This document shows, piece after piece, positions 1 to 64,000 of a stretch of DNA of 64,000 nucleotides; positions within the stretch are counted from its first letter, which is position 1; each line of letters begins with the position of its first letter. Below the pieces are notes generated by a model. That model searched no databases. It saw nothing but the letters and a program-made list of their open reading frames with translations, and had not been told where the DNA came from. This stretch comes from Biomaibacter acetigenes (GTDB lineage: Bacteria > Bacillota > Thermosediminibacteria > Thermosediminibacterales > Tepidanaerobacteraceae). A program made the translations under genes and the position numbers. The DNA is taken from assembly GCF_003691585.1 (NCBI RefSeq), contig NZ_CP033169.1, positions 186,001 to 250,000 on the forward strand, given 5' to 3'.

Positions 1-39
1 CGAACTTCACCGCCGGTGGCAAATGTGAAGTATACTCCG
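1..39. other. Partial or complete CRISPR spacer at the window edge
   Basis: These 39 bases lie directly before the first complete repeat and have spacer length, so they are most simply the next spacer towards the leader. The array therefore continues off the left edge and its full size is unknown. Confidence 0.8.
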
Positions 40-3000
40 GTTTTTAGCCTCCCTACGAGGAATTGAAACAGGGTGCCGATGCCGAAGCCCACGCAATATA
101 TCTTCGTTTTTAGCCTCCCTACGAGGAATTGAAACACCGCCTCCCTCCTTTGGGCCGCCCGCTTGAATGCGTTTTTAGCCTCCCTACGAGGAATTGAAAC
201 GCATGTCCTTTTCCAGGGCATAAATAATTTCCGGTGTGCGTTTTTAGCCTCCCTACGAGGAATTGAAACTGCTTCCTTCTCGAGATAGTCGGCTGCGGCT
301 TCCTGAGTTTTTAGCCTCCCTACGAGGAATTGAAACTCGGGCTGATTCTTACTCAAAACGAGGAAACTGTCGGTTTTTAGCCTCCCTACGAGGAATTGAA
401 ACATTAATCCGGGGTCTGGATTTGGAATATGTAGGAAGTTTTTAGCCTCCCTACGAGGAATTGAAACTGCTCTTTGACAACTTTTTCCCCTCCTTCAGCT
501 TTCGTTTTTAGCCTCCCTACGAGGAATTGAAACGAAGAACTGGCAAATGATTCATTTATAAAAAATGAAGTTTTTAGCCTCCCTACGAGGAATTGAAACA
601 TATAATCCCTGGCTCCGCCCAGATTGGGAATTCCGTTTTTAGCCTCCCTACGAGGAATTGAAACGAGCTTGCCGAGGTCCGCAAACTCCGGAATGATTGT
701 GTAGTTTTTAGCCTCCCTACGAGGAATTGAAACACTGTAATAATATCCCCGAAGTCCACATATTTAGTTTCGTTTTTAGCCTCCCTACGAGGAATTGAAA
801 CTTTATAAAAAATGAAAAGGAGAATGGGAAAATGAAAAGGTTTTTAGCCTCCCTACGAGGAATTGAAACTTTTATCCAGCGCCGACACGTGTACGAGAAT
901 CGTGCGTTTTTAGCCTCCCTACGAGGAATTGAAACATTAAATCGAAATGCAGAAGATAGAAGGCCGATGCTTGTTTTTAGCCTCCCTACGAGGAATTGAA
1001 ACGCTTCGGGATATGTTCTTTCCTTTGCGCCCTCGGGTTTTTAGCCTCCCTACGAGGAATTGAAACAGAACAGGAGTTATGGACCGCTCAAGACGCAGAA
1101 AAGTTTTTAGCCTCCCTACGAGGAATTGAAACGGGCAACACCGGCATCGAGGAATTTTTGAACCTTATGTTTTTAGCCTCCCTACGAGGAATTGAAACCA
1201 ATTAAGACCTTATATCTTCCCAGGCCAATTCCAGGTTTTTAGCCTCCCTACGAGGAATTGAAACGGATATTTCCGATGCTATAAGCATCATTTTCCGCCG
1301 GTTTTTAGCCTCCCTACGAGGAATTGAAACAGAACAGGAGTTATGGACCGCTCAAGACGCAGAAAAGTTTTTAGCCTCCCTACGAGGAATTGAAACGGGC
1401 AACACCGGCATCGAGGAATTTTTGAACCTTATGTTTTTAGCCTCCCTACGAGGAATTGAAACTGCACTGGTGGATATACGGGCAAGAAAAAATACCCGAG
1501 TTTTTAGCCTCCCTACGAGGAATTGAAACATCCTGGAGCCGGAACTAAAAAAAGCAGGATTCAATCCGTTTTTAGCCTCCCTACGAGGAATTGAAACTCT
1601 TCAAACCATCTAATTCTCCGCCGTATTGTCTTGGTTTTTAGCCTCCCTACGAGGAATTGAAACAAAAGGAACCGGAGGGATTAAAACGTTTAAGCCTGGG
1701 TTTTTAGCCTCCCTACGAGGAATTGAAACATACATTGCAGAATCAGGTAAATGCCGGAGCTGGAACGTTTTTAGCCTCCCTACGAGGAATTGAAACTCCT
1801 TTTCCCTGAAAGTTCGAAGATGCCTGCTTTTGTTTTTAGCCTCCCTACGAGGAATTGAAACTATCAAATCACAATTAATAGCACTGCATTTCAGTATGTT
1901 TTTAGCCTCCCTACGAGGAATTGAAACTCTCAATACCGATGCGGTCATAACGGCTCTGACCATAGGTTTTTAGCCTCCCTACGAGGAATTGAAACCCTTT
2001 TCCGCCAACTTCTTTTATTTCCCGGCAACAGTTTTTAGCCTCCCTACGAGGAATTGAAACAACCTTATGCCGAATACGTACCGGATTTGTTCCAATGTTT
2101 TTAGCCTCCCTACGAGGAATTGAAACGATTCCGCATAGAAATCACCGAAAATACTATCACCGTTTTTAGCCTCCCTACGAGGAATTGAAACCCCGAGCGC
2201 TGCTGGAACTCACGAAATACCAAAAATGGTTTTTAGCCTCCCTACGAGGAATTGAAACATTAGCGTGCACACATTCCACAGCACCATCGTCCACGTTTTT
2301 AGCCTCCCTACGAGGAATTGAAACGGGGCGAGAAGGTCCACAGTTTCCAGAACGAACAGGGTTTTTAGCCTCCCTACGAGGAATTGAAACAGCGGCCCGG
2401 AAACGAGCCGACCCCTCTCCAGGAAGGTTTTTAGCCTCCCTACGAGGAATTGAAACTGAAACTGCAAGTCGTTAAAAACAGCCCTGAACAACGTTTTTAG
2501 CCTCCCTACGAGGAATTGAAACTAGAATTCGCACCTTTTCTCCCATGCCCGCTGTTCGTTTTTAGCCTCCCTACGAGGAATTGAAACACAGTCGACGCAA
2601 TCCAGTGATATTTCCCCCATATCCGTTTTTAGCCTCCCTACGAGGAATTGAAACCTGCTTCCTTTGCTGTCGATACAACAGTTTACCGTCCGTTTTTAGC
2701 CTCCCTACGAGGAATTGAAACAGCAGGTAATTGATAAACTTGTTGATTATTTGCTGGGTTTTTAGCCTCCCTACGAGGAATTGAAACATACTTTTTCCTG
2801 GCAAAAATCGAATTTTAGAAATTGTTTTTAGCCTCCCTACGAGGAATTGAAACATTCTGCAATAGGTGCTGATGCCGAAGCCCACGCAAGTTTTTAGCCT
2901 CCCTACGAGGAATTGAAACCAAAGACCAGCCCATCGGCACAAAGACCGAATACAGTTTTTAGCCTCCCTACGAGGAATTGAAACTTTTTGAAGCTATTTT

Positions 3001-6000
3001 TGCTCTTTCTCCTGGACGAGCGTTTTTAGCCTCCCTACGAGGAATTGAAACACTTACTTCACCTCCTAAATTTTTATATTTCCCTGGGTTTTTAGCCTCC
3101 CTACGAGGAATTGAAACTCTTTTCCAATCCGAATGTCCGTCCCAGGTCCCGAAGTTTTTAGCCTCCCTACGAGGAATTGAAACAATTCGCTTTTCCTTCT
3201 TTGATTTTGCGGCTCGGGGCGTTTTTAGCCTCCCTACGAGGAATTGAAACTTTTAATAAAGTGCATCTTTGAGGCAGGATTCGAAAAAGTTTTTAGCCTC
3301 CCTACGAGGAATTGAAACCTGTATATCCGATTCTGGAAACCTTTTCCATTCCTCCGTTTTTAGCCTCCCTACGAGGAATTGAAACTGGCGTCTATTTGGT
3401 TATTGACGGCATCGAGTATAAGTTTTTAGCCTCCCTACGAGGAATTGAAACTCTGGATCAACGGTCGGTTTTTTCTATTTTCGGGAATGTTTTTAGCCTC
3501 CCTACGAGGAATTGAAACGCTCGTCCAGGAGAAAGAGCAAAAATAGCTTCAAAAAGTTTTTAGCCTCCCTACGAGGAATTGAAACCAAATGAGGAACTCG
3601 AAAGGTACGAAAGGTTAATACCGTTTTTAGCCTCCCTACGAGGAATTGAAACCAAGTCTCATGCCAGTTATTTTTTTCGACGTCATTTGTTTTTAGCCTC
3701 CCTACGAGGAATTGAAACTATCTAGCATAGGCTTGCAGAAATATCCTTTTTTTCGTTTTTAGCCTCCCTACGAGGAATTGAAACCACAAAAACCCGACGC
3801 CAAAACTCTGGATACCAAGCGTTTTTAGCCTCCCTACGAGGAATTGAAACTAATTTGTAAAACTATAACTGCTAGAAATCCCCATGGTTTTTAGCCTCCC
3901 TACGAGGAATTGAAACAGAGCCTTGCAAAAAATCTTTCAAAAAATTTTTATTGCGTTTTTAGCCTCCCTACGAGGAATTGAAACCAACGTGTAGGTATTT
4001 TAGAAAAACAATACACTTCACTGTTTTTAGCCTCCCTACGAGGAATTGAAACTTTCTTTCAGTGCAGACTTGTCCCCAGCCAAATATGTTTTTAGCCTCC
4101 CTACGAGGAATTGAAACCGTTGAAATTATCCAGATCCGTATCTGCGAATCCGGTTTTTAGCCTCCCTACGAGGAATTGAAACATCGCCGCCTGTATCGCC
4201 GCCGTATCATCCGTCACTGTTTTTAGCCTCCCTACGAGGAATTGAAACTGTTGATAAAAAAATAAGGGAGGAATAAAAATTGAGTTTTTAGCCTCCCTAC
4301 GAGGAATTGAAACTCTGTATCCGCATTATAAACTTTTTCGACAGAAATTAGTTTTTAGCCTCCCTACGAGGAATTGAAACATGCAATGCAAAATGTAAAG
4401 GGGGTATGAGGATATGGTTTTTAGCCTCCCTACGAGGAATTGAAACCCTCCTTTTGTACAATCAAAGATGAACGATTAAGAGTTTTTAGCCTCCCTACGA
4501 GGAATTGAAACTATCCGTACACAAAAGATACATATGGCACTATAGTGTTTTTAGCCTCCCTACGAGGAATTGAAACCCTCCTTTTGTACAATCAAAGATG
4601 AACGATTAAGAGTTTTTAGCCTCCCTACGAGGAATTGAAACTAACATGCTCTTGATATACTATAGTGCCATATGTATGTTTTTAGCCTCCCTACGAGGAA
4701 TTGAAACCAATGCAACACATCGATAGTTTTGAATTCGGCCACTGGGTTTTTAGCCTCCCTACGAGGAATTGAAACAATGCGACATTGTTAGACTGACTTT
4801 ATGTAAATCACCTGTTTTTAGCCTCCCTACGAGGAATTGAAACATTGAAAGAAAAAATGAAAAGGAGGATTTTAAAAATGGTTTTTAGCCTCCCTACGAG
4901 GAATTGAAACAATGTGTTTGATGCAATAAACGTATCAAATAGTCCTCCCGTTTTTAGCCTCCCTACGAGGAATTGAAACCAACGCCGGGAATAACTTCTC
5001 CTGTATTTTTCGATATCGTTTTTAGCCTCCCTACGAGGAATTGAAACCGGAGTTGGTCGATCCGTCCCATTTAACTGTAGCCCCGTTTTTAGCCTCCCTA
5101 CGAGGAATTGAAACATTTCCCCACATCTTTCTTAAACTGCTCCCATCCTGTTTTTAGCCTCCCTACGAGGAATTGAAACTGTACTTACATTTAATTCTCG
5201 CCCCCTTGTCAGAAGTTTTTAGCCTCCCTACGAGGAATTGAAACGCTTTTCAATTTTCATCGATTCTTCTCTCCTTTTTCGTTTTTAGCCTCCCTACGAG
5301 GAATTGAAACGTGTCGAGGGCTTTTTTAAGCTCTTCGACTTCCTTTTGTTTTTAGCCTCCCTACGAGGAATTGAAACAAACATCAAAACAATTTTGAATA
5401 TCGATTGCATTATTCGTTTTTAGCCTCCCTACGAGGAATTGAAACTCATTATTCTAGGAATTATTATCATTACTATTGCGGGTTTTTAGCCTCCCTACGA
5501 GGAATTGAAACATTTCAACACCACCAAGGTCGGCCTGGAACGGATGGGTTTTTAGCCTCCCTACGAGGAATTGAAACTTTGAATATTCAGAATTCGACTC
5601 CCTGGCCTGGTATACGTTTTTAGCCTCCCTACGAGGAATTGAAACAAGTATTTGAAAAAAGGTATATTGTCTACATATGAAAAGTTTTTAGCCTCCCTAC
5701 GAGGAATTGAAACAACAAGCCGGTTTTTTTCAAGAAGGCAGGAAAGCTCGTTTTTAGCCTCCCTACGAGGAATTGAAACGTTGGCTCTGGTAGAAGTACC
5801 GAAGCCGAAGGAGAAAAGTTTTTAGCCTCCCTACGAGGAATTGAAACGCAAGTTACTACTGTTTCCTCGTTTTGAGTGAGAATGTTTTTAGCCTCCCTAC
5901 GAGGAATTGAAACCCAGTTCCAGAAACTTCATATCTCATATTGCGATTACGTTTTTAGCCTCCCTACGAGGAATTGAAACGGAGTAGGACCTTTTAATGA

Positions 6001-7903
6001 CATGTCGAGTGTCAGTTTTTAGCCTCCCTACGAGGAATTGAAACATTACCAGTTTGCTTGAAGCACTTCAGTCACAGCAGGCGTTTTTAGCCTCCCTACG
6101 AGGAATTGAAACTGTCATGGTTTTTTGGTAAAAAATTTGTATTTTACTTGTTTTTAGCCTCCCTACGAGGAATTGAAACTCGGGGCCGGAGCCGGAATCC
6201 TGATATACTCTCTTTTTTCGTTTTTAGCCTCCCTACGAGGAATTGAAACAGTGAAATACGAATTTCCGACATTGAAAAAGAGCTTGTTTTTAGCCTCCCT
6301 ACGAGGAATTGAAACTATGAGACAGGTTACAACGGACACCCCGAATTTCCCCGTTTTTAGCCTCCCTACGAGGAATTGAAACTGTAAAGACAAGATAAGG
6401 GCTTGCAGGATGCCCTAGTTTTTAGCCTCCCTACGAGGAATTGAAACCTGGGCTTATGGAATGTGCGAAATGCGGGAGTAAACGTTTTTAGCCTCCCTAC
6501 GAGGAATTGAAACTGCGTAAAAAATCCGGCCTGTCGTCCGTCGTCGCCGAGTTTTTAGCCTCCCTACGAGGAATTGAAACCCCAGCAGCGTTCCGTAGGC
6601 CCGCTTCCAATCCTGGTTTTTAGCCTCCCTACGAGGAATTGAAACATTGTTCAGAGCATCTTATACTACTTGAACAACCTTCCGTTTTTAGCCTCCCTAC
6701 GAGGAATTGAAACGGTTTCGGAAAATTTGACTTTCCTGGCCGTAGAGTTTGTTTTTAGCCTCCCTACGAGGAATTGAAACTTTTATTGCGCAAGAGAAAT
6801 GTCGATATAATATTCCGTTTTTAGCCTCCCTACGAGGAATTGAAACCAGGTCTAATGATGATAGAACAGAAGGCTGGAAAGAGTTTTTAGCCTCCCTACG
6901 AGGAATTGAAACTCGACGTGCGGGGAGAATTTGCCTGGCAAAATATAGGTTTTTAGCCTCCCTACGAGGAATTGAAACTTTCGCATCGCTTTTGCCTGAC
7001 TCTGCCAAGCCCCGCGTTTTTAGCCTCCCTACGAGGAATTGAAACCAAAATACAGGTTCGATGTATCCCCCAAGTCTTAGCGTTTTTAGCCTCCCTACGA
7101 GGAATTGAAACGGTGAACCGTGGACCTCTGGAGCTTTCCGACACCCGGTTTTTAGCCTCCCTACGAGGAATTGAAACCCGCCAGGGCCTTCTGGAAGACC
7201 AGCGCACTTACAGTTTTTAGCCTCCCTACGAGGAATTGAAACGCATACAAATTTTTTATAACTGCCATACAATCTTGGTTTTTAGCCTCCCTACGAGGAA
7301 TTGAAACAGCCAATCCATGATCACTTTTCTGCCGTGCAAGATACGTTTTTAGCCTCCCTACGAGGAATTGAAACCATCACAACGCCTCTGCTTAGCTTTG
7401 CTCCGCTCATGTTTTTAGCCTCCCTACGAGGAATTGAAACACAAAATGTATATTTTGTTATATTCGGGGATACGCAGTTTTTAGCCTCCCTACGAGGAAT
7501 TGAAACTTTTCCCTTATTTTTGCTCAAAAAAGAATCTAACAATGTTTTTAGCCTCCCTACGAGGAATTGAAACTTCTTTCAAACTGCTCTTGCAATTCCT
7601 CCGGCAAAGTTTTTAGCCTCCCTACGAGGAATTGAAATATCTTTCAAATGTAATATAATTCTGGTTCCGAAACGTGTTTTTAGCCTCCCTACGAGGAATT
7701 GAAGTATCTGTAATCCCTATAATCAGGCCGCAATGGAATAGTTTTTAGCCTCTCTACGAGGAATTGAAATCTTCTTCCGGCTGTTCTGGAATCCGCTTTT
7801 CTAGTTCGTTTTTAGCCTCCCTACGAGGAATTGAAACCCTTTGTGCCCCGCTCCGCCATATCCACATCGCCGGGTTTTTAGCCTCCCTACGAGGAATTGA
7901 AAC
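40..7903 (+). CRISPR. Very large CRISPR array, 119 near-canonical repeats
   Basis: I counted 119 copies of a 30-bp repeat that starts GTTTTTAGCCTCC and ends GAGGAATTGAAAC, first at 40-69 and last at 7874-7903. Spacers are 34-40 bp, mostly 35-38. The ATTGAAAC 3' end is the usual 5' handle of type I-B-like crRNAs, so transcription should run on the plus strand, with the leader off the left edge and the old, leader-distal end on the right. All copies are identical except 7609-7638 and 7676-7705 (changed last bases) and 7741-7770 (one internal change plus the last base). Spacers at 1067/1331, 1133/1397 and 4447/4577 are duplicated, and several others overlap or are reverse complements. No cas gene lies in the window, so the subtype is inferred from the repeat alone. 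Short reading frames across the array are translated repeats, not genes. Confidence 0.99.
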
Positions 7904-7934
7904 CTAATAAAAATAAAAAGGGAGATGAATATAT

Positions 7935-8030
7935 GTTGCTAGGATGCCTATAAGGATTTGAAACTAAGATCCCTTATTCCTTGGCTTAATGTCATACCTT
8001 GTTGTTAGGATACCTATAAGGATTTAAAAC
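7935..8030 (+). repeat. Two divergent CRISPR repeats at the array's distal end
   Basis: At 7935-7964 and 8001-8030 are two 30-mers that keep the frame of the array (36 bp between them, 31 bp to the last canonical repeat). Each matches the main repeat at only 22 of 30 positions but matches the other at 27 or so. Shared differences include GTTG at the start, TAGGAT in the middle, and CCTATAAGGATTT instead of CCTACGAGGAATT. They still end in AAAAC/GAAAC. They are either the decayed oldest units or relics of another repeat type that this array replaced. The 31-bp segment before them is short and purine-rich and may not be a true spacer. Confidence 0.8.
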
Positions 8031-8086
8031 ATAAGCTCGGAAGGATGGTTTACATGGTTTACCAGCTATATGATAATAGATAAATT

Positions 8087-8109
8087 AAAGAGCCTTATAG
8101 CTCTTTTTT
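8087..8109 (+). terminator. Rho-independent terminator after the CRISPR array
   Basis: AAAGAGC and GCTCTTT form a 7-bp stem with a 6-base loop, followed by a T run on the plus strand. It sits about 60 bp beyond the last repeat-like unit and would end the array transcript. Confidence 0.7.
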
Positions 8110-8121
8110 CATGCATGAAAT

Positions 8122-8140
8122 AAAAAAGGCCTTACGGCCT
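8122..8140 (-). terminator. Terminator overlapping the hicB stop codon
   Basis: On the minus strand AGGCC-GTAA-GGCCT is followed by six T. The TAA stop of the antitoxin gene lies in the loop, so gene and terminator overlap. Confidence 0.65.
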
Positions 8141-8533
8141 ATCCTGGATGCCCAGATGCTCTTTTAGAGCTGCCTGAAGCACCTGAGAAAAGTTTATATT
8201 CGCTTTTTCCGCTTTTGCATTTAGCCAACTTGGTATGGTGAGGGTTTTTTTAACGGCACGGTTGTCATTCTCTTTGCGGTAAAAATCGGTATCTACGTCA
8301 ATGAGATTAACAAAACTATTAGCAGCATGTGGTATATCTTTTATATTGCTTGGCAATGGAATTGGTTCTGATTTATCTTCTGCATCACAGAGCCACATAG
8401 ATATAGCATCACGTGCCATATCTATAGCATCTGCCAAGCTATCGCCGCAAGTAAAGCAACCCGGCAAATCAGGAACCTCTACACTGTAACCATTGCCGTC
8501 AGGTGTAAAGATTGCAGGATATACATATTTCAT
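8132..8533 (-). CDS. hicB: HicB-family antitoxin
   Basis: A 133-residue protein. The N-terminal half (residues 1-60) has the HicB partial RNase-H-like fold pattern, MKYVYPAIFTPDGNGYSVEVPDLPGC, with the typical PDLPGCFTCGDSLADA stretch. The C-terminal part (about 90-133, VKKTLTIPSWLNAKAEKANINFSQVLQAAL) resembles a ribbon-helix-helix DNA-binding domain, as in HicB proteins that repress their own operon. The start has a good ribosome site (AAGGAG). In this family HicB neutralises the mRNA interferase HicA, normally encoded just upstream. Here only the C-terminal end of hicA remains upstream (8572-8661), so the antitoxin appears orphaned. The family call is firm; present function is inferred. Confidence 0.88.
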   Translation of the reverse strand: MKYVYPAIFTPDGNGYSVEVPDLPGCFTCGDSLADAIDMARDAISMWLCDAEDKSEPIPLPSNIKDIPHAANSFVNLIDVDTDFYRKENDNRAVKKTLTIPSWLNAKAEKANINFSQVLQAALKEHLGIQDRP

Positions 8534-8571
8534 AATGATTCTCCTTTCCTTTATAATATCCGAAAGAGGGC

Positions 8572-8661
8572 TTATTTCAGCCCTGCAGCTTTCAGCATGT
8601 TATGTAGTGTACCTATCGGGATATCTTTTTTATTATGCATATACAAGTCTTTGATAATCTT
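8572..8661 (-). pseudogene. hicA toxin remnant (C-terminal end only)
   Basis: Reading the minus strand, about 28 codons ending at the TAA at 8572-8574 give HNKKDIPIGTLHNMLKAAGL, which matches the conserved HicA C-terminus (dsRBD-like fold, pattern KDIPxGTLxxILKxAG). The frame is closed upstream by a stop at about 8659-8661, and the first half carrying the catalytic His (GSHH-type motif) is absent. The remnant lies 38 bp upstream of hicB, the normal hicA-hicB order, which supports the call. The following ~110 bp (8662-8776) show nothing I recognise. Confidence 0.75.
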
Positions 8662-8776
8662 CTATGGAGAATTTGAAAGTCGCTGGGAAGCCGTACATGT
8701 TTTTCTTCCAAAAATGACCCAAAACCAATGGACTCAAAGATTCTGGGGAAATCCATTTGACGAAGGATTCAAAACA

Positions 8777-8808
8777 ATCCCCCCTCCGCTTTCCGGTAGA
8801 GGGGGGAT
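8777..8808 (-). terminator. Terminator for the asp23-like gene
   Basis: A perfect 10-bp stem (ATCCCCCCTC with GAGGGGGGAT) with a 12-base loop lies 24 bp past the stop of the minus-strand gene at 8832. The T tract on the minus strand is short (ATTGTTTTG). Confidence 0.65.
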
Positions 8809-8831
8809 CATATTTTACAATGCCGGACTTA

Positions 8832-9248
8832 TTATTCCTCTTTTTCTTCTTCAGATTTTTTGTCGTCGGTGACCTGCTCGGGTTTTATTATTTTTTCGAT
8901 GGTGATATCCACCTTTTCCACTGCATAGCCTGTGAGGGTTTCTATCTCGCTGACTATCTTTTCTCTGACCTTTTTTGCCACTTCAGGGATATTGACACCG
9001 TAGATGACGCTGATCTTGACATCGAGGGCTACCGTGCCAAAGCCTTCATCGATGCCGGCGGCCTCGGTCTTTTTCACGGCGATCTGGGGTGTAAATCTCT
9101 CGGTAAATATTCTGGTGAGACCCAGGAAAGCTCCCTTGCGTTCCTGGCGGAATACATCCTCCACCTTTTGCATGGCTTCCCTGGCGATCTCCACAAATAC
9201 GGAGTCGTTTATGATAGTTTTTCCCTGAACCATGACTTTCGCCTCCAA
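8832..9248 (-). CDS. Asp23/Gls24-family envelope-associated protein
   Basis: A 138-residue acidic protein of the Asp23/Gls24 family. Visible family features are the N-terminal GKTIINDSVFVEIAREAM block, the central IAVKKTEAAGIDEGFGTVALDVKISVIYG region and the IPEVAKKVREKIVSEIETLTGY helix followed by VEKVDITIEKI. The C-terminus is a charged tail (DDKKSEEEKEE). Members are small cytoplasmic proteins often found at the membrane or linked to envelope stress and alkaline shock; their biochemical role is not settled. It is a single-gene unit here, with its own terminator downstream and about 190 bp free upstream. The start at 9248 follows the usual N-terminus length. Confidence 0.85.
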   Translation of the reverse strand: MEAKVMVQGKTIINDSVFVEIAREAMQKVEDVFRQERKGAFLGLTRIFTERFTPQIAVKKTEAAGIDEGFGTVALDVKISVIYGVNIPEVAKKVREKIVSEIETLTGYAVEKVDITIEKIIKPEQVTDDKKSEEEKEE

Positions 9249-9332
9249 AAAAATTATTTAATTATTCGTTAAAGATATTCGATACCTTTTATAAAAGTCC
9301 TTTTCTACATAGGTACATTTTTCATGTTGATT

Positions 9333-9360
9333 AATTCAAATCAGAGACGGTTCTTGAATT
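9333..9360. repeat. Degenerate copy of a dispersed palindromic repeat
   Basis: AATTCAA and TTGAATT flank a core AGAGACGGTTC that matches the ACGGTTCT core of the repeats at 31742, 32994 and 51012. The flanking arms differ from those copies, so this is a tentative family member. It lies upstream of the asp23-like gene. Confidence 0.45.
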
Positions 9361-9434
9361 GAATTTGGTCGAATTTAGTGCGATTTCGGTGCAATTCGCA
9401 AATTCTCACTTACAGAATCCCGGCCTTCAAAATC

Positions 9435-9950
9435 CTACCTTCTGTCATGATGTATATGATCATAGTAAAAGGTTATGACTATTGTAAAAACATAATCGTA
9501 AAACAAAAAGGCAAATTGGAGGCCGGCGACGATAACCCATGCCGGAAAAGGCACCTTCAGTTCTAAGTCCGATATGTCGATGATGATCCCGGATGCAAGG
9601 TAAATCATAAGAAAAGATAAATTGAAAATGACGAGCTTTATAATATATTGCAATATACCAATGCCGTGTTTTTCGATGATGGCTTTGGCAATGCCGTATA
9701 TGCCGAAAAAAAGTATGTAAAGCGCCGCCATGCTCTTACCCGGCACCAGCAAAAAAGCCAGGATGGATGTAGCCAGGTAAAAAATAATGCCGTTTTTTAC
9801 GCCCGTTTCAATGATGACGGCGGACACTGCAAAGGAGCAAAGGGCAAGCAAAAATAGCCTGCTGGTGGGAAGGGTTGAGGCCAGGTATAAAAGTATCAGC
9901 ACAGTGGCCGACAGGATTCCCCCCAGAGTTATTTTTTTAGAAACGGTCAT
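9435..9950 (-). CDS. Integral membrane protein of unknown function
   Basis: A 171-residue, strongly hydrophobic protein with about five or six predicted membrane segments (for example ILSATVLILLYLAS, FLLALCSFAVSAVII, IIFYLATSILAFLLV, AALYILFFGIYGI, LVIFNLSFLMIYLASGII, WVIVAGLQFAFLFYDYVF). It ends in a short cytoplasmic tail, YYDHIHHDRR. The layout resembles small conserved membrane proteins of Clostridia with an ECF-substrate-binding-like fold, but I cannot name the family. The gene stands alone; the next minus-strand gene ends 76 bp upstream of it. Confidence 0.7.
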   Translation of the reverse strand: MTVSKKITLGGILSATVLILLYLASTLPTSRLFLLALCSFAVSAVIIETGVKNGIIFYLATSILAFLLVPGKSMAALYILFFGIYGIAKAIIEKHGIGILQYIIKLVIFNLSFLMIYLASGIIIDISDLELKVPFPAWVIVAGLQFAFLFYDYVFTIVITFYYDHIHHDRR

Positions 9951-10026
9951 GCCGCACCCCCCAAAGTTTCTCTCCTAACTATCGGTTGCCGGTAGTTTAA
10001 GAAAGAGTATTATATGCCATAAAAGC

Positions 10027-10681
10027 TTAGCAGCATGTGCACAGGTCTCCTCCCATACATTCACAGCAGGTGTCACAGGCCCACAATGCACACAGGGCCT
10101 GGCAGCAATCGTCACTGTCCCGGCGGGTGGAGTAATAGACATTTTGTTGATAATTATTTCTCATACTTATCATATTATTCAAGGCTTGTTGATATTCCAT
10201 GTTTCCGGGGTCCATATTGACGGCGGTTTTGAAGCAGTCATAGGCATCCCCGAACCTGCTCCGGCGGTAGTTGACATGCCCCATGAGGTAATACCAGCGG
10301 GCATCCCGGTTATTTATTTTGTTTAATATGTATTCAGCCCGCATAAGGTCATTGGCATTCAAAGCATCCATGGCTTGCAAAAAAAGGGATTCCTCTTCAA
10401 CCATAGCCGCCGTTTTGGCCGGAGTTGCCGTTAAAGCCCCCGCTTTGGCCACCAAAGCCACCATGGCCGGATCCCGATCCAAAATCCGAGCCGGCGGCCC
10501 CTTCCATTATCATGCGGTAGGACTCATTGACCTCCCGGAGCTTTTCCTCTGCCAGATCCTTCAGAGGGTTATTGGCGTACTGGTCCGGATGGTATTTTTT
10601 CACCAGTTCCCTGTAAGCTCTTTTCACTTCTTCGGGAGAAGCCCCCTCCCCCAAGCCTAAAACTTCATACGGGTTTTGCAT
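10027..10681 (-). CDS. J-domain protein with TPR-like C-terminus (frameshifted)
   Basis: A J-domain co-chaperone split by a frameshift. Frame one (start 10681) gives [33 protein letters not shown] with the diagnostic HPD, then a Gly/Asn/Ser-rich linker, and hits TGA at 10397-10399. Frame two carries [28 protein letters not shown], a TPR-like [16 protein letters not shown] repeat and a Cys-rich end, [26 protein letters not shown]. Clostridial proteins with this exact architecture are continuous and about 210-215 residues, so one base around 10399 is extra; removing it gives ...NGGYG-EEESL. The start overlaps the end of the DUF5685-like gene by 25 bp, indicating a two-gene operon. The Cys cluster may bind metal (inference). 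Confidence 0.8.
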
Positions 10682-11577
10682 TTTTTATCTCCTTTCATGA
10701 TTCTCTCCAGTTCTTTGTAAAGGCCGATCTTAACCACATTTTCGATGATTCCCCGGTTCTTTTTAAACTCAAGCTTTTTAAAGGACCGATCGATGAGGCT
10801 TAAAGTAAACGTCAGGTTAAAGCATACCCATTCTTTAGCCTCTTCTTTGGCGGTTCCTCTGAAGAAACTCCCCCCTGGATCCCCTCCTTCATTATTTTTC
10901 AACTGCTTTCCAAACTGCAGGAGTATGGGGTTATAGCTTCGGTTTTTCATGTCCTTTTCCATATCGTCATAGGCATCGATAATATATATGAATCTTCCCA
11001 GGTTGTAAGCGATGTGTTCCAGATCGGGCACTATGGATTCTTCAAATTTCATGCCGGGGTAGGGAAGTATCTCTTTCATAAGGTTTGCAAAAGGCTCTGC
11101 CGCTTTATCTATAGATGCACACCTTTCCCTTTCCAGAGCATCCAGTGCCCGGAGATTTTGCTCTATGGCAAAGGCCTTTTCCGGATACTTTGACCGGGCT
11201 TTCTTGAATTGATTGTAAAAGGCAAGGCTTCCGAAGGTGCCCAGGAACTTTTTTTCATCCTTTTTCATGTCCAGAAACTTGTAGTATGTCAGCAAGATAT
11301 TCATATCAGCCGCATAGGCTATGTATTCATTATTTTTTATCACGGGCCTTTTGCCAAAGGGATGGGCAATACACGGCTCCAGCTTCATGTCGATGCTTTC
11401 ATCAGACAGAGCCGAAAGGACGATGGCCAAAAATGTATGCTCGTAATTCAGGGAAAACCTTGAAAAAAGGCCGTACCTTTTCCCCAGCTCCTTACAAAGG
11501 CCGCAGTAATAGGCTTTGAATACCTCATATTCCTTTATCTTCATTTCGGGTTTGTAGGGCTTTATGTATCCAAACAT
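10657..11577 (-). CDS. DUF5685-like protein
   Basis: A 306-residue soluble protein starting [36 protein letters not shown], with an N-terminal [10 protein letters not shown] motif, a central helical region and a conserved acidic stretch [25 protein letters not shown]. The two Cys of CGLC plus C-terminal charged helices fit the DUF5685 family of Firmicutes, usually encoded beside a J-domain protein as here. The acidic [12 protein letters not shown] motif is reminiscent of all-helical prenyl-transferase-like folds, but no activity is established. It is translationally coupled to the downstream J-domain gene. Confidence 0.75.
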
Positions 11578-11901
11578 TTGACCTTATCTTTCCGGCGGTT
11601 TTTTAAAATGATTCTGCCGCTACAATTATATCAGTAAAATCTGTCAGCTTCAACAATTACAGTATTCCGGCTGGTCATCGGATGAAATAAAAAACATCGT
11701 ATCCATGATTACTGCCATCCTAAAATTACTTTCCTTTCAGTCCTCTGAGCCAAATTACATCGCTGCAGGTTGGGTGCAGAGCGGGAACCTTTTTGCCTCA
11801 GGTGATATTTACTATCCGATAAAATCAAGAAGGAAAACCGGAAGCTTTTATCGAATTATTTATGAAATCTATTGTTTACTGAAAGTAGGGGGCAAAGCAT
11901 C
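11578..11901. other. Divergent intergenic region
   Basis: These 324 bp separate the DUF5685-like gene (minus) from the methyltransferase gene (plus) and should contain two promoters. I see no convincing gene, RNA or long repeat. An open frame reading AAGWVQSGNLFASGDIYYP near 11767-11880 has no ribosome site or recognisable domain and may be a gene relic. Confidence 0.5.
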
Positions 11902-13173
11902 ATGCAAACCACACGGCAGATCGACATTCCCCGCTACCTTGCGGAGTTTCGACTGGATGAAGGTACCGGAGAAAATCTCAGTCTGTTTGGCGACAAAAAA
12001 CGCGGGACTGAAATAGAATATGTACAGATAGATGATCACCGTATCCCCAGATACATAAACGAATACTGGACTTCGGGACAGAGGCAGGCATCTTCCATCC
12101 ACGAAGTTTCCTACAGGGCCTGTTTTAAGCCTCAAGTGCCGCACTTTTTTATTGACCTTTTGACGCAGGAAGGCGATACTGTCTACGACCCCTTCAGCGG
12201 CAGGGGTACCACAGTTATTGAGGCGGGACGTTTAGGCCGTAGAGTCATCGCTAATGACGTAAATCCCTTGAGTGAGATTCTCTCCAGGCCCAGATTCTTT
12301 ATACCCGATTTAAAGGATGTGGAAAAAAGGCTTGAAGAGATTCCATACTATTCCAGCCTAAGAGCTGAAATGGACCTTTCCATGTTCTTTCACCCCGATA
12401 CCGAGTCGGAAATCGTGTCTTTGAAGAATTATATCCTGGAAAAGAGGCAGAGCGGCCGGGAGGACCACGTGGACAGCTGGATACGCATGGTGGCCACCAA
12501 TCGGCTTACAGGCCACTCACCCGGTTTTTTTTCAGTATACACATTGCCGCCAAATCAGGCGGTAAGCCCCGAGCGGCAGATAAAAATCAACGAGAAGCGT
12601 CACCAGAAGCCGGAGTACAGGGATACCCGAAAGATAATCCTTAAAAAATCAAAGAGCCTCATCAAAAATTTAACCCGAAAAGAAAAGGAAAACCTCAGAA
12701 AGGCGGGGGAAAGCGCACTTTTTTTGACAGAGGACGCAAGATACACAGGCCGGATACCGGACGGATCTGTGCAGCTTACCGTGACATCTCCGCCTTTTCT
12801 GGATGTGGTTCAATATTCCCAGGATAACTGGCTTCGCTGCTGGTTTAATTCCATAGATGCCGAGGAGATATCGAAGAAAATAACTATGTCCAGAACTGTT
12901 GAGGAATGGTGCGGCGTAATGGGCGATGTATTTCGGGAGCTTTTCAGGATAACCCGAAAGGGCGGCTGGGTAGCCTTTGAAGTGGGTGAGGTGAGGGGCG
13001 GTTCAGTAAAGCTCGATGAACATGTGGTTCCCCTGGGCCTTGCCGCGGGCTTTGAGTGCGAAGGCATACTTATAAACCTGCAGGAGTTCACCAAGACTTC
13101 CAACATATGGGGGATTAATAACAACACTTGCGGCACCAATACCAATCGTATAGTTATGTTCAAAAAACTTTGA
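11902..13173 (+). CDS. Solitary DNA methyltransferase (N4-cytosine/N6-adenine type)
   Basis: A 423-residue protein. Near residue 80-95 is the SAM-binding motif VYDPFSGRGTTVIEAGRLGRRVIANDVNPL, and near residue 295 the catalytic motif VTSPPFLDVVQYSQDNWLRCWF. TSPPF fits amino-methyltransferases (N4-cytosine or N6-adenine). The DPFSGRGTT block comes before TSPPF, a permuted order relative to beta-class enzymes. I chose the ATG at 11902, preceded by TAGGGGGC, over an upstream in-frame ATG at 11872 without a clear ribosome site. No restriction endonuclease gene is adjacent, so it is either solitary or part of a system not recognisable by position. It converges with dnaE. Confidence 0.85.
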   Translation: MQTTRQIDIPRYLAEFRLDEGTGENLSLFGDKKRGTEIEYVQIDDHRIPRYINEYWTSGQRQASSIHEVSYRACFKPQVPHFFIDLLTQEGDTVYDPFSGRGTTVIEAGRLGRRVIANDVNPLSEILSRPRFFIPDLKDVEKRLEEIPYYSSLRAEMDLSMFFHPDTESEIVSLKNYILEKRQSGREDHVDSWIRMVATNRLTGHSPGFFSVYTLPPNQAVSPERQIKINEKRHQKPEYRDTRKIILKKSKSLIKNLTRKEKENLRKAGESALFLTEDARYTGRIPDGSVQLTVTSPPFLDVVQYSQDNWLRCWFNSIDAEEISKKITMSRTVEEWCGVMGDVFRELFRITRKGGWVAFEVGEVRGGSVKLDEHVVPLGLAAGFECEGILINLQEFTKTSNIWGINNNTCGTNTNRIVMFKKL

Positions 13174-13236
13174 TACCGGACGCTCCACGGTCCCGTGGTT
13201 TCCCTCGTGTCCACGGCATGGTTCCTTCGAGAGATT

Positions 13237-16200
13237 TCAAACGAGGACGGGACGATAATCTAAAGCCGCTTGCGTTGCCGGGCTTTTGGCAAGGCTATTC
13301 AGAGACCTGACTTGCCCCACCACCACTGTGCGGTGGCCGTCATCGTTTAAATCGGTCCAGCCGTCGACTATAACAGGAGAGCCGGTGAAAAGGTATGGTG
13401 AAAAAAGTTTCATTTCCCGGGGGAAAATCACCAGCTCTACGGCTCCGTTCAGGTCTTCGAGTTGCACGAACATCATGCGCCCGCCGCTTCGGGTGCGACC
13501 CCAGCGGGGGTCCAGCAGGATTCCCGTAAGGCGCACCCTTTTCTTTTTGTTTATTTCGTCTACATCGGCGGTGGTATGGGTGCGGAGCTTTGCGGCCATA
13601 TCTTCCCACATCTCCATGGGGTGGACGGTGATGTAGTGACCCAGGGCCGAAAGCTCCTGGTTTATCTTTTGCTCCGGGGAAAAGTCCGGCAAAAACACAT
13701 CTCTTGCGAGGCTCTCTACCGGGGACTCTTCGGGCAGAAGGCATAGCTGGCCCGAATATCCGCCGCCGCATACCGCGGATTTTGCCTCCAGAAGGGCTGA
13801 TTTTAAGGAAAGCAGCAGGGCGGGCCGGGGGATACCGAAGGCGTCGAAGGCTCCGGATAAAATCAGGGATTCCAGGGCTTTACTGGTTACGGCCCGCCTG
13901 TCGGTGCGCCGGCAGAAATTGAAAAATCCGGTGAAGGGGCCTTCCTCCCGGGCCTTCAGGATTTCCTTGATGCCCCGGGCTCCCAGGTTTTTGACCAGGG
14001 CAAAGCCAGTTCTTATAGCTCCCATGCTCGAGGTTCGAAGTTCGAGGTTCGAGGTTTCTCCCTGCCGCGGCTCCGGGATAAATCCCACCCCGCTTTTGTT
14101 TATGTCCGGCAACAACAGCTTTATACCTTTCCTGCGGGCTTCGGAAAGGTAAAGCTGCAGGCGGGAGGGGGTGTCCATGTAAAGCGAAAGCAGTGCAGAG
14201 AAATACTCCAGCGGGAAATGTTCCTTGAGATATACGGTCCTTACAGCCATGATGGCATATGACACGCTGTGGGATTTATTGAACCCGTAATCTCCGAAGG
14301 CCTCCAGGACGGAGAAGATGTCGCCGGCGGTCTTTGCATCGATACCCCGCTGCCGGGCCCTCTGGATAAATATCGGTTTTTGCCGCTCGATTTCCTCCTT
14401 TTTCTTTTTTGCTATGGCCCGCCTGAGAAGGTCCGCTTCTCCCAGGGTGTAGCCCGCCACTACATGGGCGGCCTGCATTAGCTGTTCCTGATACAGGAAA
14501 ACCCCGTAAGTTTGCGAAAGTACCGGCCGAAGGCACGGATGGGGGTAACTGACGGCCTTTTTGCCGTGGCGCCGGGCTATGAACTCCTCCACCATGCCGC
14601 TTTGAAGGGGGCCGGGTCGGTAGAGGGCCAGCACTGCCGAGAGGTCTTCGATATTTTCAGGCTGCACTTTCCTGAGCATATTCCTCATGCCGGTGCTTTC
14701 CAGCTGGAATGTGGAAGTGGTGTCGCCCCGGCGGAGGGCCTCAAAAGTGTCTTTGTCATCCAGGGGGATATCCTCTATAGTCATGTGGATTTTTCGCCTG
14801 AATTTGATAAGTTCCAGCGTATCTCCTATCACCGTCAGAAACCGGAGGCCCAGCAGATCAATCTTTACAAGGCCCAGGTCCTCCAGCATTTCCATGTCCG
14901 CCTGGGTGATGATTTCCTCTCCCGAGGCCCGCTGCAGGGGCACATAATCCGTCAGGGGGTTTCTGGCTATCACCACCCCTGCGGAATGCTGGGTCATGTG
15001 GCGGGGGAGGCCCTGCAGGTGCCGGGCTGTTTCGAAGGCGTGTCTTGCCTCCGGGTCCCGACGGATTAAGGTCGAAAGGTGGGGACTCTGTTCCACGGCG
15101 CCTTCCAGGCTTATGTGGGAATAGGGGATGAGGGAGCACATCCTGTCTATCTTTTCATAGGCTAGTCCTAAGGCCCGGCCGGTGTCCCGCAGGACCGCCC
15201 GGGCCTGGAGGGTGGAAAAGGCTCCGGCGTGGGCTATCCTTTCCCTGCCGAAGCGCTCCCTTATGTAATCCAGCACCTTCCGCCGCCCCCGGTGGCACAG
15301 GTCCACATCGATGTCCGGGGGGCTCACCCTCTCGGGGTTCAAAAACCGCTCGAATATGAGGCCGTATTTTAAAGGGTCCACATCGGTGATGCCCAGGCAG
15401 TAGCTCACAAGGCTTCCGGCGGCGGAACCTCGGCCCGGGCCCACCGATATGCCGCTTTTTCTGGCAAAGTCCACGATGTCCTTGACTATGAGGAAATATC
15501 CTGCATATCCCGTCTGCCTTATCACCGAAAGTTCATATTCCAGACGCCTGCGGACATTTTCCGGCAGGGGCGTGCCGTAGCGGCCATAGGCCCCCTCGAA
15601 AGCCAGCTTTTCCAGAAAACTCCGGGTGTCATATCCAGGCGGCACCGGAATTTCCGGCAGGTTCATGCCTCCCAGGGAGAGCTTAACATTGCACCTTTCG
15701 GCTATAATTTCTGTATTTTCAAGGGCCTCCGGAGTATCGGCAAAAAGCTTTTCCATTTCCGCGGGAGTCTTGAAGTAATATTCTTTTCCCTCCATGGAAA
15801 TGGAATCCCCCAGCGACGAAAGGGTCTGTACCGACAGGAGCGCCCGGTGGACCGCAGCATCTTCCGGAGCCAGGTAATGCACGTCATTGGTAGCCACCAG
15901 CCCTACGCCAAGTTCTTTGGACAGGACCTTGAGCCAGAAATTGGCCTTTTTTTCCTGCTCAAGGCCGTGGTCCTGCATTTCCAGGAAGAAATTTCCTTTT
16001 CCGAAGATATCGGCATATTCTGCCACTGCCCTTCGGGCCCCCTCCATATCGCCTTTCAATATAAGGTCCGACACCTCCCCTCGGATGCAGGCGCTCAGGG
16101 CGATGAGGCCCCGGCTGTAACATGAAAGCAGCTTTTTATCCACCCGGGGACGGTAGTAGAACCCCTCCAGGTTGGAGGCCGTCACTAATTTTAGCAGATT

Positions 16201-16488
16201 TTTATAGCCCTCTTCATTTTCGGCCAGCAGCACCAGGTGGTGGGGGCATTCCTTGCCCTCCTTTTTGTGCATGTTGTCCACTACATAGACTTCACAGCCG
16301 AGGATGGGCTTTATCCCCTTTTCCATACAAAGCTTGTAAAAGGGCACCACCCCCCACAGACCCCCGTGGTCCGTTAGGGCCAGGGCCGGCATGCGAAGCT
16401 CCGCCGCCCGGCTTACCAGTTGCGGCAGGCGGCACAGGCCGTCCAGCAGGCTATATTCGGAATGCACATGCAGGTGGCAGAAAGACAT
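13237..16488 (-). CDS. dnaE: DNA polymerase III alpha subunit, DnaE type
   Basis: A 1083-residue replicative polymerase subunit. It starts with the PHP domain (HLHVHSEYSLLDGLCR, then ALTDHG), carries the polymerase-III-specific palm with SVGPGRGSAAGSL and the catalytic PPDIDVDLC near residue 390, the finger/HhH region, and a C-terminal OB fold (VRLTGILLDPRWGRTRSGGRM ... VELVIFPREM). It is shorter than E. coli DnaE (1160), lacking the extreme C-terminal tau-binding part, as in many Firmicute DnaE proteins; the main leading-strand enzyme would be PolC elsewhere. A TTCGAGG-type repeat has been accommodated in frame at 14026-14056. The gene stands alone and a related repeat lies just before its start. 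Confidence 0.96.
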   Translation of the reverse strand: MSFCHLHVHSEYSLLDGLCRLPQLVSRAAELRMPALALTDHGGLWGVVPFYKLCMEKGIKPILGCEVYVVDNMHKKEGKECPHHLVLLAENEEGYKNLLKLVTASNLEGFYYRPRVDKKLLSCYSRGLIALSACIRGEVSDLILKGDMEGARRAVAEYADIFGKGNFFLEMQDHGLEQEKKANFWLKVLSKELGVGLVATNDVHYLAPEDAAVHRALLSVQTLSSLGDSISMEGKEYYFKTPAEMEKLFADTPEALENTEIIAERCNVKLSLGGMNLPEIPVPPGYDTRSFLEKLAFEGAYGRYGTPLPENVRRRLEYELSVIRQTGYAGYFLIVKDIVDFARKSGISVGPGRGSAAGSLVSYCLGITDVDPLKYGLIFERFLNPERVSPPDIDVDLCHRGRRKVLDYIRERFGRERIAHAGAFSTLQARAVLRDTGRALGLAYEKIDRMCSLIPYSHISLEGAVEQSPHLSTLIRRDPEARHAFETARHLQGLPRHMTQHSAGVVIARNPLTDYVPLQRASGEEIITQADMEMLEDLGLVKIDLLGLRFLTVIGDTLELIKFRRKIHMTIEDIPLDDKDTFEALRRGDTTSTFQLESTGMRNMLRKVQPENIEDLSAVLALYRPGPLQSGMVEEFIARRHGKKAVSYPHPCLRPVLSQTYGVFLYQEQLMQAAHVVAGYTLGEADLLRRAIAKKKKEEIERQKPIFIQRARQRGIDAKTAGDIFSVLEAFGDYGFNKSHSVSYAIMAVRTVYLKEHFPLEYFSALLSLYMDTPSRLQLYLSEARRKGIKLLLPDINKSGVGFIPEPRQGETSNLELRTSSMGAIRTGFALVKNLGARGIKEILKAREEGPFTGFFNFCRRTDRRAVTSKALESLILSGAFDAFGIPRPALLLSLKSALLEAKSAVCGGGYSGQLCLLPEESPVESLARDVFLPDFSPEQKINQELSALGHYITVHPMEMWEDMAAKLRTHTTADVDEINKKKRVRLTGILLDPRWGRTRSGGRMMFVQLEDLNGAVELVIFPREMKLFSPYLFTGSPVIVDGWTDLNDDGHRTVVVGQVRSLNSLAKSPATQAALDYRPVLV
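14026..14056. repeat. TTCGAGG-type dispersed repeat inside dnaE
   Basis: Tandem-like units GAGGTTCGAAGTTC and GAGGTTCGAGG lie within the dnaE reading frame and are translated as SNLELRTSS on the minus strand. Related sequence is found in non-coding DNA at 16501-16541 and 26616-26645, so this looks like a mobile or amplified short repeat that entered a coding loop without breaking the frame. Confidence 0.65.
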
Positions 16489-16500
16489 AAAACCACCCCT

Positions 16501-16541
16501 TTTAGAAGTTCGAGATTTGAGGTTCGATGTTCGAAATACAC
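16501..16541. repeat. TTCGAGG-type dispersed repeat upstream of dnaE
   Basis: The segment has AGAAGTTCGAGATTTGAGG followed by TTCGATGTTCGAA, the same unit as inside dnaE and next to pckA. It occupies the first bases upstream of the dnaE start, where the promoter or ribosome site would be expected; AAGGGGTGG lies between repeat and start. Confidence 0.6.
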
Positions 16542-16758
16542 GATCATACCAAACAAATGTTTATATATATTATACACTGGAACATGTGTTTTTAGAAGTG
16601 GTGATTTATGCCATATTTATTATCCGAAAATGTTCCGCTGTTCGTGGGCTTTTTTAAATTGTCGCGACGGAGCAGTTGTTTACAAAATATTTCAATACTG
16701 GTATTATAGAGTAGATGAATCTTGCGGGTAAATATTTAAAAACGGGGGGTAAGCCTTT

Positions 16759-17100
16759 ATGTATCAAACAATAGTTAAAAAGATTGATGATGAGAAATGG
16801 GTAAAAAATCCCATACATCGGGAAGTTTACCTGAATACTCTACTGGATGAAAATGAAAACCAAAATGTCATAGTGCGGCTGGCAAAGATCCTGCCGGGAG
16901 GGGAGATACTCCCGCACACCCATAAAAATCAGGAGACCTTTTATTTCCTGGAAGGTGAAGGCAGTGTGCTGATAAACGGCGAAAGGAAAAGAGTGAAGAA
17001 GGGAGAGCTGGTTAATGCCCCTGCCGGCTGCGAGCACGGGATCTTAAACGATACCAGCGAGGAGATCCTCCTTTACTGTGTATTTTCGCCCATTCAATAA
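16759..17100 (+). CDS. Small cupin-domain protein
   Basis: A 113-residue single cupin barrel. The metal-site motifs are visible: motif 1 GGEILPHTHKNQETFYFLEGEG (His, His and Glu ligands), and motif 2 LVNAPAGCEHGILN (final His ligand). Such monodomain cupins bind a divalent metal or small ligand; substrate and reaction cannot be told from sequence. The ATG at 16759 follows a GGGGGGT ribosome site. It is monocistronic, 230 bp downstream of dnaE's divergent start, and its 3' end abuts a symporter fragment on the other strand. Confidence 0.85.
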   Translation: MYQTIVKKIDDEKWVKNPIHREVYLNTLLDENENQNVIVRLAKILPGGEILPHTHKNQETFYFLEGEGSVLINGERKRVKKGELVNAPAGCEHGILNDTSEEILLYCVFSPIQ

Positions 17101-17364
17101 GTAAATAATATAGGGCTATCATCAGGGCCAGCTGGGCGTCGTTGAACCCCAGCAACTCTGAAGTATCCCAAGTGTCGCCATGACAGCACCTCCGGGCACA
17201 CCGGGGGCCACCACCATGGTTACGCCCAGCATGAATCTGGAACCCGTCATTCCCGCCAGGGTAACCGGCATACCGTTGAGCATCATAACAGCGATGGCGC
17301 AGGTGGTGAGGGTTATAGTAATGCCGGACAGGTGGACCGTGGCAAAAAGGAGCGGCATGTCCAC
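17101..17364 (-). pseudogene. Fragment of a sodium:dicarboxylate (SDF-family) symporter
   Basis: The minus strand encodes LFATVHLSGITITLTTCAIAVMMLNGMPV ... FMLGVTMVVAPGVPGGAVMATLGILQS, typical of the C-terminal transmembrane core of SDF-family symporters (the APGVPGGAVMA segment is diagnostic). After GILQS the frame is lost; one base away it resumes as LLGFNDAQLALMIALYYLL, the expected continuation. Both ends are missing: it begins without an N-terminal two-thirds and runs into the cupin gene. The relic is at least twice damaged and cannot be functional. Confidence 0.8.
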
Positions 17365-17370
17365 GGTGAA

Positions 17371-17397
17371 AAAAGATTTTAGCAGCTGAAATCTTTT
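17371..17397 (-). terminator. Terminator downstream of ilvA
   Basis: AAAAGATTT and AAATCTTTT form a perfect 9-bp stem with a 9-base loop. On the minus strand it is followed by TTTTTTC. It starts 8 bp beyond the ilvA stop. Confidence 0.75.
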
Positions 17398-17404
17398 AAC
17401 TCCC

Positions 17405-18613
17405 CTACAGAATTATAAAATTATAGCCGTTTTCGGTCAGAACATTTTTTATTTTTTCTATGTGCTCTTCATTGACGGTTTCCAGTTCCAGCTCCACTTT
17501 TGCATAACCTATGGCAACATCCCGGGTGGAACGGTTGTGGGTCACCGACAGTACATTGGCGCCGGTTTCAGCCACAAGGTTCAAAAGCCTCCAGAGAGTC
17601 CCGGGTCTGTCCGGGATGAGGGTGTCCAGGAATATCTTCCTGCCGCCTTTTACAAGGCCTTTGTCTATAATCCTGGAGAGTATGTTGACATCTATATTGC
17701 CACCGCTGACCAGGGCCACGATTTTCTTGTCCCTGAAATCCTCCATGCGGTTCAATATGGCGGCTACGGGCACCGCACCGGCTCCTTCGGCTATCACTTT
17801 GGCCCTTTCCAGAAGCAGCAAAATGGCATTGGCAATTTCATCCTCGTCTACTGTTATGATGTTATCAACGTATTTTTGAATGATGCTGAAAGTGAGTTCG
17901 CCGGGAGTCTTTACGGCGATGCCGTCGGCTATGGTGGGAGTGCCGTCGACGGTGGTTATTTTTTTATTTTCCACGGATTCAGCCATGGAAGGCATGTTTT
18001 TGGACTGCACCCCTATGATTTTTATTCCGGGCTTTATACTCTTGGCGGCGATGGATACCCCTGAGATTAGACCTCCCCCGCCGATGGGCACCACTATGGC
18101 GTCGGCGTCAGGCAGGTCTTCGAGGATTTCAAGCCCGATGGTGCCCTGGCCGGCAATCACTTGAGGGTCGTTAAAGGGGTGTATGAAGGTGGCGCCGGTT
18201 TCTTTTTGCAGGCGCCTTGCTTCGGCATAAGCCTCGTCGTATACATTGCCGCAAAGCACCACATCGGCGCCGTAGCTTTTTGTAGCGGAAATCTTGGAAA
18301 GCGGCGCATGTTTTGGCATAACAATGGTTGACTTTATACCGTAGAAAGTGGCTCCCATAGCCACTCCTTGGGCATGGTTTCCCGCGGAGGACGCAATGAC
18401 ACCGTGTCTTTTTTCTTCATCGGTAAGGTGTGCTATCTTGTTAAAAGCGCCTCTAAGCTTAAAAGAACCGGTTTTCTGAAGGTTTTCCATCTTGAGGTAT
18501 ACAGAGTTGCCGCTCATTTCACTGAAAGTGGTATTGTGGACAACGCCGGTCTTATAAACCACGCTTTTTAGAATTTCCCGGGCCTCCCGAATATCCTGCA
18601 AGGTGACTTGCAT
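17405..18613 (-). CDS. ilvA: Threonine ammonia-lyase with C-terminal ACT domain
   Basis: A 402-residue PLP enzyme that would convert threonine to 2-oxobutanoate and ammonia, feeding isoleucine synthesis or fermentation. Features: substrate/PLP region LKMENLQKTGSFKLRGAF with the Schiff-base Lys, SSAGNHAQGVA, the glycine-rich phosphate loop VPIGGGGLISGVS, and an ACT-like regulatory domain from about residue 325 (DTLIPDRPGTLWRLLNLVAETGANVLSVTHNR). The size and single ACT domain match the short bacterial type usually seen in Clostridia. I moved the start to the ATG at 18613, which has TAGGAG at proper spacing; the upstream in-frame ATG at 18622 overlaps that ribosome site. It is monocistronic with its own terminator. 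Confidence 0.93.
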   Translation of the reverse strand: MQVTLQDIREAREILKSVVYKTGVVHNTTFSEMSGNSVYLKMENLQKTGSFKLRGAFNKIAHLTDEEKRHGVIASSAGNHAQGVAMGATFYGIKSTIVMPKHAPLSKISATKSYGADVVLCGNVYDEAYAEARRLQKETGATFIHPFNDPQVIAGQGTIGLEILEDLPDADAIVVPIGGGGLISGVSIAAKSIKPGIKIIGVQSKNMPSMAESVENKKITTVDGTPTIADGIAVKTPGELTFSIIQKYVDNIITVDEDEIANAILLLLERAKVIAEGAGAVPVAAILNRMEDFRDKKIVALVSGGNIDVNILSRIIDKGLVKGGRKIFLDTLIPDRPGTLWRLLNLVAETGANVLSVTHNRSTRDVAIGYAKVELELETVNEEHIEKIKNVLTENGYNFIIL

Positions 18614-18934
18614 ACGGTTCATCTCCTACTGTTATTGACTTTTGATTTATTTTTACCTCTAATCAAATCAATTATATTTTTTATAAAATTTATTGCACAG
18701 ATAACGGTTTCAACATCCCTGTCCGGAATTTTCTTATAGCGACAATGAAATTTTCCAGGTCGGCCGTATCGTATATTCTACACCAAAGTTATAAATCCTT
18801 CTAATGATAAAAAATTTTTTATGAGGATAAATATTAAAATAAGTAAATAACAGGATATAGCTTTTAAAAATCCCTGAATAATTGTATAATGTAAAGTGTC
18901 CATAATTTGTAAATTAGTGAAGGGAGGTGACTCT
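18614..18934. other. Divergent intergenic region
   Basis: About 320 AT-rich bp between ilvA (minus) and a methyltransferase gene (plus). It should hold both promoters. I see no RNA motif, repeat or convincing small gene. Confidence 0.5.
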
Positions 18935-20731
18935 GTGGTCGTGGATGTTCCCATAGACCATGCCATACCCCCGCAAAGGGATTGCGCCCGCTACAAGATG
19001 CACAAGTACTGGGCAGGAAAGCCCTGGTATGTGGTATCGGAGTACATAAGGCATTTTACGAAAGAAGGAGAAATAGTGCTGGACCCTTTCTGTGGGGGCG
19101 GGGTGGTGGGATGCGAGGCCCTTATAAACCACAGGAAGGCGGTATTAAATGATTTAAATCCCATGGCGGTTTTTATCACAAAAAACACCTGCCTTTCCCC
19201 GGTGGACCTGGACTTATTTTTAATGGAATTTGAAAAGATAAGGGTCCACATAAAAAATGAAATAATGGATATGTATCGATTGAGAGAAAAGTGCCCTTTA
19301 TGTGGCGGCAGCCTTTATGCAAAACATGTAGTAAGGGGACCGGCTTTAAATGGGAAATGGGTCGTGGAAGCCCGATGCCTAAAGGAGCACGGCAGGAGCG
19401 GCCGCATCCGGAGGCTTCTTACACCGGAGGAAAAGGCCGACATAGAAAAGATTGAAGCCCGCGAAATCCCTTTCTGGTACCCCAACGACGACCTTCCCGA
19501 CGGGAGGGAGATCATGAGGCTGAAAAATGCGGGGATAACCCGTGTCCATCAGCTTTTTACCCGGCGAAACCTCATGGCTCTTTCTATTATTTTCCATGAG
19601 ATACAAAAAATAGTCGATGTCGCCATAAAAGATTTGATGCTATTGGCTTTCTCCAATACCATCCTCCATGTGAGCAAGTTAAAGAGCGAGGACCTGCGCC
19701 CCATGTCGGCCAACTCGTATTACTGCATGGGGGACTGGATAGAGGAAAATGTCTGGGAGCGGTTCGAGAACCGGATCAAATGGCGGTGGGGGGTATATGA
19801 GGGCAAAAGGGAAACCAACCGCCTCATCGGTAATTATTTTAACCTCGCACAGGATTTTTCTGAGCTTTCCAGGGATGGGACTTTTATGCTTTCCAACCGC
19901 CCGGTCCAGGACCTCTCGGATATACCCGAAAGTAGCATCGATTACTGTTTTACGGATCCTCCCTATGGCGGCAGTATCCAGTACAGCGAGCTAACACTCC
20001 TCTGGCGATCCTGGCTTGGGATGGAGGGGGATTTTATAAAAGATGAGATAATAGTGAACGATTTCCAGAAAAAAGGCGAACAGGATTTTGAGGAGATGCT
20101 CGCCCAGGCCTTCGGTGAAATCCACAGAGTTTTAAAGCCCGGTCGGTGGCTTTCGGTGACCTTCAACAACCGGGACCAAAAGGTTTGGGCAGCCCTTTTG
20201 AATGCATGTAAAAAGGCGGGCTTTGAAAAGGTGAACATCGTACCCCAGAAGCCTTTGGGCAACTCCTTCGTGCAGTCCTGGACGGGATATTCCCTCAAGA
20301 GAGACCTTATTCTAAACTTCAAAAAACAGCCGAAAAATTATGCTGTGAAATCAACTAATTTGATAAAAGGCGCGGGAGCCATGAAGATTACCGGTATAAC
20401 AAAAGAAACACCCACACTTCAAGGGCATACTATTTACATGAAGGATATCATACTCGACGCCGCACTGGAATACCTTTCAAAAAATAAAAAAGCATCTTTG
20501 CCGGAGCTTTTTGAAGCGACAATTATAAAATGGATAGATGCGACATATGACCGGGGGAATGGATATGCATCAAATGATAATGCCGACCCATGTGGCTGCA
20601 AGCATATCGCATCGCCGGATGACAGCACCTTTGACATGGGATACTTGGAGCAGTGTCTCGCTGAAAATCCTGCTTTTCATAGGGTAAAGGAAAATAAAAA
20701 CATTTTTTATTTGTTGACAAACGAGGAATAA
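18935..20731 (+). CDS. DNA methyltransferase with internal zinc-ribbon-like insertion
   Basis: A 598-residue protein. The N-terminal part has RYKMHKYWAGKPWYVVSEYI followed by the SAM motif EIVLDPFCGGGVVGCEALINHRKAVLNDLNP; the catalytic block YCFTDPPYGGSIQYSELTLLWRSWLG lies near residue 345. Between them is a Cys-containing insertion (EKCPLCGGSLYAKHV ... RCLKEH) that looks like a zinc ribbon. KMHKYWAxKP plus TDPPYGG marks a family of large adenine-specific methylases usually found without a partner nuclease. The GTG at 18935 follows GGGAGGTGA and is preferred over an upstream in-frame GTG (18896) lacking one. The C-terminal ~130 residues are a separate region of unknown role. A small PrsW-like gene follows 44 bp downstream. 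Confidence 0.82.
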   Translation: MVVDVPIDHAIPPQRDCARYKMHKYWAGKPWYVVSEYIRHFTKEGEIVLDPFCGGGVVGCEALINHRKAVLNDLNPMAVFITKNTCLSPVDLDLFLMEFEKIRVHIKNEIMDMYRLREKCPLCGGSLYAKHVVRGPALNGKWVVEARCLKEHGRSGRIRRLLTPEEKADIEKIEAREIPFWYPNDDLPDGREIMRLKNAGITRVHQLFTRRNLMALSIIFHEIQKIVDVAIKDLMLLAFSNTILHVSKLKSEDLRPMSANSYYCMGDWIEENVWERFENRIKWRWGVYEGKRETNRLIGNYFNLAQDFSELSRDGTFMLSNRPVQDLSDIPESSIDYCFTDPPYGGSIQYSELTLLWRSWLGMEGDFIKDEIIVNDFQKKGEQDFEEMLAQAFGEIHRVLKPGRWLSVTFNNRDQKVWAALLNACKKAGFEKVNIVPQKPLGNSFVQSWTGYSLKRDLILNFKKQPKNYAVKSTNLIKGAGAMKITGITKETPTLQGHTIYMKDIILDAALEYLSKNKKASLPELFEATIIKWIDATYDRGNGYASNDNADPCGCKHIASPDDSTFDMGYLEQCLAENPAFHRVKENKNIFYLLTNEE

Positions 20732-20775
20732 TATCAGGTATCAGCGTTTACTTCAAGGGAAGTGCAAATAACCGT

Positions 20776-21177
20776 ATGCATATACTGATGTCAACAATTG
20801 CCGGCTTGCTTGCCGCATATGTGTCGTATTTTTTGAATGGCCGGGCTTTGAAGCTTTTGGGTGAAGATGCGGTGACCTATGGAGCTCCGGTGATTGAGGA
20901 GACATTAAAAACCGGTTTGGCCATTGCCGCTGGTGGCAGCATCCTTTTTTCCCACATCACTTTCGGCCTGGTGGAGGCAGCATACGATATCTTTAAAAAT
21001 CGCGGTATACTTCAATACACGGCAGGCATCGCCGGCCTTATAAGCCACGCCGTTTTCGGGATCATAACCGTCTACGTATGGCGATTTTTTGGTAGTCCCC
21101 TTGTGGGTGTCGCCATAGCAATTATCATTCATATGCTATGGAATCATATGATAATACATATAAGAGTCAAACAATGA
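20776..21177 (+). CDS. Small PrsW-like membrane protein
   Basis: A 133-residue, four-helix membrane protein with the spaced residues of PrsW/CPBP-type intramembrane proteases: APVIEETLKTG (Glu-Glu), SHITFGLVEAAYD, SHAVFGIITVY and IHMLWNHMI (His). These acidic and His residues are the proposed metal-binding and catalytic ones in the family. It is shorter than classic PrsW (about 220), so it may be a minimal form. No substrate can be named. It is probably co-transcribed with the upstream methyltransferase gene, and a strong terminator overlaps its stop. Confidence 0.68.
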   Translation: MHILMSTIAGLLAAYVSYFLNGRALKLLGEDAVTYGAPVIEETLKTGLAIAAGGSILFSHITFGLVEAAYDIFKNRGILQYTAGIAGLISHAVFGIITVYVWRFFGSPLVGVAIAIIIHMLWNHMIIHIRVKQ

Positions 21178-21200
21178 ATCGTTAATAAACGATTCTTTTT
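21176..21200 (+). terminator. Terminator after the PrsW-like gene
   Basis: GAATCGTT and AACGATTC form an 8-bp stem with a 4-base loop, followed by TTTTT. It begins at the stop codon of the upstream gene. Confidence 0.8.
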
Positions 21201-21226
21201 CGATTGAAATCCTGGGCGAATCTAAT

Positions 21227-21255
21227 TTGCAATAATTTTTTCTTTGGGTTATAAT
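21227..21255 (+). promoter_or_regulatory. Sigma-A-type promoter upstream of mfd
   Basis: TTGCAA at 21227-21232 and a perfect TATAAT at 21250-21255 are separated by 17 bp. Transcription would begin near 21262, and a terminator-like hairpin follows almost at once (21278-21302). Confidence 0.72.
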
Positions 21256-21277
21256 AAAAATCGGTGAAAAATGATAT

Positions 21278-21302
21278 GCCCTTGCCTTTAAAAGGGCTTT
21301 TT
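21278..21302 (+). terminator. Early terminator or attenuator in the mfd leader
   Basis: GCCCTT and AAGGGC form a 6-bp stem with an 8-base loop followed by TTTTT. It lies only ~16 nt after the predicted start point and ~90 bp before mfd. It either makes a ~40-nt RNA or attenuates mfd. Confidence 0.65.
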
Positions 21303-21343
21303 GGTATTTATCTGAATTTTCATAAATAAAATCATGTAGATAT

Positions 21344-21371
21344 TGAGTCAGCAGAACTATCCCTTGACTCA
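21344..21371. repeat. Degenerate copy of the TGAGTCA palindromic repeat
   Basis: TGAGTCA and TGACTCA flank a core AGAACTATCCC that is two changes away from AGAACCGTCCC found in the copies at 31742, 32994 and 51012. It sits in the mfd leader, 10 bp upstream of the mfd ribosome site. Confidence 0.7.
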
Positions 21372-21394
21372 CAAAACAATTTAAGGAGTGCATG

Positions 21395-24300
21395 ATGTTA
21401 AGCATTGCCACAATCTGTGAAGAAATCCCGGAATTCAATAAACTTGTGAAAGACCTGGAAAAAGGGCTTTCAAACCTCTTTGCTTACGGCGTTTCCGACT
21501 CCCAGAGGGCTTTTTTGATAGCCGCGATGAAAAAGAGGACAAAATCCCAGATTCTTGTGGTTACTCCCGATTCATTGGAAGCCAAAAAGCTTGCTGATGA
21601 CCTCTCATTTTTCCTGAAGCCGGAAGAGGTGGCCCTGTTCCCAGCCAGTTCCGTCATACCTTACGAAACGGCGGCCAGGAGCCTTGAATCCACAGCCCAG
21701 AGGCTTAAAGTCATGGAGATGCTTCTGGCGGAAAAGTCCATAGTGGTGGTGGCACCCGTACAGGCCCTTTTCAATAAGCTGGTGCCGCCTGAAATAGTGA
21801 AGAATTTCACATTGCATTTTAAAGTCGGGGAATCCATTCCTCTGGAAGACGTGATATTAAAGCTATCAGCCATGGGTTATGAGAGGGTGGATATGATCGA
21901 GGGCCGCAGCCAGTTTGCGGTGAGAGGGGGAATTCTGGACATTTACCCTCTGACCGCAGAGTACCCCTACCGTATGGAATTTTTCGATGACGAGGTAGAT
22001 TCCATCCGGGAATTTCTTCCCGAAGACCAGCGCTCAAAAACCAAGCTGGAAGAAATATGTGTAGGGCCGGCCAGGGAAGTGATATACGACGGAGAAACCG
22101 CGAAAAGAGCGGCCATAAACATCGCCGGAGAACTTAAAAAACGCGGGGAGATACTGAATTCCCTGGGCCAGGAAAAAATTGCCCGGCACCTGGAAGAAAA
22201 GGTACAGGAGCACATTGAAAAGCTTCAAAACGGGCTTTTCTTTGAAGCGGCGGAGCTTTATATCTCCCACCTTTATCCTTCTCTTGCCACCCTGATGGAC
22301 TATTTTTCCCGAAAGCCTGTAACGGTGCTCATAGAGCCGGGCCGGATTCGCGAAGCACGGGAAAATGCTGCCTTTGAGACGGAGGAGACCTTCAAGGGGC
22401 TGCTGGAGAGGGGAGAAATTCTGGCTTCCCAGGCCAATATCTACTACAGTCCCTTTGAAATGCTGGAAAAGCTCAAAGAATTCAAAATTATCTACATATC
22501 CATACTTCCCAAGATACACCCGGAATTTGAACCCCGGGGTCTTTATTCCTTCCAGTTTCGTTCCATGACTCCCCTCTACGGCAAGCTGGACCTGCTGGTG
22601 GAAGAAATAACCCGGCTAAAGAAAAGAAAATACCGGGTTCTGGTACTGTCAGGAACGGCCGAGCGGGGGGAACACATGTTAAGAAGCCTCAAGGAGAGGA
22701 ATCTTGAGGTAAGCATGTTTTTAAACCTAGAGGAGTTTCAGCCCGGCCAGGTGGCCATTGTGCCGGGCACCCTGGAAAGGGGATTTGAAGAACCCCAGTC
22801 CAAATTTGCCATTATATCCGATATGGAAGTCTACGGCAGGCCCAGGAAACAGCAGCCCCGCCCCAGACCCTCTGCAAAGGGCAAGAAAATCGCAGGTTAC
22901 CAGGAACTCACGGTGGGAGATTATGTTGTCCATACCGCCCACGGCATAGGGAAGTACCTGGGTGTGGAAACCCTGGAAGTAGCCGGCCATAAAAAGGATT
23001 ATTTTGCCCTGAGCTATGCCGGAGGGGATAAGCTTTATGTCCCCACCGACCAGGTGGATTTGATCCAGAAATATGTGGGATCTGACGAAAATCCTCCCAG
23101 GCTTAACAAGTTAGGGGGCAGTGAGTGGAACAAGGCCAAAAGCAAGGCAAAAGAGGCTGTCCAGGAGATGGCCCAGGAGCTCATAAAGCTTTATGCCGCC
23201 CGGCAGGCCACGAAGGGCTTTGCCTTTTCCAAAGATACTCCATGGCAGAAAGAATTCGAGGACATGTTCCCCTATGAAGAAACCCCCGACCAGCTCACCG
23301 CTATCGAAGAAGTAAAAAGGGACATGGAGAGCGACAGACCCATGGACCGGCTGCTGTGCGGCGATGTGGGATACGGCAAGACAGAGGTTGCCCTGAGGGC
23401 GGCCTTTAAGGCGGTGATGGATGCCAAACAGGTGGCGGTGCTGGTGCCCACAACCATACTGGCTGAACAGCATTATCACACCTTTACCGAGAGGTTCGCT
23501 CCTTTCCCGGTGAAGATAGATGTCATCAGCAGGTTTAAATCTCCCGCCGAACAAAAGGAGATACTAAAAAAACTTAAGGATGGAGAGATAGACATCATCA
23601 TCGGCACCCACCGCCTCTTGCAAAAGGATGTGAAATTCAAGGACCTGGGGCTTCTGGTGGTAGATGAGGAGCAGAGGTTCGGGGTATCCCACAAGGAAAA
23701 GATAAAACAGCTCAAGAAAAACGTGGATGTGCTGACCCTCACCGCCACACCCATTCCCAGGACCCTGCACATGGCCATGAGCGGCGTGAGGGACATGAGT
23801 ATCATAGAGACACCCCCGGAGGACCGCTTTCCCATACAGACCTATGTGGTGGAGCATAACGAGTCCCTCATCAGGGATGCCATCCTGCGGGAACTTTCCC
23901 GGGGGGGACAGGTTTACTATGTATATAACAGGGTTGAGACCATCCATGAAGAGGCAAGGAGCCTCCAGAGGCTGGTGCCCGAGGCCAGGATCGCCGTAGC
24001 CCACGGCCAGATGCACGAGGACGAACTGGAAGAGGTGATGCTCAATTTCTATGATCACAATTTCGATGTGCTGGTATGCACCACCATCATAGAGACAGGT
24101 CTTGACATACCCAATGTGAACACACTCATAATCACCTCGGCGGATAAACTGGGATTGTCCCAGCTTTACCAGCTCAGGGGAAGGGTGGGGCGATCCAACC
24201 GACAGGCCTTTGCGTATCTAACATACAAAAAGGACAGGATATTGAGCGAAACCGCCGAAAAGAGGCTTTCAGCCATAAGGGAATTTACCGAATTCGGATC

Positions 24301-24928
24301 CGGATTTAAGATAGCCTTAAAGGACCTGGAAATCCGCGGTGCCGGAAACCTCCTGGGTACCGAGCAGCACGGGCATATGATGGCCATAGGATATGACCTT
24401 TACACTAAGCTGCTATCGGCGGCGGTGAAGGAACTCAAGGGAGAGAAGATGGAGGAAGAGGTACAGCCGGTAATAGAGCTTTCCATCAGCGCCTATATTT
24501 CCGATGATTTCGTGAGCAATACCGCTCAGAAAATGGAGATTTACCGCCGCATCGCCGGAGTTGAAACAATAGAGGAGGCCGATGATCTGGAGGAGGAAAT
24601 TGAAGACCGTTTCGGGGATATACCCGAACCTGCCAGAAACCTCATAGAGATTTCCAGGATAAAGGTGCGGGCCAGGAAGCTGAAAATTGCCAGTATTATA
24701 CAGCAGGGAGAACTTATAAAATTCCAGTTCCAGAATGCCCGAGCCCTGACACCGGAAATGATTTTCAGGCTCAGTGCGGCCTTTCAAAAGCAGTTAAACT
24801 TTTTGGGCAGCACCGTGCCATCGTTTACCCTGAAGACCCGGGGCCTGGAAGGGTACAAATTGCTGTCACGCATAGAGAAGATATTGGATGAAATGAACAC
24901 TATGCAGGAATCCTGCAGTGTAGTATAA
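21395..24928 (+). CDS. mfd: Transcription-repair coupling factor
   Basis: A 1177-residue Mfd protein that removes stalled RNA polymerase and recruits UvrA. In order: UvrB-homology domains (IEGRSQFAVRGGILDIYPL, near residue 170), the RNA-polymerase-interaction domain (VGDYVVHTAHGIGKYLG, ~510), the SF2 translocase with Walker A LLCGDVGYGKTEVALRAAF (~650), DEEQ box VVDEEQRFGV, TLTATPIPRT, and motif VI QLRGRVGRSNRQAFAYL, then the TRCF C-terminal domain. Length matches the family. Two adjacent ATG codons (21392, 21395) follow AAGGAGTG; the second has better spacing. The mfd-prsA-spoVT order is conserved in Clostridia. Confidence 0.97.
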   Translation: MLSIATICEEIPEFNKLVKDLEKGLSNLFAYGVSDSQRAFLIAAMKKRTKSQILVVTPDSLEAKKLADDLSFFLKPEEVALFPASSVIPYETAARSLESTAQRLKVMEMLLAEKSIVVVAPVQALFNKLVPPEIVKNFTLHFKVGESIPLEDVILKLSAMGYERVDMIEGRSQFAVRGGILDIYPLTAEYPYRMEFFDDEVDSIREFLPEDQRSKTKLEEICVGPAREVIYDGETAKRAAINIAGELKKRGEILNSLGQEKIARHLEEKVQEHIEKLQNGLFFEAAELYISHLYPSLATLMDYFSRKPVTVLIEPGRIREARENAAFETEETFKGLLERGEILASQANIYYSPFEMLEKLKEFKIIYISILPKIHPEFEPRGLYSFQFRSMTPLYGKLDLLVEEITRLKKRKYRVLVLSGTAERGEHMLRSLKERNLEVSMFLNLEEFQPGQVAIVPGTLERGFEEPQSKFAIISDMEVYGRPRKQQPRPRPSAKGKKIAGYQELTVGDYVVHTAHGIGKYLGVETLEVAGHKKDYFALSYAGGDKLYVPTDQVDLIQKYVGSDENPPRLNKLGGSEWNKAKSKAKEAVQEMAQELIKLYAARQATKGFAFSKDTPWQKEFEDMFPYEETPDQLTAIEEVKRDMESDRPMDRLLCGDVGYGKTEVALRAAFKAVMDAKQVAVLVPTTILAEQHYHTFTERFAPFPVKIDVISRFKSPAEQKEILKKLKDGEIDIIIGTHRLLQKDVKFKDLGLLVVDEEQRFGVSHKEKIKQLKKNVDVLTLTATPIPRTLHMAMSGVRDMSIIETPPEDRFPIQTYVVEHNESLIRDAILRELSRGGQVYYVYNRVETIHEEARSLQRLVPEARIAVAHGQMHEDELEEVMLNFYDHNFDVLVCTTIIETGLDIPNVNTLIITSADKLGLSQLYQLRGRVGRSNRQAFAYLTYKKDRILSETAEKRLSAIREFTEFGSGFKIALKDLEIRGAGNLLGTEQHGHMMAIGYDLYTKLLSAAVKELKGEKMEEEVQPVIELSISAYISDDFVSNTAQKMEIYRRIAGVETIEEADDLEEEIEDRFGDIPEPARNLIEISRIKVRARKLKIASIIQQGELIKFQFQNARALTPEMIFRLSAAFQKQLNFLGSTVPSFTLKTRGLEGYKLLSRIEKILDEMNTMQESCSVV

Positions 24929-24965
24929 TATAGCTAGGCTACAGAAAAATACGGGGAGGATGCTG

Positions 24966-25931
24966 ATGAAACTGAAAATGAAGGCCATAGGCCTTGCAGT
25001 GGCTATTATCATAGGCATATCCGGCTGCGGTATAATACAAAAAGACACCACTGAGGGCAAAGTCATCGACGGCAAGGAAGTCATCGCCGTGGTCAATGGA
25101 GAGAACATCCTGAAATCCGACTTTGACAGCCAGGTAAACCAGGTGAAAAGCGCCCTGGAGGCCAACGGCCAGGATTTTTCCACTGACGAGGGCAAGAAGA
25201 ATCTTCAGGAAATAAAGAAGAAAGTGCTGGACAGCATGATAAAGGATGTGCTGTCTCTCCAGCAGGCAAAAAAGGAAAATGTGACTTTAAAGCCCAACCA
25301 GATGCAAGAGGCCGTAAGTCAGCTGGAAACATATCATGGGGGTAAGGATGCTCTGGACAACTACCTCAAGCAGCAGGGCATGGACTGGAAGAGTTTTGAA
25401 AAGCTCCTGCAGGATCAGCTCATCATAAATAATTTAAAGGAGAAGCTTACTGCCAATGTCAAGGTCAGCGATGAAGATGTGAAAAAGTATTTTGACAGCA
25501 ATAAGGATATGTTCAAGCTTCCTTCGCCCGAAATTAGAGCAAGCCATATCCTGGTCCCCACCGAGGATGAGGCCAATAAGGTGCTGGCTGAAATCAAGGC
25601 GGGCGAGGATTTTGCGGAACTTGCCAGAAAGTACTCCACTGACCCCGGTTCAAAAGATAAGGGCGGAGACCTGGGGTATTTCGGCAAGGGCAAGATGGTT
25701 CCCGAGTTTGAGAAGGCCGCCTTTGCCCTGAAACAGGGAGAGGTAAGCCAACCGGTCAAGACTCAATTTGGGTATCACATTATAAAGGTCACCGGAGAGA
25801 GGACTTCTTTGAGCTTTGACGATGTAAAGGACTATATCAAGAGCAATCTTCTGACCAGCAAGAAAGACGAGGAGTTTAACAAATTCCTTGACCAATGGCA
25901 AAAACAATCGAAGATAGAAAAATACCTATAA
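24966..25931 (+). CDS. prsA: PrsA-type parvulin peptidyl-prolyl isomerase lipoprotein
   Basis: A 321-residue secreted foldase. The N-terminal signal ends in a lipobox, IIIGISGC, so the mature protein is lipid-anchored outside the membrane. A SurA-like N-terminal domain (about 40-180) precedes a parvulin domain, with EIRASHILVPTEDEANKVL, FAELARKYSTDPGSKDKGGDLGYFGKGKMVPEFEKAAF and TQFGYHIIKVTGE. The ATG at 24966 is spaced properly from GGGGAGG; an upstream ATG at 24960 overlaps that site. It follows mfd by about 40 bp and is probably co-transcribed. Confidence 0.93.
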   Translation: MKLKMKAIGLAVAIIIGISGCGIIQKDTTEGKVIDGKEVIAVVNGENILKSDFDSQVNQVKSALEANGQDFSTDEGKKNLQEIKKKVLDSMIKDVLSLQQAKKENVTLKPNQMQEAVSQLETYHGGKDALDNYLKQQGMDWKSFEKLLQDQLIINNLKEKLTANVKVSDEDVKKYFDSNKDMFKLPSPEIRASHILVPTEDEANKVLAEIKAGEDFAELARKYSTDPGSKDKGGDLGYFGKGKMVPEFEKAAFALKQGEVSQPVKTQFGYHIIKVTGERTSLSFDDVKDYIKSNLLTSKKDEEFNKFLDQWQKQSKIEKYL

Positions 25932-25954
25932 TTTTTCTATACTTTCCCTCCCAT

Positions 25955-25984
25955 GAATAGAACAGGTTAAAGCGTTATATACTA
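25955..25984 (+). promoter_or_regulatory. Possible sigma-G promoter for spoVT
   Basis: GAATA at 25955-25959 and TATACTA at 25978-25984, spaced by 18 bp, fit the forespore sigma-G/F consensus (GNATR, then CATNNTA) with one mismatch. spoVT is under sigma-G in Bacillus, which fits. This is a pattern match only. Confidence 0.5.
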
Positions 25985-26022
25985 TATACGAAAGAAAAAC
26001 CTGACTTTGAGGAGGGATAGAA

Positions 26023-26583
26023 GTGAAGGCAACAGGAATTGTGCGACGCATAGATGATCTGGGCAGAGTCGTAATCCCCAAGGAAATACGTCGGACTCTC
26101 AGGATTCGCGAAGGAGACCCTCTTGAGATATTTACCGATAGAGAAGGAGAAGTAATACTTAAGAAATATTCCCCTATCGGAGAACTGGGAGATTTTGCCA
26201 AGGAATATGCCGATTCCCTTCATGATTCCGTCGAACACATCACATGTATCGCAGACAGAGACGCAATCATAGCTGTAGCCGGAGCACCAAAGAAGGAATA
26301 CATGGACAAACCCATTAGCCCGGCTCTGGAGAAGATCATGGATGAGCGCAGGACTGTACTGATAAGCAGGACCAGTGATAAGGATTATGTAAAGATTACT
26401 CTGGATGAAGAGGACGGAAAACCCAAGTACACCAGCCAGGTTATAACTCCTATTATAGCCGAAGGTGATCCTATAGGTGCGGTTATTCTGCTCTCCAAGG
26501 AACCTAATGTGACAATGGGAGAACTGGAAGTGAAGGTGGCCGAAACTGCGGCGGGCTTCCTGGCAAAACAAATGGAGCAATAA
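26023..26583 (+). CDS. spoVT: Stage V sporulation transcription factor SpoVT
   Basis: A 186-residue regulator. Residues 1-50 form an AbrB-type swapped-hairpin DNA-binding domain (MKATGIVRRIDDLGRVVIPKEIRRTLRIREGDPLEIF); residues 55-180 form a GAF-like domain (SVEHITCIADRDAIIAVAGAPKKEYMDKPISP). This arrangement and length are specific to SpoVT, which tunes late forespore gene expression during sporulation. GAGGAGGG precedes the start. It has its own possible sigma-G promoter and a strong terminator, so it is separable from mfd-prsA. Confidence 0.95.
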   Translation: MKATGIVRRIDDLGRVVIPKEIRRTLRIREGDPLEIFTDREGEVILKKYSPIGELGDFAKEYADSLHDSVEHITCIADRDAIIAVAGAPKKEYMDKPISPALEKIMDERRTVLISRTSDKDYVKITLDEEDGKPKYTSQVITPIIAEGDPIGAVILLSKEPNVTMGELEVKVAETAAGFLAKQMEQ

Positions 26584-26585
26584 AA

Positions 26586-26613
26586 AATACCAGCGTTAAG
26601 CTGGTATTTTTTT
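26586..26613 (+). terminator. Terminator after spoVT
   Basis: AATACCAGC and GCTGGTATT form a 9-bp stem with a 5-base loop followed by a T run. The A run on the other side could let it also serve pckA from the minus strand. Confidence 0.88.
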
Positions 26614-26615
26614 CG

Positions 26616-26645
26616 AGTCGAACTTCTAACTTCAAACTTCGAGTT
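26616..26645. repeat. TTCGAGG-type dispersed repeat between spoVT and pckA
   Basis: On the minus strand this reads ACTCGAAGTTTGAAGTTAG then AAGTTCGACTCG, the same unit family as at 14026 and 16501. Its left end touches the spoVT terminator and its right end overlaps the last codons of pckA. Confidence 0.6.
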
Positions 26646-28203
26646 TCGGTCCCGCCGCCAGGACTTCCGGGGCTATGCCCTCGAATTTGCCGATATTCTT
26701 TTTGAAGCTTGCGGCAAGTTTTTTAGCCGTTTCATCATAGGCAGCCTTGTCTTGCCAGGTGTTCCTGGGATTTAAGACATTTTCAGGAACGCCGGGGCAG
26801 GTTTTCGGAATCATTAGATTAAAAATGGGGTCTTGCTCGTAAGCCACATTATCCAGCTCGCCGTTCAATGCCGCCTTTATCATAGCCCTGGTGTACTTGA
26901 GGTTCATGCGGTTGCCAACACCATAAGGGCCTCCTGTCCAGCCGGTGTTTACCAGAAATACGTTGGCGTCGTATTTTTCTATCCTCTCTCCCAGCAGCTT
27001 TGCATAGACCATGGGCGACAGAGGTAAGAACGGTGCACCGAAGCAGGAAGAGAAGGTGGCCTGGGGTTCGGTAATGCCCCTTTCGGTACCGGCCAGCTTG
27101 CTGGTATAGCCGGAGATGAAGTAGTACATGGCCTGCTCCCTGGAAAGTTTCGCTATGGGAGGCAGCACTCCAAAGGCATCGGCGGTCAGGAAAACCACGG
27201 TCTTAGGATGGCCGCCCACACCGGGGATAACCGCTCCCGGGATGAAATCTACAGGGTATGCCGCCCGGGTGTTTTCAGTCACCCTGTCGCTGTCATAATC
27301 GGGGATCCTTTTTTCTTCATCTATAACAACGTTTTCCAGCACAGCACCGAATTTTATAGCTCTGTATATCTGGGGCTCCCTTTCTTCAGTGAGGTTGATA
27401 CACTTGGCATAACATCCGCCTTCGAAATTAAAAATACCGTCATCGGACCAGCCGTGCTCGTCATCACCTATAAGCATCCTGTCGGGGTCTGCCGACAGAG
27501 TGGTCTTTCCGGTGCCCGAAAGCCCGAAGAAGAGCGCGGTAGACCCGTCCCCGCCCATGTTGGCGGAGCAGTGCATGGAGAGTACTCCCTTTTTAGGCAT
27601 GAGGTAATTCATTATGGAAAATATAGATTTTTTGATTTCACCGGCGTAATGGGTACCACCGATAATGATGAGCTTTTTCTCGAAGCTTATGATTATAAAG
27701 GCTTCGGAATTGGTGCCATCCAGTTCCGGTATGGCTTTGAAACCGGGTGCGGCGATCACGGTAAACTGTGGATCATGGGTTTTCAGTTCTTCATCGGTGG
27801 GCCTTAAAAAAAGCTGATGAGCAAAAAGATTCTGATAAGCGTACTCGTTTATAACCCTGATGGGCAGCCGCAATTTGGGATCGGCTCCCACAAATCCGTC
27901 GAAGATGAAGAGGTCGCGATTTTGCAGATAAGCCTGCAGCCGGTGCAGCAGTTTTTCAAATTTTTCGGGCGAAATGGGTTTGTTGTTGCCCCACCAGATG
28001 TCATCATGCACAGAGGGCTCGTCTACAATGAACTTGTCGTTAGGCGATCTGCCGGTATATTTTCCGGTATAGACGTTTAAGGCCCCGGAATCTGTCAAAA
28101 AGCCTTCCTTCCTTTTCAATGCCTCCTCAATCAAACGGGGCACCGAGAGATTCTTATAGACCTGTTTTACATTTGTCAGGCCGATTTTTGCCAGTTTTTC
28201 CAT
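26632..28203 (-). CDS. pckA: Phosphoenolpyruvate carboxykinase (ATP)
   Basis: A 523-residue enzyme that interconverts oxaloacetate plus ATP and PEP plus CO2 plus ADP. Visible motifs are [12 protein letters not shown] near the N-terminus, the PEPCK-specific phosphate loop [17 protein letters not shown], the metal site LIGDDEHGW, and [32 protein letters not shown]. The ATG at 28203 has GGAGG at correct spacing; an open frame extends 17 codons further but lacks a ribosome site. In a fermenting anaerobe it may run in either direction. It is monocistronic and convergent with spoVT. Confidence 0.96.
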
Positions 28204-28535
28204 GTCACAACCTCCAATCCGGATATTAGATAGATAAAAACTTAACATAGACAATTTAAATTTTATTATAATACATTTTTAAAAATAAAGCCAGAAACCT
28301 TGTTAACTTTTTTTTAAACTTTTTGTGAACTTTATAAATAAGTTGTTATGTTCATTATTGACACGATATTATAACGATGATACGATTTACTCGTAGCAGG
28401 CAACCTTTCATACAGATAGAAACCGGCCTGGAGAAACTGGAAAGCATCACTGAAATTATAAGAAAATTAGGATAGACCCTGGGACTAAATGGGTATCCAT
28501 AGAGGAAAGTCAGTTTGAGGGAGGGAAAGGGGAAA
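28204..28535. other. Divergent intergenic region pckA / mtaD
   Basis: This 330-bp stretch holds an AT-rich part next to pckA and a good promoter towards mtaD (28358-28386). The ~145-nt mtaD leader contains an open stretch ending PFIQIETGLEKLESITEIIRKLG at 28475; its ATG overlaps the -10 box, so it is unlikely to be translated as such and may be a relic. I see no SAM riboswitch in this leader. Confidence 0.5.
28358..28386 (+). promoter_or_regulatory. Sigma-A-type promoter of the mtaD operon
   Basis: A perfect TTGACA at 28358-28363 is followed after 17 bp by TACGAT at 28381-28386, about 150 bp upstream of mtaD. Confidence 0.7.
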
Positions 28536-29825
28536 ATGAATATTTTAATTAAAAATGCCACACTTTTATCCATGGGTGATAAAGAGGAACCTGTCGAAAA
28601 CGTGGAGGTAGCCATTGAAAAGGATAAGATAAAGTATATAGGCGAAGTTCCGGAGGATTTTTACGCAGAAAAGGTCATAGATGCCAGAGAAAGCCTGGTA
28701 ATGCCGGGCCTTATAGATGGCCATACCCATATAGCCATGTCGCTTTTCAGGAATTATGCCGATGATCTACCCCTCATGGAGTGGCTCAAGACCAGGATCT
28801 GGCCTTTAGAAGAAAAGCTTACAGCGCAAGATGTATACTGGGGCTCTATGCTGGGCGTAGCAGAGCTCATAAGGTCGGGGGTAACCTGCTTTTCAGATAT
28901 GTATTTCTTCATGGAGGAAACAGCAAAGGCCGTGGAGGAAGCGGGCATCAGGGCGGTCCTTGCCAGAGGCCTGGTGGGCGGCGACAACGATGATGGCCGC
29001 AGGTTTGAAGAGACGAGAAAGCTTTATAAAAGCTGGCACAATGGTGCCGGGGGAAGGATAAAGGTCATGGTGGGCCCCCACGCCCCGTATACCTGTAGCC
29101 CCGGATATTTAAGAAAAGTAGTAGAACTGGCGAGGGAACTTAATGTGGGAATTCACATCCACATTGCAGAAAGCGCCGATGAAGTAGAAGAAAGTCTTAA
29201 AAATTACGGCAAATCTCCGGTAAGGCATATTTATGACCTGGGGTTATTTGATATACCCACGGTGGCAGCCCACTGTGTGCACCTTTCCGATGAAGATATA
29301 GAAATACTGGCTGAAAATAAAGTGAGTGTCGTAAACAACCCGACAAGCAACTTGAAACTTGCCAGCGGCTTTGCGCCGGTAGAGAAAATGATTAAAAAGG
29401 GCATCAATGTAGCACTGGGCACCGACGGTCCATCCAGCAATAACAACCTGAATATGTTTGAGGAGATAAATCTGGCGGCCATCATAAATAAGAGCGTAAA
29501 CCATGATGCCACTTCCATTCCCGCCATCACCGCCATTAAAATGGCCACGGTAAATGGAGCAAAGGCCCTGGGCCTGGAAAAAGAAATAGCATCCATAGAA
29601 GTCGGCAAAAAGGCGGACTTGATAATAATCGATACACAAAAACCGCATTTTTACCCGAGGCATAACATTATTTCCGCAGTGGCCTATTCGGCCCAGGCTT
29701 CCGATGTAAAGACGGTAATCGTGGATGGGAAAATTGTCATGGAAGATTACGAGATAAAAACTATTGATACTGAACGAATTATGTTCGAAACCGAAAAAGC
29801 TGCCAAGGACCTCATGAGGAGGTAA
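28536..29825 (+). CDS. mtaD: 5-methylthioadenosine/S-adenosylhomocysteine deaminase
   Basis: A 429-residue amidohydrolase. Metal ligands are visible: [18 protein letters not shown] (HxH, near residue 65), [32 protein letters not shown], and the catalytic Asp in [20 protein letters not shown]. This pattern marks the MtaD/SAH-deaminase branch, which deaminates methylthioadenosine to methylthioinosine and/or SAH to S-inosylhomocysteine. AAAGGGG precedes the ATG at 28536. It leads an operon with mtnA and mtnP, which points to methylthioadenosine breakdown as its main role. Confidence 0.9.
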
Positions 29826-29904
29826 GAGGAAGTTTTTTACAGAAAAGATGCTTTGAAAGTTATATTTAAGATATTTCAATCCCAAATCAGAAAAGGGTGA
29901 TAGC

Positions 29905-30945
29905 ATGTCAAAGATAAAAACTATTGAATTTAAAGATGAAAAGCTATTTTTGCTCGACCAGAGAAAGCTTCCCACCGATTATGAATTTTTCGTTTGCGAA
30001 ACGTTCGAGGATGTAGATTTTGCCATAAAGGACATGGTGGTACGGGGAGCTCCGGCCATAGGAGCTGCTGCCGCTTACGGTGTGGTGCTGGCTGCCCGGC
30101 AATTTATGAAATACGATAAAGAAGATTTTATAAAAAGGATGTATGAAGCCTGCAATGTGCTATATAATTCCAGGCCCACCGCGGTTAACCTGATGTGGGC
30201 CATAAAAAGGATGAGAAAGGTTCTGGAGGAAAATAGGTCTCTGGAAACCGAGGAAATATATGAAAAGCTAAGAGAGGAAGCAGACAGCATTTTTAAAGAA
30301 GATCTTTCCACAAACAAAAAGATAGCAGAGTTTGGGAACAGCATAGTCCCTCAAAAGGCCATCATACTCACTCACTGCAATACCGGGGCTCTGGCTACTA
30401 CGGGCTACGGGACAGCCCTGGGGGTCATAAGAGAAGCCTTTTACTCCGGCAAGGATATATTTGTTTATGCGGATGAGACCAGACCCAGGTTACAGGGCGC
30501 AAGGCTTACAGCCTGGGAGCTTGCGCAGGAAGGCATACCCTCAAAGCTTATAGCGGATAGTGTGGCTGCCACTTTAATCAGGGACGGAAAGATTGACCTT
30601 ATCCTGGTAGGTGCCGATAGAATCGCATCCAACGGCGATACGGCCAACAAGATAGGTACTTTCATGTTATCGGTGATAGCAAAAGTCTACGGCGTGCCCT
30701 TTTATATAGTGGCCCCCACAACCACCATAGACTTTGACATAGAGTCGGGCAAAGAGATAAAAATAGAAGAAAGAAGCGCCGAAGAGGTCACACACATATC
30801 GGGCGTGAGAATAGCCCCGGAAGGGATAGATGTATATAATCCGGCCTTTGATGTCACGCCGGGCGAAAATATAACCGGTATTATAACGGAAAAGGGTATC
30901 GTGAAAAAACCGTTTAAGGAAAATATTCTTAAATTGAGGGAATAA
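29905..30945 (+). CDS. mtnA: S-methyl-5-thioribose-1-phosphate isomerase
   Basis: A 346-residue member of the eIF2B-related sugar-phosphate isomerases. Diagnostic stretches are DMVVRGAPAIGAAAAYGVVLAA, NSRPTAVNLMWAIKRM, ILTHCNTGALATTGYGTALG (catalytic Cys), VYADETRPRLQGARLTAWEL and LVGADRIASNGDTANKIGT (catalytic Asp). It converts methylthioribose-1-phosphate to methylthioribulose-1-phosphate. AAAGGGTGA precedes the start. It follows mtaD by 79 bp and precedes mtnP by 16 bp. Confidence 0.95.
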   Translation: MSKIKTIEFKDEKLFLLDQRKLPTDYEFFVCETFEDVDFAIKDMVVRGAPAIGAAAAYGVVLAARQFMKYDKEDFIKRMYEACNVLYNSRPTAVNLMWAIKRMRKVLEENRSLETEEIYEKLREEADSIFKEDLSTNKKIAEFGNSIVPQKAIILTHCNTGALATTGYGTALGVIREAFYSGKDIFVYADETRPRLQGARLTAWELAQEGIPSKLIADSVAATLIRDGKIDLILVGADRIASNGDTANKIGTFMLSVIAKVYGVPFYIVAPTTTIDFDIESGKEIKIEERSAEEVTHISGVRIAPEGIDVYNPAFDVTPGENITGIITEKGIVKKPFKENILKLRE

Positions 30946-30961
30946 AAGGAAGGCGGTGTTT

Positions 30962-31732
30962 ATGGAAGGAGCCATCATTGGCGGGACGGGAGTATATAGC
31001 TTGAGTCAAGAATATCGCCATGAAATTGTAAATACGCGCTACGGTGCGGTGGAAGTGGATATCGTAAAGGTTGGCCATAAAGAAGTGGCTTTTCTCGCAA
31101 GGCATGGCAGGGGCCACTCCGTGCCCCCCCATCTCATAAATTACAGGGCAAATATGAAAGCGCTCCAGGAGCTGGGAGTAAAATATGTGTATGCCACGGT
31201 GGCAGTGGGCTCCTGTAATGAAAATTTTACTCCCGGGGATATAGTGGTCATCAAAGATTTTATTGATTTCACAAAGGCAAGGCCAATGACTTTTTATGAG
31301 GGAGGGGAAGAAGGCGTAGTCCACGTTGATATGAGCGACCCTTATTGTAAAAACCTAAGAAAAATATTTTATGATATGGCAAAGCAGGATGCCATAGATG
31401 TAAAAGGTGACGCCGTTTATGTCTGTACTGAAGGACCCAGATTTGAAACACTTCATGAAGTAAAAATATACAGACAGTTAGGTGGTGATGTCATAGGCAT
31501 GACCAATGTGCCTGAGGTCGTGCTGGCAAAGGAACTGGGCATGTGTTATGCAGCAGTGGGGATTATAACAAATTGGTGTACAGGTGTAAAAGGCGAAGGG
31601 ATCGCATTGCACGATATCGAAGGGGTACTTTCGCAAAGCAAGGAAAAAGTGACCGGAGCCTTTATTAAGTCGCTTGCTGGGGATTTAAGCCAGGAAAATT
31701 GTTCGTGTGCAAGAGCTCTTATCAAGTTATGA
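30962..31732 (+). CDS. mtnP: Methylthioadenosine/methylthioinosine phosphorylase family
   Basis: A 256-residue purine nucleoside phosphorylase-type enzyme starting MEGAIIGGTGVYSL. Family residues include ARHGRGHSVPPHLINYRANMKALQELGV, VAVGSCNENFTPGDIVVIKDFIDF, CTEGPRFETLHEVKIYRQLGGDVIGMTNVPEV and AVGIITNWCTG. With mtaD upstream, the true substrate may be methylthioinosine rather than methylthioadenosine, giving methylthioribose-1-phosphate for MtnA. The ATG at 30962 follows AAGGAAGGCGG. A large palindromic repeat lies 9 bp beyond its stop. Confidence 0.9.
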   Translation: MEGAIIGGTGVYSLSQEYRHEIVNTRYGAVEVDIVKVGHKEVAFLARHGRGHSVPPHLINYRANMKALQELGVKYVYATVAVGSCNENFTPGDIVVIKDFIDFTKARPMTFYEGGEEGVVHVDMSDPYCKNLRKIFYDMAKQDAIDVKGDAVYVCTEGPRFETLHEVKIYRQLGGDVIGMTNVPEVVLAKELGMCYAAVGIITNWCTGVKGEGIALHDIEGVLSQSKEKVTGAFIKSLAGDLSQENCSCARALIKL

Positions 31733-31741
31733 GGGTGAGTC

Positions 31742-31789
31742 AGGGGACGGTTCTTTGACTCATCTTGATGAGTCAAAGAACCGTCCCCT
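31742..31789. repeat. Perfect palindromic dispersed repeat, 23-bp arms
   Basis: AGGGGACGGTTCTTTGACTC plus ATC, a 2-base centre, and the exact reverse complement. This is the best-preserved copy of a family also seen at 32994 and 51012, and in degenerate form at 21344 and 9333. It lies between mtnP and the gamma-lyase gene and would form a very stable hairpin in the operon transcript. Confidence 0.95.
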
Positions 31790-31813
31790 AATATTGATTA
31801 GGGAGGCCGTAAA

Positions 31814-33001
31814 TTGGAGATAGATAAAAAATTTGGGTTTGACACCATGTCCATCCATGCCGGAAGCGAAGGCAAAAATCCGGAAAACGCATTGAATCCG
31901 CCCATCTTTCAGACCTCCACGTTCACCTTCGACAGCATAGAACAGGTGGAAAAGGCCATGTCCTTTGAGAGTGACGACTATGTTTACACAAGAGGTAACA
32001 ATCCCACCCTGAAGCTGTTTGAAAACAGGATGGCCGCCCTGGAAGGCGGCAATGCGGCGGTGGCTTTCGCCTCGGGTATGGCTGCCATATCTTCAACTCT
32101 TTTTTCTTTTCTAAAGCCTGGAGACAACCTGGTGGCCAACAATTGCCTTTACGGTTCCACTTATACCGTCATAACCAGGTTGTTGCCGGAATACAAAGTA
32201 GAATGCAGGATAGTAGATATGACCGACATGGAGAGATTGGAGGCAACTATCGATAAAAATACAAGAGTCATATATTTTGAGACTCCATCTAATCCCAGCC
32301 TTAAAATTATTGACATAAAAAAGGTAGTGGAATTAGCCAGAACAAAAGGGGTAAAGGTGGTGGTCGACAATACCTTTGCCACCCCCTATTTTCAAAGGCC
32401 GCTGACCATGGGAGTGGATGTGGTGGTCCACAGCGCCACAAAATACATATCAGGGCATGGAGATGTGGTGGGAGGGGTGGCGGTTTCGAAAGATGCGGCC
32501 TACATCCACAGGCTGAAATTTGACTATATGTGTGAACTCGGGGGAGTCATGAGCCCCTTCAATGCATGGTTGCTGCTCAGGGGATTAAAGACCCTGGGCG
32601 TCAGGATGAGGCAGCATGAGAAAAATGCCTTTGAGCTGGCAAGATTTCTAGAAGGGCATCCCAAAGTAAAAAGCGTTTTTTATCCGGGGCTTGAAAGTTT
32701 CAAGGGGCACGAGACCGCAAAAAGTCAGATGAACGGCTTTGGAGCAATGCTGAGTTTTGAAGTGGACGGAGGCCTTGAAAAAGCTAAAAAAGTGGTGAAT
32801 AATGTTAAGCTGATAAAGCTTGCGGTAAGCCTGGGGGACTGCGAGACTCTTATAGAGCTACCGGCAGCCATGACACACCTGGGCTACCCAAGGGAGAAAC
32901 TTTCGGAATTTGATTTGACAGAGAGCATGATAAGGTTATCAGTAGGCCTTGAGAATGTTGAGGACCTCATGGAAGACCTCGACAGCGCAATCAGGGAATG
33001 A
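31814..33001 (+). CDS. Methionine gamma-lyase / cystathionine gamma-synthase-type PLP enzyme
   Basis: A 395-residue Cys/Met-metabolism PLP enzyme. Key features are DYVYTRGNNPTLKLFENRMAALEGG, AVAFASGMAAISSTLFSFL, YFETPSNPSLKIIDI, VVDNTFATPYFQRPL, HSATKYISGHGDVVGG (PLP Lys in SATKY) and IRLSVGLENVEDLMEDL. The SHGHxD-type stretch and position behind methylthioadenosine genes favour a gamma-lyase acting on methionine or homocysteine, but cystathionine gamma-synthase cannot be excluded from sequence. The TTG start at 31814 follows AGGGAGG. Its last codons and stop lie inside a palindromic repeat, so the C-terminus was shaped by that insertion. Confidence 0.85.
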   Translation: MEIDKKFGFDTMSIHAGSEGKNPENALNPPIFQTSTFTFDSIEQVEKAMSFESDDYVYTRGNNPTLKLFENRMAALEGGNAAVAFASGMAAISSTLFSFLKPGDNLVANNCLYGSTYTVITRLLPEYKVECRIVDMTDMERLEATIDKNTRVIYFETPSNPSLKIIDIKKVVELARTKGVKVVVDNTFATPYFQRPLTMGVDVVVHSATKYISGHGDVVGGVAVSKDAAYIHRLKFDYMCELGGVMSPFNAWLLLRGLKTLGVRMRQHEKNAFELARFLEGHPKVKSVFYPGLESFKGHETAKSQMNGFGAMLSFEVDGGLEKAKKVVNNVKLIKLAVSLGDCETLIELPAAMTHLGYPREKLSEFDLTESMIRLSVGLENVEDLMEDLDSAIRE

Positions 33002-33051
33002 GTCAAAGAACCGTCCCCTGACTCATGACTCATGACTCGTGACTCATTCCC
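32994..33051. repeat. Palindromic repeat with tandem TGACTCA units, supplies a stop codon
   Basis: GGGAATGAGTCA at 32994-33005 and its reverse complement at 33040-33051 enclose the AAAGAACCGTCCCC core and four near-tandem TGACTCA units. The TGA in the left arm is the stop codon of the gamma-lyase gene. Confidence 0.85.
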
Positions 33052-33126
33052 GAAAATAAAATATTGATGCCGGTCTTTGAATAGAATATAATAAATGGCA
33101 GAGCTTGAAAAAGAAAGGCGGATAAC

Positions 33127-34734
33127 TTGTTGACCGACAAAAAAAATTCTTTTTTAAAAGGTGCATTGATTTTAACCCTGGCCGGGTTTGTGGTGAAAAT
33201 ACTGGGGGCGGTCTACAGGATTCCTCTGGCATTGATGATAAAGGATGAGGGCATGGGCCTCTATCAGATGGCCTATCCCATATATGTCACCCTTCTTTCT
33301 ATTTCCACCGCGGGACTTCCCACCGCCATTTCCAAGATGGTAGCCGAGGATGTAGCCGTAGGGCGCTATAAAAATGCCTACAGGATCTTCAGAGTTTCAG
33401 TGGTGGTGCTTTCTTCAGTGGGCCTTTTTTTAACCCTGGTGTTAATAGCCGGGGCCGAAACTCTTTCGGTAAGGATTCTGGGCAATCCCAAGGCCCTTTA
33501 TCCTATCATCAGCATAGCTCCGGCCATTTTCTTCGTTTCCATCATGTCCAGCTTCCGGGGGTTTTTCCAGGGGCTGCAGGATATGACTCCATCGGCCGTA
33601 TCCCAGGTGGTGGAGCAGTTAGGCAGAGTCATAGCGGTTTTTGTACTGGCCACATGGCTTCTCCCTCGCGGAGTGGAATATGCGGCTGCTGGCGCTGCCT
33701 TCGGCCCGGTGGTAGGAGCCCTGGCGGGCCTGGGTATACTTCTGGTTGTTTATATTAAAAGAAAAAACGATATTTTAATTAACCTCCGCAGGGATACTAC
33801 GAGAATACTGGAAAATCCATTCCACATAATATACCGGCTTTTTGCCTTTGCCATCCCCATAACCCTGGGAGGCCTCATCATCCCCATCATGAACCTGGCC
33901 GATGCCGCCATAGTAAACAGGCGGCTACAGTTTGCCGGGTTTACCGTGAAAAGGGCCACTGAATTATACGGCCAGCTTACCGGAATGGCGGCTCCGCTCA
34001 TAAATCTTCCGGCCATTGTTACCATAGCCCTTTCCGCCAGCCTGGTGCCTGCCATATCCGAGGCCATGGCTTTGAAAAACATGCGCCTGGCGGCTTTAAG
34101 GGCTGAGACCGGAGTGAGGATAAGCATAATCTTCGGGCTTCCGGCAGCCGTGGGCATGTTCGTGCTGGCAGAGCCCATATCTATTTTATTGTACAGAAAC
34201 CCCGATGCTGGGATTCCGCTGGCGGTGCTGGCCTGGGGCGTTATTTTCCTTTCATTGAACCAGACCACCACCGGTATCCTGCAGGGCGTGGGCAAGACCC
34301 TTATCCCCGTCAGAAACCTCATGATAGGGGCTTTTGCCAAGGTTATAATAAATTATGTACTCACTGGCATTCCGTTTATAAACATAAAAGGTGCGGCTCT
34401 AGGGTCGGTGGTGGGCTACATTATTTCATCCCTTTTAAATTTCGGAGCAGTCGTCAGGTGGACCGGCCTTGCCATCGATTTAAATTACATGATAATAAAA
34501 CCGGTTATGGCAACAATATTAATGGGCTCATTCGTATTTTTTGCCCACGGCGAGTTCATGAGCCTGGGATTTGGCCAGAACATGGCGACTCTCTTTGCTG
34601 TAACTTCAGGGGCTATTATTTATTTGTTCTTTTTGATTGTCATAGGCGGAGTGAGAAGGGATGATATGGAGATGCTTCCCGGCGGCAGGCGTATTATCAC
34701 GATTTTAAACAAATTTGGAGTTTTCAGGAGGTAA
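33127..34734 (+). CDS. SpoVB-like MOP-family flippase
   Basis: A 535-residue polytopic protein with 12-14 predicted membrane segments, of the MOP/MATE polysaccharide-transporter group. The N-terminus, FLKGALILTLAGFVVKILGAVYRIPLALMIKDEGMGLYQMAYPIY, with GLPTAISKMVAE and SIMSSFRGFFQGLQDMTPSAVSQVVEQ is typical of SpoVB/YabM proteins, which are proposed to flip lipid-linked precursors in cortex or wall synthesis. Position before mazG corresponds to Bacillus yabM. The TTG at 33127 follows AAAGGCGG. The AGGAGG near its 3' end serves as the ribosome site of mazG, so the two are coupled. Confidence 0.88.
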   Translation: MLTDKKNSFLKGALILTLAGFVVKILGAVYRIPLALMIKDEGMGLYQMAYPIYVTLLSISTAGLPTAISKMVAEDVAVGRYKNAYRIFRVSVVVLSSVGLFLTLVLIAGAETLSVRILGNPKALYPIISIAPAIFFVSIMSSFRGFFQGLQDMTPSAVSQVVEQLGRVIAVFVLATWLLPRGVEYAAAGAAFGPVVGALAGLGILLVVYIKRKNDILINLRRDTTRILENPFHIIYRLFAFAIPITLGGLIIPIMNLADAAIVNRRLQFAGFTVKRATELYGQLTGMAAPLINLPAIVTIALSASLVPAISEAMALKNMRLAALRAETGVRISIIFGLPAAVGMFVLAEPISILLYRNPDAGIPLAVLAWGVIFLSLNQTTTGILQGVGKTLIPVRNLMIGAFAKVIINYVLTGIPFINIKGAALGSVVGYIISSLLNFGAVVRWTGLAIDLNYMIIKPVMATILMGSFVFFAHGEFMSLGFGQNMATLFAVTSGAIIYLFFLIVIGGVRRDDMEMLPGGRRIITILNKFGVFRR

Positions 34735-34739
34735 ATGCA

Positions 34740-35528
34740 ATGGCAAGATTCAACATGCAGGACCTTATAGATATCATGGCCAAATTGAGGGGAGAGAACG
34801 GCTGTCCCTGGGATAAGGCCCAGACCCATGAATCTCTGAAACCTTATGTGATTGAGGAAGCCTATGAGGTAATCGATGCCATTGATAGAAACGATAAAGA
34901 AGACTTCATAGAAGAACTGGGTGACCTCCTTCTTCAGATCGTGTTTCACTGCCGACTGGCCCAGGAGCGGGGGGATTTCGATATGGGGGATGTGATAGAC
35001 GGAATATGTGAGAAGATGATCCGCAGGCATCCCCATATTTTTGGCGATGTGAAGGTGGAAAACGCCGACGAGGTATTGAAAAATTGGGAGGACATAAAGC
35101 GGGAGGAAAAGGATGTAAAGACCCAGGCTCAGGGCATGGAAAGCTTGCCCGCAACTCTACCCGCCTTGATGCTCGCCTTCAAGGTCCAGGAAAAGGCGGC
35201 CCGGGTGGGATTTGACTGGGATGATGTGAAAGATGCCATGGATAAGGTCGCCGAGGAAATGGACGAGTTAAAGGAGGTATATAAAGGTAAAAATGGTGAT
35301 AAAATAAGAGAAGAAATGGGAGACCTGCTGTTTGCCGCCGTGAATGTGGCAAGATTTCTTGAGGTCAATCCCGAGCTAGCCCTCAGGGATGCTACCAAAA
35401 AATTCATACGCAGATTTAATTATGTCGAACAAGCTGCGGCAAAATCTGACAGAAATTTACAGGAAATGACCCTGGAGGAAATGGATCATTTATGGCAAGA
35501 AGGGAAAAAATATGAAAAAAAGTTTTAA
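34740..35528 (+). CDS. mazG: Nucleoside triphosphate pyrophosphohydrolase MazG
   Basis: A 262-residue two-domain MazG protein. The first all-alpha NTP-PPase domain (residues 1-120) carries CPWDKAQTHESLKPYVIEEAYEVIDAI and EELGDLLLQIVFHCRLA with the EExxE...ExxD metal site; the second (about 150-262) repeats the pattern, KVAEEMDELKEVY and REEMGDLLFAAVNVARFL. Such enzymes hydrolyse aberrant or excess NTPs. Bacillus YabN carries an extra N-terminal methylase domain, absent here. The start lies 7 bp after AGGAGG, 5 bp beyond the flippase stop. Confidence 0.93.
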   Translation: MARFNMQDLIDIMAKLRGENGCPWDKAQTHESLKPYVIEEAYEVIDAIDRNDKEDFIEELGDLLLQIVFHCRLAQERGDFDMGDVIDGICEKMIRRHPHIFGDVKVENADEVLKNWEDIKREEKDVKTQAQGMESLPATLPALMLAFKVQEKAARVGFDWDDVKDAMDKVAEEMDELKEVYKGKNGDKIREEMGDLLFAAVNVARFLEVNPELALRDATKKFIRRFNYVEQAAAKSDRNLQEMTLEEMDHLWQEGKKYEKKF

Positions 35529-35606
35529 TTTTCCTCTGTACAAGAAGGATTTTCGGATTTTATGGAGAATAGTCTTATAGTAAATTTCATCAAGGAGGGA
35601 AATTTA

Positions 35607-35883
35607 GTGAACAAAGCAGATCTAATATCCATTATGGCTGAAAAAAGCGGTTTTGACCAAAAAAGACTCCGAAAAAGCATTGAATGCTTTTGTCGAAGCA
35701 GTTGAGGAAGCTCTCGCAAAGAGGGACAAGGTTCAGCTGGTAGGCTTCGGCACTTTTGAGGTCAGAGAGAGAAGTGCAAGAAAAGGCCGCAACCCGCAGA
35801 CAGGTGAGGAAATCGACATTCCTGCCGCCAGTATGCCGGCTTTTAAAGCAGGAAAAGCCTTAAAAGATAGCATTAACAAGTAA
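35607..35883 (+). CDS. hup: HU-family DNA-binding protein (frameshifted)
   Basis: The gene starts with GTG at 35607 behind AAGGAGGG and reads [15 protein letters not shown], then loses the frame at the T run 35651-35654; one base away it resumes as [76 protein letters not shown]. Joined by removing one T, this is a normal 91-residue HU protein with the [21 protein letters not shown] arm that wraps DNA. Because HU is important and otherwise intact, a sequencing error is the likelier explanation. Position after mazG matches the conserved cluster. Confidence 0.9.
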
Positions 35884-35903
35884 AAATTTTGTAGATTTTT
35901 GGG

Positions 35904-35928
35904 ACAGGTCTGTAAGACCTGTTTTTTT
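35904..35928 (+). terminator. Terminator after hup
   Basis: ACAGGTC and GACCTGT form a 7-bp stem with a 5-base loop followed by a T run. Confidence 0.88.
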
Positions 35929-36051
35929 ATGCCCGGAATTATTTGTTCGAGAGTATCCAATAATAAAGATAGGCAACTGTTCACCGACTGAGTTGCGCCA
36001 TAAACTGGATGGCGAACAGTTACAAAATAGAGACGAAAAAGGAAGGTGTAC

Positions 36052-37029
36052 ATGGTGAAAAAGCGGTGGATTGCTTTGGTATTGATTTTAGTGTTAGCAA
36101 TGTCTATGACTGCTGGATGCTCCCGGCTTCGGGGAAGACCAGCAAGAAAACCCGCCCTGCCAAAAATACCCGATAAAATAAACAGGAGAGCGGGTGTGGA
36201 ACCCAGGCTTAGGGTATATGATATACAGACAAAGACCACAAAGGAGATGAATCTGGAGGATTATGTGGCCGGGGTGGTGGCCGGAGAGATGGAAAACTAT
36301 TGGCCTGTGGAAGCACTGGCAGCCCAGGCTATCCTGGCGCGGACTTACGTTCTGGAATTTATTGAAGACAAGGGTGGGTCCAAATACAGCAATGCTGATA
36401 TTTCCACCGATTTCGAAGAAGCCCAGGCCTGGAATCCCGGCAATATTAACGAAAACATCAAAAAAGCCGTATCCATGACTAGAGGTAAGGTGGTGACTTA
36501 CCAGGGTAAATATATCAAGGCATGGTTTCATTCCCATGCCGGAGGGATAACGGCCACAGCCAAGGAAGGCCTGAATTTCAAGGAAGCCGAACCACCTTAC
36601 ATTCAGGTGGTAAAATCCCCCGATACCAATGCCGGACCCGCCGGCAAAAGGACCTGGTCTGCTACTTTTACGAAAAGTGAACTTGCTTCCATGATAAAGA
36701 GCAAGATGGGGCAGGATACAGGACCCATAGACAGTGTCAGCATAGCTGCAAGAGGTCCTTCGGGCAGGGCAACTCAGATAAAAATAGGCAATGCCACGAT
36801 GAATGCTCCGGACCTTAGAATCGCCCTGGGAAGCATGAAGATGCGGTCTACCCTGCTCACCAGCCTCCGTATAGAAGGAGATAAAGTGGTCATGGTCGGA
36901 AAAGGCTTCGGCCACGGTGTAGGCCTTTCCCAGTGGGGGGCCAATGTCATGGCCAAACAGGGCAAATCTCCGGAGGATATTATACGGTATTACTTTAAAA
37001 ATGTGGATGTAGTGAAGCTGTGGAAATAG
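36052..37029 (+). CDS. SpoIID/LytB-domain lipoprotein
   Basis: A 325-residue exported protein. The signal segment WIALVLILVLAMSMTAGC ends in a lipobox-like TAGC. The SpoIID/LytB domain follows: MNLEDYVAGVVAGEMENYWPVEALAAQAILARTYVLEFIE (catalytic Glu in AGEM), AWFHSHAGGITATAKE, and the C-terminal GFGHGVGLSQWGANVMAKQG signature. In SpoIID this fold is a lytic transglycosylase that trims denuded glycan strands at engulfment; paralogues such as this one occur in vegetative or sporulating cells. The ATG at 36052 follows AAAGGAAGG. It starts the accessory block between hup and yabP. Confidence 0.9.
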   Translation: MVKKRWIALVLILVLAMSMTAGCSRLRGRPARKPALPKIPDKINRRAGVEPRLRVYDIQTKTTKEMNLEDYVAGVVAGEMENYWPVEALAAQAILARTYVLEFIEDKGGSKYSNADISTDFEEAQAWNPGNINENIKKAVSMTRGKVVTYQGKYIKAWFHSHAGGITATAKEGLNFKEAEPPYIQVVKSPDTNAGPAGKRTWSATFTKSELASMIKSKMGQDTGPIDSVSIAARGPSGRATQIKIGNATMNAPDLRIALGSMKMRSTLLTSLRIEGDKVVMVGKGFGHGVGLSQWGANVMAKQGKSPEDIIRYYFKNVDVVKLWK

Positions 37030-37091
37030 TTTGTTCTGCACATATAATAACTTCCTGGCTTTAAATGTTAGGTCTATCTAATAGGTCGAAA

Positions 37092-37129
37092 GGATGAGTG
37101 AAGGGTTTTTAAAACTCATCCCCTTTTTT
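37092..37129 (+). terminator. Terminator after the SpoIID-like gene
   Basis: GGATGAGT and ACTCATCC form an 8-bp stem, followed by CCTTTTTTG. Confidence 0.75.
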
Positions 37130-37139
37130 GTTTAATTTT

Positions 37140-37210
37140 AAAAGATATTAGATAAAATATTAATGCAACAATTTATTCAAATTGTTGCATTTACTTATAA
37201 GAATATCTTT
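37140..37210. repeat. Nested inverted repeat, AT-rich
   Basis: An inner perfect 13-bp inverted repeat, AATGCAACAATTT with its complement around ATTC (37163-37192), is enclosed by an outer pair AAAGATATT (37140) and AATATCTTT (to 37210). It lies between a terminator and the promoter of the structured RNA and could be an operator, a recombination remnant or a transcription barrier. Confidence 0.7.
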
Positions 37211-37234
37211 ATTTTATTTAAATTGTTATTTTAG

Positions 37235-37240
37235 TATAAA
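37235..37240 (+). promoter_or_regulatory. Likely -10 box for the structured RNA
   Basis: TATAAA at 37235-37240 sits 5-7 bp before the first paired base of the RNA at 37245, the expected distance to a start site. The -35 region (TTTTAT around 37212) is weak. Confidence 0.5.
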
Positions 37241-37244
37241 GATT

Positions 37245-37453
37245 AAGTCCACTGCCGGAAACGGCCGAAAGCACCGGAAGCTCTCAGTCTCCGCTCTTAG
37301 GTTGAAAACATAGAGGAAAAAAGGCATAAGCCCTGCGGCCGGCAGCAAGGCACACGCCGGATTGCCGGCGAACCTTCGCAAAGTGCAGAACTAAACTCTA
37401 GAGCGGCGGAGAGCTGCGGTGCCGGGCCATCTCCGGCAGTAAAGTGACTTTTT
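37245..37453 (+). ncRNA. Unassigned ~205-nt structured RNA
   Basis: A GC-rich island in AT-rich intergenic DNA folds into one long interrupted stem. Paired segments from outside in: AAGTC/GACTT (37245/37446), ACTGCCGG/CCGGCAGT (37251/37433), GGCC/GGCC (37263/37425), GCACC/GGTGC (37271/37418), AGCTCTC/GAGAGCT (37279/37409), CCGCTCT/AGAGCGG (37291/37400). The apex adds GCCGGC/GCCGGC (37338/37364), AAGG/CCTT and CTGC/GCAG, with A-rich joins. The 3' strand of the outermost helix runs into TTTTT, so it would terminate itself. Size and shape recall the raiA-motif RNA of Clostridia, but I cannot confirm the family. No reading frame of note spans it. The HD-GYP gene begins 55 bp downstream. Confidence 0.75.
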
Positions 37454-37507
37454 ACACCAGAGTCAATTTATGGGTTTTTAAATAAATAAAATAGTCGGTG
37501 GATCGGC

Positions 37508-38449
37508 ATGGAAAAATCCAAAGACGATTTCTTTTCTGAGATGGTGGCTGCACTGTCGCTCATGATGGATTTTAGTGAAAATCGAAAACTTTATCACGCC
37601 TGGCGGGTAGCTATTTTATCAGAAAAGCTTTCACAAAAAATACTTCCGGAATATAGAACGGAGATCTTTTATGCCGTTGATATTCTCCTTAGAGAAAATT
37701 TTACAAGCTCGGGAAACATAAAGAAAAAACTTTCGCTCCGGCGGGGAAAGGAATTTTCCGATAAGATTTATGAGGCTATGGAGGCAACCCTTGATGAAGA
37801 TGATTTTTTTGATGATATTACATCTGAGAAAAGTATTTTTCAAATAGTGTTAAAAACTATGAAAAATTTACCATCTGCCAATATGGCGCCCTGTGAAAGC
37901 GAAATGGATGAAACTATAAAAGTATTTGCAGAGGTGATAGATGCAAAACATAATTACACTGCCGGCCATTCTGAGAGAGTGGCAATTTATACATATATTC
38001 TTGCTAAGGCATTAGGTATTCCGGAAAAACAAGCAAGAAAGTTAAAAGTGGCAGGTTATTTACATGATGCTGGAAAAGTGGCTATTCCAAGAGCCATATT
38101 AGATAAACCCGGACGCCTTACCCTGGATGAATTTAAACTGATAAAAAGGCATCCTGTTTACACTATGGAAATAATGAGTATGATAAATTGTTTAAAAGAC
38201 CTGGTAATTATAGCCGGAAGCCATCACGAACGCTACGATGGTATGGGGTATCCGGGGAGAATGTTGAGAAATTATATTCCACTGGGAGGAAGGATAATGG
38301 CGGTAGCTGATGCTTATGATGCCATGACATCTGAAAGGCCTTATCAACACAAAAGAAATCCCATAGAAGCCAAAGACATACTAATAAAATATTCTGGCAG
38401 CCAGTTCGATCCGGAAATAGTAAAAGTAGCCGTTAAGGTTTTGCCATGA
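37508..38449 (+). CDS. HD-GYP domain protein, probable c-di-GMP phosphodiesterase
   Basis: A 313-residue cytoplasmic protein. The N-terminal ~135 residues are an unrecognised helical region; residues ~140-313 form an HD-GYP domain with AKHNYTAGHSERVAIYTYILAKALG, the metal-binding VAGYLHDAGKVAIPRAILDKPGRLT, SHHERYDGMGYPG (the GYP motif) and MAVADAYDAMTSERPYQ. All catalytic residues appear present, so it should hydrolyse cyclic di-GMP. It lies downstream of the structured RNA and upstream of a diguanylate cyclase gene and c-di-GMP riboswitches, suggesting a local signalling module. The ribosome site before the ATG is weak. Confidence 0.88.
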   Translation: MEKSKDDFFSEMVAALSLMMDFSENRKLYHAWRVAILSEKLSQKILPEYRTEIFYAVDILLRENFTSSGNIKKKLSLRRGKEFSDKIYEAMEATLDEDDFFDDITSEKSIFQIVLKTMKNLPSANMAPCESEMDETIKVFAEVIDAKHNYTAGHSERVAIYTYILAKALGIPEKQARKLKVAGYLHDAGKVAIPRAILDKPGRLTLDEFKLIKRHPVYTMEIMSMINCLKDLVIIAGSHHERYDGMGYPGRMLRNYIPLGGRIMAVADAYDAMTSERPYQHKRNPIEAKDILIKYSGSQFDPEIVKVAVKVLP

Positions 38450-38460
38450 TAAGTCTTTTT

Positions 38461-38724
38461 TTAATTTCTGATACTGCAAAAGAACCATTTTATTTGTGAT
38501 ATTTCCCCGAATAAGAGATAATCTAAAGATACATGCAGACAATTGGAGATTTCAACTAAAACGGGGAGACTCATCTGACGTTCTCCCCTCTCCAATTGGC
38601 CCACATAGTAATCCGAAAGCCTCAATATTTCCGCAAATTCCTGTCGGGAAAGCCCAAATTTTTCCCTTTCGGTGCGGATCCTCTGTCCTATAGCCCTGTT
38701 GTCTGTATTTTTATTTTCTCTCAT
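38461..38724 (-). CDS. XRE-family transcription regulator
   Basis: An 87-residue protein with one Cro/C1-type helix-turn-helix: IGQRIRTEREKFGLSRQEFAEILRLSDYYVGQLERGERQMSLPVLVEISNCLHVSLDYLLFG, starting near residue 12. The pattern resembles SinR-like small repressors. The ATG at 38724 follows CGGAGTG. It is divergent from the Spo0E-like gene and may control it (inference). It is convergent with, and 11 bp from, the HD-GYP gene. Confidence 0.88.
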   Translation of the reverse strand: MRENKNTDNRAIGQRIRTEREKFGLSRQEFAEILRLSDYYVGQLERGERQMSLPVLVEISNCLHVSLDYLLFGEISQIKWFFCSIRN

Positions 38725-38864
38725 ATTTTTCACTCCGTACTGCTTAATACTTTAATGCACTTTTTATTACTTTGAAATGTGCCAAAAGCCCAAAAATAGT
38801 ATTTGCAATAAGCCCAAATTTATTGTAAAATTATTTTCGTTAACAATTTTAAGGAGTGAAGCAA

Positions 38865-39065
38865 ATGACGGAACAACAAAAACTAGAGATAGCCAAAAAT
38901 ATACTCAATAATGCGGCTGAAATAAATATAAGCAAAAGTTTGCTTCTTAAAATTAGCCAAAAAACCGATGAATACATCGTCAAATATATCTATAGATGCA
39001 GCAAAGAAAAGGGTTTGTTAAATAGACTTACACGCAATCGAGGCGTAGCCGATACGCCTCAGTAG
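38865..39065 (+). CDS. Spo0E-like small regulatory protein (probable)
   Basis: A 66-residue protein with two short helices. The stretch SKSLLLKISQKTDEYIVKYI fits the Spo0E aspartyl-phosphatase pattern, in which SQxLD-I-KY is conserved; here the core is SQKTDEYI, with Thr in place of Leu. Spo0E-type proteins dephosphorylate Spo0A~P and delay sporulation. The ATG at 38865 has AAGGAG at 8 bp. Its neighbours (XRE regulator, GGDEF protein) fit a switch between sporulation and another lifestyle. The call is moderate because the family is short and variable. Confidence 0.6.
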   Translation: MTEQQKLEIAKNILNNAAEINISKSLLLKISQKTDEYIVKYIYRCSKEKGLLNRLTRNRGVADTPQ

Positions 39066-39156
39066 AAGATAAATATTGTCAAAAATATGCTGGTAAGATA
39101 TAATTTTTATAAATTTAAATAAGCTTGGGGAAAAATTAGAAGTAAGGGGATTTTTT

Positions 39157-40059
39157 ATGAGAGAAAAACCTGTAGGATATGTCTTGAAAAAAATATCCTG
39201 GAAATTTTGGATGGCGATCATAATCTCCCTAAGCGTCCCGATAATCAGGGAAACGTATTTCCCGGATTTTTTTGTTGACGAAGTATGGAACCTCTATCTT
39301 ATCCCTGTAGCCATCCTGGCTTATTATGACGGACTCAGGGGAGCTTTAATTGCGGTGATACCCTGCTGTATGATCTTTCTTGCCGTCGAGCTTAAAAGCT
39401 TATTTATCGAAAAGAAGGCGCTACTGGACACGGGACAGGTTTTTGCCTTCATGTTTATAATTGTTTGGATTTCTATAGTTATAGGAAATCTTACTGAAAA
39501 ATTGCATGAAAAAGAAAAGAAATTAGAAGAAATGAACTTATCTCTGGCCGAGTTGACAGTGGTGGATCCGCTGACAGGGCTGTATAATAGGAGATATCTT
39601 GAGATGCGCCTGGAAAGTGAGATAAAAAGGGCCAAAAGAAAGGGTTATCCGGTATCGTTTCTTATGATAGACGGGGATAATTTCAAGGAAATAAATGATA
39701 CATATGGTCACCCCGAAGGGGACAGGGCTTTAAAACAAGTTGCGGAAAAACTTAGATCCCTTGTGAGAAATGAAGATATAGTTGCCCGCTATGGAGGCGA
39801 CGAGTTCTGCGTAGTTTTACCTGATGCAGATAAGAAAGTGGCCATGGAAGTAGCAAAGCGGCTATGTCAGGCATCTCATGATGCAAAACTTTCTATTTCC
39901 ATCGGGTATGCCAGTTATCCTGCGGACGCAAAAAACAGTGAGGAACTGATAGAGGCTGCTGACAAAGCCCTTCTTGAGGCCAAAAAGCAAGGCAAAAGCA
40001 AGGCTGTTTGCTATATTCCTGTGGGAAAAGTAACCAGAAGCAAGTGGAATCCGGCTTGA
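39157..40059 (+). CDS. Membrane-anchored diguanylate cyclase
   Basis: A 300-residue protein. The N-terminal ~115 residues contain three or four membrane helices (FWMAIIISLSVPII, LYLIPVAILAYY, ALIAVIPCCMIFLAV, VFAFMFIIVWISIVIG), then a short coiled coil (EKLHEKEKKLEEMNLSLAEL) and a GGDEF domain: VVDPLTGLYNRRYLEMRL, FLMIDGDNFKEINDTYGHPEGDRAL and RYGGDEFCVVLPDAD. The active GGDEF signature is intact; the product inhibition site (RxxD) upstream of it reads RNED-I, partly conserved. It should make cyclic di-GMP, the ligand of the riboswitches 0.3 and 1.2 kb downstream. Confidence 0.93.
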   Translation: MREKPVGYVLKKISWKFWMAIIISLSVPIIRETYFPDFFVDEVWNLYLIPVAILAYYDGLRGALIAVIPCCMIFLAVELKSLFIEKKALLDTGQVFAFMFIIVWISIVIGNLTEKLHEKEKKLEEMNLSLAELTVVDPLTGLYNRRYLEMRLESEIKRAKRKGYPVSFLMIDGDNFKEINDTYGHPEGDRALKQVAEKLRSLVRNEDIVARYGGDEFCVVLPDADKKVAMEVAKRLCQASHDAKLSISIGYASYPADAKNSEELIEAADKALLEAKKQGKSKAVCYIPVGKVTRSKWNPA

Positions 40060-40154
40060 AAAGGGGTTTACCACCATGCTTAAGAAGACCTGGGTTAAGG
40101 TCATTTTGGTCTTATTATTGGTATGGCTCTCCACAAGTGTATATTTTTATACAC

Positions 40155-40295
40155 AACTTCAAAAAAATCAGAGAAAGCCTTCTTGCATCTTTAGCTTCTT
40201 TAATAGCTTTAGTCGCATTTACAGCAGTGAGTCCCGCCAGCATATGGATACTATACGAACCGGAAATCCCGGATGCACTAAAGAAAGTTTCCTGA
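40155..40295 (+). pseudogene. Decayed AgrD-like autoinducer peptide gene (copy 1)
   Basis: The frame reads NFKKIRESLLASLASLIAL ... VAFTAVSPASIWILYEPEIP then DALKKVS, almost identical to the intact copy at 41060. The initiation codon ATG is replaced by AAC and the ribosome site is missing. A GTG six codons upstream (40137) is in frame but sits in an 18-nt hairpin GTGTATA/TATACAC. A separate open frame from 40076 (MLKKTWVKVILVLLLVW ...) enters this stretch out of frame and is probably a truncated small membrane protein gene. The copy looks non-functional unless the GTG is used. Confidence 0.75.
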
Positions 40296-40308
40296 AGAAA
40301 AAAATAAA

Positions 40309-40376
40309 CAAAGATAAGGGCGTAAAGCCACAGGGTCTAAGGTGTTTGCCCGCACTATGACAGCCTGGCTGCCGCT
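40309..40376 (+). promoter_or_regulatory. Truncated c-di-GMP-I riboswitch (copy 1)
   Basis: The 3' part of a GEMM-I aptamer is clear: GGGCGTAAAGCCACAGGGTC, TAAGG, then GCACTATGACAGCCTGGCTG and CCGCT. The 5' part (GGCAAAC and the GAAA-capped hairpin present in copy 2) is missing. No gene follows closely on the plus strand. It is most likely a relic of the duplication that also copied agrD. Confidence 0.8.
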
Positions 40377-41059
40377 AACTTTTTTCATCATTCCTACCTC
40401 CTGCAAAAGTATTAAATATTACTGCTTTAAATGCATAATTCCAAGCTTAACTTTTTGATCGAGAGGTACGCCCAGACTACCGAATCCAGTCTAATTTAGT
40501 AACAATAGAAACAATCCTGCGTTACAATGAAGTGGAGGAGGCAGAACAATCCGCCGGTCATTTTATTGTTAAAGGGCCTGTCAAAAAGACCACCAAATAG
40601 ACCACCAAATAGACCATCCACCAGGCTCTTTGTATTTTTCCTTAACTATTAAGGCCACGTTTTGGTAAATAATATCATAAAATGTCACCATCCAGTTGCC
40701 TTCACTGTCTGCTTCTCGAGTAACACCTTCCAATCCACCTGATTCTGTCCTATGCATGTGCCCCCAGAAAACTTGCTCCTTTTTTTCACCCGGATATTCA
40801 AATGGTAAATTATTGAAGGTTTTACTGTCCAAAGAGATATAGAAAACTGTATTAACACAAGAAGGGAAAGAGATACTAACTACTTCTTCTTCACTGGCAA
40901 AACCTCCTTCAGCAATTTCATTATACCATCACCCTTCCGCCGTTCATACCCAAAAAACCGCCAGTTGTACCGGAAAAAGCACCAGTTGTTCCAACTCGGC
41001 AGGAAATAATAAAAAATGTAGAAGATAATAAAGGAAAAAATAGGAAAGGAGGCGAAAAC
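40377..41059. other. Relic-rich intergenic region
   Basis: The minus strand from about 40920 to 40579 encodes a coherent stretch, NEIAEGGFASEEEVVSISFP ... NTVFYISLDSKTFNNLPFEY ... WGHMHRTESGGLEGVTREAD ... GNWMVTFYDIIYQNVALIVKE, but I find no start codon with a ribosome site in that frame, so it is probably the end of a lost gene. It finishes in a 12-bp tandem repeat (ACCACCAAATAG, 40590-40613). From 40918 the plus strand holds a Pro-rich coding relic that is repeated at 42906 and runs in frame into agrD copy 2. Confidence 0.5.
40918..41000 (+). repeat. Pro-rich coding relic, copy 1 of a direct repeat
   Basis: The plus strand reads YTITLPPFIPKKPPVVPEKAPVVP. About 80 bp are repeated at 42906-42990, where it reads YTITIPPFIPQKQPVVPEIPPVVP. 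Neither copy has its own start codon, and both stay open into the next small gene downstream (agrD at 41060; membrane protein at 43064). Confidence 0.8.
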
Positions 41060-41200
41060 ATGTTCAAAAAAATCGGAAAAAGCCTTCTTACATCATTAGC
41101 CTCAATAATAACTTTAGTCGCATTTACAGCAGTGAGTCCCGCCAGCATATGGATACTGTACGAACCGGATATCCCGGATGCACTAAAAAAAGTTTCCTGA
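41060..41200 (+). CDS. agrD: AgrD-like cyclic autoinducer pre-peptide (copy 2, intact)
   Basis: A 46-residue pre-peptide, too short for most gene callers, with a strong ribosome site (AAAGGAGG) before the ATG. It has the three parts of AgrD: an N-terminal amphipathic helix (MFKKIGKSLLTSLASIITLV), a short core, and an acidic C-terminal tail (YEPDIPDALKKVS). Aligned with clostridial AgrD (ACLWFTHQPEEP), the core is ASIWILYEPDIP, so the predicted signal is a five-residue ring SIWIL. Ser replaces the usual Cys, implying a lactone, not a thiolactone. The processing enzyme AgrB is encoded 2.4 kb downstream. A c-di-GMP-I riboswitch starts 13 bp after the stop. Confidence 0.85.
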   Translation: MFKKIGKSLLTSLASIITLVAFTAVSPASIWILYEPDIPDALKKVS

Positions 41201-41213
41201 AGAGAAAGAAATA

Positions 41214-41302
41214 AGTGATAAAGGCAAACTTATCGAAAGATAAGGGCGCAAAGCCATAGGGTCTAAGGTGTTTAGCTGCACTATGACAGCCTGGCTGCCG
41301 CT
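41214..41302 (+). promoter_or_regulatory. c-di-GMP-I (GEMM) riboswitch, intact copy 2
   Basis: All landmarks are present: closing pair AGTG/CGCT, GGCAAAC, first hairpin CTTATC-GAAA-GATAAG with a GNRA loop, then GGGCGCAAAGCCATAGGGTC, TAAGG, and GCACTATGACAGCCTGGCTG with CCGCT. A strong terminator hairpin follows at 41321, so binding of cyclic di-GMP probably decides read-through into the split sigma-factor genes. Whether the ligand turns expression on or off cannot be told from the sequence alone. Confidence 0.92.
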
Positions 41303-41320
41303 GAATATATATTTTGAAAT

Positions 41321-41355
41321 GGCCCGCCATCTTTCCGATAGGCGGGTGATTTTTG
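41321..41355 (+). terminator. Expression-platform terminator of the GEMM riboswitch
   Basis: CCCGCC (41323-41328) and GGCGGG (41341-41346) with A/T extension and a 12-base loop are followed by GATTTTTG. It sits 19 bp after the aptamer and 50 bp before the next gene. Confidence 0.8.
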
Positions 41356-41403
41356 TCTTTTTTAAAGAATCGAAAAAAACATGATGAGAAGAGGATGATA
41401 ATT

Positions 41404-41658
41404 GTGGCGAAAAAACAAAAGCTAAAAGAACTCATACTCAAAGCTCAAGGCGGAGATCAAGATGCTTTTAATCAAGTGATTGAGCGGTTTAAACCGATTG
41501 TTAAGAAATATGCCCGTCGCTTTGGCAGCGAAGATGTTTGCTCGGAAATTGTAGAATGGATAATAAATGCGACAATGAGATATAAAGAAAAAAGTACCTG
41601 GGGCAGGGAAGAACTTGAAAAATTTCTCTCTGCTAATAAATATAAAAACAAGACATAA
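41404..41658 (+). CDS. Sigma-70 region-2-like protein (half of a split sigma factor)
   Basis: An 84-residue protein, MAKKQKLKELILKAQGGDQDAFNQVIERFKPIVKKYARRFGSEDVCSEIVEWIINAT, matching sigma region 1.2/2 (GDxxAFxxLIxxFxPxIxKYAR) and nothing of region 4. The next gene carries a region-4-like domain. Such two-part sigma factors are known in Bacillus (RsoA with SigO). The GTG at 41404 has AAGAGG 9 bp upstream; an ATG at 41395 in the same frame is possible. Expression should depend on the c-di-GMP riboswitch and terminator upstream. Confidence 0.75.
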   Translation: MAKKQKLKELILKAQGGDQDAFNQVIERFKPIVKKYARRFGSEDVCSEIVEWIINATMRYKEKSTWGREELEKFLSANKYKNKT

Positions 41659-41670
41659 AAATTTTTTAGG

Positions 41671-41727
41671 TTTTTTCCAGAAGGGGTTATAAAAACATGT
41701 CCCTGTCCTCTCTTTATATAGTACAGG
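41671..41727 (+). repeat. Direct repeat upstream of the sigma region-4 gene (copy 1)
   Basis: GGTTATAAAAA, CCTGT and TCTCTTTATATAGTA are shared in order and spacing with 42571-42625. The common TATATAGT could be a promoter element used by the local sigma factor (speculative). Confidence 0.5.
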
Positions 41728-41758
41728 CAAAAATATATTTAAGGGAGGCTGGGACAAA

Positions 41759-42184
41759 ATGGTCTCATATCTTTCAGAAATTTTTGAAGATGATCCGGAA
41801 GAAGCCAGGATAACATCATGGTATATAACCGGGATTAAACATGAGGTATTAAGAATAGCAAAAAAACGGCAAAACTTAAAACAGCATGAGGTGCTGATCC
41901 TTAATAAACCCATTGATGATTCGGAAGGCGAATCTATAGAGATGATCGACACTATTGCTGATAGCAGCAACACGGTATCAAAAATAGAAGAAAAGATAGA
42001 TATTGAGCAAGTTTTATCGCATTTGACATTTAAGCAACAGAAAGTAATAAAAATGATATTTCTGCAGGAGAAAACGGAAAAAGAAGTTGCAGAAAAGCTG
42101 AGGATATCCCAACCGGCTGTTCATAGAATCAAGAACAGAGCACTAAGAACGATGAAAGGATATATGAAAAAATGTATGAATTAA
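41759..42184 (+). CDS. Sigma-70 region-4-like protein (second half of a split sigma factor)
   Basis: A 141-residue protein. The N-terminal ~80 residues hold a short helical region (EEARITSWYITGIKHEVLRIAKKRQNL), and residues 85-135 form a typical region 4.2 helix-turn-helix: VLSHLTFKQQKVIKMIFLQEKTEKEVAEKLRISQPAVHRIKNRALRTMKGY, as used to contact the -35 element. It lacks region 2, which is supplied by the preceding gene. GGGAGG precedes the ATG. With the holin-like gene downstream, the arrangement recalls UviA-UviB and TcdR-TcdE loci, where a special sigma factor drives a holin-like release gene. Confidence 0.78.
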   Translation: MVSYLSEIFEDDPEEARITSWYITGIKHEVLRIAKKRQNLKQHEVLILNKPIDDSEGESIEMIDTIADSSNTVSKIEEKIDIEQVLSHLTFKQQKVIKMIFLQEKTEKEVAEKLRISQPAVHRIKNRALRTMKGYMKKCMN

Positions 42185-42249
42185 AGAAATCAAAATTGTC
42201 TCATATGTCCTGGGAAAATATCTATTCTCCATCCTGGAGGTGAAGAAAC

Positions 42250-42567
42250 ATGGAGGATCAGTTTACTTACGTTTCCCTTGGAACTTTGAGCGGTGCCGTT
42301 ACCGCCACAGTACTTGTTGTGGAATTTATTAAAGAAATAAAGTGTTTAAAAGCTTTACCTACAAGATGGCTTGTATTTATAGTTGCTGAAATAATTGTTA
42401 TTTTCACAAGTATTGCAAAAGGTGAATTAATAGTCGTAAATCTACCGTTATATTTTTTAAATGGACTATTAATAACGACATCCGCTATGGGAAGCTGGCA
42501 AATAATAAGTGACAGTTTGAGAAGCCCAAAAATAAAAGGCGTGAAAGAAAAAGCTAAAGGATTATAA
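42250..42567 (+). CDS. Small holin-like membrane protein
   Basis: A 105-residue protein with three hydrophobic helices: LGTLSGAVTATVLVVEFIKEI, WLVFIVAEIIVIFTSIA and LPLYFLNGLLITTSAMGSWQII, and a short basic tail. The order GTLxGAVxAT-xxVxFIK, then PTRWxVxxxAxIIV, then a C-terminal AMGSW/AMGAY helix is like that of small phage holins in Firmicute phages. No endolysin is adjacent. It lies 65 bp after the sigma half-gene with CTGGAGG before the ATG, and is followed by a terminator, so all three probably form the riboswitch-controlled unit. Confidence 0.6.
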   Translation: MEDQFTYVSLGTLSGAVTATVLVVEFIKEIKCLKALPTRWLVFIVAEIIVIFTSIAKGELIVVNLPLYFLNGLLITTSAMGSWQIISDSLRSPKIKGVKEKAKGL

Positions 42568-42570
42568 AAA

Positions 42571-42625
42571 TATTTTTCGCAGGAGGTTATAAAAAGGCCT
42601 CCTGTTTTCTCTATATAGTGTAAGG
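42571..42625 (+). repeat. Direct repeat (copy 2) containing a terminator
   Basis: Matches 41671-41727 (GGTTATAAAAA, CCTGT, TCTCTATATAGTG). In this copy the left half forms a terminator stem. Confidence 0.5.
42580..42608 (+). terminator. Terminator after the holin-like gene
   Basis: CAGGAGG and CCTCCTG form a 7-bp stem with an 11-base loop followed by TTTT. Confidence 0.75.
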
Positions 42626-42743
42626 GAAATAAAAGAGTAATAAACGAAAAGAGGTGAATATGATGATGGGACCGTAATTATTTTTATAAATGTAAATGTA
42701 TATTAATGAAAATTTATCATTCAGAAAGGAAAGTGATTTTGAA

Positions 42744-42905
42744 ATGGCAATAATAATGGAAGGATTAGGGGAGATAATGTTAGCATATCTCCCCTTTTTG
42801 ATTTCTTATTTTTTAAACTTCTTATTTACCCAAAGTATAAAATTAAATACAATAATAATTATATTTACAATCCTCATTACGCCAATTTTATTTATCCCTT
42901 TATAA
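42744..42905 (+). CDS. Possible small membrane peptide
   Basis: A 53-residue frame, MAIIMEGLGEIMLAYLPFLISYFLNF then a second hydrophobic helix, IIIIFTILITPILFIPL. The ribosome site is poor (AAAGGA, 14 bp away). Just upstream, at 42660, a well-placed AGAGGTGA precedes a six-codon frame MMMGP-stop, which suggests a truncated gene start. I do not recognise either; it may be a relic. Confidence 0.35.
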   Translation: MAIIMEGLGEIMLAYLPFLISYFLNFLFTQSIKLNTIIIIFTILITPILFIPL

Positions 42906-42990
42906 ATTATACCATCACCATTCCGCCGTTCATACCTCAAAAACAGCCAGTTGTACCGGAAATCCCGCCAGTTGTTCCAAAAAAGCAGGA
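42906..42990 (+). repeat. Pro-rich coding relic, copy 2 of a direct repeat
   Basis: Second copy of the segment at 40918-41000. It reads YTITIPPFIPQKQPVVPEIP and stays open in frame to the ATG of the membrane protein gene at 43064, though that gene has its own ribosome site. Confidence 0.75.
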
Positions 42991-43063
42991 AACGCCAAAA
43001 AAATGTAGAAAATATATAAGAAGTTTATATAGTCAGAATTTAAAAAGATTAGGGAGTGAAAAC

Positions 43064-43540
43064 ATGTTTCCCATACCCTGGTATGTGGCGGCTTTTGTAT
43101 CGGTGCCTGAAGCTTTTTTGATTCTGACTGTTGCTATGAGAATGATGGAAATAGAAAAGACGGACTACAAAAAAGTTATTTTGATTTCAGTGATCCAGGG
43201 GGTCATCACTCTTGTAATAAGAAGGATATCTATGGGGGTATCCCAGTATTTTTTATCAAGTTTCCATACGGTGATACTTATAACCACGATGGTATTGATG
43301 TGCAGCCTTTTATGCGGAGTGAAGCTCCAGCGGTGCTTTATACCCATATTTGTGGTGACAGTCATATATGGTTTTATCCAGTACATCGTGGTTTTGAGTG
43401 TCATAAGCTGGCTTAAAATGCCTATTTTTATCCTGGAAGAACAGCCCTGGCTGGATGTAGCACTGTTCTTTCCGGTGGCGGGGTTAACCATATTAATCTT
43501 TTTTTTATTTAAGCGCTTGAACATGTTTGAAAGATTATGA
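43064..43540 (+). CDS. Membrane protein resembling an AgrC sensor domain without kinase
   Basis: A 158-residue protein with five predicted membrane helices (WYVAAFVSVPEAFLILTVAM, VILISVIQGVITLVI, VILITTMVLMCSLLCGV, CFIPIFVVTVIYGFIQYIVVLSVISW, ALFFPVAGLTILIFFLFK). Layout and length are those of the peptide-sensing half of AgrC-type histidine kinases, but no kinase domain follows; the kinase is a separate gene at 44942. GGGAGTG precedes the ATG. Its place directly before agrB suggests a role in sensing or exporting the peptide (inference). Confidence 0.6.
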   Translation: MFPIPWYVAAFVSVPEAFLILTVAMRMMEIEKTDYKKVILISVIQGVITLVIRRISMGVSQYFLSSFHTVILITTMVLMCSLLCGVKLQRCFIPIFVVTVIYGFIQYIVVLSVISWLKMPIFILEEQPWLDVALFFPVAGLTILIFFLFKRLNMFERL

Positions 43541-43578
43541 TAAAAAATTTCATATAGAATTATGCAGGAGGAATCACT

Positions 43579-44229
43579 GTGCTTCAAAAATGTTCTCGAA
43601 CACTGTCAAGGCTGATTATTCTGGGGGCTGCATCAGACAGATACAAGCCGGAAATTATAGAATACGGGCTTATGATTATTTTAGGCACCTTTTTTAAAAT
43701 TGCATCTATCATCGCCATATCTTTTTTCTTAAAAACATTTACCGAGACCATAATAAGCCTTTCGGTCTATGTGCTCATCCGCCATTTTGCGGGGGGAGCC
43801 CACTTAAAAACTTACGGCATGTGTTTTATTACCGGTGTCCTTATGTTTTCCATAAATGGTCTGGTGGCAAAACGTGTAGATATACCTCTGAATATGCTGA
43901 TTTTAATAACGGATATGGTTCTCATGATTGGTCTTTTCATTACATTGAATTGGGTTCCTGCCGGGACGGAGAAAAAGATAATCCGCAATGTCCGGATAAG
44001 GCAACGCCTTCAGGGCATCACCATGATTTTGCTGGGGGTTCTAGGTGTAGTTGCCAATATATTTTACTTTATCGGGCTAAAAACGTATATTATGGCTCTT
44101 TTTTTAGGGGCGCTTGAGGAGCTTTTTTTCATCACTCCCGCAGGATATAGAGTGTTAAATGCTGATTTTGTCGGAAGCAAAAAACATACTGGAAAGGTTG
44201 AGTATCATGGCGAGCATTCTGGTATGTGA
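43579..44229 (+). CDS. agrB: AgrB-type peptide-processing endopeptidase
   Basis: A 216-residue membrane protein of the AgrB family. The catalytic pair is visible in YVLIRHFAGGAHLKTYGMCFITGVL: His of GGAH and Cys seven residues later, the spacing of His77/Cys84 in Staphylococcus AgrB. Several membrane helices surround it. AgrB cleaves the AgrD C-terminal tail and helps form the cyclic peptide. The GTG start follows AGGAGG. Its 3' end overlaps the start of the response-regulator gene by 23 bp. Its substrate is presumably the AgrD peptide(s) at 41060 and 40155, unusually far upstream. Confidence 0.93.
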   Translation: MLQKCSRTLSRLIILGAASDRYKPEIIEYGLMIILGTFFKIASIIAISFFLKTFTETIISLSVYVLIRHFAGGAHLKTYGMCFITGVLMFSINGLVAKRVDIPLNMLILITDMVLMIGLFITLNWVPAGTEKKIIRNVRIRQRLQGITMILLGVLGVVANIFYFIGLKTYIMALFLGALEELFFITPAGYRVLNADFVGSKKHTGKVEYHGEHSGM

Positions 44230-44920
44230 GGATGATAAGAGTACCCTTGTGATGTTTTGCAAGCTTCTAGAAGTAAATCCTCTCATAGATGAAATATATC
44301 GGGCCGGCACCGGCAATGAAGCTGTCCGGATAATAAAGGAAAAATCTCCCGATATACTCATCCTTGACATAGATTTACCCGATATAGACGGTATCCAGGT
44401 GGCAAAGATTGCCTGCGACCTGAACCCAAAAGTGTCAGTAGCATTTGTTACCGGGTACCCTGATTTTGCAGCTCAATCCTTTGTAGTGCATCCTTACGAT
44501 TACATCATAAAACCCATAGATGTGGAGAGATTCCTGGATACGGTAAATAAACTGGCTACAAAGTTGGAATGTGACATCTTGAAAAATAAACTCAAATTGA
44601 CCGGGAAGTTTCCACTCAAGACAGAGGATGGCATAATGTTTCTAAACTTGGATGATGTAATCTTTATAGAAAAGAATGGAAAAGAAACTATCATCCACAC
44701 CAAAAGTGGAATGCACAAGTGCAATTGCAATCTGAAAGACCTGGAATCAAATCTAAATGAAGAATTTTACAGGGTTCACAAGTCATTTATAGTAAATGTC
44801 ACCATGATAGAACGGATAAAGAACATTGGGGAGTCTTATGTTATTACATTTCATGACAATGATAAGATTGCTTTGATGAGTAAAAGTAGATTCCAGTTTT
44901 TAAAAGAGAAATTGGTATAA
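44207..44920 (+). CDS. AgrA-like LytTR response regulator
   Basis: A 237-residue two-domain regulator. Residues 1-120 form a receiver with CEDDKSTLVMFCKLLEV, phospho-acceptor Asp in DILILDIDLPDIDGIQVAKIA and KPIDVERFL. Residues ~135-237 form a LytTR DNA-binding domain: FPLKTEDGIMFLNLDDVIFIEKNGKETIIHTKSG ... LEEFYRVHKSFIVNV-type stretch, FHDNDKIALMSKSR. The start at 44207 has GGAAAGG upstream; a longer in-frame ATG at 44159 lies deep in agrB. It should be phosphorylated by the adjacent kinase and control peptide or target genes. Confidence 0.92.
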   Translation: MASILVCEDDKSTLVMFCKLLEVNPLIDEIYRAGTGNEAVRIIKEKSPDILILDIDLPDIDGIQVAKIACDLNPKVSVAFVTGYPDFAAQSFVVHPYDYIIKPIDVERFLDTVNKLATKLECDILKNKLKLTGKFPLKTEDGIMFLNLDDVIFIEKNGKETIIHTKSGMHKCNCNLKDLESNLNEEFYRVHKSFIVNVTMIERIKNIGESYVITFHDNDKIALMSKSRFQFLKEKLV

Positions 44921-44941
44921 ATTTTGAAATGGTGGGATGAT

Positions 44942-45784
44942 GTGAATGTGTTTAATAAAAATCTCATAATTATATTTGCATTTACAGTGCAGATGTTCTT
45001 TATACTCATATTAAATCAGTGGATGGTAGCCTCCGACCGGCAGCTTTATATGAGAAATTTGCCCTTTTTTATCATTTATCTCTTGGCTTCGCTGGTACTT
45101 TATTTCTACATAATTAAAACTACCGAGAGTTTTACCAGGAAGGAGATCGAATATAAGTCTATTAAAGCCCATTGGAAAGAGATAGAAGAATTGTTGAATA
45201 CCTTGAACGGCCAGAGGCACCAATATTCAAAACATATACAGACTATTCAAGCCTTGCTTTATACCGAAGAATATGATGAACTCAAAGAATATATAAACGG
45301 CATAGCCGGGGAATACAGGGCTACTGGAGAAATGTTGAGGCTGGGGAACATGGCTCTAAATGCGGTGGTAAATGTAAAAAGAGAGCTTATGGCGAGAAAT
45401 AACATAGCTTTTAAAGCCGAAGTCTTGGCAAAAGTAAATGATACCGGCATCAGCTCCTGGGATCTGAGCACGGTCATCGGCAATATTCTTGACAATGCCA
45501 TAGAAGCTGTACTGGAAAAGCCGGATGACCGGCAGATATATTTTGAAACGGATTATAAAAAGGGATATTTTATATTCAGGATATCCAACAACGGCAATCG
45601 AATAGATGAAAATGATCTAGGTAAAATCTTTCAACCAGGCTACAGTACAAGAGAGCATGAGACACGGGGATACGGCCTCTATGTGGTAAAAAAGATATTG
45701 GATAAATGCGGCGGCTGGATAAAAGTACAATCAAGTCAAGAATTAACCACCTTTACTGTATACTTGCCGGGAAAAACGTTGTAA
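44942..45784 (+). CDS. AgrC/CitA-like GHKL sensor histidine kinase
   Basis: A 280-residue kinase with only two N-terminal membrane helices (IIIFAFTVQMFFILILNQW, FFIIYLLASLVLYFYII), so it lacks the full AgrC peptide sensor; the separate five-helix protein at 43064 may supply that. The dimerisation/phospho-acceptor region has QRHQYSKHIQTIQALL, and the GHKL ATPase has STVIGNILDNAIEAVLE (N box), FRISNNGNRI and TRGYGLYVVKKILDKCGG (G box). The GTG at 44942 after GGTGGG is preferred to a TTG at 44924. It ends the agr unit; the SAM-riboswitch promoter follows. Confidence 0.88.
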   Translation: MNVFNKNLIIIFAFTVQMFFILILNQWMVASDRQLYMRNLPFFIIYLLASLVLYFYIIKTTESFTRKEIEYKSIKAHWKEIEELLNTLNGQRHQYSKHIQTIQALLYTEEYDELKEYINGIAGEYRATGEMLRLGNMALNAVVNVKRELMARNNIAFKAEVLAKVNDTGISSWDLSTVIGNILDNAIEAVLEKPDDRQIYFETDYKKGYFIFRISNNGNRIDENDLGKIFQPGYSTREHETRGYGLYVVKKILDKCGGWIKVQSSQELTTFTVYLPGKTL

Positions 45785-45841
45785 AATACTATAATACTAT
45801 ATACTTGGCGAATGGATACAAAATAGCAGGTAATTTTCATA

Positions 45842-45871
45842 TTGACAAATAATATGTCTAAATAGTATAAT
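45842..45871 (+). promoter_or_regulatory. Sigma-A promoter of the SAM-riboswitch operon
   Basis: A perfect TTGACA (45842-45847) and a perfect TATAAT (45866-45871) are separated by 18 bp. Confidence 0.85.
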
Positions 45872-45886
45872 CTATGACAACAACAT

Positions 45887-45902
45887 TTTAGCGCGCTAAA
45901 AG
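45887..45902. repeat. 16-bp perfect palindrome in the SAM-operon leader
   Basis: TTTTAGCGCGCTAAAA lies about 10 nt after the predicted start point and before the aptamer, a place suited to an operator. Confidence 0.6.
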
Positions 45903-45915
45903 TTAACATTGGATG

Positions 45916-46032
45916 CTCTCATCCAGAGAGGCGGAGGGACTGGCCCTATGAAGCCCGGCAACCGTCAGCAACATGTCTGCTGGAACCGGTGCCAATTCCT
46001 GCAAAGCGCTAAAGCGCTTTGGAAGATGAGAG
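45916..46032 (+). promoter_or_regulatory. SAM-I (S-box) riboswitch
   Basis: The closing stem CTCTCATC/GATGAGAG encloses AGAGAGGCGGAGGGACTGGC, CCTATGAAGCCCGGCAACC, GGTGCCAATTCC and TGCAAAGCGC, all S-box landmarks. A terminator follows at 46049. With SAM bound the antiterminator cannot form, so the downstream transporter and enzymes are expected to be on only when SAM is low. Confidence 0.97.
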
Positions 46033-46048
46033 GAAGGTAGTGGACATT

Positions 46049-46078
46049 ACCCTCTTCTCAGGAAGAGGGTTTTTTGTT
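46049..46078 (+). terminator. SAM-riboswitch terminator
   Basis: ACCCTCTTC and GAAGAGGGT form a stem with a 4-base loop followed by TTTTTTGTTTT, 17 bp after the aptamer. Confidence 0.92.
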
Positions 46079-46127
46079 TTCCCTTCCGCCTCATCTAGAA
46101 AAACACAATTTTACAGGAGGAAGAGAA

Positions 46128-46972
46128 ATGAAAACATTAAAAATCCTTGTAACCATTACTATCATTGCCGCTTTGAGCATTGGCTTACTGGGGGGTTGCG
46201 GACAGAAGGCCGCTTCTCCTGATGCTGGCAGCGATAAAGCCGGTTCAGAAAAACCTCAGATACTCAAGGTGGGAGCCACCGACGGCCCCTTTGCCCAGAT
46301 ACTGGAGGCGGTAAAGCCCATCCTGGCAAAGGAAAAAATAGACCTCCAGGTGGTGGTGTTCAATGATTATGTCCGGCCCAACATAGCCCTTTCGGAAGGC
46401 GAAATCGATGCCAATACATTCCAGCATATACCTTATTTTGAAAATTCACGAAGGACAGAAATCTCAAGCTTTCCATCATAGGAAAGACCATCATATTGCC
46501 CATGGCTATATATTCCAAAAAATATAAATCCCTGGATGAACTGCCTGAGGGAGCAAAGATTGCTATTCCCAACGACCCCACCAATGGTGGGAGAGCCCTT
46601 ATACTCTTTGCCAGAGGCGGCCTCTTTAAGCTAAAAGATGGAGTGGGTATAAACGCTACCGTCAATGATATAGTTGAAAACAAGAAAAACATAAAAGTAT
46701 TGGAAGTAGAAGCTGCCCAGACCCCCAGAGTGCTTCCCGATGTGGATGCGGCGGCTATAAACTCAAACTATGCTATTCCTCTGGGCCTCAATCCTCAAAA
46801 GGATTCCATCCTGGTGGAAGATGCGAATTCGCCCTATGTCTGCATCGCCGCCGTCAGGACCGAAGACAGGGATAAACCCATTTTCAAGAAATTCATGGAA
46901 GCATATCAATCACCGGAGATTAAGAAGTTCATCCAGGATACTTTTAAGGGCTCGGTGATTCCCGCTTTCTAG
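46128..46972 (+). CDS. metQ: MetQ/NlpA-type methionine-binding lipoprotein (frameshifted)
   Basis: The substrate-binding protein of a methionine ABC importer. The signal ITIIAALSIGLLGGC has a lipobox. Then VGATDGPFAQILEAVKPILAKE, VVVFNDYVRPNIALSEGEIDANTFQHIPYF and, after a lost base at 46441-46446, FTKDRNLKLSIIGKTIILPMAIYSKKYKSLDELPEGAKIAIPNDPTNGGRAL continue in the second frame to 46972. Restoring one T gives a normal protein of about 280 residues. The SAM riboswitch supports methionine or a precursor as ligand. The permease and ATPase genes (metI, metN) are not adjacent, which is unusual. Confidence 0.9.
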
Positions 46973-47009
46973 AAACATAATTATTTTTAAAGAAAAGGAG
47001 AACCTTAAA

Positions 47010-48101
47010 ATGCATCTTGTCATGGCATCACCCAACCGCTATATTCAGGAACCCGGCATTTTGAAAACCGCAGGGGAGCACATAGCTCCCATAGGAAGGA
47101 AGGTGCTGCTGGTGGGAGATAACACCACCCTGAGCGTGGTGGAGCCCGACCTTTATGAAAGTCTTGATAGAACCGGGTTGGAATATAAAAAAGAAGTTTT
47201 CGGAGGCGAGGTCACCGATGCCGAAACCCAGCGCATAGCGAAGCTGGCCGAAGATGAGAGTTTTGACGTAATAGCCGGCGTAGGCGGCGGTAAGGCCATA
47301 GATACCGCCAAAGCTGCGGCTGCCTTTTCCAACCGGCCTCTTGTCACCATCCCCACCATAGCCGCCACCTGCGCGGCCTGGACGCCTCTATCGGTGTTTT
47401 ACAATGAGGAGGGCGCCTTTATCCGCTATACGGTGTTTCAAAACAGCCCGCGCCTTACGCTGGCGGATACCCGCATCATAGCCGAAGCTCCCGTAAGGTA
47501 TTTCAATGCCGGCATTGCCGACACCGTGGTGAAGTGGTATGAAGCCGAAGCTTCATCGGCCAATAAAAATAAAAACATCCCCACCGTGGCGGGGCTTTCT
47601 ATGGCCAGGTTGTGCGCCGAAACCCTTTTTGAATACGGTATACAGGCATCCCATGACGTGGAACAAAAAAAGCCCACCGAAGCTGTGCAAAAATGCATCG
47701 ATGCCATCATCGCTTTAAGCGGCATGGTGGGCGGCCTTGGCAGCGACAACTGCCGCATAGCCGCCGCCCATGCCATTCACAACGGCTTTTGCGTCCTGGA
47801 AAAAACCCATCACCTTTTCCACGGGGAAAAAGTGGCCTTTGCCACTATTGTGCAGCTTACCATGGAAAAGAGAAGCGAAGATGAAATAAATAAGCTCATA
47901 GATTTCCTGAAGGGAATCCACCAGCCGGTTACGCTTGAAGACATGTGTGAAGGCGGTTTCACCGGCGAAGAACTCACCAGGGTAGCGGAAGCTTCCTGCG
48001 TACCGGAAGAATCCATCCACAACATGCCTTTTACCGTGACACCGGACATGGTAAAAGACGCCATACTCGAAGCTGACCGCCTGGGAATGGGGAGGAAATA
48101 A
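47010..48101 (+). CDS. Iron-type dehydrogenase of the glycerol dehydrogenase family
   Basis: A 363-residue metal-dependent alcohol dehydrogenase: N-terminal NAD domain with GVGGGKAIDTAKAAAAF and TIPTIAATCAAWTPLSVFY, metal site residues in YFNAGIADTVVKWYEAEA (Asp), AAAHAIHNGF (His) and THHLFHGEKVAFATIVQL (His). Sequence is closest in pattern to GldA-type glycerol dehydrogenases, but the SAM-riboswitch operon argues for a sulfur-metabolite substrate, for example a methylthio-aldehyde or 2-oxo acid (inference). AAAGGAG precedes the ATG; the next gene starts 2 bp after its stop. Confidence 0.85.
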   Translation: MHLVMASPNRYIQEPGILKTAGEHIAPIGRKVLLVGDNTTLSVVEPDLYESLDRTGLEYKKEVFGGEVTDAETQRIAKLAEDESFDVIAGVGGGKAIDTAKAAAAFSNRPLVTIPTIAATCAAWTPLSVFYNEEGAFIRYTVFQNSPRLTLADTRIIAEAPVRYFNAGIADTVVKWYEAEASSANKNKNIPTVAGLSMARLCAETLFEYGIQASHDVEQKKPTEAVQKCIDAIIALSGMVGGLGSDNCRIAAAHAIHNGFCVLEKTHHLFHGEKVAFATIVQLTMEKRSEDEINKLIDFLKGIHQPVTLEDMCEGGFTGEELTRVAEASCVPEESIHNMPFTVTPDMVKDAILEADRLGMGRK

Positions 48102-48103
48102 AA

Positions 48104-49264
48104 ATGGAATTACAGATAGCAGAAAGAATAAAGACTCTTCCTGTTCACTTTTTTTCAAATCTGGTCAAGAAAGCAGAGGCCCAAAAGGCCGAAGGCGTGG
48201 ATGTCATTGATTTAGGGCGGGGAAGCCCGGACCTTGCCACACCGCCACATATTGTGAAGGCTCTGAAAAGCGCCGCCGAGGACCCTGCCACCCACCGGTA
48301 TCCGCTCTTCACCGGCCTGCCGGAATTAAAGGAGGCCATAGCGGTATTTTACAAGCGGGAATTTGATGTGGAGCTTTCGCCGGAAAAAGAGGTGGCCATA
48401 CTTTTTGGCTCCAAGACGGGCGTTGTGGAGCTACCCCAGTGTATATTAAATCCCGGAGATATATGTCTGATGCCGGACCCGGGGTATCCCGACTATCTTT
48501 CCGGGGTACACTTTTCTCAGGCTGTAAATTACTTTATGCCGCTTACCGCTGAAAACGGCTTTTTGCCGGACCTTGGGAGTATCCCAGAGGAAATTAAAAA
48601 AAGAGCAAAACTCATGTTTTTGAATTATCCCAATAATCCCACCACGGCGGTGGGCAGCCGGGAATTCTATGAAGATACGGTGAAATTTGCGGAAGAAAAC
48701 GGCATCATCATAGCCCATGATTTTGCCTACGGTTCCATAGTCTTTGACGGAAAAACCGCTCCCAGCTTTTTATCCGTGCCCGGGGCCAGAGAAGTGGGCG
48801 TGGAATTCTACTCGCTTTCCAAGACCTACAACATGGCAGGATGGAGGGTGGGATTTGCGCTGGGAAATGAAAAAATAATTTCGGCCATCAACACCATCCA
48901 GAACCATTACTTCGCAGGGCTTTTTACTGCGGTGCAGTGGGCTGCGGTGGCAGCCCTCAGCATGTCCCAGGACTGCGTCAAAGAGCTTGTACAGACATAT
49001 CAGAGGCGGAGGGATGTATTTGTGGGCGCTTTAAGAAAGGGAGGCATTGAAGTTTTAAATCCCCCGGCCACTTTTTTCGTGTGGATAAAGGTTCCCCAAA
49101 ATTACACCTCCGAAGAATTTACCGATTTGCTCTTGAACCGGGCAGGCGTGGTGGTGGCCCCCGGCATTGGCTTTGGCAGTCAGGGCGAGGGATATATAAG
49201 GGCATCCCTGCTATGCGACGAAAGCCGCCTGGCGGAAGCCGCCCACCGGATGACAAACCTTTAG
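48104..49264 (+). CDS. Class I/II PLP aminotransferase, likely methionine-related
   Basis: A 386-residue fold-type I aminotransferase: DLGRGSPDLATPPHIVKAL, YPLFTGLPELKEAIA, MPDPGYPDYLSG, LNYPNNPTTAVG, AHDFAYGSIVFDG, and the PLP-Lys motif SLSKTYNMAGWRVGFALG. Such enzymes act on aromatic or branched amino acids or on 2-oxo-4-methylthiobutanoate. Being in a SAM-riboswitch operon with metQ, it may catalyse the final transamination to methionine as MtnE does; sequence alone does not settle this. It is tightly coupled to the dehydrogenase gene. A hairpin that also holds the yabP ribosome site follows. Confidence 0.85.
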   Translation: MELQIAERIKTLPVHFFSNLVKKAEAQKAEGVDVIDLGRGSPDLATPPHIVKALKSAAEDPATHRYPLFTGLPELKEAIAVFYKREFDVELSPEKEVAILFGSKTGVVELPQCILNPGDICLMPDPGYPDYLSGVHFSQAVNYFMPLTAENGFLPDLGSIPEEIKKRAKLMFLNYPNNPTTAVGSREFYEDTVKFAEENGIIIAHDFAYGSIVFDGKTAPSFLSVPGAREVGVEFYSLSKTYNMAGWRVGFALGNEKIISAINTIQNHYFAGLFTAVQWAAVAALSMSQDCVKELVQTYQRRRDVFVGALRKGGIEVLNPPATFFVWIKVPQNYTSEEFTDLLLNRAGVVVAPGIGFGSQGEGYIRASLLCDESRLAEAAHRMTNL

Positions 49265-49288
49265 ATGACAAACTTTCATAAAATAATG

Positions 49289-49332
49289 CCCTCCCGAATA
49301 TATTTTTTAAGGGAAAATATATTTAGGGAGGG
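49289..49332 (+). promoter_or_regulatory. Hairpin that is a terminator and covers the yabP ribosome site
   Basis: CCCTCCC (49289-49295) pairs with GGGAGGG (49326-49332), and AATATATTTT with AAAATATATT inside. The 3' arm GGGAGGG is also the Shine-Dalgarno sequence of yabP, and TTTTATTT follows. The same element can end the upstream operon and block yabP translation on read-through transcripts. Confidence 0.75.
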
Positions 49333-49340
49333 TTTTATTT

Positions 49341-49622
49341 ATGGAAGACAGAGCCACAAAGCAGCACAAGGTCACCCTTACGGACAGGGAAATGCTGGAT
49401 GTGAGCGGAATAATAAATGTGGAAAAATTCACCGATGAAAATGTGATCCTGGAAACCGAACAGGGCATGCTGGATATAAGAGGGGAAAAAATGCACATGA
49501 AGCAGCTGAATCTGGATGGAGGACTGATCATTGTGGAAGGCCATATAAAATCCCTGACGTACTCCGAAGGTACTTCTTCAAAAGAAAAGGGAAAAGGATT
49601 TTTAAGGAACATTTTTAAATGA
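49341..49622 (+). CDS. yabP: Sporulation protein YabP
   Basis: A 93-residue protein of the YabP/YqfC family: HKVTLTDREMLDVSGIINVEKFTDENVILETEQGMLDIRGEKMHMKQLNLDGGLIIVEGHIKSLTYSE. The DR(E)xLxxSGVxxVxxFD-type opening and GxLxIxGxxLxxxxL core are diagnostic. In Bacillus it is made in the mother cell and needed for spore cortex assembly with YabQ. It is followed by yabQ, as expected. Its ribosome site is sequestered in a hairpin, so a mother-cell promoter starting inside the hairpin would be needed for good translation. Confidence 0.93.
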   Translation: MEDRATKQHKVTLTDREMLDVSGIINVEKFTDENVILETEQGMLDIRGEKMHMKQLNLDGGLIIVEGHIKSLTYSEGTSSKEKGKGFLRNIFK

Positions 49623-49662
49623 GCCAATTTCCGCTTAAGTTTTTCTGAGGGGGGTGAAGAGC

Positions 49663-50103
49663 TTGAATTTTTATGAAAACAGCGAGCAGGCGGCGCTGCT
49701 GGCGGCGGCCTTCATACTCGGGTTTTTTGCGGGGTTGCTTTTTGATATTTACCGCCGCATAAGGAATCTCATCGCCCCCGGACCCATACTCACCGCCCTG
49801 GGGGATTTGGCTTTTTGGGGAATCATGAGTGTGGTGACTTTTTATTCCCTGTTCAGGCTGAATTCCGGAGAAGTCCGCGGATACCTTTTCATAGGCTTTG
49901 CTATTGGCCTCCTGTTTTACATGTCCTATATAAGCAGGTATGTCATTGCGGTATTTGTGCTTTTTGATGTTTATGTGAGAAAAAATTTTAAGAGAGTTGC
50001 GTACTCTCTGGGGCGATTAAAGAAGCTTGCAATTTTTACCCTGCCAGTAAGAATTTGTGCCGATGCTCGGAGAATATTTTTTAAAATAAGGCGTAAAAAG
50101 TAG
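49663..50103 (+). CDS. yabQ: Sporulation membrane protein YabQ
   Basis: A 146-residue membrane protein with four helices (AALLAAAFILGFFAGLLFDIYRRIRNL, ALGDLAFWGIMSVVTFYSLF, GYLFIGFAIGLLFYMSYISRYVI, VFVLFDVYV) and a basic tail, matching YabQ (FxxGxxxGxxFDxYRxxR opening). It acts with YabP in cortex formation. The TTG at 49663 after GAGGGGGGTG is preferred to a GTG nine bases upstream that overlaps that ribosome site. Confidence 0.9.
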   Translation: MNFYENSEQAALLAAAFILGFFAGLLFDIYRRIRNLIAPGPILTALGDLAFWGIMSVVTFYSLFRLNSGEVRGYLFIGFAIGLLFYMSYISRYVIAVFVLFDVYVRKNFKRVAYSLGRLKKLAIFTLPVRICADARRIFFKIRRKK

Positions 50104-50169
50104 CAGGATTTTTCTGGAATGAGTCGAATTTTATATATACTAAAGCTTGGATAAAAGGAGGCCTTTAAG

Positions 50170-50454
50170 GTGGCCGTCAGGACGAGAATTAAAATACGCC
50201 ACCTGATTATATTATTTTTCCTGTTTTATGTGGTTTACACACTGGTGGTGCAGCAACTTAAAATGATGGACCTTGCCCGCCAGGAGGCCGAACTCAGGCA
50301 GCAGATTGAAATGGCCATACAGCAAAGGGAACAACTAAAAAAACAGATTCAGCTTCTTCATACCGACAGCTACATAGAAAAGCTGGCCAGGGATAAGCTG
50401 GGGCTGGTAAAGCCCGATGAATACATATATAAAAGTAACAAATCAGCGCCATGA
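50170..50454 (+). CDS. divIC: DivIC/FtsB-type septum formation protein
   Basis: A 94-residue bitopic protein: a basic N-terminus (VRTRIKIRH), one membrane helix (LIILFFLFYVVYTLVVQQL), a coiled coil (QEAELRQQIEMAIQQREQLKKQIQLL) and the conserved IEKLARDKLGLVKPDEYIY end. It joins the divisome with FtsL and DivIB. The GTG start follows AGGAGG. Its place between yabQ and yabR is conserved. Confidence 0.92.
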   Translation: MAVRTRIKIRHLIILFFLFYVVYTLVVQQLKMMDLARQEAELRQQIEMAIQQREQLKKQIQLLHTDSYIEKLARDKLGLVKPDEYIYKSNKSAP

Positions 50455-50530
50455 GCATTATTGACGAATATGGGAAGGTGCAGTATAATTATCGTATTGA
50501 AGGAAAATCTAAAGGAGGAATTCTTTAAGT

Positions 50531-50920
50531 ATGCCTGTTGAGGTAGGCCAGATAGTGGAAGGGAAGATAACGGGTATCACAAAGTTCGGCGCATTTGTAG
50601 AACTTCCGGGCGGTGTAACAGGGCTGGTCCATATTTCAGAAGTTGCTGACAGTTTTGTAAAAGATGTCAACGACTTTTTGAAAGAGAATGATATGGTGAA
50701 AGTCAAGGTCATCGGGATTTCCGAGGATGGCAAGATCAGCCTCTCCATCCGCAAGCTCAAGGAAAGCTCCCGCGACAGGAGGGCAAAAGAAAAGGACAAC
50801 CTCAGTTTCGAGGATAAGCTGGCTAAATTCATGAAGGACAGCGAGGAAAGACTGCTGGATATCAGGAGAAGCCACGAAGCGAAGAGGGGTTCATACGGGA
50901 GGAAGAGAGCGCTTTACTAG
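50531..50920 (+). CDS. yabR: S1-domain RNA-binding protein, YabR-like
   Basis: A 129-residue protein with one N-terminal S1 OB-fold (VGQIVEGKITGITKFGAFVELPGGVTGLVHISEVADSFVKDVNDFLKENDMVKVKVIGISEDGKISLSIRK) and a charged C-terminal tail. It is related to Bacillus YabR/YugI (general stress protein 13), which binds RNA or ribosomes. GGAGG precedes the ATG. It follows divIC in the conserved order. Confidence 0.92.
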   Translation: MPVEVGQIVEGKITGITKFGAFVELPGGVTGLVHISEVADSFVKDVNDFLKENDMVKVKVIGISEDGKISLSIRKLKESSRDRRAKEKDNLSFEDKLAKFMKDSEERLLDIRRSHEAKRGSYGRKRALY

Positions 50921-51011
50921 CAATTATATTTTTATATAATATTAATAGTTAAATTATAATTATACCAGTTATGAAATCTATCCGGGGGAAATCCCGGATT
51001 TTTCAGTTTTT

Positions 51012-51056
51012 GAATCAAGTGAGTCAGAGAACCGTCCCCTGACTCAAACCTGATTC
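51012..51056. repeat. Palindromic dispersed repeat upstream of ppx
   Basis: Nested arms GAATCA/TGATTC and TGAGTCAG/CTGACTCA enclose the AGAACCGTCCC core shared with the copies at 31742 and 32994. It occupies the leader just upstream of the ppx gene. Confidence 0.85.
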
Positions 51057-51079
51057 AATCGATGGAGGGATGTCATGAC

Positions 51080-52063
51080 ATGAAAGTTGCTGTTATTGAC
51101 ATTGGTTCCAATTCCATACGGCTTCTGGTGGCAGTTTATGACGGAAAGCGTGTCATTCCGCTTGAGAGGCAGCTCATCACCACCCGCTTGGGCCGAGGAG
51201 TGGCTGAAAACAATATGCTGGATGAAACCTCCATGCGGGATACGCTGTCTGCCCTGGAGCATTTTAAAAAAAAGGCGCGGAACCTGGAGTGTGATATAAT
51301 ACTGGCCCTGGCTACCAGTGCGGTGCGGGAAGCAGAGAACGGCAGGGATTTTCTACATATTATAAAAGAAAAAACCGGGATCGATGTGGAAATTATTTCC
51401 GGAGAGAAAGAGGCGTGCCTTTCCTTTAAGGGCGCAATAGCGGGACTGGGCCTTGAAGGGCCGGTGCTGGTGATAGATATCGGTGGAGGCTCAACGGAGC
51501 TTTGCCTGGGAGATAACACGGCTTTTAAAAGCACCAGCCTTCCCATGGGAGCGGTGCGTTTCACTAAAAATTACCTTGTGTCGGATCCACCAACAATCGA
51601 TGAGGTTTTGACCGCCTCATCGGCAGCGGCAGAATTGCTTTCCGGTTTTGCTGAGTATTTTAATAGGCATGTACAGGTAGAACACTTAAGGACAATAGGG
51701 GTTATGCCGGAATCCGAGCCTTTCCGGACCTCCTGCAACAGTGATAGGTGCATAACCGTCGTAGGAGTAGGAGGTACTGTCACCACTCTGGCAGCCGTGG
51801 TGCAGGGTCTTGCGGTATACGACCCGGCAAAGGTTCACGGTTTTTCCCTGAAGCTGGAAGATGTGGAAAGCATCTTTGAAAAGTTCTGCCGGCTGACCGT
51901 AGAAGAAAGAAAGAGTATTCCCGGCATCATGCCTCAAAGGGCCGACATCATCACGGCAGGTGTGCTTATTTTACGTCAAATCATGCAAAAATTAAAGATT
52001 TCTATGATAAAAGTAAGTGAATCGGATCTGATGGAAGGATATATTATAGAAAGGTTATCCTGA
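51080..52063 (+). CDS. ppx: Exopolyphosphatase/pppGpp phosphohydrolase family (Ppx/GppA)
   Basis: A 327-residue actin-fold phosphatase: MKVAVIDIGSNSIRLLVA (phosphate-1 loop), ATSAVREAENGRDFLHII, SGEKEACLSFKGAIAG, VLVIDIGGGSTELCLG (phosphate-2 loop) and GVGGTVTTLAAV. It lacks the C-terminal HD extension of E. coli Ppx, giving the short form common in Clostridia. It degrades polyphosphate and/or pppGpp. I chose the ATG at 51080; an upstream in-frame ATG lies at 51062. Confidence 0.92.
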   Translation: MKVAVIDIGSNSIRLLVAVYDGKRVIPLERQLITTRLGRGVAENNMLDETSMRDTLSALEHFKKKARNLECDIILALATSAVREAENGRDFLHIIKEKTGIDVEIISGEKEACLSFKGAIAGLGLEGPVLVIDIGGGSTELCLGDNTAFKSTSLPMGAVRFTKNYLVSDPPTIDEVLTASSAAAELLSGFAEYFNRHVQVEHLRTIGVMPESEPFRTSCNSDRCITVVGVGGTVTTLAAVVQGLAVYDPAKVHGFSLKLEDVESIFEKFCRLTVEERKSIPGIMPQRADIITAGVLILRQIMQKLKISMIKVSESDLMEGYIIERLS

Positions 52064-52262
52064 GCCGTGGCTCTGTGGAGCAAACTTAAAGCGACCGAAA
52101 AAAGGGGAGTCTATATCAGTGACACAGCACTTACCCCCAGGCATTTTTACTGGGAATCTCTAAAACCTAAAAACTTGTTGATTTTTGTCAAAAATTATAA
52201 TAATATCATTATGAATGGAAAGCTACAATCGAATTTTGCGAATACGGGAGGCTGCGTTAATA
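52064..52262. other. Gap between ppx and the GGDEF-EAL gene
   Basis: A frame starting with GTG near 52067 (VALWSKLKATEKRGVYISDT ...) has no ribosome site and no recognisable domain. The promoter of the next gene is probably here. Confidence 0.4.
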
Positions 52263-53670
52263 ATGAAAGATGTTGTGATTTCAAGGCTTGGCGAACTTGT
52301 GGAGGGCCTGGCAAAAGAGGATGAACAAAAGAAGGCGTGGGAGGATTTTCTGGTAGAATTTGCCGAAGTTTGCGGAAAATCGGATTTAAAAGAAAAATTG
52401 AAAGCTTTCAACAATAGATGTTCTGACAGGCCTTATGAGCCGCAGTAAGTTTGAGGAAAAGCTGCAGCTGGCAATCGAATTTGTCCAGAACACAAAAACA
52501 GAATTTTCATTCTATTATATAGACATTGACAATTTAAGGCTCATTAACGATGTTTATGGATACATCGTGGGAGATATTGTACTTAAAAATGTGGCCGATC
52601 ATTTGCAGGAGGTATTGAATGATCCCTTTGTAGTCGCTCGCATAGGTGATGACGAGTTCGGGGTTATATTAATGGACGTGGGGCCTGCTGAAGCGCTGGC
52701 AAAGGCGCAGGTTCTATGCAAAAGTATTGCTGAGATGGAAATTAATCCTTTGGGTGATGACGGCATTTTTATTACAAACAGCATTGGCGTTGCTTCGTAT
52801 CCTCACAATGGACAAGCGTTAGATGACCTTATGCTGGCTGCCGAGGTTGCTTGTATAACTTCCAAGAGGAAAGGAAAGAACCGGGCACAGCTTTTAGATA
52901 CGGTTAACGACAACATAAATCCTACTGTGGTTCACGAGAGAATTCTTATTTTGCGGGAAGCACTAAGTTCGAAAGATAGTATAGTTCCTTTCTATCAACC
53001 GATTGTAGACCTGGCGACTGGCGAGCCTATGGGTTACGAAGTGCTTGCTCGCGTGAAGAGAGGAGAAAATTTTCTTTCTGCCGGGCTTTTTGTTGATGCA
53101 GCAGAAAAATCCGGCCTTATGCAAGAAATTGGCGAAAGAGTCATAGAACAGGCAATGAAAGAAAAAAACAGCTCTTGGGCAAAAGACAAACTTTTCTTTA
53201 TTAATTTTTCTATGCGTGAGGTAGAAAACCTGGATACCATACGGTTCTTAGCCGACCTTTTCAACCGTTATGAAATTGATCCTGAAGATATTGTTGCCGA
53301 AATTACAGAACGAGAAACCGTGAGAGATATTAATGCTGTGCATACTTTTGCCAAGGAGTTAACAGAACTCAGGGTGCGGTTGGCAGTAGACGATTTTGGC
53401 AGCGGTTTTTCTTCATTTCTTTATCTTCGTTACTTTGACTGCTATTTTGCGAAGATTGAGGGCTCTTTGGTGCGTGATATAACAAGGAGCGGACGTTCAA
53501 GAATGATAGTAGAAAATATGGCAAAGCTTTTGCAGAGGCTTTCAATAGAAGTAATAGCCGAATTTGTAGAAAACCGCGAAGTGGCTAAAATATTGGAAAA
53601 CGCAGGCATCCGATTCGGACAGGGCTATTATTTAGGAAAGCCGTCGCGGTGCCCTGGCAACGGAAGTTAG
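52263..53670 (+). CDS. GGDEF-EAL cyclic-di-GMP enzyme (frameshifted near the N-terminus)
   Basis: Two frames belong to one protein. The first (ATG 52263) gives MKDVVISRLGELVEGLAKED ... FAEVCGKSDLKEKLKA, a short helical lead-in. At the T run 52406-52408 the frame shifts; the next frame reads STIDVLTGLMSRSKFEEKL, the normal opening of a GGDEF domain. The cyclase signature is degenerate (RIGDDEF for GGDEF). The EAL half keeps likely catalytic residues: GYEVLARV, NFS, AEITERETV, VDDFGSGFSS, KIEGSLV, AEFVE and GQGYYLGKP. So it is probably a phosphodiesterase whose GGDEF part is regulatory. Removing one T gives about 468 residues. No membrane segments are seen. Confidence 0.85.
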
Positions 53671-53730
53671 CGCAGCACAAGCTGCTGTGCTATAATGTGG
53701 CTATAATATAATGAGTTTGGAGGGATAATT

Positions 53731-54084
53731 TTGAATGATCTTGTTGACAAGAAGATCGAACGCTATGAAACTTTACTACGAGAGATGTGGGCTGCGTCCG
53801 AGAAGTACCTCGGGGCGTTTTCTGTGAAACTTTTGGTGGAAAGGGTTGTGTGGGATATTTCTACGGAGTATAGGGAAATAGAACTGCTGCACTACGATGA
53901 GGGCAGGATATCGTGTGCAGAAATGGCGGCCAGTATGAAGGAAAATCCAAACCTGCCGGTTGATGATATGTTCATGAAGTTTATTACAAGATATGTGGAA
54001 ATTCTGGCCAGGCTTATTGGTTGTGAAAAAGCGGACAAAATAGCGAAGAAACTGAAAGAAGAATTCGGGAATATTCCTATATAG
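53731..54084 (+). CDS. Unknown soluble helical protein
   Basis: A 117-residue, mostly alpha-helical protein: MNDLVDKKIERYETLLREMWAASEKYLGAFSVKLLVERVVWDISTEYREIELL ... ISCAEMAASMKENPNLPVDDMFMKFITRYVEILARLIGCEKADKIAKKLKEEF. The TTG start follows GGAGGG. I do not recognise the family. It lies 60 bp after the GGDEF-EAL gene and may be a partner; its helix pattern is a little like the short lead-in of that protein, but similarity is weak. The right end is cut close by a transposase relic. Confidence 0.6.
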   Translation: MNDLVDKKIERYETLLREMWAASEKYLGAFSVKLLVERVVWDISTEYREIELLHYDEGRISCAEMAASMKENPNLPVDDMFMKFITRYVEILARLIGCEKADKIAKKLKEEFGNIPI

Positions 54085-55041
54085 AGATGATAAAACATGG
54101 AACAATGAATTTATCGATGTCCTGGCAAAAGACCTTGATAAAATTGACTTAACATCCCTCATCTATGTAGCAGATTCGGCTCTAATAACAAAAGATAACC
54201 TAAAAAAGATGCATAAAAAAACTGTATTTTATTTCAAGATTTCCCGCCACCTTTGAACTGGAGAAAAACCTCATTGACCTTGCATGGAAAAAGAATGATT
54301 GGACCTTAATAGGCAAAATCTCCAATCAAAAAAATGCTGCTGAGTATAAAGTTAAGGAATTTATCAGGACAATTGAGAATATCAAATACAAGTTTGTAGT
54401 AGTTCAACACAAAACTTGATAAAAGAAAGACCAAAAGCATAGATAAAAAACTGGATGAACTATGCAAAACACTTAAAAAAGAAACTCGAGAATTAAGCTT
54501 AAGAGAGTTTGCATGTAAAGCCGATGCTCAAAAGGAAATAGAGCTTTTCAAAAAAGATCATGATAATGATTTTTACCCATTGGACTTTCAAGTAATTGAA
54601 AGAACAAAACCTGATGATATTTTAAAAGAGTATAAAAATCAAACGACTGTAGAGACATCCTTTAGATTTTTAAAGAGCCCCATCTTTCTTGATGCCATAT
54701 ATTTAAAGAAGGAAAGCCGAATAGAAGCTTTGTGTTATGTCCTCTTTCTTGCTCTTTTCATCTACCAGATACTCCAAAGGCGTATGAGAAAAGCTCTGGA
54801 AGAACAGGGAGAATATATCTTCGTAGCAGGCAAAGTTAAGACTGAAAAACCTACCGGCAATAGGATTCTTGAGTTATTAAAGCCTATACAGACCATAGGC
54901 TATGTTGAAGGTGACAAGGAATGCCGTATTCTTCCCGAGATTCCTAATGAGGAGCCTTTAGAAAGGATACTTTCTTTAATCGGTTTAACGCCGGATATTT
55001 ATACTTCAATAAGGGAATACCCTCATTATCTCCTTGAGTAA
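54085..55041 (+). pseudogene. IS1634/IS4-like transposase relic
   Basis: Three frames together give the last part of a DDE transposase: DDKTWNNEFIDVLAKDLDKIDLTSLIYVADSALITKDNLKKM (catalytic Asp region), then FELEKNLIDLAWKKNDWTLIGKISNQKNAAEYKV, then QTTVETSFRFLKSPIFLDAIYLKKESRIEALCYVLFLALFIYQILQRRMRKAL with the ET-FR helix containing the catalytic Glu. The N-terminal half is missing and frames break near 54240 and 54415. No terminal inverted repeats are evident. The element is dead. Confidence 0.85.
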
Positions 55042-55495
55042 TAATAAGCTTTTTATTTTAACTTGGTAAATATTTGTTGGTCCATTATCTGGAAGGGTGC
55101 GAAATGTGGGTTGTTAGGATATTATTGTTATATCTTAGTTTCATCTATGCTTATCCCTTGATCCTTGCCACATATTTCCAAACTATGTATTTTTCATTTA
55201 TTCCTCCCACCCATGCGAAAAAAGTGGTTCCGTTTGGGAGGGAGTTAGGGAAAAGGATTAAGGATCAAGTCTACACGGAGTAACAAAGATATAAGTGATA
55301 AGGTCTCGAAGGATTCGAGATTTACGCCACTTATCCCTTCTTTCTTTGAACCATGATTTCGTCCATTCGGAACAACTTTTTCACATAAATTAGATAAACT
55401 TTATTACCTTCAATAAAGTCCCATGTAGATTTTATAATGTATAATAGATCTGTACCCAGGATTTAAAAAAATAAAATAACAGGAAGGGACCATCA
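55042..55495. other. Intergenic region with a nested hairpin
   Basis: About 450 bp after the transposase relic. A nested inverted repeat at 55291-55334 (outer ATAAGTG/CACTTAT, inner TCTCGAA/TTCGAGA) is the only clear structure. A frame at 55074-55283 has no ribosome site or known domain and is not called. The remainder near 55400-55490 should contain the promoter of the transporter gene. Confidence 0.5.
55291..55334. repeat. Nested inverted repeat
   Basis: Outer arms ATAAGTG and CACTTAT, inner arms TCTCGAA and TTCGAGA with a 3-base loop. It may be an IS end, a terminator for an older gene, or an operator. Confidence 0.6.
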
Positions 55496-56407
55496 GTGAA
55501 CAAAGGTTTTATTTATCTAGCAATCACAGTAATTTTTTTCAGCTCCTATGAAGTTGTAGGAAAGACGCTGTCAGGCGTCGTAAACCCATACCAATTGAAC
55601 TTCGTAAGGTTTTTGATAGGTGGGCTGATGCTCTTACCCATGGCATTGGACCATATAAAAAGCAGGGGAATAAAGCTATCTGCAAAAGACATACTCTACG
55701 TATCCCTTATAGGTCTTGTAAATGTAGGCCTAAGCATGTCTTTTTTGCAGATAGGCATAAACGCTACAAAAGCCAGTCTGGCAGCTGTAATATTTAGTTC
55801 CAATCCCCTTTTTGTGATGATATCAGCTTACTTTATACTGAATGAGGACTTAAATCTAAGAAAAATCCTGGGGCTCATGGTGGGCATAGCCGGAATTATA
55901 ATAGTATTTTACAAGGACCTAAACCTGAGCAAGTCATACAATTATGGCATTGCTATGCTTATAATTTCTGCCATATCTTACGGCATATACACATCTATGG
56001 GTAAAAAATTTTCTCAAAAGACCGATAGTATAATAATGAATTCACTGTCTTTTATAATAGGGAGCCTGTTTTTGCTACCAGTACTTATAATAAAGCACTA
56101 CCCTGCATTATATATACCTTATAAAGCACTGCTGCCCATGGCTTATCTCACATTTTTTGTGACGGGATTGGCTTATTATACTTACTTTGTGGGCCTGTCT
56201 TATACAAATGCAGGAGCAGGTTCAACGGTATTTTTCATAAAACCTGTAATGGCCAGCTTGCTGGCATGGATGTTTCTTGGAGAAAAAATATCCATACAAC
56301 TGGTGATAGGCACACTGGTAATATTATCCGGAATCGCTATAGTTCAACACGCAGACAAAAAATCATGCTCTATAATGACCCAGGATATAACGGGAAGATG
56401 CTTATGA
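55496..56407 (+). CDS. EamA-family (DMT) transporter
   Basis: A 303-residue protein with ten predicted membrane helices arranged as two EamA repeats: the first opens FIYLAITVIFFSSYEVVGKTL ... NFVRFLIGGLMLLPMA, the second YNYGIAMLIISAISYGIYTSMGKKF, ending LVIGTLVILSGIAIV. Such transporters export metabolites or amino acids; substrate unknown. The GTG start follows AGGAAGGG. It is convergent with the LysR-type gene 10 bp away. Confidence 0.88.
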   Translation: MNKGFIYLAITVIFFSSYEVVGKTLSGVVNPYQLNFVRFLIGGLMLLPMALDHIKSRGIKLSAKDILYVSLIGLVNVGLSMSFLQIGINATKASLAAVIFSSNPLFVMISAYFILNEDLNLRKILGLMVGIAGIIIVFYKDLNLSKSYNYGIAMLIISAISYGIYTSMGKKFSQKTDSIIMNSLSFIIGSLFLLPVLIIKHYPALYIPYKALLPMAYLTFFVTGLAYYTYFVGLSYTNAGAGSTVFFIKPVMASLLAWMFLGEKISIQLVIGTLVILSGIAIVQHADKKSCSIMTQDITGRCL

Positions 56408-56417
56408 GCAATAACAG

Positions 56418-57313
56418 TCATATCATGTCTTTATTATACTTGTTGAGAAAATAGTTCATGAACTTTTTTGCGGCTTTATTTGGCTTGGAATCCTTTTTTA
56501 CTATAAATCCGGCATCCCAAAAGGCGGTAGGCTCGTCAATGGGCATTGAATATATATTGCCAAACTCTTCTATATGGGTAAGCTTATCCACAAAAACGAA
56601 ATACCCTTGTTTAATGCGACAAAATCGTAGGCAACTTTTAAATCATGGCTGGATTTAAAGTAAACGTTTGGAACAACACCTGCTTTGTAAAAATGCTCAA
56701 GGATAACCGGCTGAATTCGAAATGTATCGGTGAGAAGAATAAATCTTTCATTTTTGAGATCCTCGAATTTAACGCTATCTCTGTGCGCCAGAGGATTTTT
56801 TTTGTTTATTATGGCCACAAGCCTCTCTCTTATTAAATGATAATACTTAAAACCATTAACATCTTTTGGTTTCACCGTTAAGGCCAAATCCAGATTGCCA
56901 TTTAAAACGTTCGATTCGCAGTCTACATCAGAAAACTCCGCTATATCAATGTTTATATCGCCGTGTTTCTGTTCGAATTCGATAATTGCTTTAACCCCCA
57001 AGATCTGCAAAGTCCCCGGAGCAAAGCCTATCCTTATCCTTGCCTTTTCCCGTTCGATTTTACTGTTTATATCAGCAATGAGGTCATCGTAGGCTCTAAC
57101 CAGGGCTTCTGCCCTGGGGAGGATATATCTGCCGAGTTCGGTGAGATCGACTCCCCTGGAGTTTCTGTTGAAGAGGGGGGCGCCAATCTCCTTTTCAAGC
57201 TTACTTATCCTCCTGCTCAAGGCCTGCTGGGTGATAAAGAGTTCCTTTGCCGTTTTGGTGAAGCTGTTGTTCTGGCAAATTTTTACGAAATATTTTAAAG
57301 ATGTTATATCCAT
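56418..57313 (-). CDS. LysR-type transcription regulator (frameshifted near the C-terminus)
   Basis: Residues 1-60 form a winged helix (MDITSLKYFVKICQNNSFTKTAKELFITQQALSRRISKLEKEIGAPLFNRNSRGVDLTELG), followed by an effector-binding domain (RIRIGFAPGTLQIL ...). At the A run 56592-56596 the frame is lost after NKGISF; one base away it continues VDKLTHIEEFGNIYSMPIDEPTAFWDAGFIVKKDSKPNKAAKKFMNYF to a stop at 56418. Restoring one base gives about 298 residues, normal for the family. It is divergent from the Old-Yellow-Enzyme gene and probably controls it. Confidence 0.88.
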
Positions 57314-57550
57314 AACATTCCGCCTCTATACATCAATAATAACGACAAGAGGGATTATAATAATGTTACTCGATTTGACGGAAAATAGCAATATTTTTGA
57401 GAGTACTCGCGAAAGGCAAATAAAATTGTTCAGATCGGTTGTGGCTGCCACAAAACTTTGTTGATATGCAAATGTGTGCGAATAATTTAAAATATTAATA
57501 TGGAATGTTAAAGTATTCACTTTAACAAATACGTAAAAGGAGGACGAAAG

Positions 57551-59518
57551 ATGTTTGACGCACTGCTGTTTTCAAAAGGCAGGATCGGCACGATGTAAAC
57601 CTGGAACAGGATAGTTATGACGGCTATGGGCAATGCCCTGGCAAACAATGACGGAACGGTTTCGCAGAAAGACATTGATTTTTATGGCGCAAGGGCGAAA
57701 GGCGGAGTTGGCCTCATCATTACGGAGTGTGCAGTGGTTGATGAAAGGGGCAAGGGGAACACTAAACAGATATGCGTTTACGATGACAAGTTTATACCCG
57801 GCCTTAAGACGTTGGCAGAAGAGATTCACAAATATGACGGGAAAATAGCAGTCCAGATTTATCATCCGGGAAGACAAGGGATTTCTGTCATAAACGGAAA
57901 TATGCCCATGATGGCTCCGAGCGAAGTGGAATGCAAAGTGGTGCGGCAGCCGGTACAGGCTATGACCGTCGAACAGATTGAAGATATGGTGAATAAATTC
58001 ATAAATGCAGCAGTGAGAATTAAAAGCGCTGGCATAGACGCGGTAGAGGTCCATGGCGCCCACGGTTACTTGATAAATCAGTTTTTGAGCCCATATACGA
58101 ACAAAAGGACGGACAAATACGGCAGAAGCCTTGAAAACAGGATGAGATTCCTGGAAGAGATTGTAATCGGCATAAGAGAAAAGTGCGGCAGGGATTTTCC
58201 GCTGCTGGTCAGGCTGACGGTTGACGAGTTTTTGGGAATGGCAGGGCTTCCGAACGAAGGCCTCCATATCGAAGAAGGAGTAAAGATCGCAAAAAGGCTC
58301 GAAGAGCTGGGTGTGGATGCTCTGGATATAAGCTGCGGCATATACGAGACCATGAACGTAGCCTGGGAACCCTTTTCCTATGAACAGGGCTGGAAGGCGC
58401 ATCTGGCTGAAACAATAAAGAAATCGGTAAACATACCCGTAATAGGCGTATCGGTGTACAGGGATCCCGAATATGCCAACAGAATGATTGAAGAAGGAAA
58501 GATTGATTTTGCGGGTTCCGCAAGGCAGCATTTTGCGGATCCGGAATGGGCAAACAAGGCGAAGGAAGAAAGAGTAGATGAAATAAGAAAATGCATTTCC
58601 TGCCTCTACTGCATGGAGACCCTGATGAATGCCGATATAGCAGGGTCCTCAGCTCAGTGTGCCGTCAATATTCTAAGCGGAAGAGAAGGAGAATTGAACG
58701 ACTTTAAAAAAGATGGAGCGCAAAGGGTTGTAGCAATAATAGGTGCCGGGCCTGCCGGGCCGGAGGCGGCAAGGATTCTGGTAAAAAGAGGATTCAAGCC
58801 GGTCATATTTGAAAAGTCGGATAAAGTGGGCGGCCAGTTGCAGCTGGCGAATAAACCGCCCAAAAAGGGCAAAATAAACTGGTTGATAGATTACCTGAAA
58901 ACACAGATAGAAAAAGCCGGAATCGAAGTCAGGTACAATACAGCCCCAACAGTGGCCACCTTAAAAGAACTAAAGCCTTATGCGGTATTCATAGCGCAGG
59001 GGTCAAACCCGATCCTGCCGAAATCAATCCCGGGAATAGACAGGGAAAATGTTTATGCAGCGGAGGACATACTGAGCGGCAACGCGGAGATTAAGAATAA
59101 AAAAGTAGCCGTTGTCGGCTCCGGAATGACCGGGCTGGAAACCGCACATTACCTTGCTTGCGCCGGGAACGAGGTAAGCGTGTTTGAAATGCTCGATGAT
59201 ATCGCGCCAGGGCTTTTCTTCCAGAATCTAATCGACGTAATGGGCCATTTGAATTCTTTTGGCGTAAAATTCTATCCCAAACATAAGCTCGTGGAGATAG
59301 GCGAAGACAAAGTAGTTTTCGAAAATACCCAAACCAAAGAAAAGTCAAGCCGTGAGTTTGATTATGTTGTGCTGTCTTTGAGGAGGGCCCCCAATACAGA
59401 GCTTGTTGATGAGATAAAGGCGGCCTTTGACAATGTGGCAGTGCTTGGGGATGCCCAAAAAGCAGGGAAAATACGAAATGCCATTGAATCAGGCTTTATG
59501 GCAGCATACGAACTATAA
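57551..59518 (+). CDS. Old-Yellow-Enzyme-type NADH:flavin oxidoreductase with an in-frame stop
   Basis: The full-length gene would start at ATG 57551 behind AAAGGAGGAC: MFDALLFSKGRIGTM, then an in-frame TAA (57596-57598), then TWNRIVMTAMGNALANNDG. Homologues have about M-E-V-K-N-R-I-V-M here, so sequence was changed across the TAA. Downstream the protein is complete: FMN TIM barrel (VEVHGAHGYLINQFLSPYTNKRTDKYGRSLENR), a 4Fe-4S site (CISCLYCMETLMNADIAGSSAQC), an FAD domain (VAIIGAGPAGPEAARILVKRGFKPVIFEK) and an NAD domain (VAVVGSGMTGLETAHYLACAGNEV). It resembles enoate and dienoyl-CoA reductases. Translation from ATG 57617 would lose the first FMN-contacting strand, so activity is doubtful unless the stop is an error. 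Confidence 0.8.
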
Positions 59519-59539
59519 AACTTGAGGGAGAGGATATAT

Positions 59540-60202
59540 ATGGAAACAGTTTCAAGATATGCTCAGCTTTGCCCCATAATATACGGCAGGGGAACTGCAA
59601 GCTTACTGGGCGAAGAAGTTAAAAAACTCGGATGCTCTAAAGCGCTGGTGGTGTCGGATGAAAATGTATCAAAAATCGAATTTTATGAAAGGTGCAAGAA
59701 AAGCCTGCTGGATGCAGGAATAGAAATAGTTGAATTCAACGAAGTGTTGCCCGATCCACCGGATTATATCGTAAACAGGGGAGGAGAGGTTGCCAGGGCG
59801 GAGAAGGTCGATGCAATAGTGGCCATAGGCGGAGGAAGTGTCATGGATGCCGCCAAGGCTATAAACATCCTTATAAACAATCCACCGCCGATAAACCAGT
59901 ATTTTGGCAACCCCGTTTACAAACCCGGCGTACCGGTGGTGATGGTTGTGACCACAGCGGGGACGGGCAGCGAAAGCACGATAGTTGCCGTTATTACTGA
60001 TACCCAAAACGGCGTCAAAAACTCTGTGCTTGGAGCGGCGACGCTTGGCATACTTGACCCCGAAGCTACTGCTACACTTTCTCCGGAAGATACGGTCCAT
60101 ACCGGCATGGATACCTTCGCACATGCGGCAGAAGCCATTACGGCCAATCAGAGATTCTGGAAAATATGTATGAGAATTATTGAGGGTTTTAAGGAAATAT
60201 GA
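59540..60202 (+). pseudogene. Iron-containing alcohol dehydrogenase, C-terminally truncated
   Basis: The first 210 residues are a normal iron-ADH N-terminal domain and start of the metal domain: PIIYGRGTASLLGEEVKKLGCSKALVVSDENV, AIVAIGGGSVMDAAKAINILI, VTTAGTGSESTIVAVITD and HTGMDTFAHAAEAITANQ. The protein then ends after an unrelated 15-residue tail (220 residues against about 385). The remaining His ligands are missing, so it cannot bind iron properly. It lies 21 bp after the flavin oxidoreductase gene with GAGGGAGAGG before the ATG, suggesting that both formed one catabolic operon before decay. Confidence 0.82.
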
Positions 60203-60238
60203 AATTCCTATCCTTGGCAAAGTAATAGATTTATATGA

Positions 60239-60278
60239 AAGCTTTAAGAGCCGGGAAGCTTCCCGGCTCTTAAAGCTT
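60239..60278. repeat. 40-bp perfect palindrome
   Basis: AAGCTTTAAGAGCCGGGAAG and its exact reverse complement join without a spacer. As RNA it would be a stable hairpin, and it may end transcription from both sides, since it lies between two convergent damaged genes; T tracts are short. Confidence 0.85.
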
Positions 60279-60301
60279 AACCGTCTTCAGTTTAATACAT
60301 C

Positions 60302-61310
60302 TCATTCAACTGCAAGTTTGATGTTTCCTGTATAAGTTCCAGGTGCAATTTCGGTCTCAACACCATTGACATACATCTTGAGGTTTTTGCCTGTGATTTT
60401 AGCGCCTTCAGCTATGGTAAGGCTGGTCAGATAAGACGTACCCGTTACGGTCCAAGTTGAATCAGAATCAAGGGAAACTATTACGCCGTTGCTTACGGCT
60501 TCGCTGGGGACTACTTTGATATTGCTGATTTCCTTGCAGTTTTCCTTTGTAATGACCTCGCCCGGTTTGACGTTCACATGGGACTGAGTTCCCGCAGAGA
60601 TTACGCCGGCCACATCTGCGTTTTCAAACACAACGTTGAGGTTTTGCCCTGCTGACCAGCGGGAATTGTAAATATCTCCATTTACCTTCATGTTTTTAAA
60701 TGTTACGTTAACAGTATTTTTAGCTTTGGGATTGGTTGTATCGTTGTCGTCCTTGAACGTTTGTAACACGCAAGTTTCCCTTAAGGCCGAGTACCCAGGG
60801 TACTTCTTTGAACATTCCGGCTTTGAAGTTGAGGTCGGTGCCATCTTTGCCTATAATGGTGGAATTCTTTATGAGTAATGTAGAATTTCCGCCAGCCCAT
60901 ATTCCGGTACGGATTGCACCGGTTGTATGTATTGTGGCATTGTCTATTGTAACATTTGCATTATCTGTTGCCATTATGCCTGCAGCATGGCCGGCAAAGT
61001 CGTTGAGACCATGTCCGTTTGCCGCAAGCAGCATTTTTGCTGTTTCAATTCCTGTAACAGAACCGGACGGATCAAAGATAGTAGCGGTTTTGCCGTCAAT
61101 TATGCCTTTATCAACACAGTACTCAATGTGCTTTTCCGCCCAGTTGCCATCAATATCGGCAAATGATGCGGTATTTTTCTCGGCTATATTTTCAGAGTTA
61201 ATCAGTGTTGTTGCAAGGGAGATCAGTTTTGCCATCGCTGCACGGTCAATAGTTTGCTGAGGCATGTAGGCATAGGGTTCGATGAACATATACTTTTTAA
61301 GTGATTTCAC
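60302..61310 (-). pseudogene. SLH / beta-helix surface-protein fragment
   Basis: The minus strand encodes part of an S-layer-homology region (TIDRAAMAKLISLATTLIN, FADIDGNWAEKHIEYCVDKGIIDGKTATIFDPSGSVTGIETAKMLL) followed by beta-helix-like repeats (GIMATDNANVTIDNATIHTTGAIRTGIWAGGNSTLLIKNSTIIG; LNVVFENADVAGVISAGTQSHVNVKPGEVITKENCKEI). A frame break near 60751 (extra base in an AGG run) splits it. There is no signal peptide and the first SLH repeat is cut, so this is an internal piece of a larger surface protein fused to the end of htpG (GTG overlaps the htpG stop). Confidence 0.75.
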
Positions 61311-63148
61311 TGATTGTGTATATAGGAGGCAAGTATGGCTTCACTGCGGATGATGAACTGTTCCACATCTTCGGGCCTGAGAGATTGCTGGCTCATAAGA
61401 GAAAGGTCGAACAATTGATTTACTATGGTGTTAATTACGGACTCATGGGCTGATTCCAAAATGAATCGCACGATCTCATTATTCATGTTAACCAAAAAGG
61501 TGCGCTTTGCTTGTTTTTCTTTGGCAGAAAAATCAGTAGGGTTAATAAAACCGTATATTTCTAACATATCAACCATTCTTCGAGATATTTCATCATTGAT
61601 GATCAGAGTTGAAATACTGTCGTGTTCAAGTCTCGTAACCTTGAGCTCCATTGTACCAAGCCGGTCGCCCAATGCTTTTCGAATCTTTTCTGCGAGCATA
61701 TCGGCTTTCGGTTTATCATTTTCCTCCAGGCATCCATCAAAGAGGGATTTTATATTAGAATCGATTCGTATGAATTTTATATTGGGATGGACGACCTCAT
61801 ATCTACGCATAAATGGTTGGTCGATGACATGATCGAATAACAATGCGTTCAACCCACACTTCTTGAAAATTTCAATATAGTGGGCCTGATCTATTTCGTC
61901 GGAAGCGTAGTATACCGTGTTGGAATGGGAATTGTCAGCGTCCAAATATTCCTGGATCGTTTGGTACCTGCCGTATATATCCTTAAAAACGACCTTTCGC
62001 ATCATGACGGAAGCAAAAATTTTGTCCTGCAGCACACCGTATTTCACAAATGCGTTTAAATTGGGCCAATGAGCTTCGTATGCTTCTCGCCTTTTTTGAA
62101 ACATGTCATTTAGGGCAATTGTTACTTCTTGAGAAAGGCATTCATAAATCAATTCGCACATATCATCGTTTTGTTTATCTTCTCTTATTGTTGAACGAGA
62201 AACGACAAGCGGCAAATAGTCACATTCAATAATACCGCTTTGAAGATTTACAAATTTGGGTATTATTTCGCGGATATTATCGCCGACGTAGACCCCTCTG
62301 TTGTAAACCTTGATTTTTCCATCGATCTCTTCAGTTCCGTTTTTTGTATCCCTGAAGAACAGGATGCCCCTTACGCCAATGTCTATGATTTCAAACTGAA
62401 TCCAAAACAATGGGTCGCATACATCGTCGAAAAACTCCCTGTAAAACGTATTCATATCAGTTGGATTGATGGATTCTTTAGGCTGTCTCCATAATGGATA
62501 AGGATTGTTGACTAATACATGGTCGTAACCGGGTGCTTCAAAATATATAGCTGTCTTTGAAAAAATAAAGTATTTCTTTATACTTTCATATATGAGGTCA
62601 GGCTTTTTTAAATAAAGATTGTTTTCGTCCAGATAAAGAATGACATCCGTGCCAACTTCGGTCCTGTCGCAGTCGCACATGCTGAAGGACATGTCTGACA
62701 TGCAATTCCATCGGACTGCGGTTGAATTTTTCTTGTAAGATTTAGTTTCAATCGCCACATGATCTGACAGCATAAAAGCGGAATAAAAACCCACTCCAAA
62801 ATGGCCGATGATTGTATCTTTACCAGCCTGGTTGTGTTGATTAATAAACTCCGTTGCACCTGAAAAGGCAATTTGATTTATATATTTATCGACTTCTTCT
62901 ATGTCCATGCCGATGCCGTTATCACTTATGATAAGCTTCTTTGATTCGGGTTCCAACCTTACAAGGACTTTTCCCTCCGCCCAAGCTATACTCTCATCCG
63001 TATTTCTTAATTGTGTAAGCTTTTCGATGGCGTCTAAAGCATTTGAAATGAGTTCTCTGAAGACAATATCCTGTTTTGTGTATAACCACTGTTTCAGTAT
63101 GGTAAAAATGTTTTTGCTTTCAATTGACAAAACCCCATTCCGATTCAT
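61307..63148 (-). CDS. htpG: Hsp90-family chaperone HtpG
   Basis: A 613-residue Hsp90. The GHKL ATPase has FRELISNALDAIEKL, LIISDNGIGMDIEEVDKYINQIAFSGATEF and GHFGVGFYSAFMLSD; the middle domain has GILFFRDTKNG ... VYNRGVYVGDNIREIIPKFVNLQSGIIECDYLPLVVSRSTIREDK with the catalytic Arg region; the C-terminal dimerisation domain follows. The start ATG at 63148 has AAGGAAGTGA upstream. It is a single gene and appears intact, unlike its neighbours. Confidence 0.95.
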   Translation of the reverse strand: MNRNGVLSIESKNIFTILKQWLYTKQDIVFRELISNALDAIEKLTQLRNTDESIAWAEGKVLVRLEPESKKLIISDNGIGMDIEEVDKYINQIAFSGATEFINQHNQAGKDTIIGHFGVGFYSAFMLSDHVAIETKSYKKNSTAVRWNCMSDMSFSMCDCDRTEVGTDVILYLDENNLYLKKPDLIYESIKKYFIFSKTAIYFEAPGYDHVLVNNPYPLWRQPKESINPTDMNTFYREFFDDVCDPLFWIQFEIIDIGVRGILFFRDTKNGTEEIDGKIKVYNRGVYVGDNIREIIPKFVNLQSGIIECDYLPLVVSRSTIREDKQNDDMCELIYECLSQEVTIALNDMFQKRREAYEAHWPNLNAFVKYGVLQDKIFASVMMRKVVFKDIYGRYQTIQEYLDADNSHSNTVYYASDEIDQAHYIEIFKKCGLNALLFDHVIDQPFMRRYEVVHPNIKFIRIDSNIKSLFDGCLEENDKPKADMLAEKIRKALGDRLGTMELKVTRLEHDSISTLIINDEISRRMVDMLEIYGFINPTDFSAKEKQAKRTFLVNMNNEIVRFILESAHESVINTIVNQLFDLSLMSQQSLRPEDVEQFIIRSEAILASYIHNQ

Positions 63149-63342
63149 AAACAATATCACTTCCTTATTTTTATCGTCTTATATGTCTATTATAACAAAA
63201 TACAACAGCAAAATCGGGCAAAAAAGCAAATCATGTTATGCATTTTATGAATTTTACGATTCACCAATGATCAGTTAAAATAAAATTCAGAAAGTTGCCT
63301 GTGGATTTATCAATTAAAAATAATATATGTCTGGAGGAATAG
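63149..63342. other. Divergent intergenic region htpG / hydratase gene
   Basis: About 190 AT-rich bp that should hold two promoters. I see no CIRCE-type operator or other clear motif. Confidence 0.4.
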
Positions 63343-64000
63343 ATGATGTCAAAAAAAAGAGAGACAAATACAAGCTTTGTAAAATGGCCGACTTTTGAAG
63401 AAATCAAGGAGATGTTCAAAGAACATTTTATTATGGACAGACGTGAGGACGGTGTTGTCACTGTCCGCATGCACACTAAAGGCGGCCCGGTAATCTGGTC
63501 AATGGAACTTCACGATGCGATCGGAAAAATGTGGAGAATGCTCGGAACAGATCGCGATACAGAGATGATCATTTTCACTGGCACAGGCAATTTATGGGTC
63601 ACTGACTTCGAGGCCGCAAGCTGGGCTGCAGAAGGTGATAATCCGGCTGAAACAAGATACAACCACATGTTTGTGGACGGACGCCGCATGATTATCGCCA
63701 TGATTCAGGACGTTGAAGTGCCGACACTTGGCGTGCTCAGCGGTTCCGGCGGTCATACTGAACTGGCGCTCATGTGTGATCTGGCAATTGCAGCCGACGA
63801 TATTACCGTACTTGACCCGCACATGCTGCCGGGAACCAACAATGTGCCCGGTGATGGAATACACAGTTGTTTCATGGAACTTATGCCGCCAAGATTTGCA
63901 GTATGGTACCTTTTGACCGGCGATAAGATGTCAGCTCAAGACCTTCTGAGATTGGGCCTGGTATCTGAAATCGTTCCAAGAGAAAAGCTGATGGATCGTG
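63343..64000 (+). CDS. Enoyl-CoA hydratase/isomerase-family protein (3' end outside window)
   Basis: At least 218 residues of a crotonase-fold protein open to the right edge. Recognisable parts are GVVTVRMHTKGGPVIWSMELHDAIGKMWRML, MIIFTGTGNLWVTDFE, VPTLGVLSGSGGHTELALMCDLAIAADDITV (oxyanion-hole region) and the C-terminal LLTGDKMSAQDLLRLGLVSEIVP. The usual catalytic Glu positions do not match classical hydratases, so it may be a side branch such as carbon-carbon bond hydrolases. The ATG pair at 63343/63346 follows TGGAGG. It might belong to the same catabolic region as the flavin reductase. Confidence 0.82.
   Translation, partial: MMSKKRETNTSFVKWPTFEEIKEMFKEHFIMDRREDGVVTVRMHTKGGPVIWSMELHDAIGKMWRMLGTDRDTEMIIFTGTGNLWVTDFEAASWAAEGDNPAETRYNHMFVDGRRMIIAMIQDVEVPTLGVLSGSGGHTELALMCDLAIAADDITVLDPHMLPGTNNVPGDGIHSCFMELMPPRFAVWYLLTGDKMSAQDLLRLGLVSEIVPREKLMDR

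Follow-up and report, generated by a model that had tools for sequence, protein, structure and literature searches.

The folded sequence at 37225-37464 of the window, by which we mean the whole 64,000-nucleotide stretch of Biomaibacter acetigenes DNA analysed here, is best explained as a worn copy of an IS1182-type MITE with a TwoAYGGAY-superfamily interior, a reading to which we assign a probability of roughly 0.9. Its wider interest is that a predicted CsrA-binding RNA family is joined to transposable elements, a link undescribed in the literature that we found.

The folded region and its setting

An earlier note, made from the letters alone, had described positions 37245-37453 as a self-contained structured RNA of ~205 nt. 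That a stable structure is present there was readily confirmed: the segment folds into a single long stem, interrupted and capped by apical hairpins, at -93.5 kcal/mol, compared with -68.6 +/- 4.6 kcal/mol for shuffled sequences (z -5.5), and 0 of 200 shuffles were equally stable. The GC content also stands out as described: it is 0.53, whereas the adjoining 100 bp on the left have 0.13 and the window as a whole 0.44. The opposite strand, taken as DNA, folds equally well (z -5.25). Although the fold stands, its boundaries shift. The natural unit spans 240 bp (37225-37464, with the putative RNA on the + strand), aligns with 11 other copies and has inverted-repeat ends; it scores 122 bits (E 6e-24) with R1, a covariance model that covers the interior of the element and was built from 12 copies, the window copy included.

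Full copies start with GATTCYGGTGTAAAAA and finish with its inverse, and these terminal inverted repeats explain both the TATAAA box (GTATAAAG) previously remarked before the 5' end and the T run (GACTTTTTACACC) at the 3' end, which are thus neither promoter nor terminator. The box lies in the left repeat (37225-37241), which from the alignment and the consensus of the family ends is here a degenerate version, GTTATTTTAGTATAAAG, and the T run lies in the right repeat, TTTTTACACCAGAGTC (37449-37464; genome 223449-223466, differing from the search pattern at one position). A consensus scan of the + strand found no promoter-like site near 37245 and no terminator-like site at the 3' end of the element.

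The flanking genes, named earlier as encoding a spore-wall protein and a c-di-GMP phosphodiesterase, were upheld by the annotation check as a SpoIID/LytB-domain gene (36046-37029, + strand) and an HD-GYP-type phosphodiesterase-like gene (37508-38449, + strand). Compared with the same-genus orthologue (L088), the first HD domain of the latter is shorter by ~84 residues, apparently through an in-frame deletion with ILPEYRTEIFYA on one side and VDILLREN on the other. Past the terminator of spoIID but before the element there is another hairpin, perfect, A+T-rich and separate from the fold (ATGCAACAATTT..AAATTGTTGCAT, 37162-37191), which is also missing from the orthologous interval of G001, a genome of the same genus. 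Elsewhere the window contains, on the minus strand, a very long CRISPR array (40-7903) in which a single 30-nt repeat type occurs more than 110 times, interrupted by a gap at ~7574-7807, and two c-di-GMP-I riboswitches close together (40293-40376 and 41213-41302), near a GGDEF-type gene.

The structure was also rightly called unrecognised, since no Rfam family reached its cutoff over the window feature and nothing sensible appeared at a relaxed threshold. GibS, IS128, GOLLD and other weak relaxed-threshold matches were far under their cutoffs, mostly over the A+T-rich flank, and were set aside. The raiA motif, to which size and long-stem shape had pointed, gave no match here at either the gathering or a relaxed threshold, and the chance that the feature is a raiA RNA is, in our judgement, negligible. 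A single raiA-like match was found with this model in the whole genome, 668 kb from the element and upstream of a zinc-ribbon-like reading frame (L001 1501-1618, C1:891487-891604; 118 nt, 47 bits against an Rfam cutoff of 101).

Ends, insertion sites and a candidate transposase

A DNA search found further copies in this genome and in the close relatives G001, G004 and G009; the aligned copies have both arms and both ends in common and describe a dispersed, near-palindromic element of ~240-290 bp. By R1 there are 13 core copies in this genome (G000), 10 in G001, 9 in G004 and 6 in G009, which is an incomplete genome. Five further genomes of the family Tepidanaerobacteraceae carry 3-13 copies each, and four genomes of that family have no R1 copy. 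The window copy is the sole R1 match within the window. Besides its 13 core copies, this genome has some 20 truncated forms or pieces of the ends, including solo outer hairpins and paired ends around unrelated interiors of 55-125 bp, so that some form of the element occupies ~30 loci by a by-eye tally of the match lists. An exact-pattern scan of named genomes, from which the records of this genome itself may be absent, found the element in two Tepidanaerobacteraceae/Thermoanaerobacterales MAGs only. Phage and plasmid records held no similar DNA, and an origin from either was rejected. Inside some truncated elements (L021, L033 and L203) there is another small repeat, with sequence of the AGATGCCAGATGTCAGAT type flanking an inner hairpin. 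At another locus (L055, 1377-2684) a 435-aa minus-strand reading frame crosses an element copy, which suggests insertion near the 3' end of that gene.

The terminal inverted repeats are common to these short, non-coding copies, as in MITEs, and the end motif with its flanking TT gave 37 matches against 6 for a reversed control. In 16 of 29 elements the flanking 6-mers agree at five or all six positions, where 2.8 would be expected and 5000 shuffles reached at most 9; ten elements have exact 6-bp target duplications, with a target preference of AAnnTT. Our first guess of a 2-bp duplication was replaced by this statistically tested one, and an end pattern with the wrong gap length returned only noise, under its own control. 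Two observations count against the MITE reading for the window copy taken by itself: its flanks are degenerate, with no exact target duplication, and its left end is degenerate.

The orthologous site provided a direct comparison. Between spoIID and the HD-GYP gene there are 124 bp and no element in G001, as opposed to 478 bp here (the lengths were counted directly; the MAFFT alignment of the interval is poor), and the extra sequence is ~110 bp longer than the element, a further point against the MITE reading. Only 2 sites are common to G000 and G001, of ~21 and 13 loci compared, respectively. Together, the dispersed ends, the 6-bp duplications, the empty site and the scarcity of common sites show that the element family is mobile. 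What had been taken for a self-contained RNA is, accordingly, a multicopy mobile element with inverted-repeat ends.

The empty site also bears on the idea that the sequence is a cis-regulatory, riboswitch-like leader of the HD-GYP gene. The arrangement is suggestive, since the element ends 43 bp before the start codon and is on the same strand as the gene. However, the same-genus orthologue does without it, which refutes a conserved leader function, and other copies lie beside unrelated genes in both orientations; a leader role thus has a very slight probability. That its neighbours are concerned with sporulation and c-di-GMP is incidental.

For the mobile-element reading, relatives supply a candidate source of movement. 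In G004, a transposase-bearing sequence with the same ends (a 17-bp perfect inverted repeat; L250) directly abuts an element; the IS1182-like gene of this sequence is broken by a different IS. The same ends enclose a related gene in G001 (L258), which is 85% identical and has one in-frame stop, and the whole is flanked by a 9-bp direct repeat, ATAATTTAT. The best NCBIfam model for the transposase is IS1182 (E 5e-34), although the protein tested was a fragment and scored under the family cutoff. In this genome no intact autonomous copy was found, only a small remnant near C1:2605400. The element that directly adjoins the IS1182-like one in G004 (L168/L250; contig 35, 5150-5441) is itself chimeric, with its left half from one subfamily and its right half from another. 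From the common ends we infer that an IS1182-type transposase moved the elements in trans.

The TwoAYGGAY-like interior and the constraint on it

In the window copy, the fold and the alignment place the outer stem between CTGCCGGAAACGGCC (37252-37266) and GGCCATCTCCGGCAG (37425-37439) on the + strand. Further in, GCACCG (37271-37276) pairs with the GGTGC region at 37418-37422 (covariation helix 1) and CCGCTCTTAGGTT (37291-37303) with AACTCTAGAGCGG (37394-37406), the latter forming helices 3 and 4, which covary strongly across the family. Two apical hairpins follow, GGCATAAGCC (37323-37332) and GGCCGGCA..AGGCACACGCC..TTGCCGGCG (37337-37370). The first has an (A)YGGAY loop in most relatives and CATAAG here; the second has CAGGA in relatives and CACA here. 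Most copies carry GGA in one or both loops, and the window copy has lost both sites. Because several pairs have been lost as well, this copy is most likely an inert relic still able to fold.

This layout is that of TwoAYGGAY (RF01731), and the Rfam search that the earlier note had recommended, blank for the window copy even at E<=10, succeeded with its sisters: L009 (in G009) and L055 (in this genome) score 44.8 bits each and L056 42.4, against a gathering cutoff of 43. Conversely, R1, with which the nested stem and two-hairpin layout of the window copy is recognised at 122 bits, matches TwoAYGGAY loci in other families of Clostridia (E 1.6e-12, 9e-10 and 2e-9; 15 matches in all). Since the covariance models match in both directions, homology at the level of the superfamily is supported, and on this comparison the interior of the element belongs to the TwoAYGGAY superfamily. 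Across 25 distant TwoAYGGAY sequences with a mean identity of 46%, the invariant columns are the two GGA hairpins, although RF01731 partly selected the sequences by these very letters; a second model made from them retained no more than 13 pairs and was set aside.

The helices are preserved by compensatory change among relatives, as had been proposed as a check on the structure. In an alignment of 51 copies (A4), which was fitted to R1 and leans towards its structure, 41 of 47 pairs show double-sided change, and double-change cells number 355, compared with 105 +/- 13 after shuffling and 40-67 with a slid partner. A palindromic DNA element could, however, keep its arms paired without any RNA function, and pair covariation alone is no proof of a host RNA gene where the sequence is a mobile palindrome. 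Selection on the RNA strand predicts that G-U pairs should outnumber A-C mismatches. In the copies of G003, G008 and G011 they do, at 15:1 counted by cell and 9:1 counted by distinct position (p 0.02); the genus of the window shows no such excess, with ratios of 18:22 (G000) and 23:23 (G001). The fold may therefore be under RNA-level selection in some lineages and decaying in the genus of the window, and part of the covariation could come from upkeep of a DNA palindrome.

CsrA, other lineages and known systems

Rfam places TwoAYGGAY together with CsrB in clan CL00106, and motif matches led Gardner and Eldai to propose in 2014 that it binds CsrA (PMC4333381). In 299 genomes surveyed across the phylum, csrA is present in 42 of the 44 with TwoAYGGAY and in 171 of the 255 without (Fisher 4e-5, on counts that ignore phylogeny); the genome of the window has csrA. 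These observations, together with the retention of GGA in most loops despite freely varying stems, and with the wobble bias in the genera G003, G008 and G011, would be expected if the copies were an amplified family of CsrB-like trans-acting RNAs, each transcribed and titrating CsrA through paired GGA loops, with the window copy as one sRNA gene. We nevertheless consider this improbable. The window copy has neither GGA site and no promoter-like site just upstream on the + strand, its genus shows no wobble bias, and RF01731 itself selects GGA loops.

A further objection comes from G141. Seven canonical TwoAYGGAY copies there have both ends readable, with a hairpin at each side. In six of the seven the two hairpins clearly repeat each other directly over 17-24 nt, in a sequence found at that locus alone (scores of 13-20, against 8 or less for mismatched pairs); the score of the remaining copy does not exceed that maximum. 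The flanking hairpins at the G141 loci L268-L275 are terminator-like and site-specific, and look like target duplication of a whole hairpin. Such duplicated hairpins should block read-through into the copies between them. The ends in G141 differ from those of the element family of the window. With G141 and Tepidanaerobacteraceae, then, the fold is carried by mobile elements in two lineages or more. Insertion at terminator hairpins is known for the IS1182 family (PMC4923244).

These results are consistent with the following mechanism. A short non-autonomous element with IS1182-type ends has dispersed copies, duplicating a 6-bp target on insertion, with movement presumably supplied in trans by an IS1182-type transposase. 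Its interior forms the long interrupted stem with two apical hairpins, whose loops normally present paired GGA sites, and intact copies, when transcribed, would bind a CsrA dimer, as predicted for the TwoAYGGAY family.

RF01731 has matches in 22 families, TwoAYGGAY is multicopy in many of the surveyed genomes (at least 8-9 per genome among nine candidates scored), and long fold-backs enclose canonical copies too. It is possible, if doubtful, that TwoAYGGAY of Clostridia are mobile elements at heart, that is, MITEs with lineage-specific ends and paired high-affinity CsrA-type sites as a conserved RNA cargo, whose copy number or own transcription couples transposition to the CsrA network of the host. 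At least in Tepidanaerobacteraceae and G141, a predicted CsrA-binding RNA family is borne by multicopy transposable elements. This changes how Rfam matches to TwoAYGGAY are to be read, and raises the question of why a MITE would keep two CsrA-type sites.

Set against known systems, the element resembles the raiA motif (RF03072) in its similar length and long stem, but has no match to that model. With TwoAYGGAY (RF01731, clan CL00106) it has in common the nested interrupted stem, the two apical hairpins, the GGA loops of sister copies and the reciprocal covariance-model matches; it differs in that the window copy is undetected by RF01731 and has lost both AYGGAY loops, and TwoAYGGAY itself is listed by Rfam as cis-regulatory and is not described as a mobile element in the literature found. 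The bcr1-bcr18 repeats of Bacillus cereus are likewise MITE-like intergenic repeats, some with conserved RNA structure and transcribed, although the parts of that account at hand describe no CsrA-type loops (PMC3446304); this likeness is one of description, and we claim no relation in sequence. IS1272 targets hairpins with partial deletion of the target (Furi et al. 2016, PMC4923244), in contrast to the consistent 6-bp duplications found here. Like the IS1182-family MITEs, the element is short and non-coding, has the ends of an IS1182-like transposase gene of relatives, duplicates its target and leaves solo-end derivatives. It differs from them in that nearly its full length, beyond the ends, is a covarying structured fold.

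Follow-up and report, generated by a model that had tools for sequence, protein, structure and literature searches.

Three adjacent genes of Biomaibacter acetigenes, which encode the sigma subunits R2 and R4 and a holin-like membrane protein, HOL, probably form a doubly gated release operon that a two-subunit sigma factor switches on. The window, which is the whole stretch of 64,000 nucleotides that was analysed, runs from 186 to 250 kb in a complete genome of 3.4 Mb (G000) that belongs to the same family as Tepidanaerobacter. The original prediction had described a riboswitch-controlled split sigma factor next to a holin-like gene at 41404-42567. Its coordinates and gene assignments hold on profile matches and helix prediction, and its interpretation is, overall, supported.

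The two sigma genes

41404-41658, plus strand: R2, an RsoA-like sigma subunit with regions 2.1-2.2 (PF12645, E 9e-7; TIGR02937 positions 1-50; dN/dS)
41759-42184, plus strand: R4, a SigO-like sigma subunit with regions 2.3-2.4 and 4 (PF04545, E 4.5e-11; TIGR02937 positions 47-164)

R2 encodes 84 residues and R4 encodes 141, the latter with a Sigma70_r4 match (E 4.5e-11). The sigma70-ECF model TIGR02937 has 165 positions, with 1-50 falling on R2 and 47-164 on R4, and the split therefore lies inside region 2, between 2.2 and 2.3, so that the helix reading the -10 block belongs to R4. Regions 2 and 4 had been assigned to two separate genes in the original prediction. The PF12645 and Sigma70_r4 matches bear out the separate genes, while the boundary is refined, as the break falls inside region 2 and regions 2.3-2.4 go with R4.

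R2, R4, and HOL are all under purifying selection (dN/dS ∼0.14-0.37 in comparisons of the window genes), and the gene order riboswitch-R2-R4-HOL is repeated in other genera, indicating that they are more than chance open reading frames. Both sigma genes are intact, and their arrangement as adjacent separate genes is conserved in several other genera. In single-chain relatives (L061, L122, L147, and L142), one polypeptide contains both the R2 and the R4 sequence. Despite these fused versions, reading the split as a frameshifted pseudogene was rejected, because neither half is damaged and purifying selection acts on both in several genera.

The window R4 is a continuous reading frame, unlike R4 in loci L133, L138, L139, L141, L144, L150, and L151, which has no in-frame start codon. 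At these loci R4 is preceded by a ribosome site and an open reading frame of 4-6 codons, often ending in PYT-stop, and lies in the +1 frame. Programmed +1 frameshifting (as in prfB) or re-initiation is a candidate explanation. The R4 start of L140 and L145 fits a -1 shift instead.

The closest comparison for the sigma genes is SigO-RsoA, which works as a natural AND gate and whose transcription targets are oxdC-yvrL, yvrJ, and its own operon (PMC8103513, PMC10028694). As in the published description of that pair, the region-2 and region-4 parts occupy separate neighboring genes. SigO-RsoA activates the small-membrane-protein gene yvrJ, and relative L196 has a YvrJ gene between its two sigma halves; SigO-RsoA also activates its own operon, and a conserved, putative promoter element stands ahead of R4 in the window. 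RsoA reportedly carries a region 2.3-like segment (Xue 2016), whereas the break here precedes region 2.3 and leaves the small subunit R2 without a whole region 2. In further contrast, R4 (141 residues) is smaller than SigO (22.5 kDa), the window halves lie behind a c-di-GMP riboswitch, and their partner is HOL.

Neither oxdC-yvrL nor yvrJ is present at the window locus. A YvrJ link within this genome was considered and rejected, as its YvrJ gene lies elsewhere, without these sigma genes. In many of the genomes examined, YvrJ genes (L177-L201) sit directly ahead of an amidase-like gene, a position that would be in keeping with YvrJ acting in a holin-like way.

The membrane protein of the third gene

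42250-42567, plus strand: HOL, a holin-like three-helix membrane protein (fold match, PHROG matches, and genome neighborhoods)

HOL has 105 residues, with AlphaFold helices predicted at 7-29, 38-57, and 62-91 (pLDDT 67, moderate confidence), and fits the holin size class of small proteins with two to four transmembrane helices. It has no Pfam match, and Pfam and NCBIfam give no family name; it is hence not a BhlA/UviB protein (PF10960). A PDB fold search returned nothing useful. The best viral structural match (BFVD), obtained with a model of moderate confidence, is a phage holin (prob 1.00, TM 0.70/0.74, E 6e-3), and PHROG holin families match 4 of 22 and 3 of 22 HOL relatives.

Genome neighborhoods point in the same direction. 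In the phage contigs L032, L098, and L099, HOL homologues come after endolysin-like genes; in Bacillota they come after an Rv2525c-like enzyme (L086) or an M23 peptidase (L096). Near sigma genes, an Amidase_3 gene occurs in L151 and an Rv2525c-like enzyme in L146; neither a lysin nor an obvious cargo gene is present at the window locus. The HOL slot is occupied by a BhlA holin in L139 and L142 (the latter with Amidase_2) and by YvrJ in L196. The strongest case for HOL acting as a holin comes from this replacement by unrelated membrane proteins in the same slot. HOL is also found without nearby sigma genes (L026-L028, L085, and L087). The expectation of a three-helix, holin-like neighbor has thus held up: three helices are predicted, relatives lie beside endolysins, and when structural unrelatedness to holins was looked for, the best fold match proved to be a phage holin, at moderate model confidence.

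It is unlikely, although it deserves weighing, that the sigma factor drives a small regulon and that HOL is a membrane regulator of the sigma factor (an anti-sigma factor or sensor) rather than a holin. HOL is co-encoded with the sigma genes, the window has no lysin, and a comparable integral membrane protein reportedly controls SigO-RsoA (Davis 2016, cited in PMC10141391). However, relatives of HOL adjoin endolysins in phages that lack such a sigma factor, both the fold and the PHROG matches are to holins, BhlA holins replace HOL, and the loops of HOL are short, with no evident sigma-binding domain.

Dedicated sigma factors beside holins are known from UviA-UviB (Bcn5, Clostridium perfringens) and TcdR-TcdE, where an endolysin lies in or near the locus and leaderless proteins are released; holins may also act without lysis (PMC9527704). 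The window resembles these systems in placing sigma genes beside a holin-like gene. It differs in having a two-chain rather than a single-chain sigma factor and a holin of another family than BhlA or TcdE, BhlA being found only in relatives L139 and L142. UviA-UviB and TcdR-TcdE also lack the c-di-GMP riboswitch present here.

Other genes recur around these loci. Candidate cargo proteins without an evident signal peptide, one of them an NAGPA-type glycosidase, are encoded near L039, L136, L145, L147, and L148. A lipoprotein gene with YCF48/BNR-like repeats (TTDGG and EGWA motifs) occurs near L022, L137, L146, and L150, in most cases on the other strand. In L133, L141, L143, L150, and L151, serine recombinase genes are located a few kb away from the split sigma genes, some of them after a copy of the promoter-like element described below.

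The riboswitch and the agr locus

40163-40376 (approximate), plus strand: degenerate copy of the agrD-riboswitch pair (from sequence; aptamer part 40293-40376, 46.4 bits)
40961-40990, plus strand: VirR/LytTR-type box CCAGTT-N15-CCAGTT upstream of agrD (matches the consensus of PMC4747519)
41060-41200, plus strand: agrD, cyclic autoinducer peptide precursor (TIGR04223, 44.8 bits against a cut-off of 19)
41213-41302, plus strand: c-di-GMP-I riboswitch aptamer (RF01051, 81.4 bits against a gathering threshold of 35)
41316-41363, plus strand: intrinsic terminator of the riboswitch, a stem-loop and T tract
42947-42976, plus strand: second VirR/LytTR-type box, ahead of the agrB operon (sequence match)
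43064-45784, plus strand: agr operon (profile matches)
43064-43540, plus strand: agr operon, membrane protein similar to the AgrC sensor half
43579-44229, plus strand: agr operon, agrB (PF04647)
44207-44920, plus strand: agr operon, LytTR response regulator
44924-45784, plus strand: agr operon, GHKL kinase

The placement of the sigma unit behind a c-di-GMP riboswitch, as originally proposed, is confirmed by the aptamer score (81.4 bits against 35) and by the terminator. This arrangement is widespread: 15 genomes of eight families have a c-di-GMP-I riboswitch ahead of the sigma unit (G000, G001, where the sigma factor is fused, G003, G004, G013, G018, G019, G022, G058, G109, G134, G207, G230, G301, and G364), and a comparable hairpin with a T tract occurs in most of the other riboswitch-sigma loci. 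The Biomaibacter genome has 11 c-di-GMP-I aptamers; by our own estimate, chance proximity within 300 bases has a probability of ∼5e-4 per gene. Sigma loci without the riboswitch are found in five families (f26, f33, f69, f138, and G174 of f51).

The polarity of the switch was approached by a partition-function calculation, which favored termination on binding at 5 of 14 loci and gave no difference at the other 9, a weak hint that c-di-GMP stops transcription before R2. The aptamer class and the intrinsic terminator in the leader are those of clostridial c-di-GMP-I riboswitches such as Cd1, which precedes flgB. The targets of C. difficile c-di-GMP-I riboswitches are flagella, surface, and regulator genes (PMC6200980), whereas the gene downstream here encodes a sigma subunit, and a c-di-GMP signal could therefore reach a promoter class.

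The second signal comes from the surrounding agr genes. The location of the unit inside an agr locus agrees with the original prediction, as agrD (TIGR04223) lies upstream and agrB (PF04647) downstream. The published VirR consensus is CCAnTT-N15-CCAGTT (PMC4747519); it is matched exactly at 40961 and 42947 and nowhere else in the window (0.03 matches expected within 3 mismatches), and the four best VirR-type sites in the genome are in its two agr/sigma loci. The gap between the agrD stop and the start of the aptamer is only 12 nt, so it is most likely the agrD transcript that feeds the riboswitch and from which R2 is read. The VirSR/Agr-like system of C. perfringens similarly combines CCAGTT-N15-CCAGTT direct repeats with an Agr-type peptide system (PMC4747519, PMC7492741). 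Here, unlike in C. perfringens, the boxes precede both agrD and the agrB operon, and transcription through agrD most likely continues into the riboswitch-sigma unit. The VirR-type boxes and the 12-nt gap lend sequence support to the earlier proposal of joint control by cell density and c-di-GMP. Most sigma loci elsewhere have no agr genes; the agr link is lineage-specific, and the riboswitch link is wide.

AgrC is seemingly split into a membrane half (43064-43540) and a kinase half (44924-45784); in L023 it is one protein of 483 residues. A second agrD-riboswitch-R2-R4-HOL-agrB locus in this genome, at 2.80 Mb (L025), is decayed: a deletion joins R2 to the -10 block, and R4 and HOL are cut short. 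A third locus, at 316-327 kb (L061, ∼318 kb), has a fused R2-R4 sigma gene, two c-di-GMP-I riboswitches, and AgrD-like short peptides. Elsewhere in the window, a very long CRISPR array with >110 CRISPR-DR2 repeats occupies 40-7903, and an ordinary-looking SAM riboswitch at 45916-46032 precedes a transporter-type lipoprotein gene.

We regard it as rather improbable that the unit is a mobile or prophage lysis cassette, domesticated or in decay, with no present host function. The decayed copy at 2.80 Mb, the degenerate agrD-riboswitch copy upstream of the window unit, the phage relatives of HOL, and the serine recombinase genes near several relatives speak for this reading. Against this, all three window genes are under purifying selection; the riboswitch, terminator, boxes, and promoter element are intact; the unit is present in many families; and none of the loci that were read had phage structural genes next to it.

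The promoter-like element and the proposed pathway

41686-41723, plus strand: P1, promoter-like element GTTATAAAA-N15-CTCTTTATATAGTA ahead of R4 (sequence comparison)
42586-42620, plus strand: P2, second copy of the element, overlapping a terminator-like hairpin at 42579-42605
42660-42905, plus strand: predicted short P2 transcript region (from sequence)

The interval from the R2 stop to the R4 start contains the element GTTATWAAA-N14/15-CTCTTTATATAGTA, more or less exact, in ∼15 species. In its strict form it has two copies in the 3.4-Mb Biomaibacter genome, at 41686 and 42586 of the window, both at the split-sigma locus; across 26 genomes of the class, the strict form occurs in 4, once each and always at a split-sigma locus. 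A relaxed form gave 22 matches in 20 genomes against none for a reversed-pattern control, with a few of the 22 (L166, L167, and L171) inside unrelated genes. The region predicted to be transcribed from P2 contains a tiny open reading frame (MMMGP-stop, 42660-42677), a hydrophobic frame of 53 codons from 42744, and a terminator-like repeat (42768-42799).

A score matrix trained on the R2-R4 sites was applied to 651 upstream regions, with shuffled sequences reaching a maximum of 12.1. The top scores belong to R4, HOL, an Rv2525c-like enzyme gene, and a small number of further genes close to the split-sigma loci. R4 regions were in the training set, and the independent cases are therefore the remaining top scorers. 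For example, the element lies upstream of HOL where HOL is divergent from the sigma genes (L140, score 21.6) or is the first gene (L155 and L144), and it precedes the Rv2525c-like enzyme gene in L146. The region upstream of the unlinked Thermosediminibacter HOL, at a separate locus, scores 10.7, which is inside the background range and therefore suggestive only. The possibility that the sigma factor acts through this element on agrD, the agrB operon, or R2 was rejected, as none of them has a site above background.

These comparisons support the view that the promoter-like element would put HOL under the split sigma factor, and we infer that the element represents a promoter class read by the R2 and R4 sigma factor. 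The putative -35 block, GTTATWAAA, differs from the TTTACA of UviA/TcdR-type sigma factors (PMC4031146). That the GTTATWAAA...CTCTTTATATAG element is instead an intrinsic terminator or RNA processing site, and so would not point to the sigma targets, is very doubtful: strong hairpins followed by T-rich sequence do occur in L133, L141, L144, L151, and at window P2, but the hairpin is weak or absent at window P1 and in L022, L023, L145, L146, and L147 while both blocks and their 14-15-nt spacing are kept, the element also stands ahead of genes that come first (for example HOL where it is divergent, in L140, and the HOL of L155), and its presence follows the sigma genes genome-wide.

The sequence itself displays the boxes, the riboswitch with its terminator, the three conserved genes, and the promoter-like element. 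In the pathway proposed from them, high cell density would lead the AgrA-like regulator to activate the agrD promoter, and c-di-GMP would set read-through past the terminator into R2, probably with a stop at high c-di-GMP. R2 (2.1-2.2) and R4 (2.3-2.4 plus 4) would then pair to form a sigma factor that recognizes GTTATWAAA-N14/15-CTCTTTATATAG. This sigma factor may raise R4 and HOL in a positive feedback and, in relatives, also lysins or leaderless proteins. HOL would open the membrane, and cell-wall enzymes or other leaderless proteins could be released, with or without the controlled lysis raised in the original prediction.

The window unit would work like SigO-RsoA and the UviA/TcdR-type systems, yet is a member of neither. 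A literature search combining c-di-GMP riboswitch, sigma factor, and holin returned C. difficile papers only, a wider one yielded nothing about a split sigma factor, and none of the papers found connects the riboswitch with a split sigma factor or a holin partner. The parts are of known kinds; what seems new is their combination, together with the promoter and the HOL family.

The unit of split sigma factor and own promoter element is found across many Bacillota families, often beside cell-wall-cutting enzymes. With some caution, we lean toward the broader view that these loci are widespread, undescribed Bacillota release systems, in which c-di-GMP, joined in some lineages by quorum sensing, gates a sigma factor that is split in region 2 and has its own promoter class, switching on interchangeable holins (BhlA/UviB, YvrJ, or members of the new family) and, along with them, leaderless cell-wall enzymes or further cargo. 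The promoter, holin family, and targets are predicted in many species, making this view directly testable.

If it is correct, the split sigma factor would be a second two-subunit type beyond SigO-RsoA. The findings also suggest a possible role for the small membrane partners of split sigma factors, such as YvrJ, whose function is unclear. Moreover, a riboswitch placed on a sigma subunit would extend the reach of c-di-GMP to an entire class of promoters, coupling biofilm signaling to protein release.
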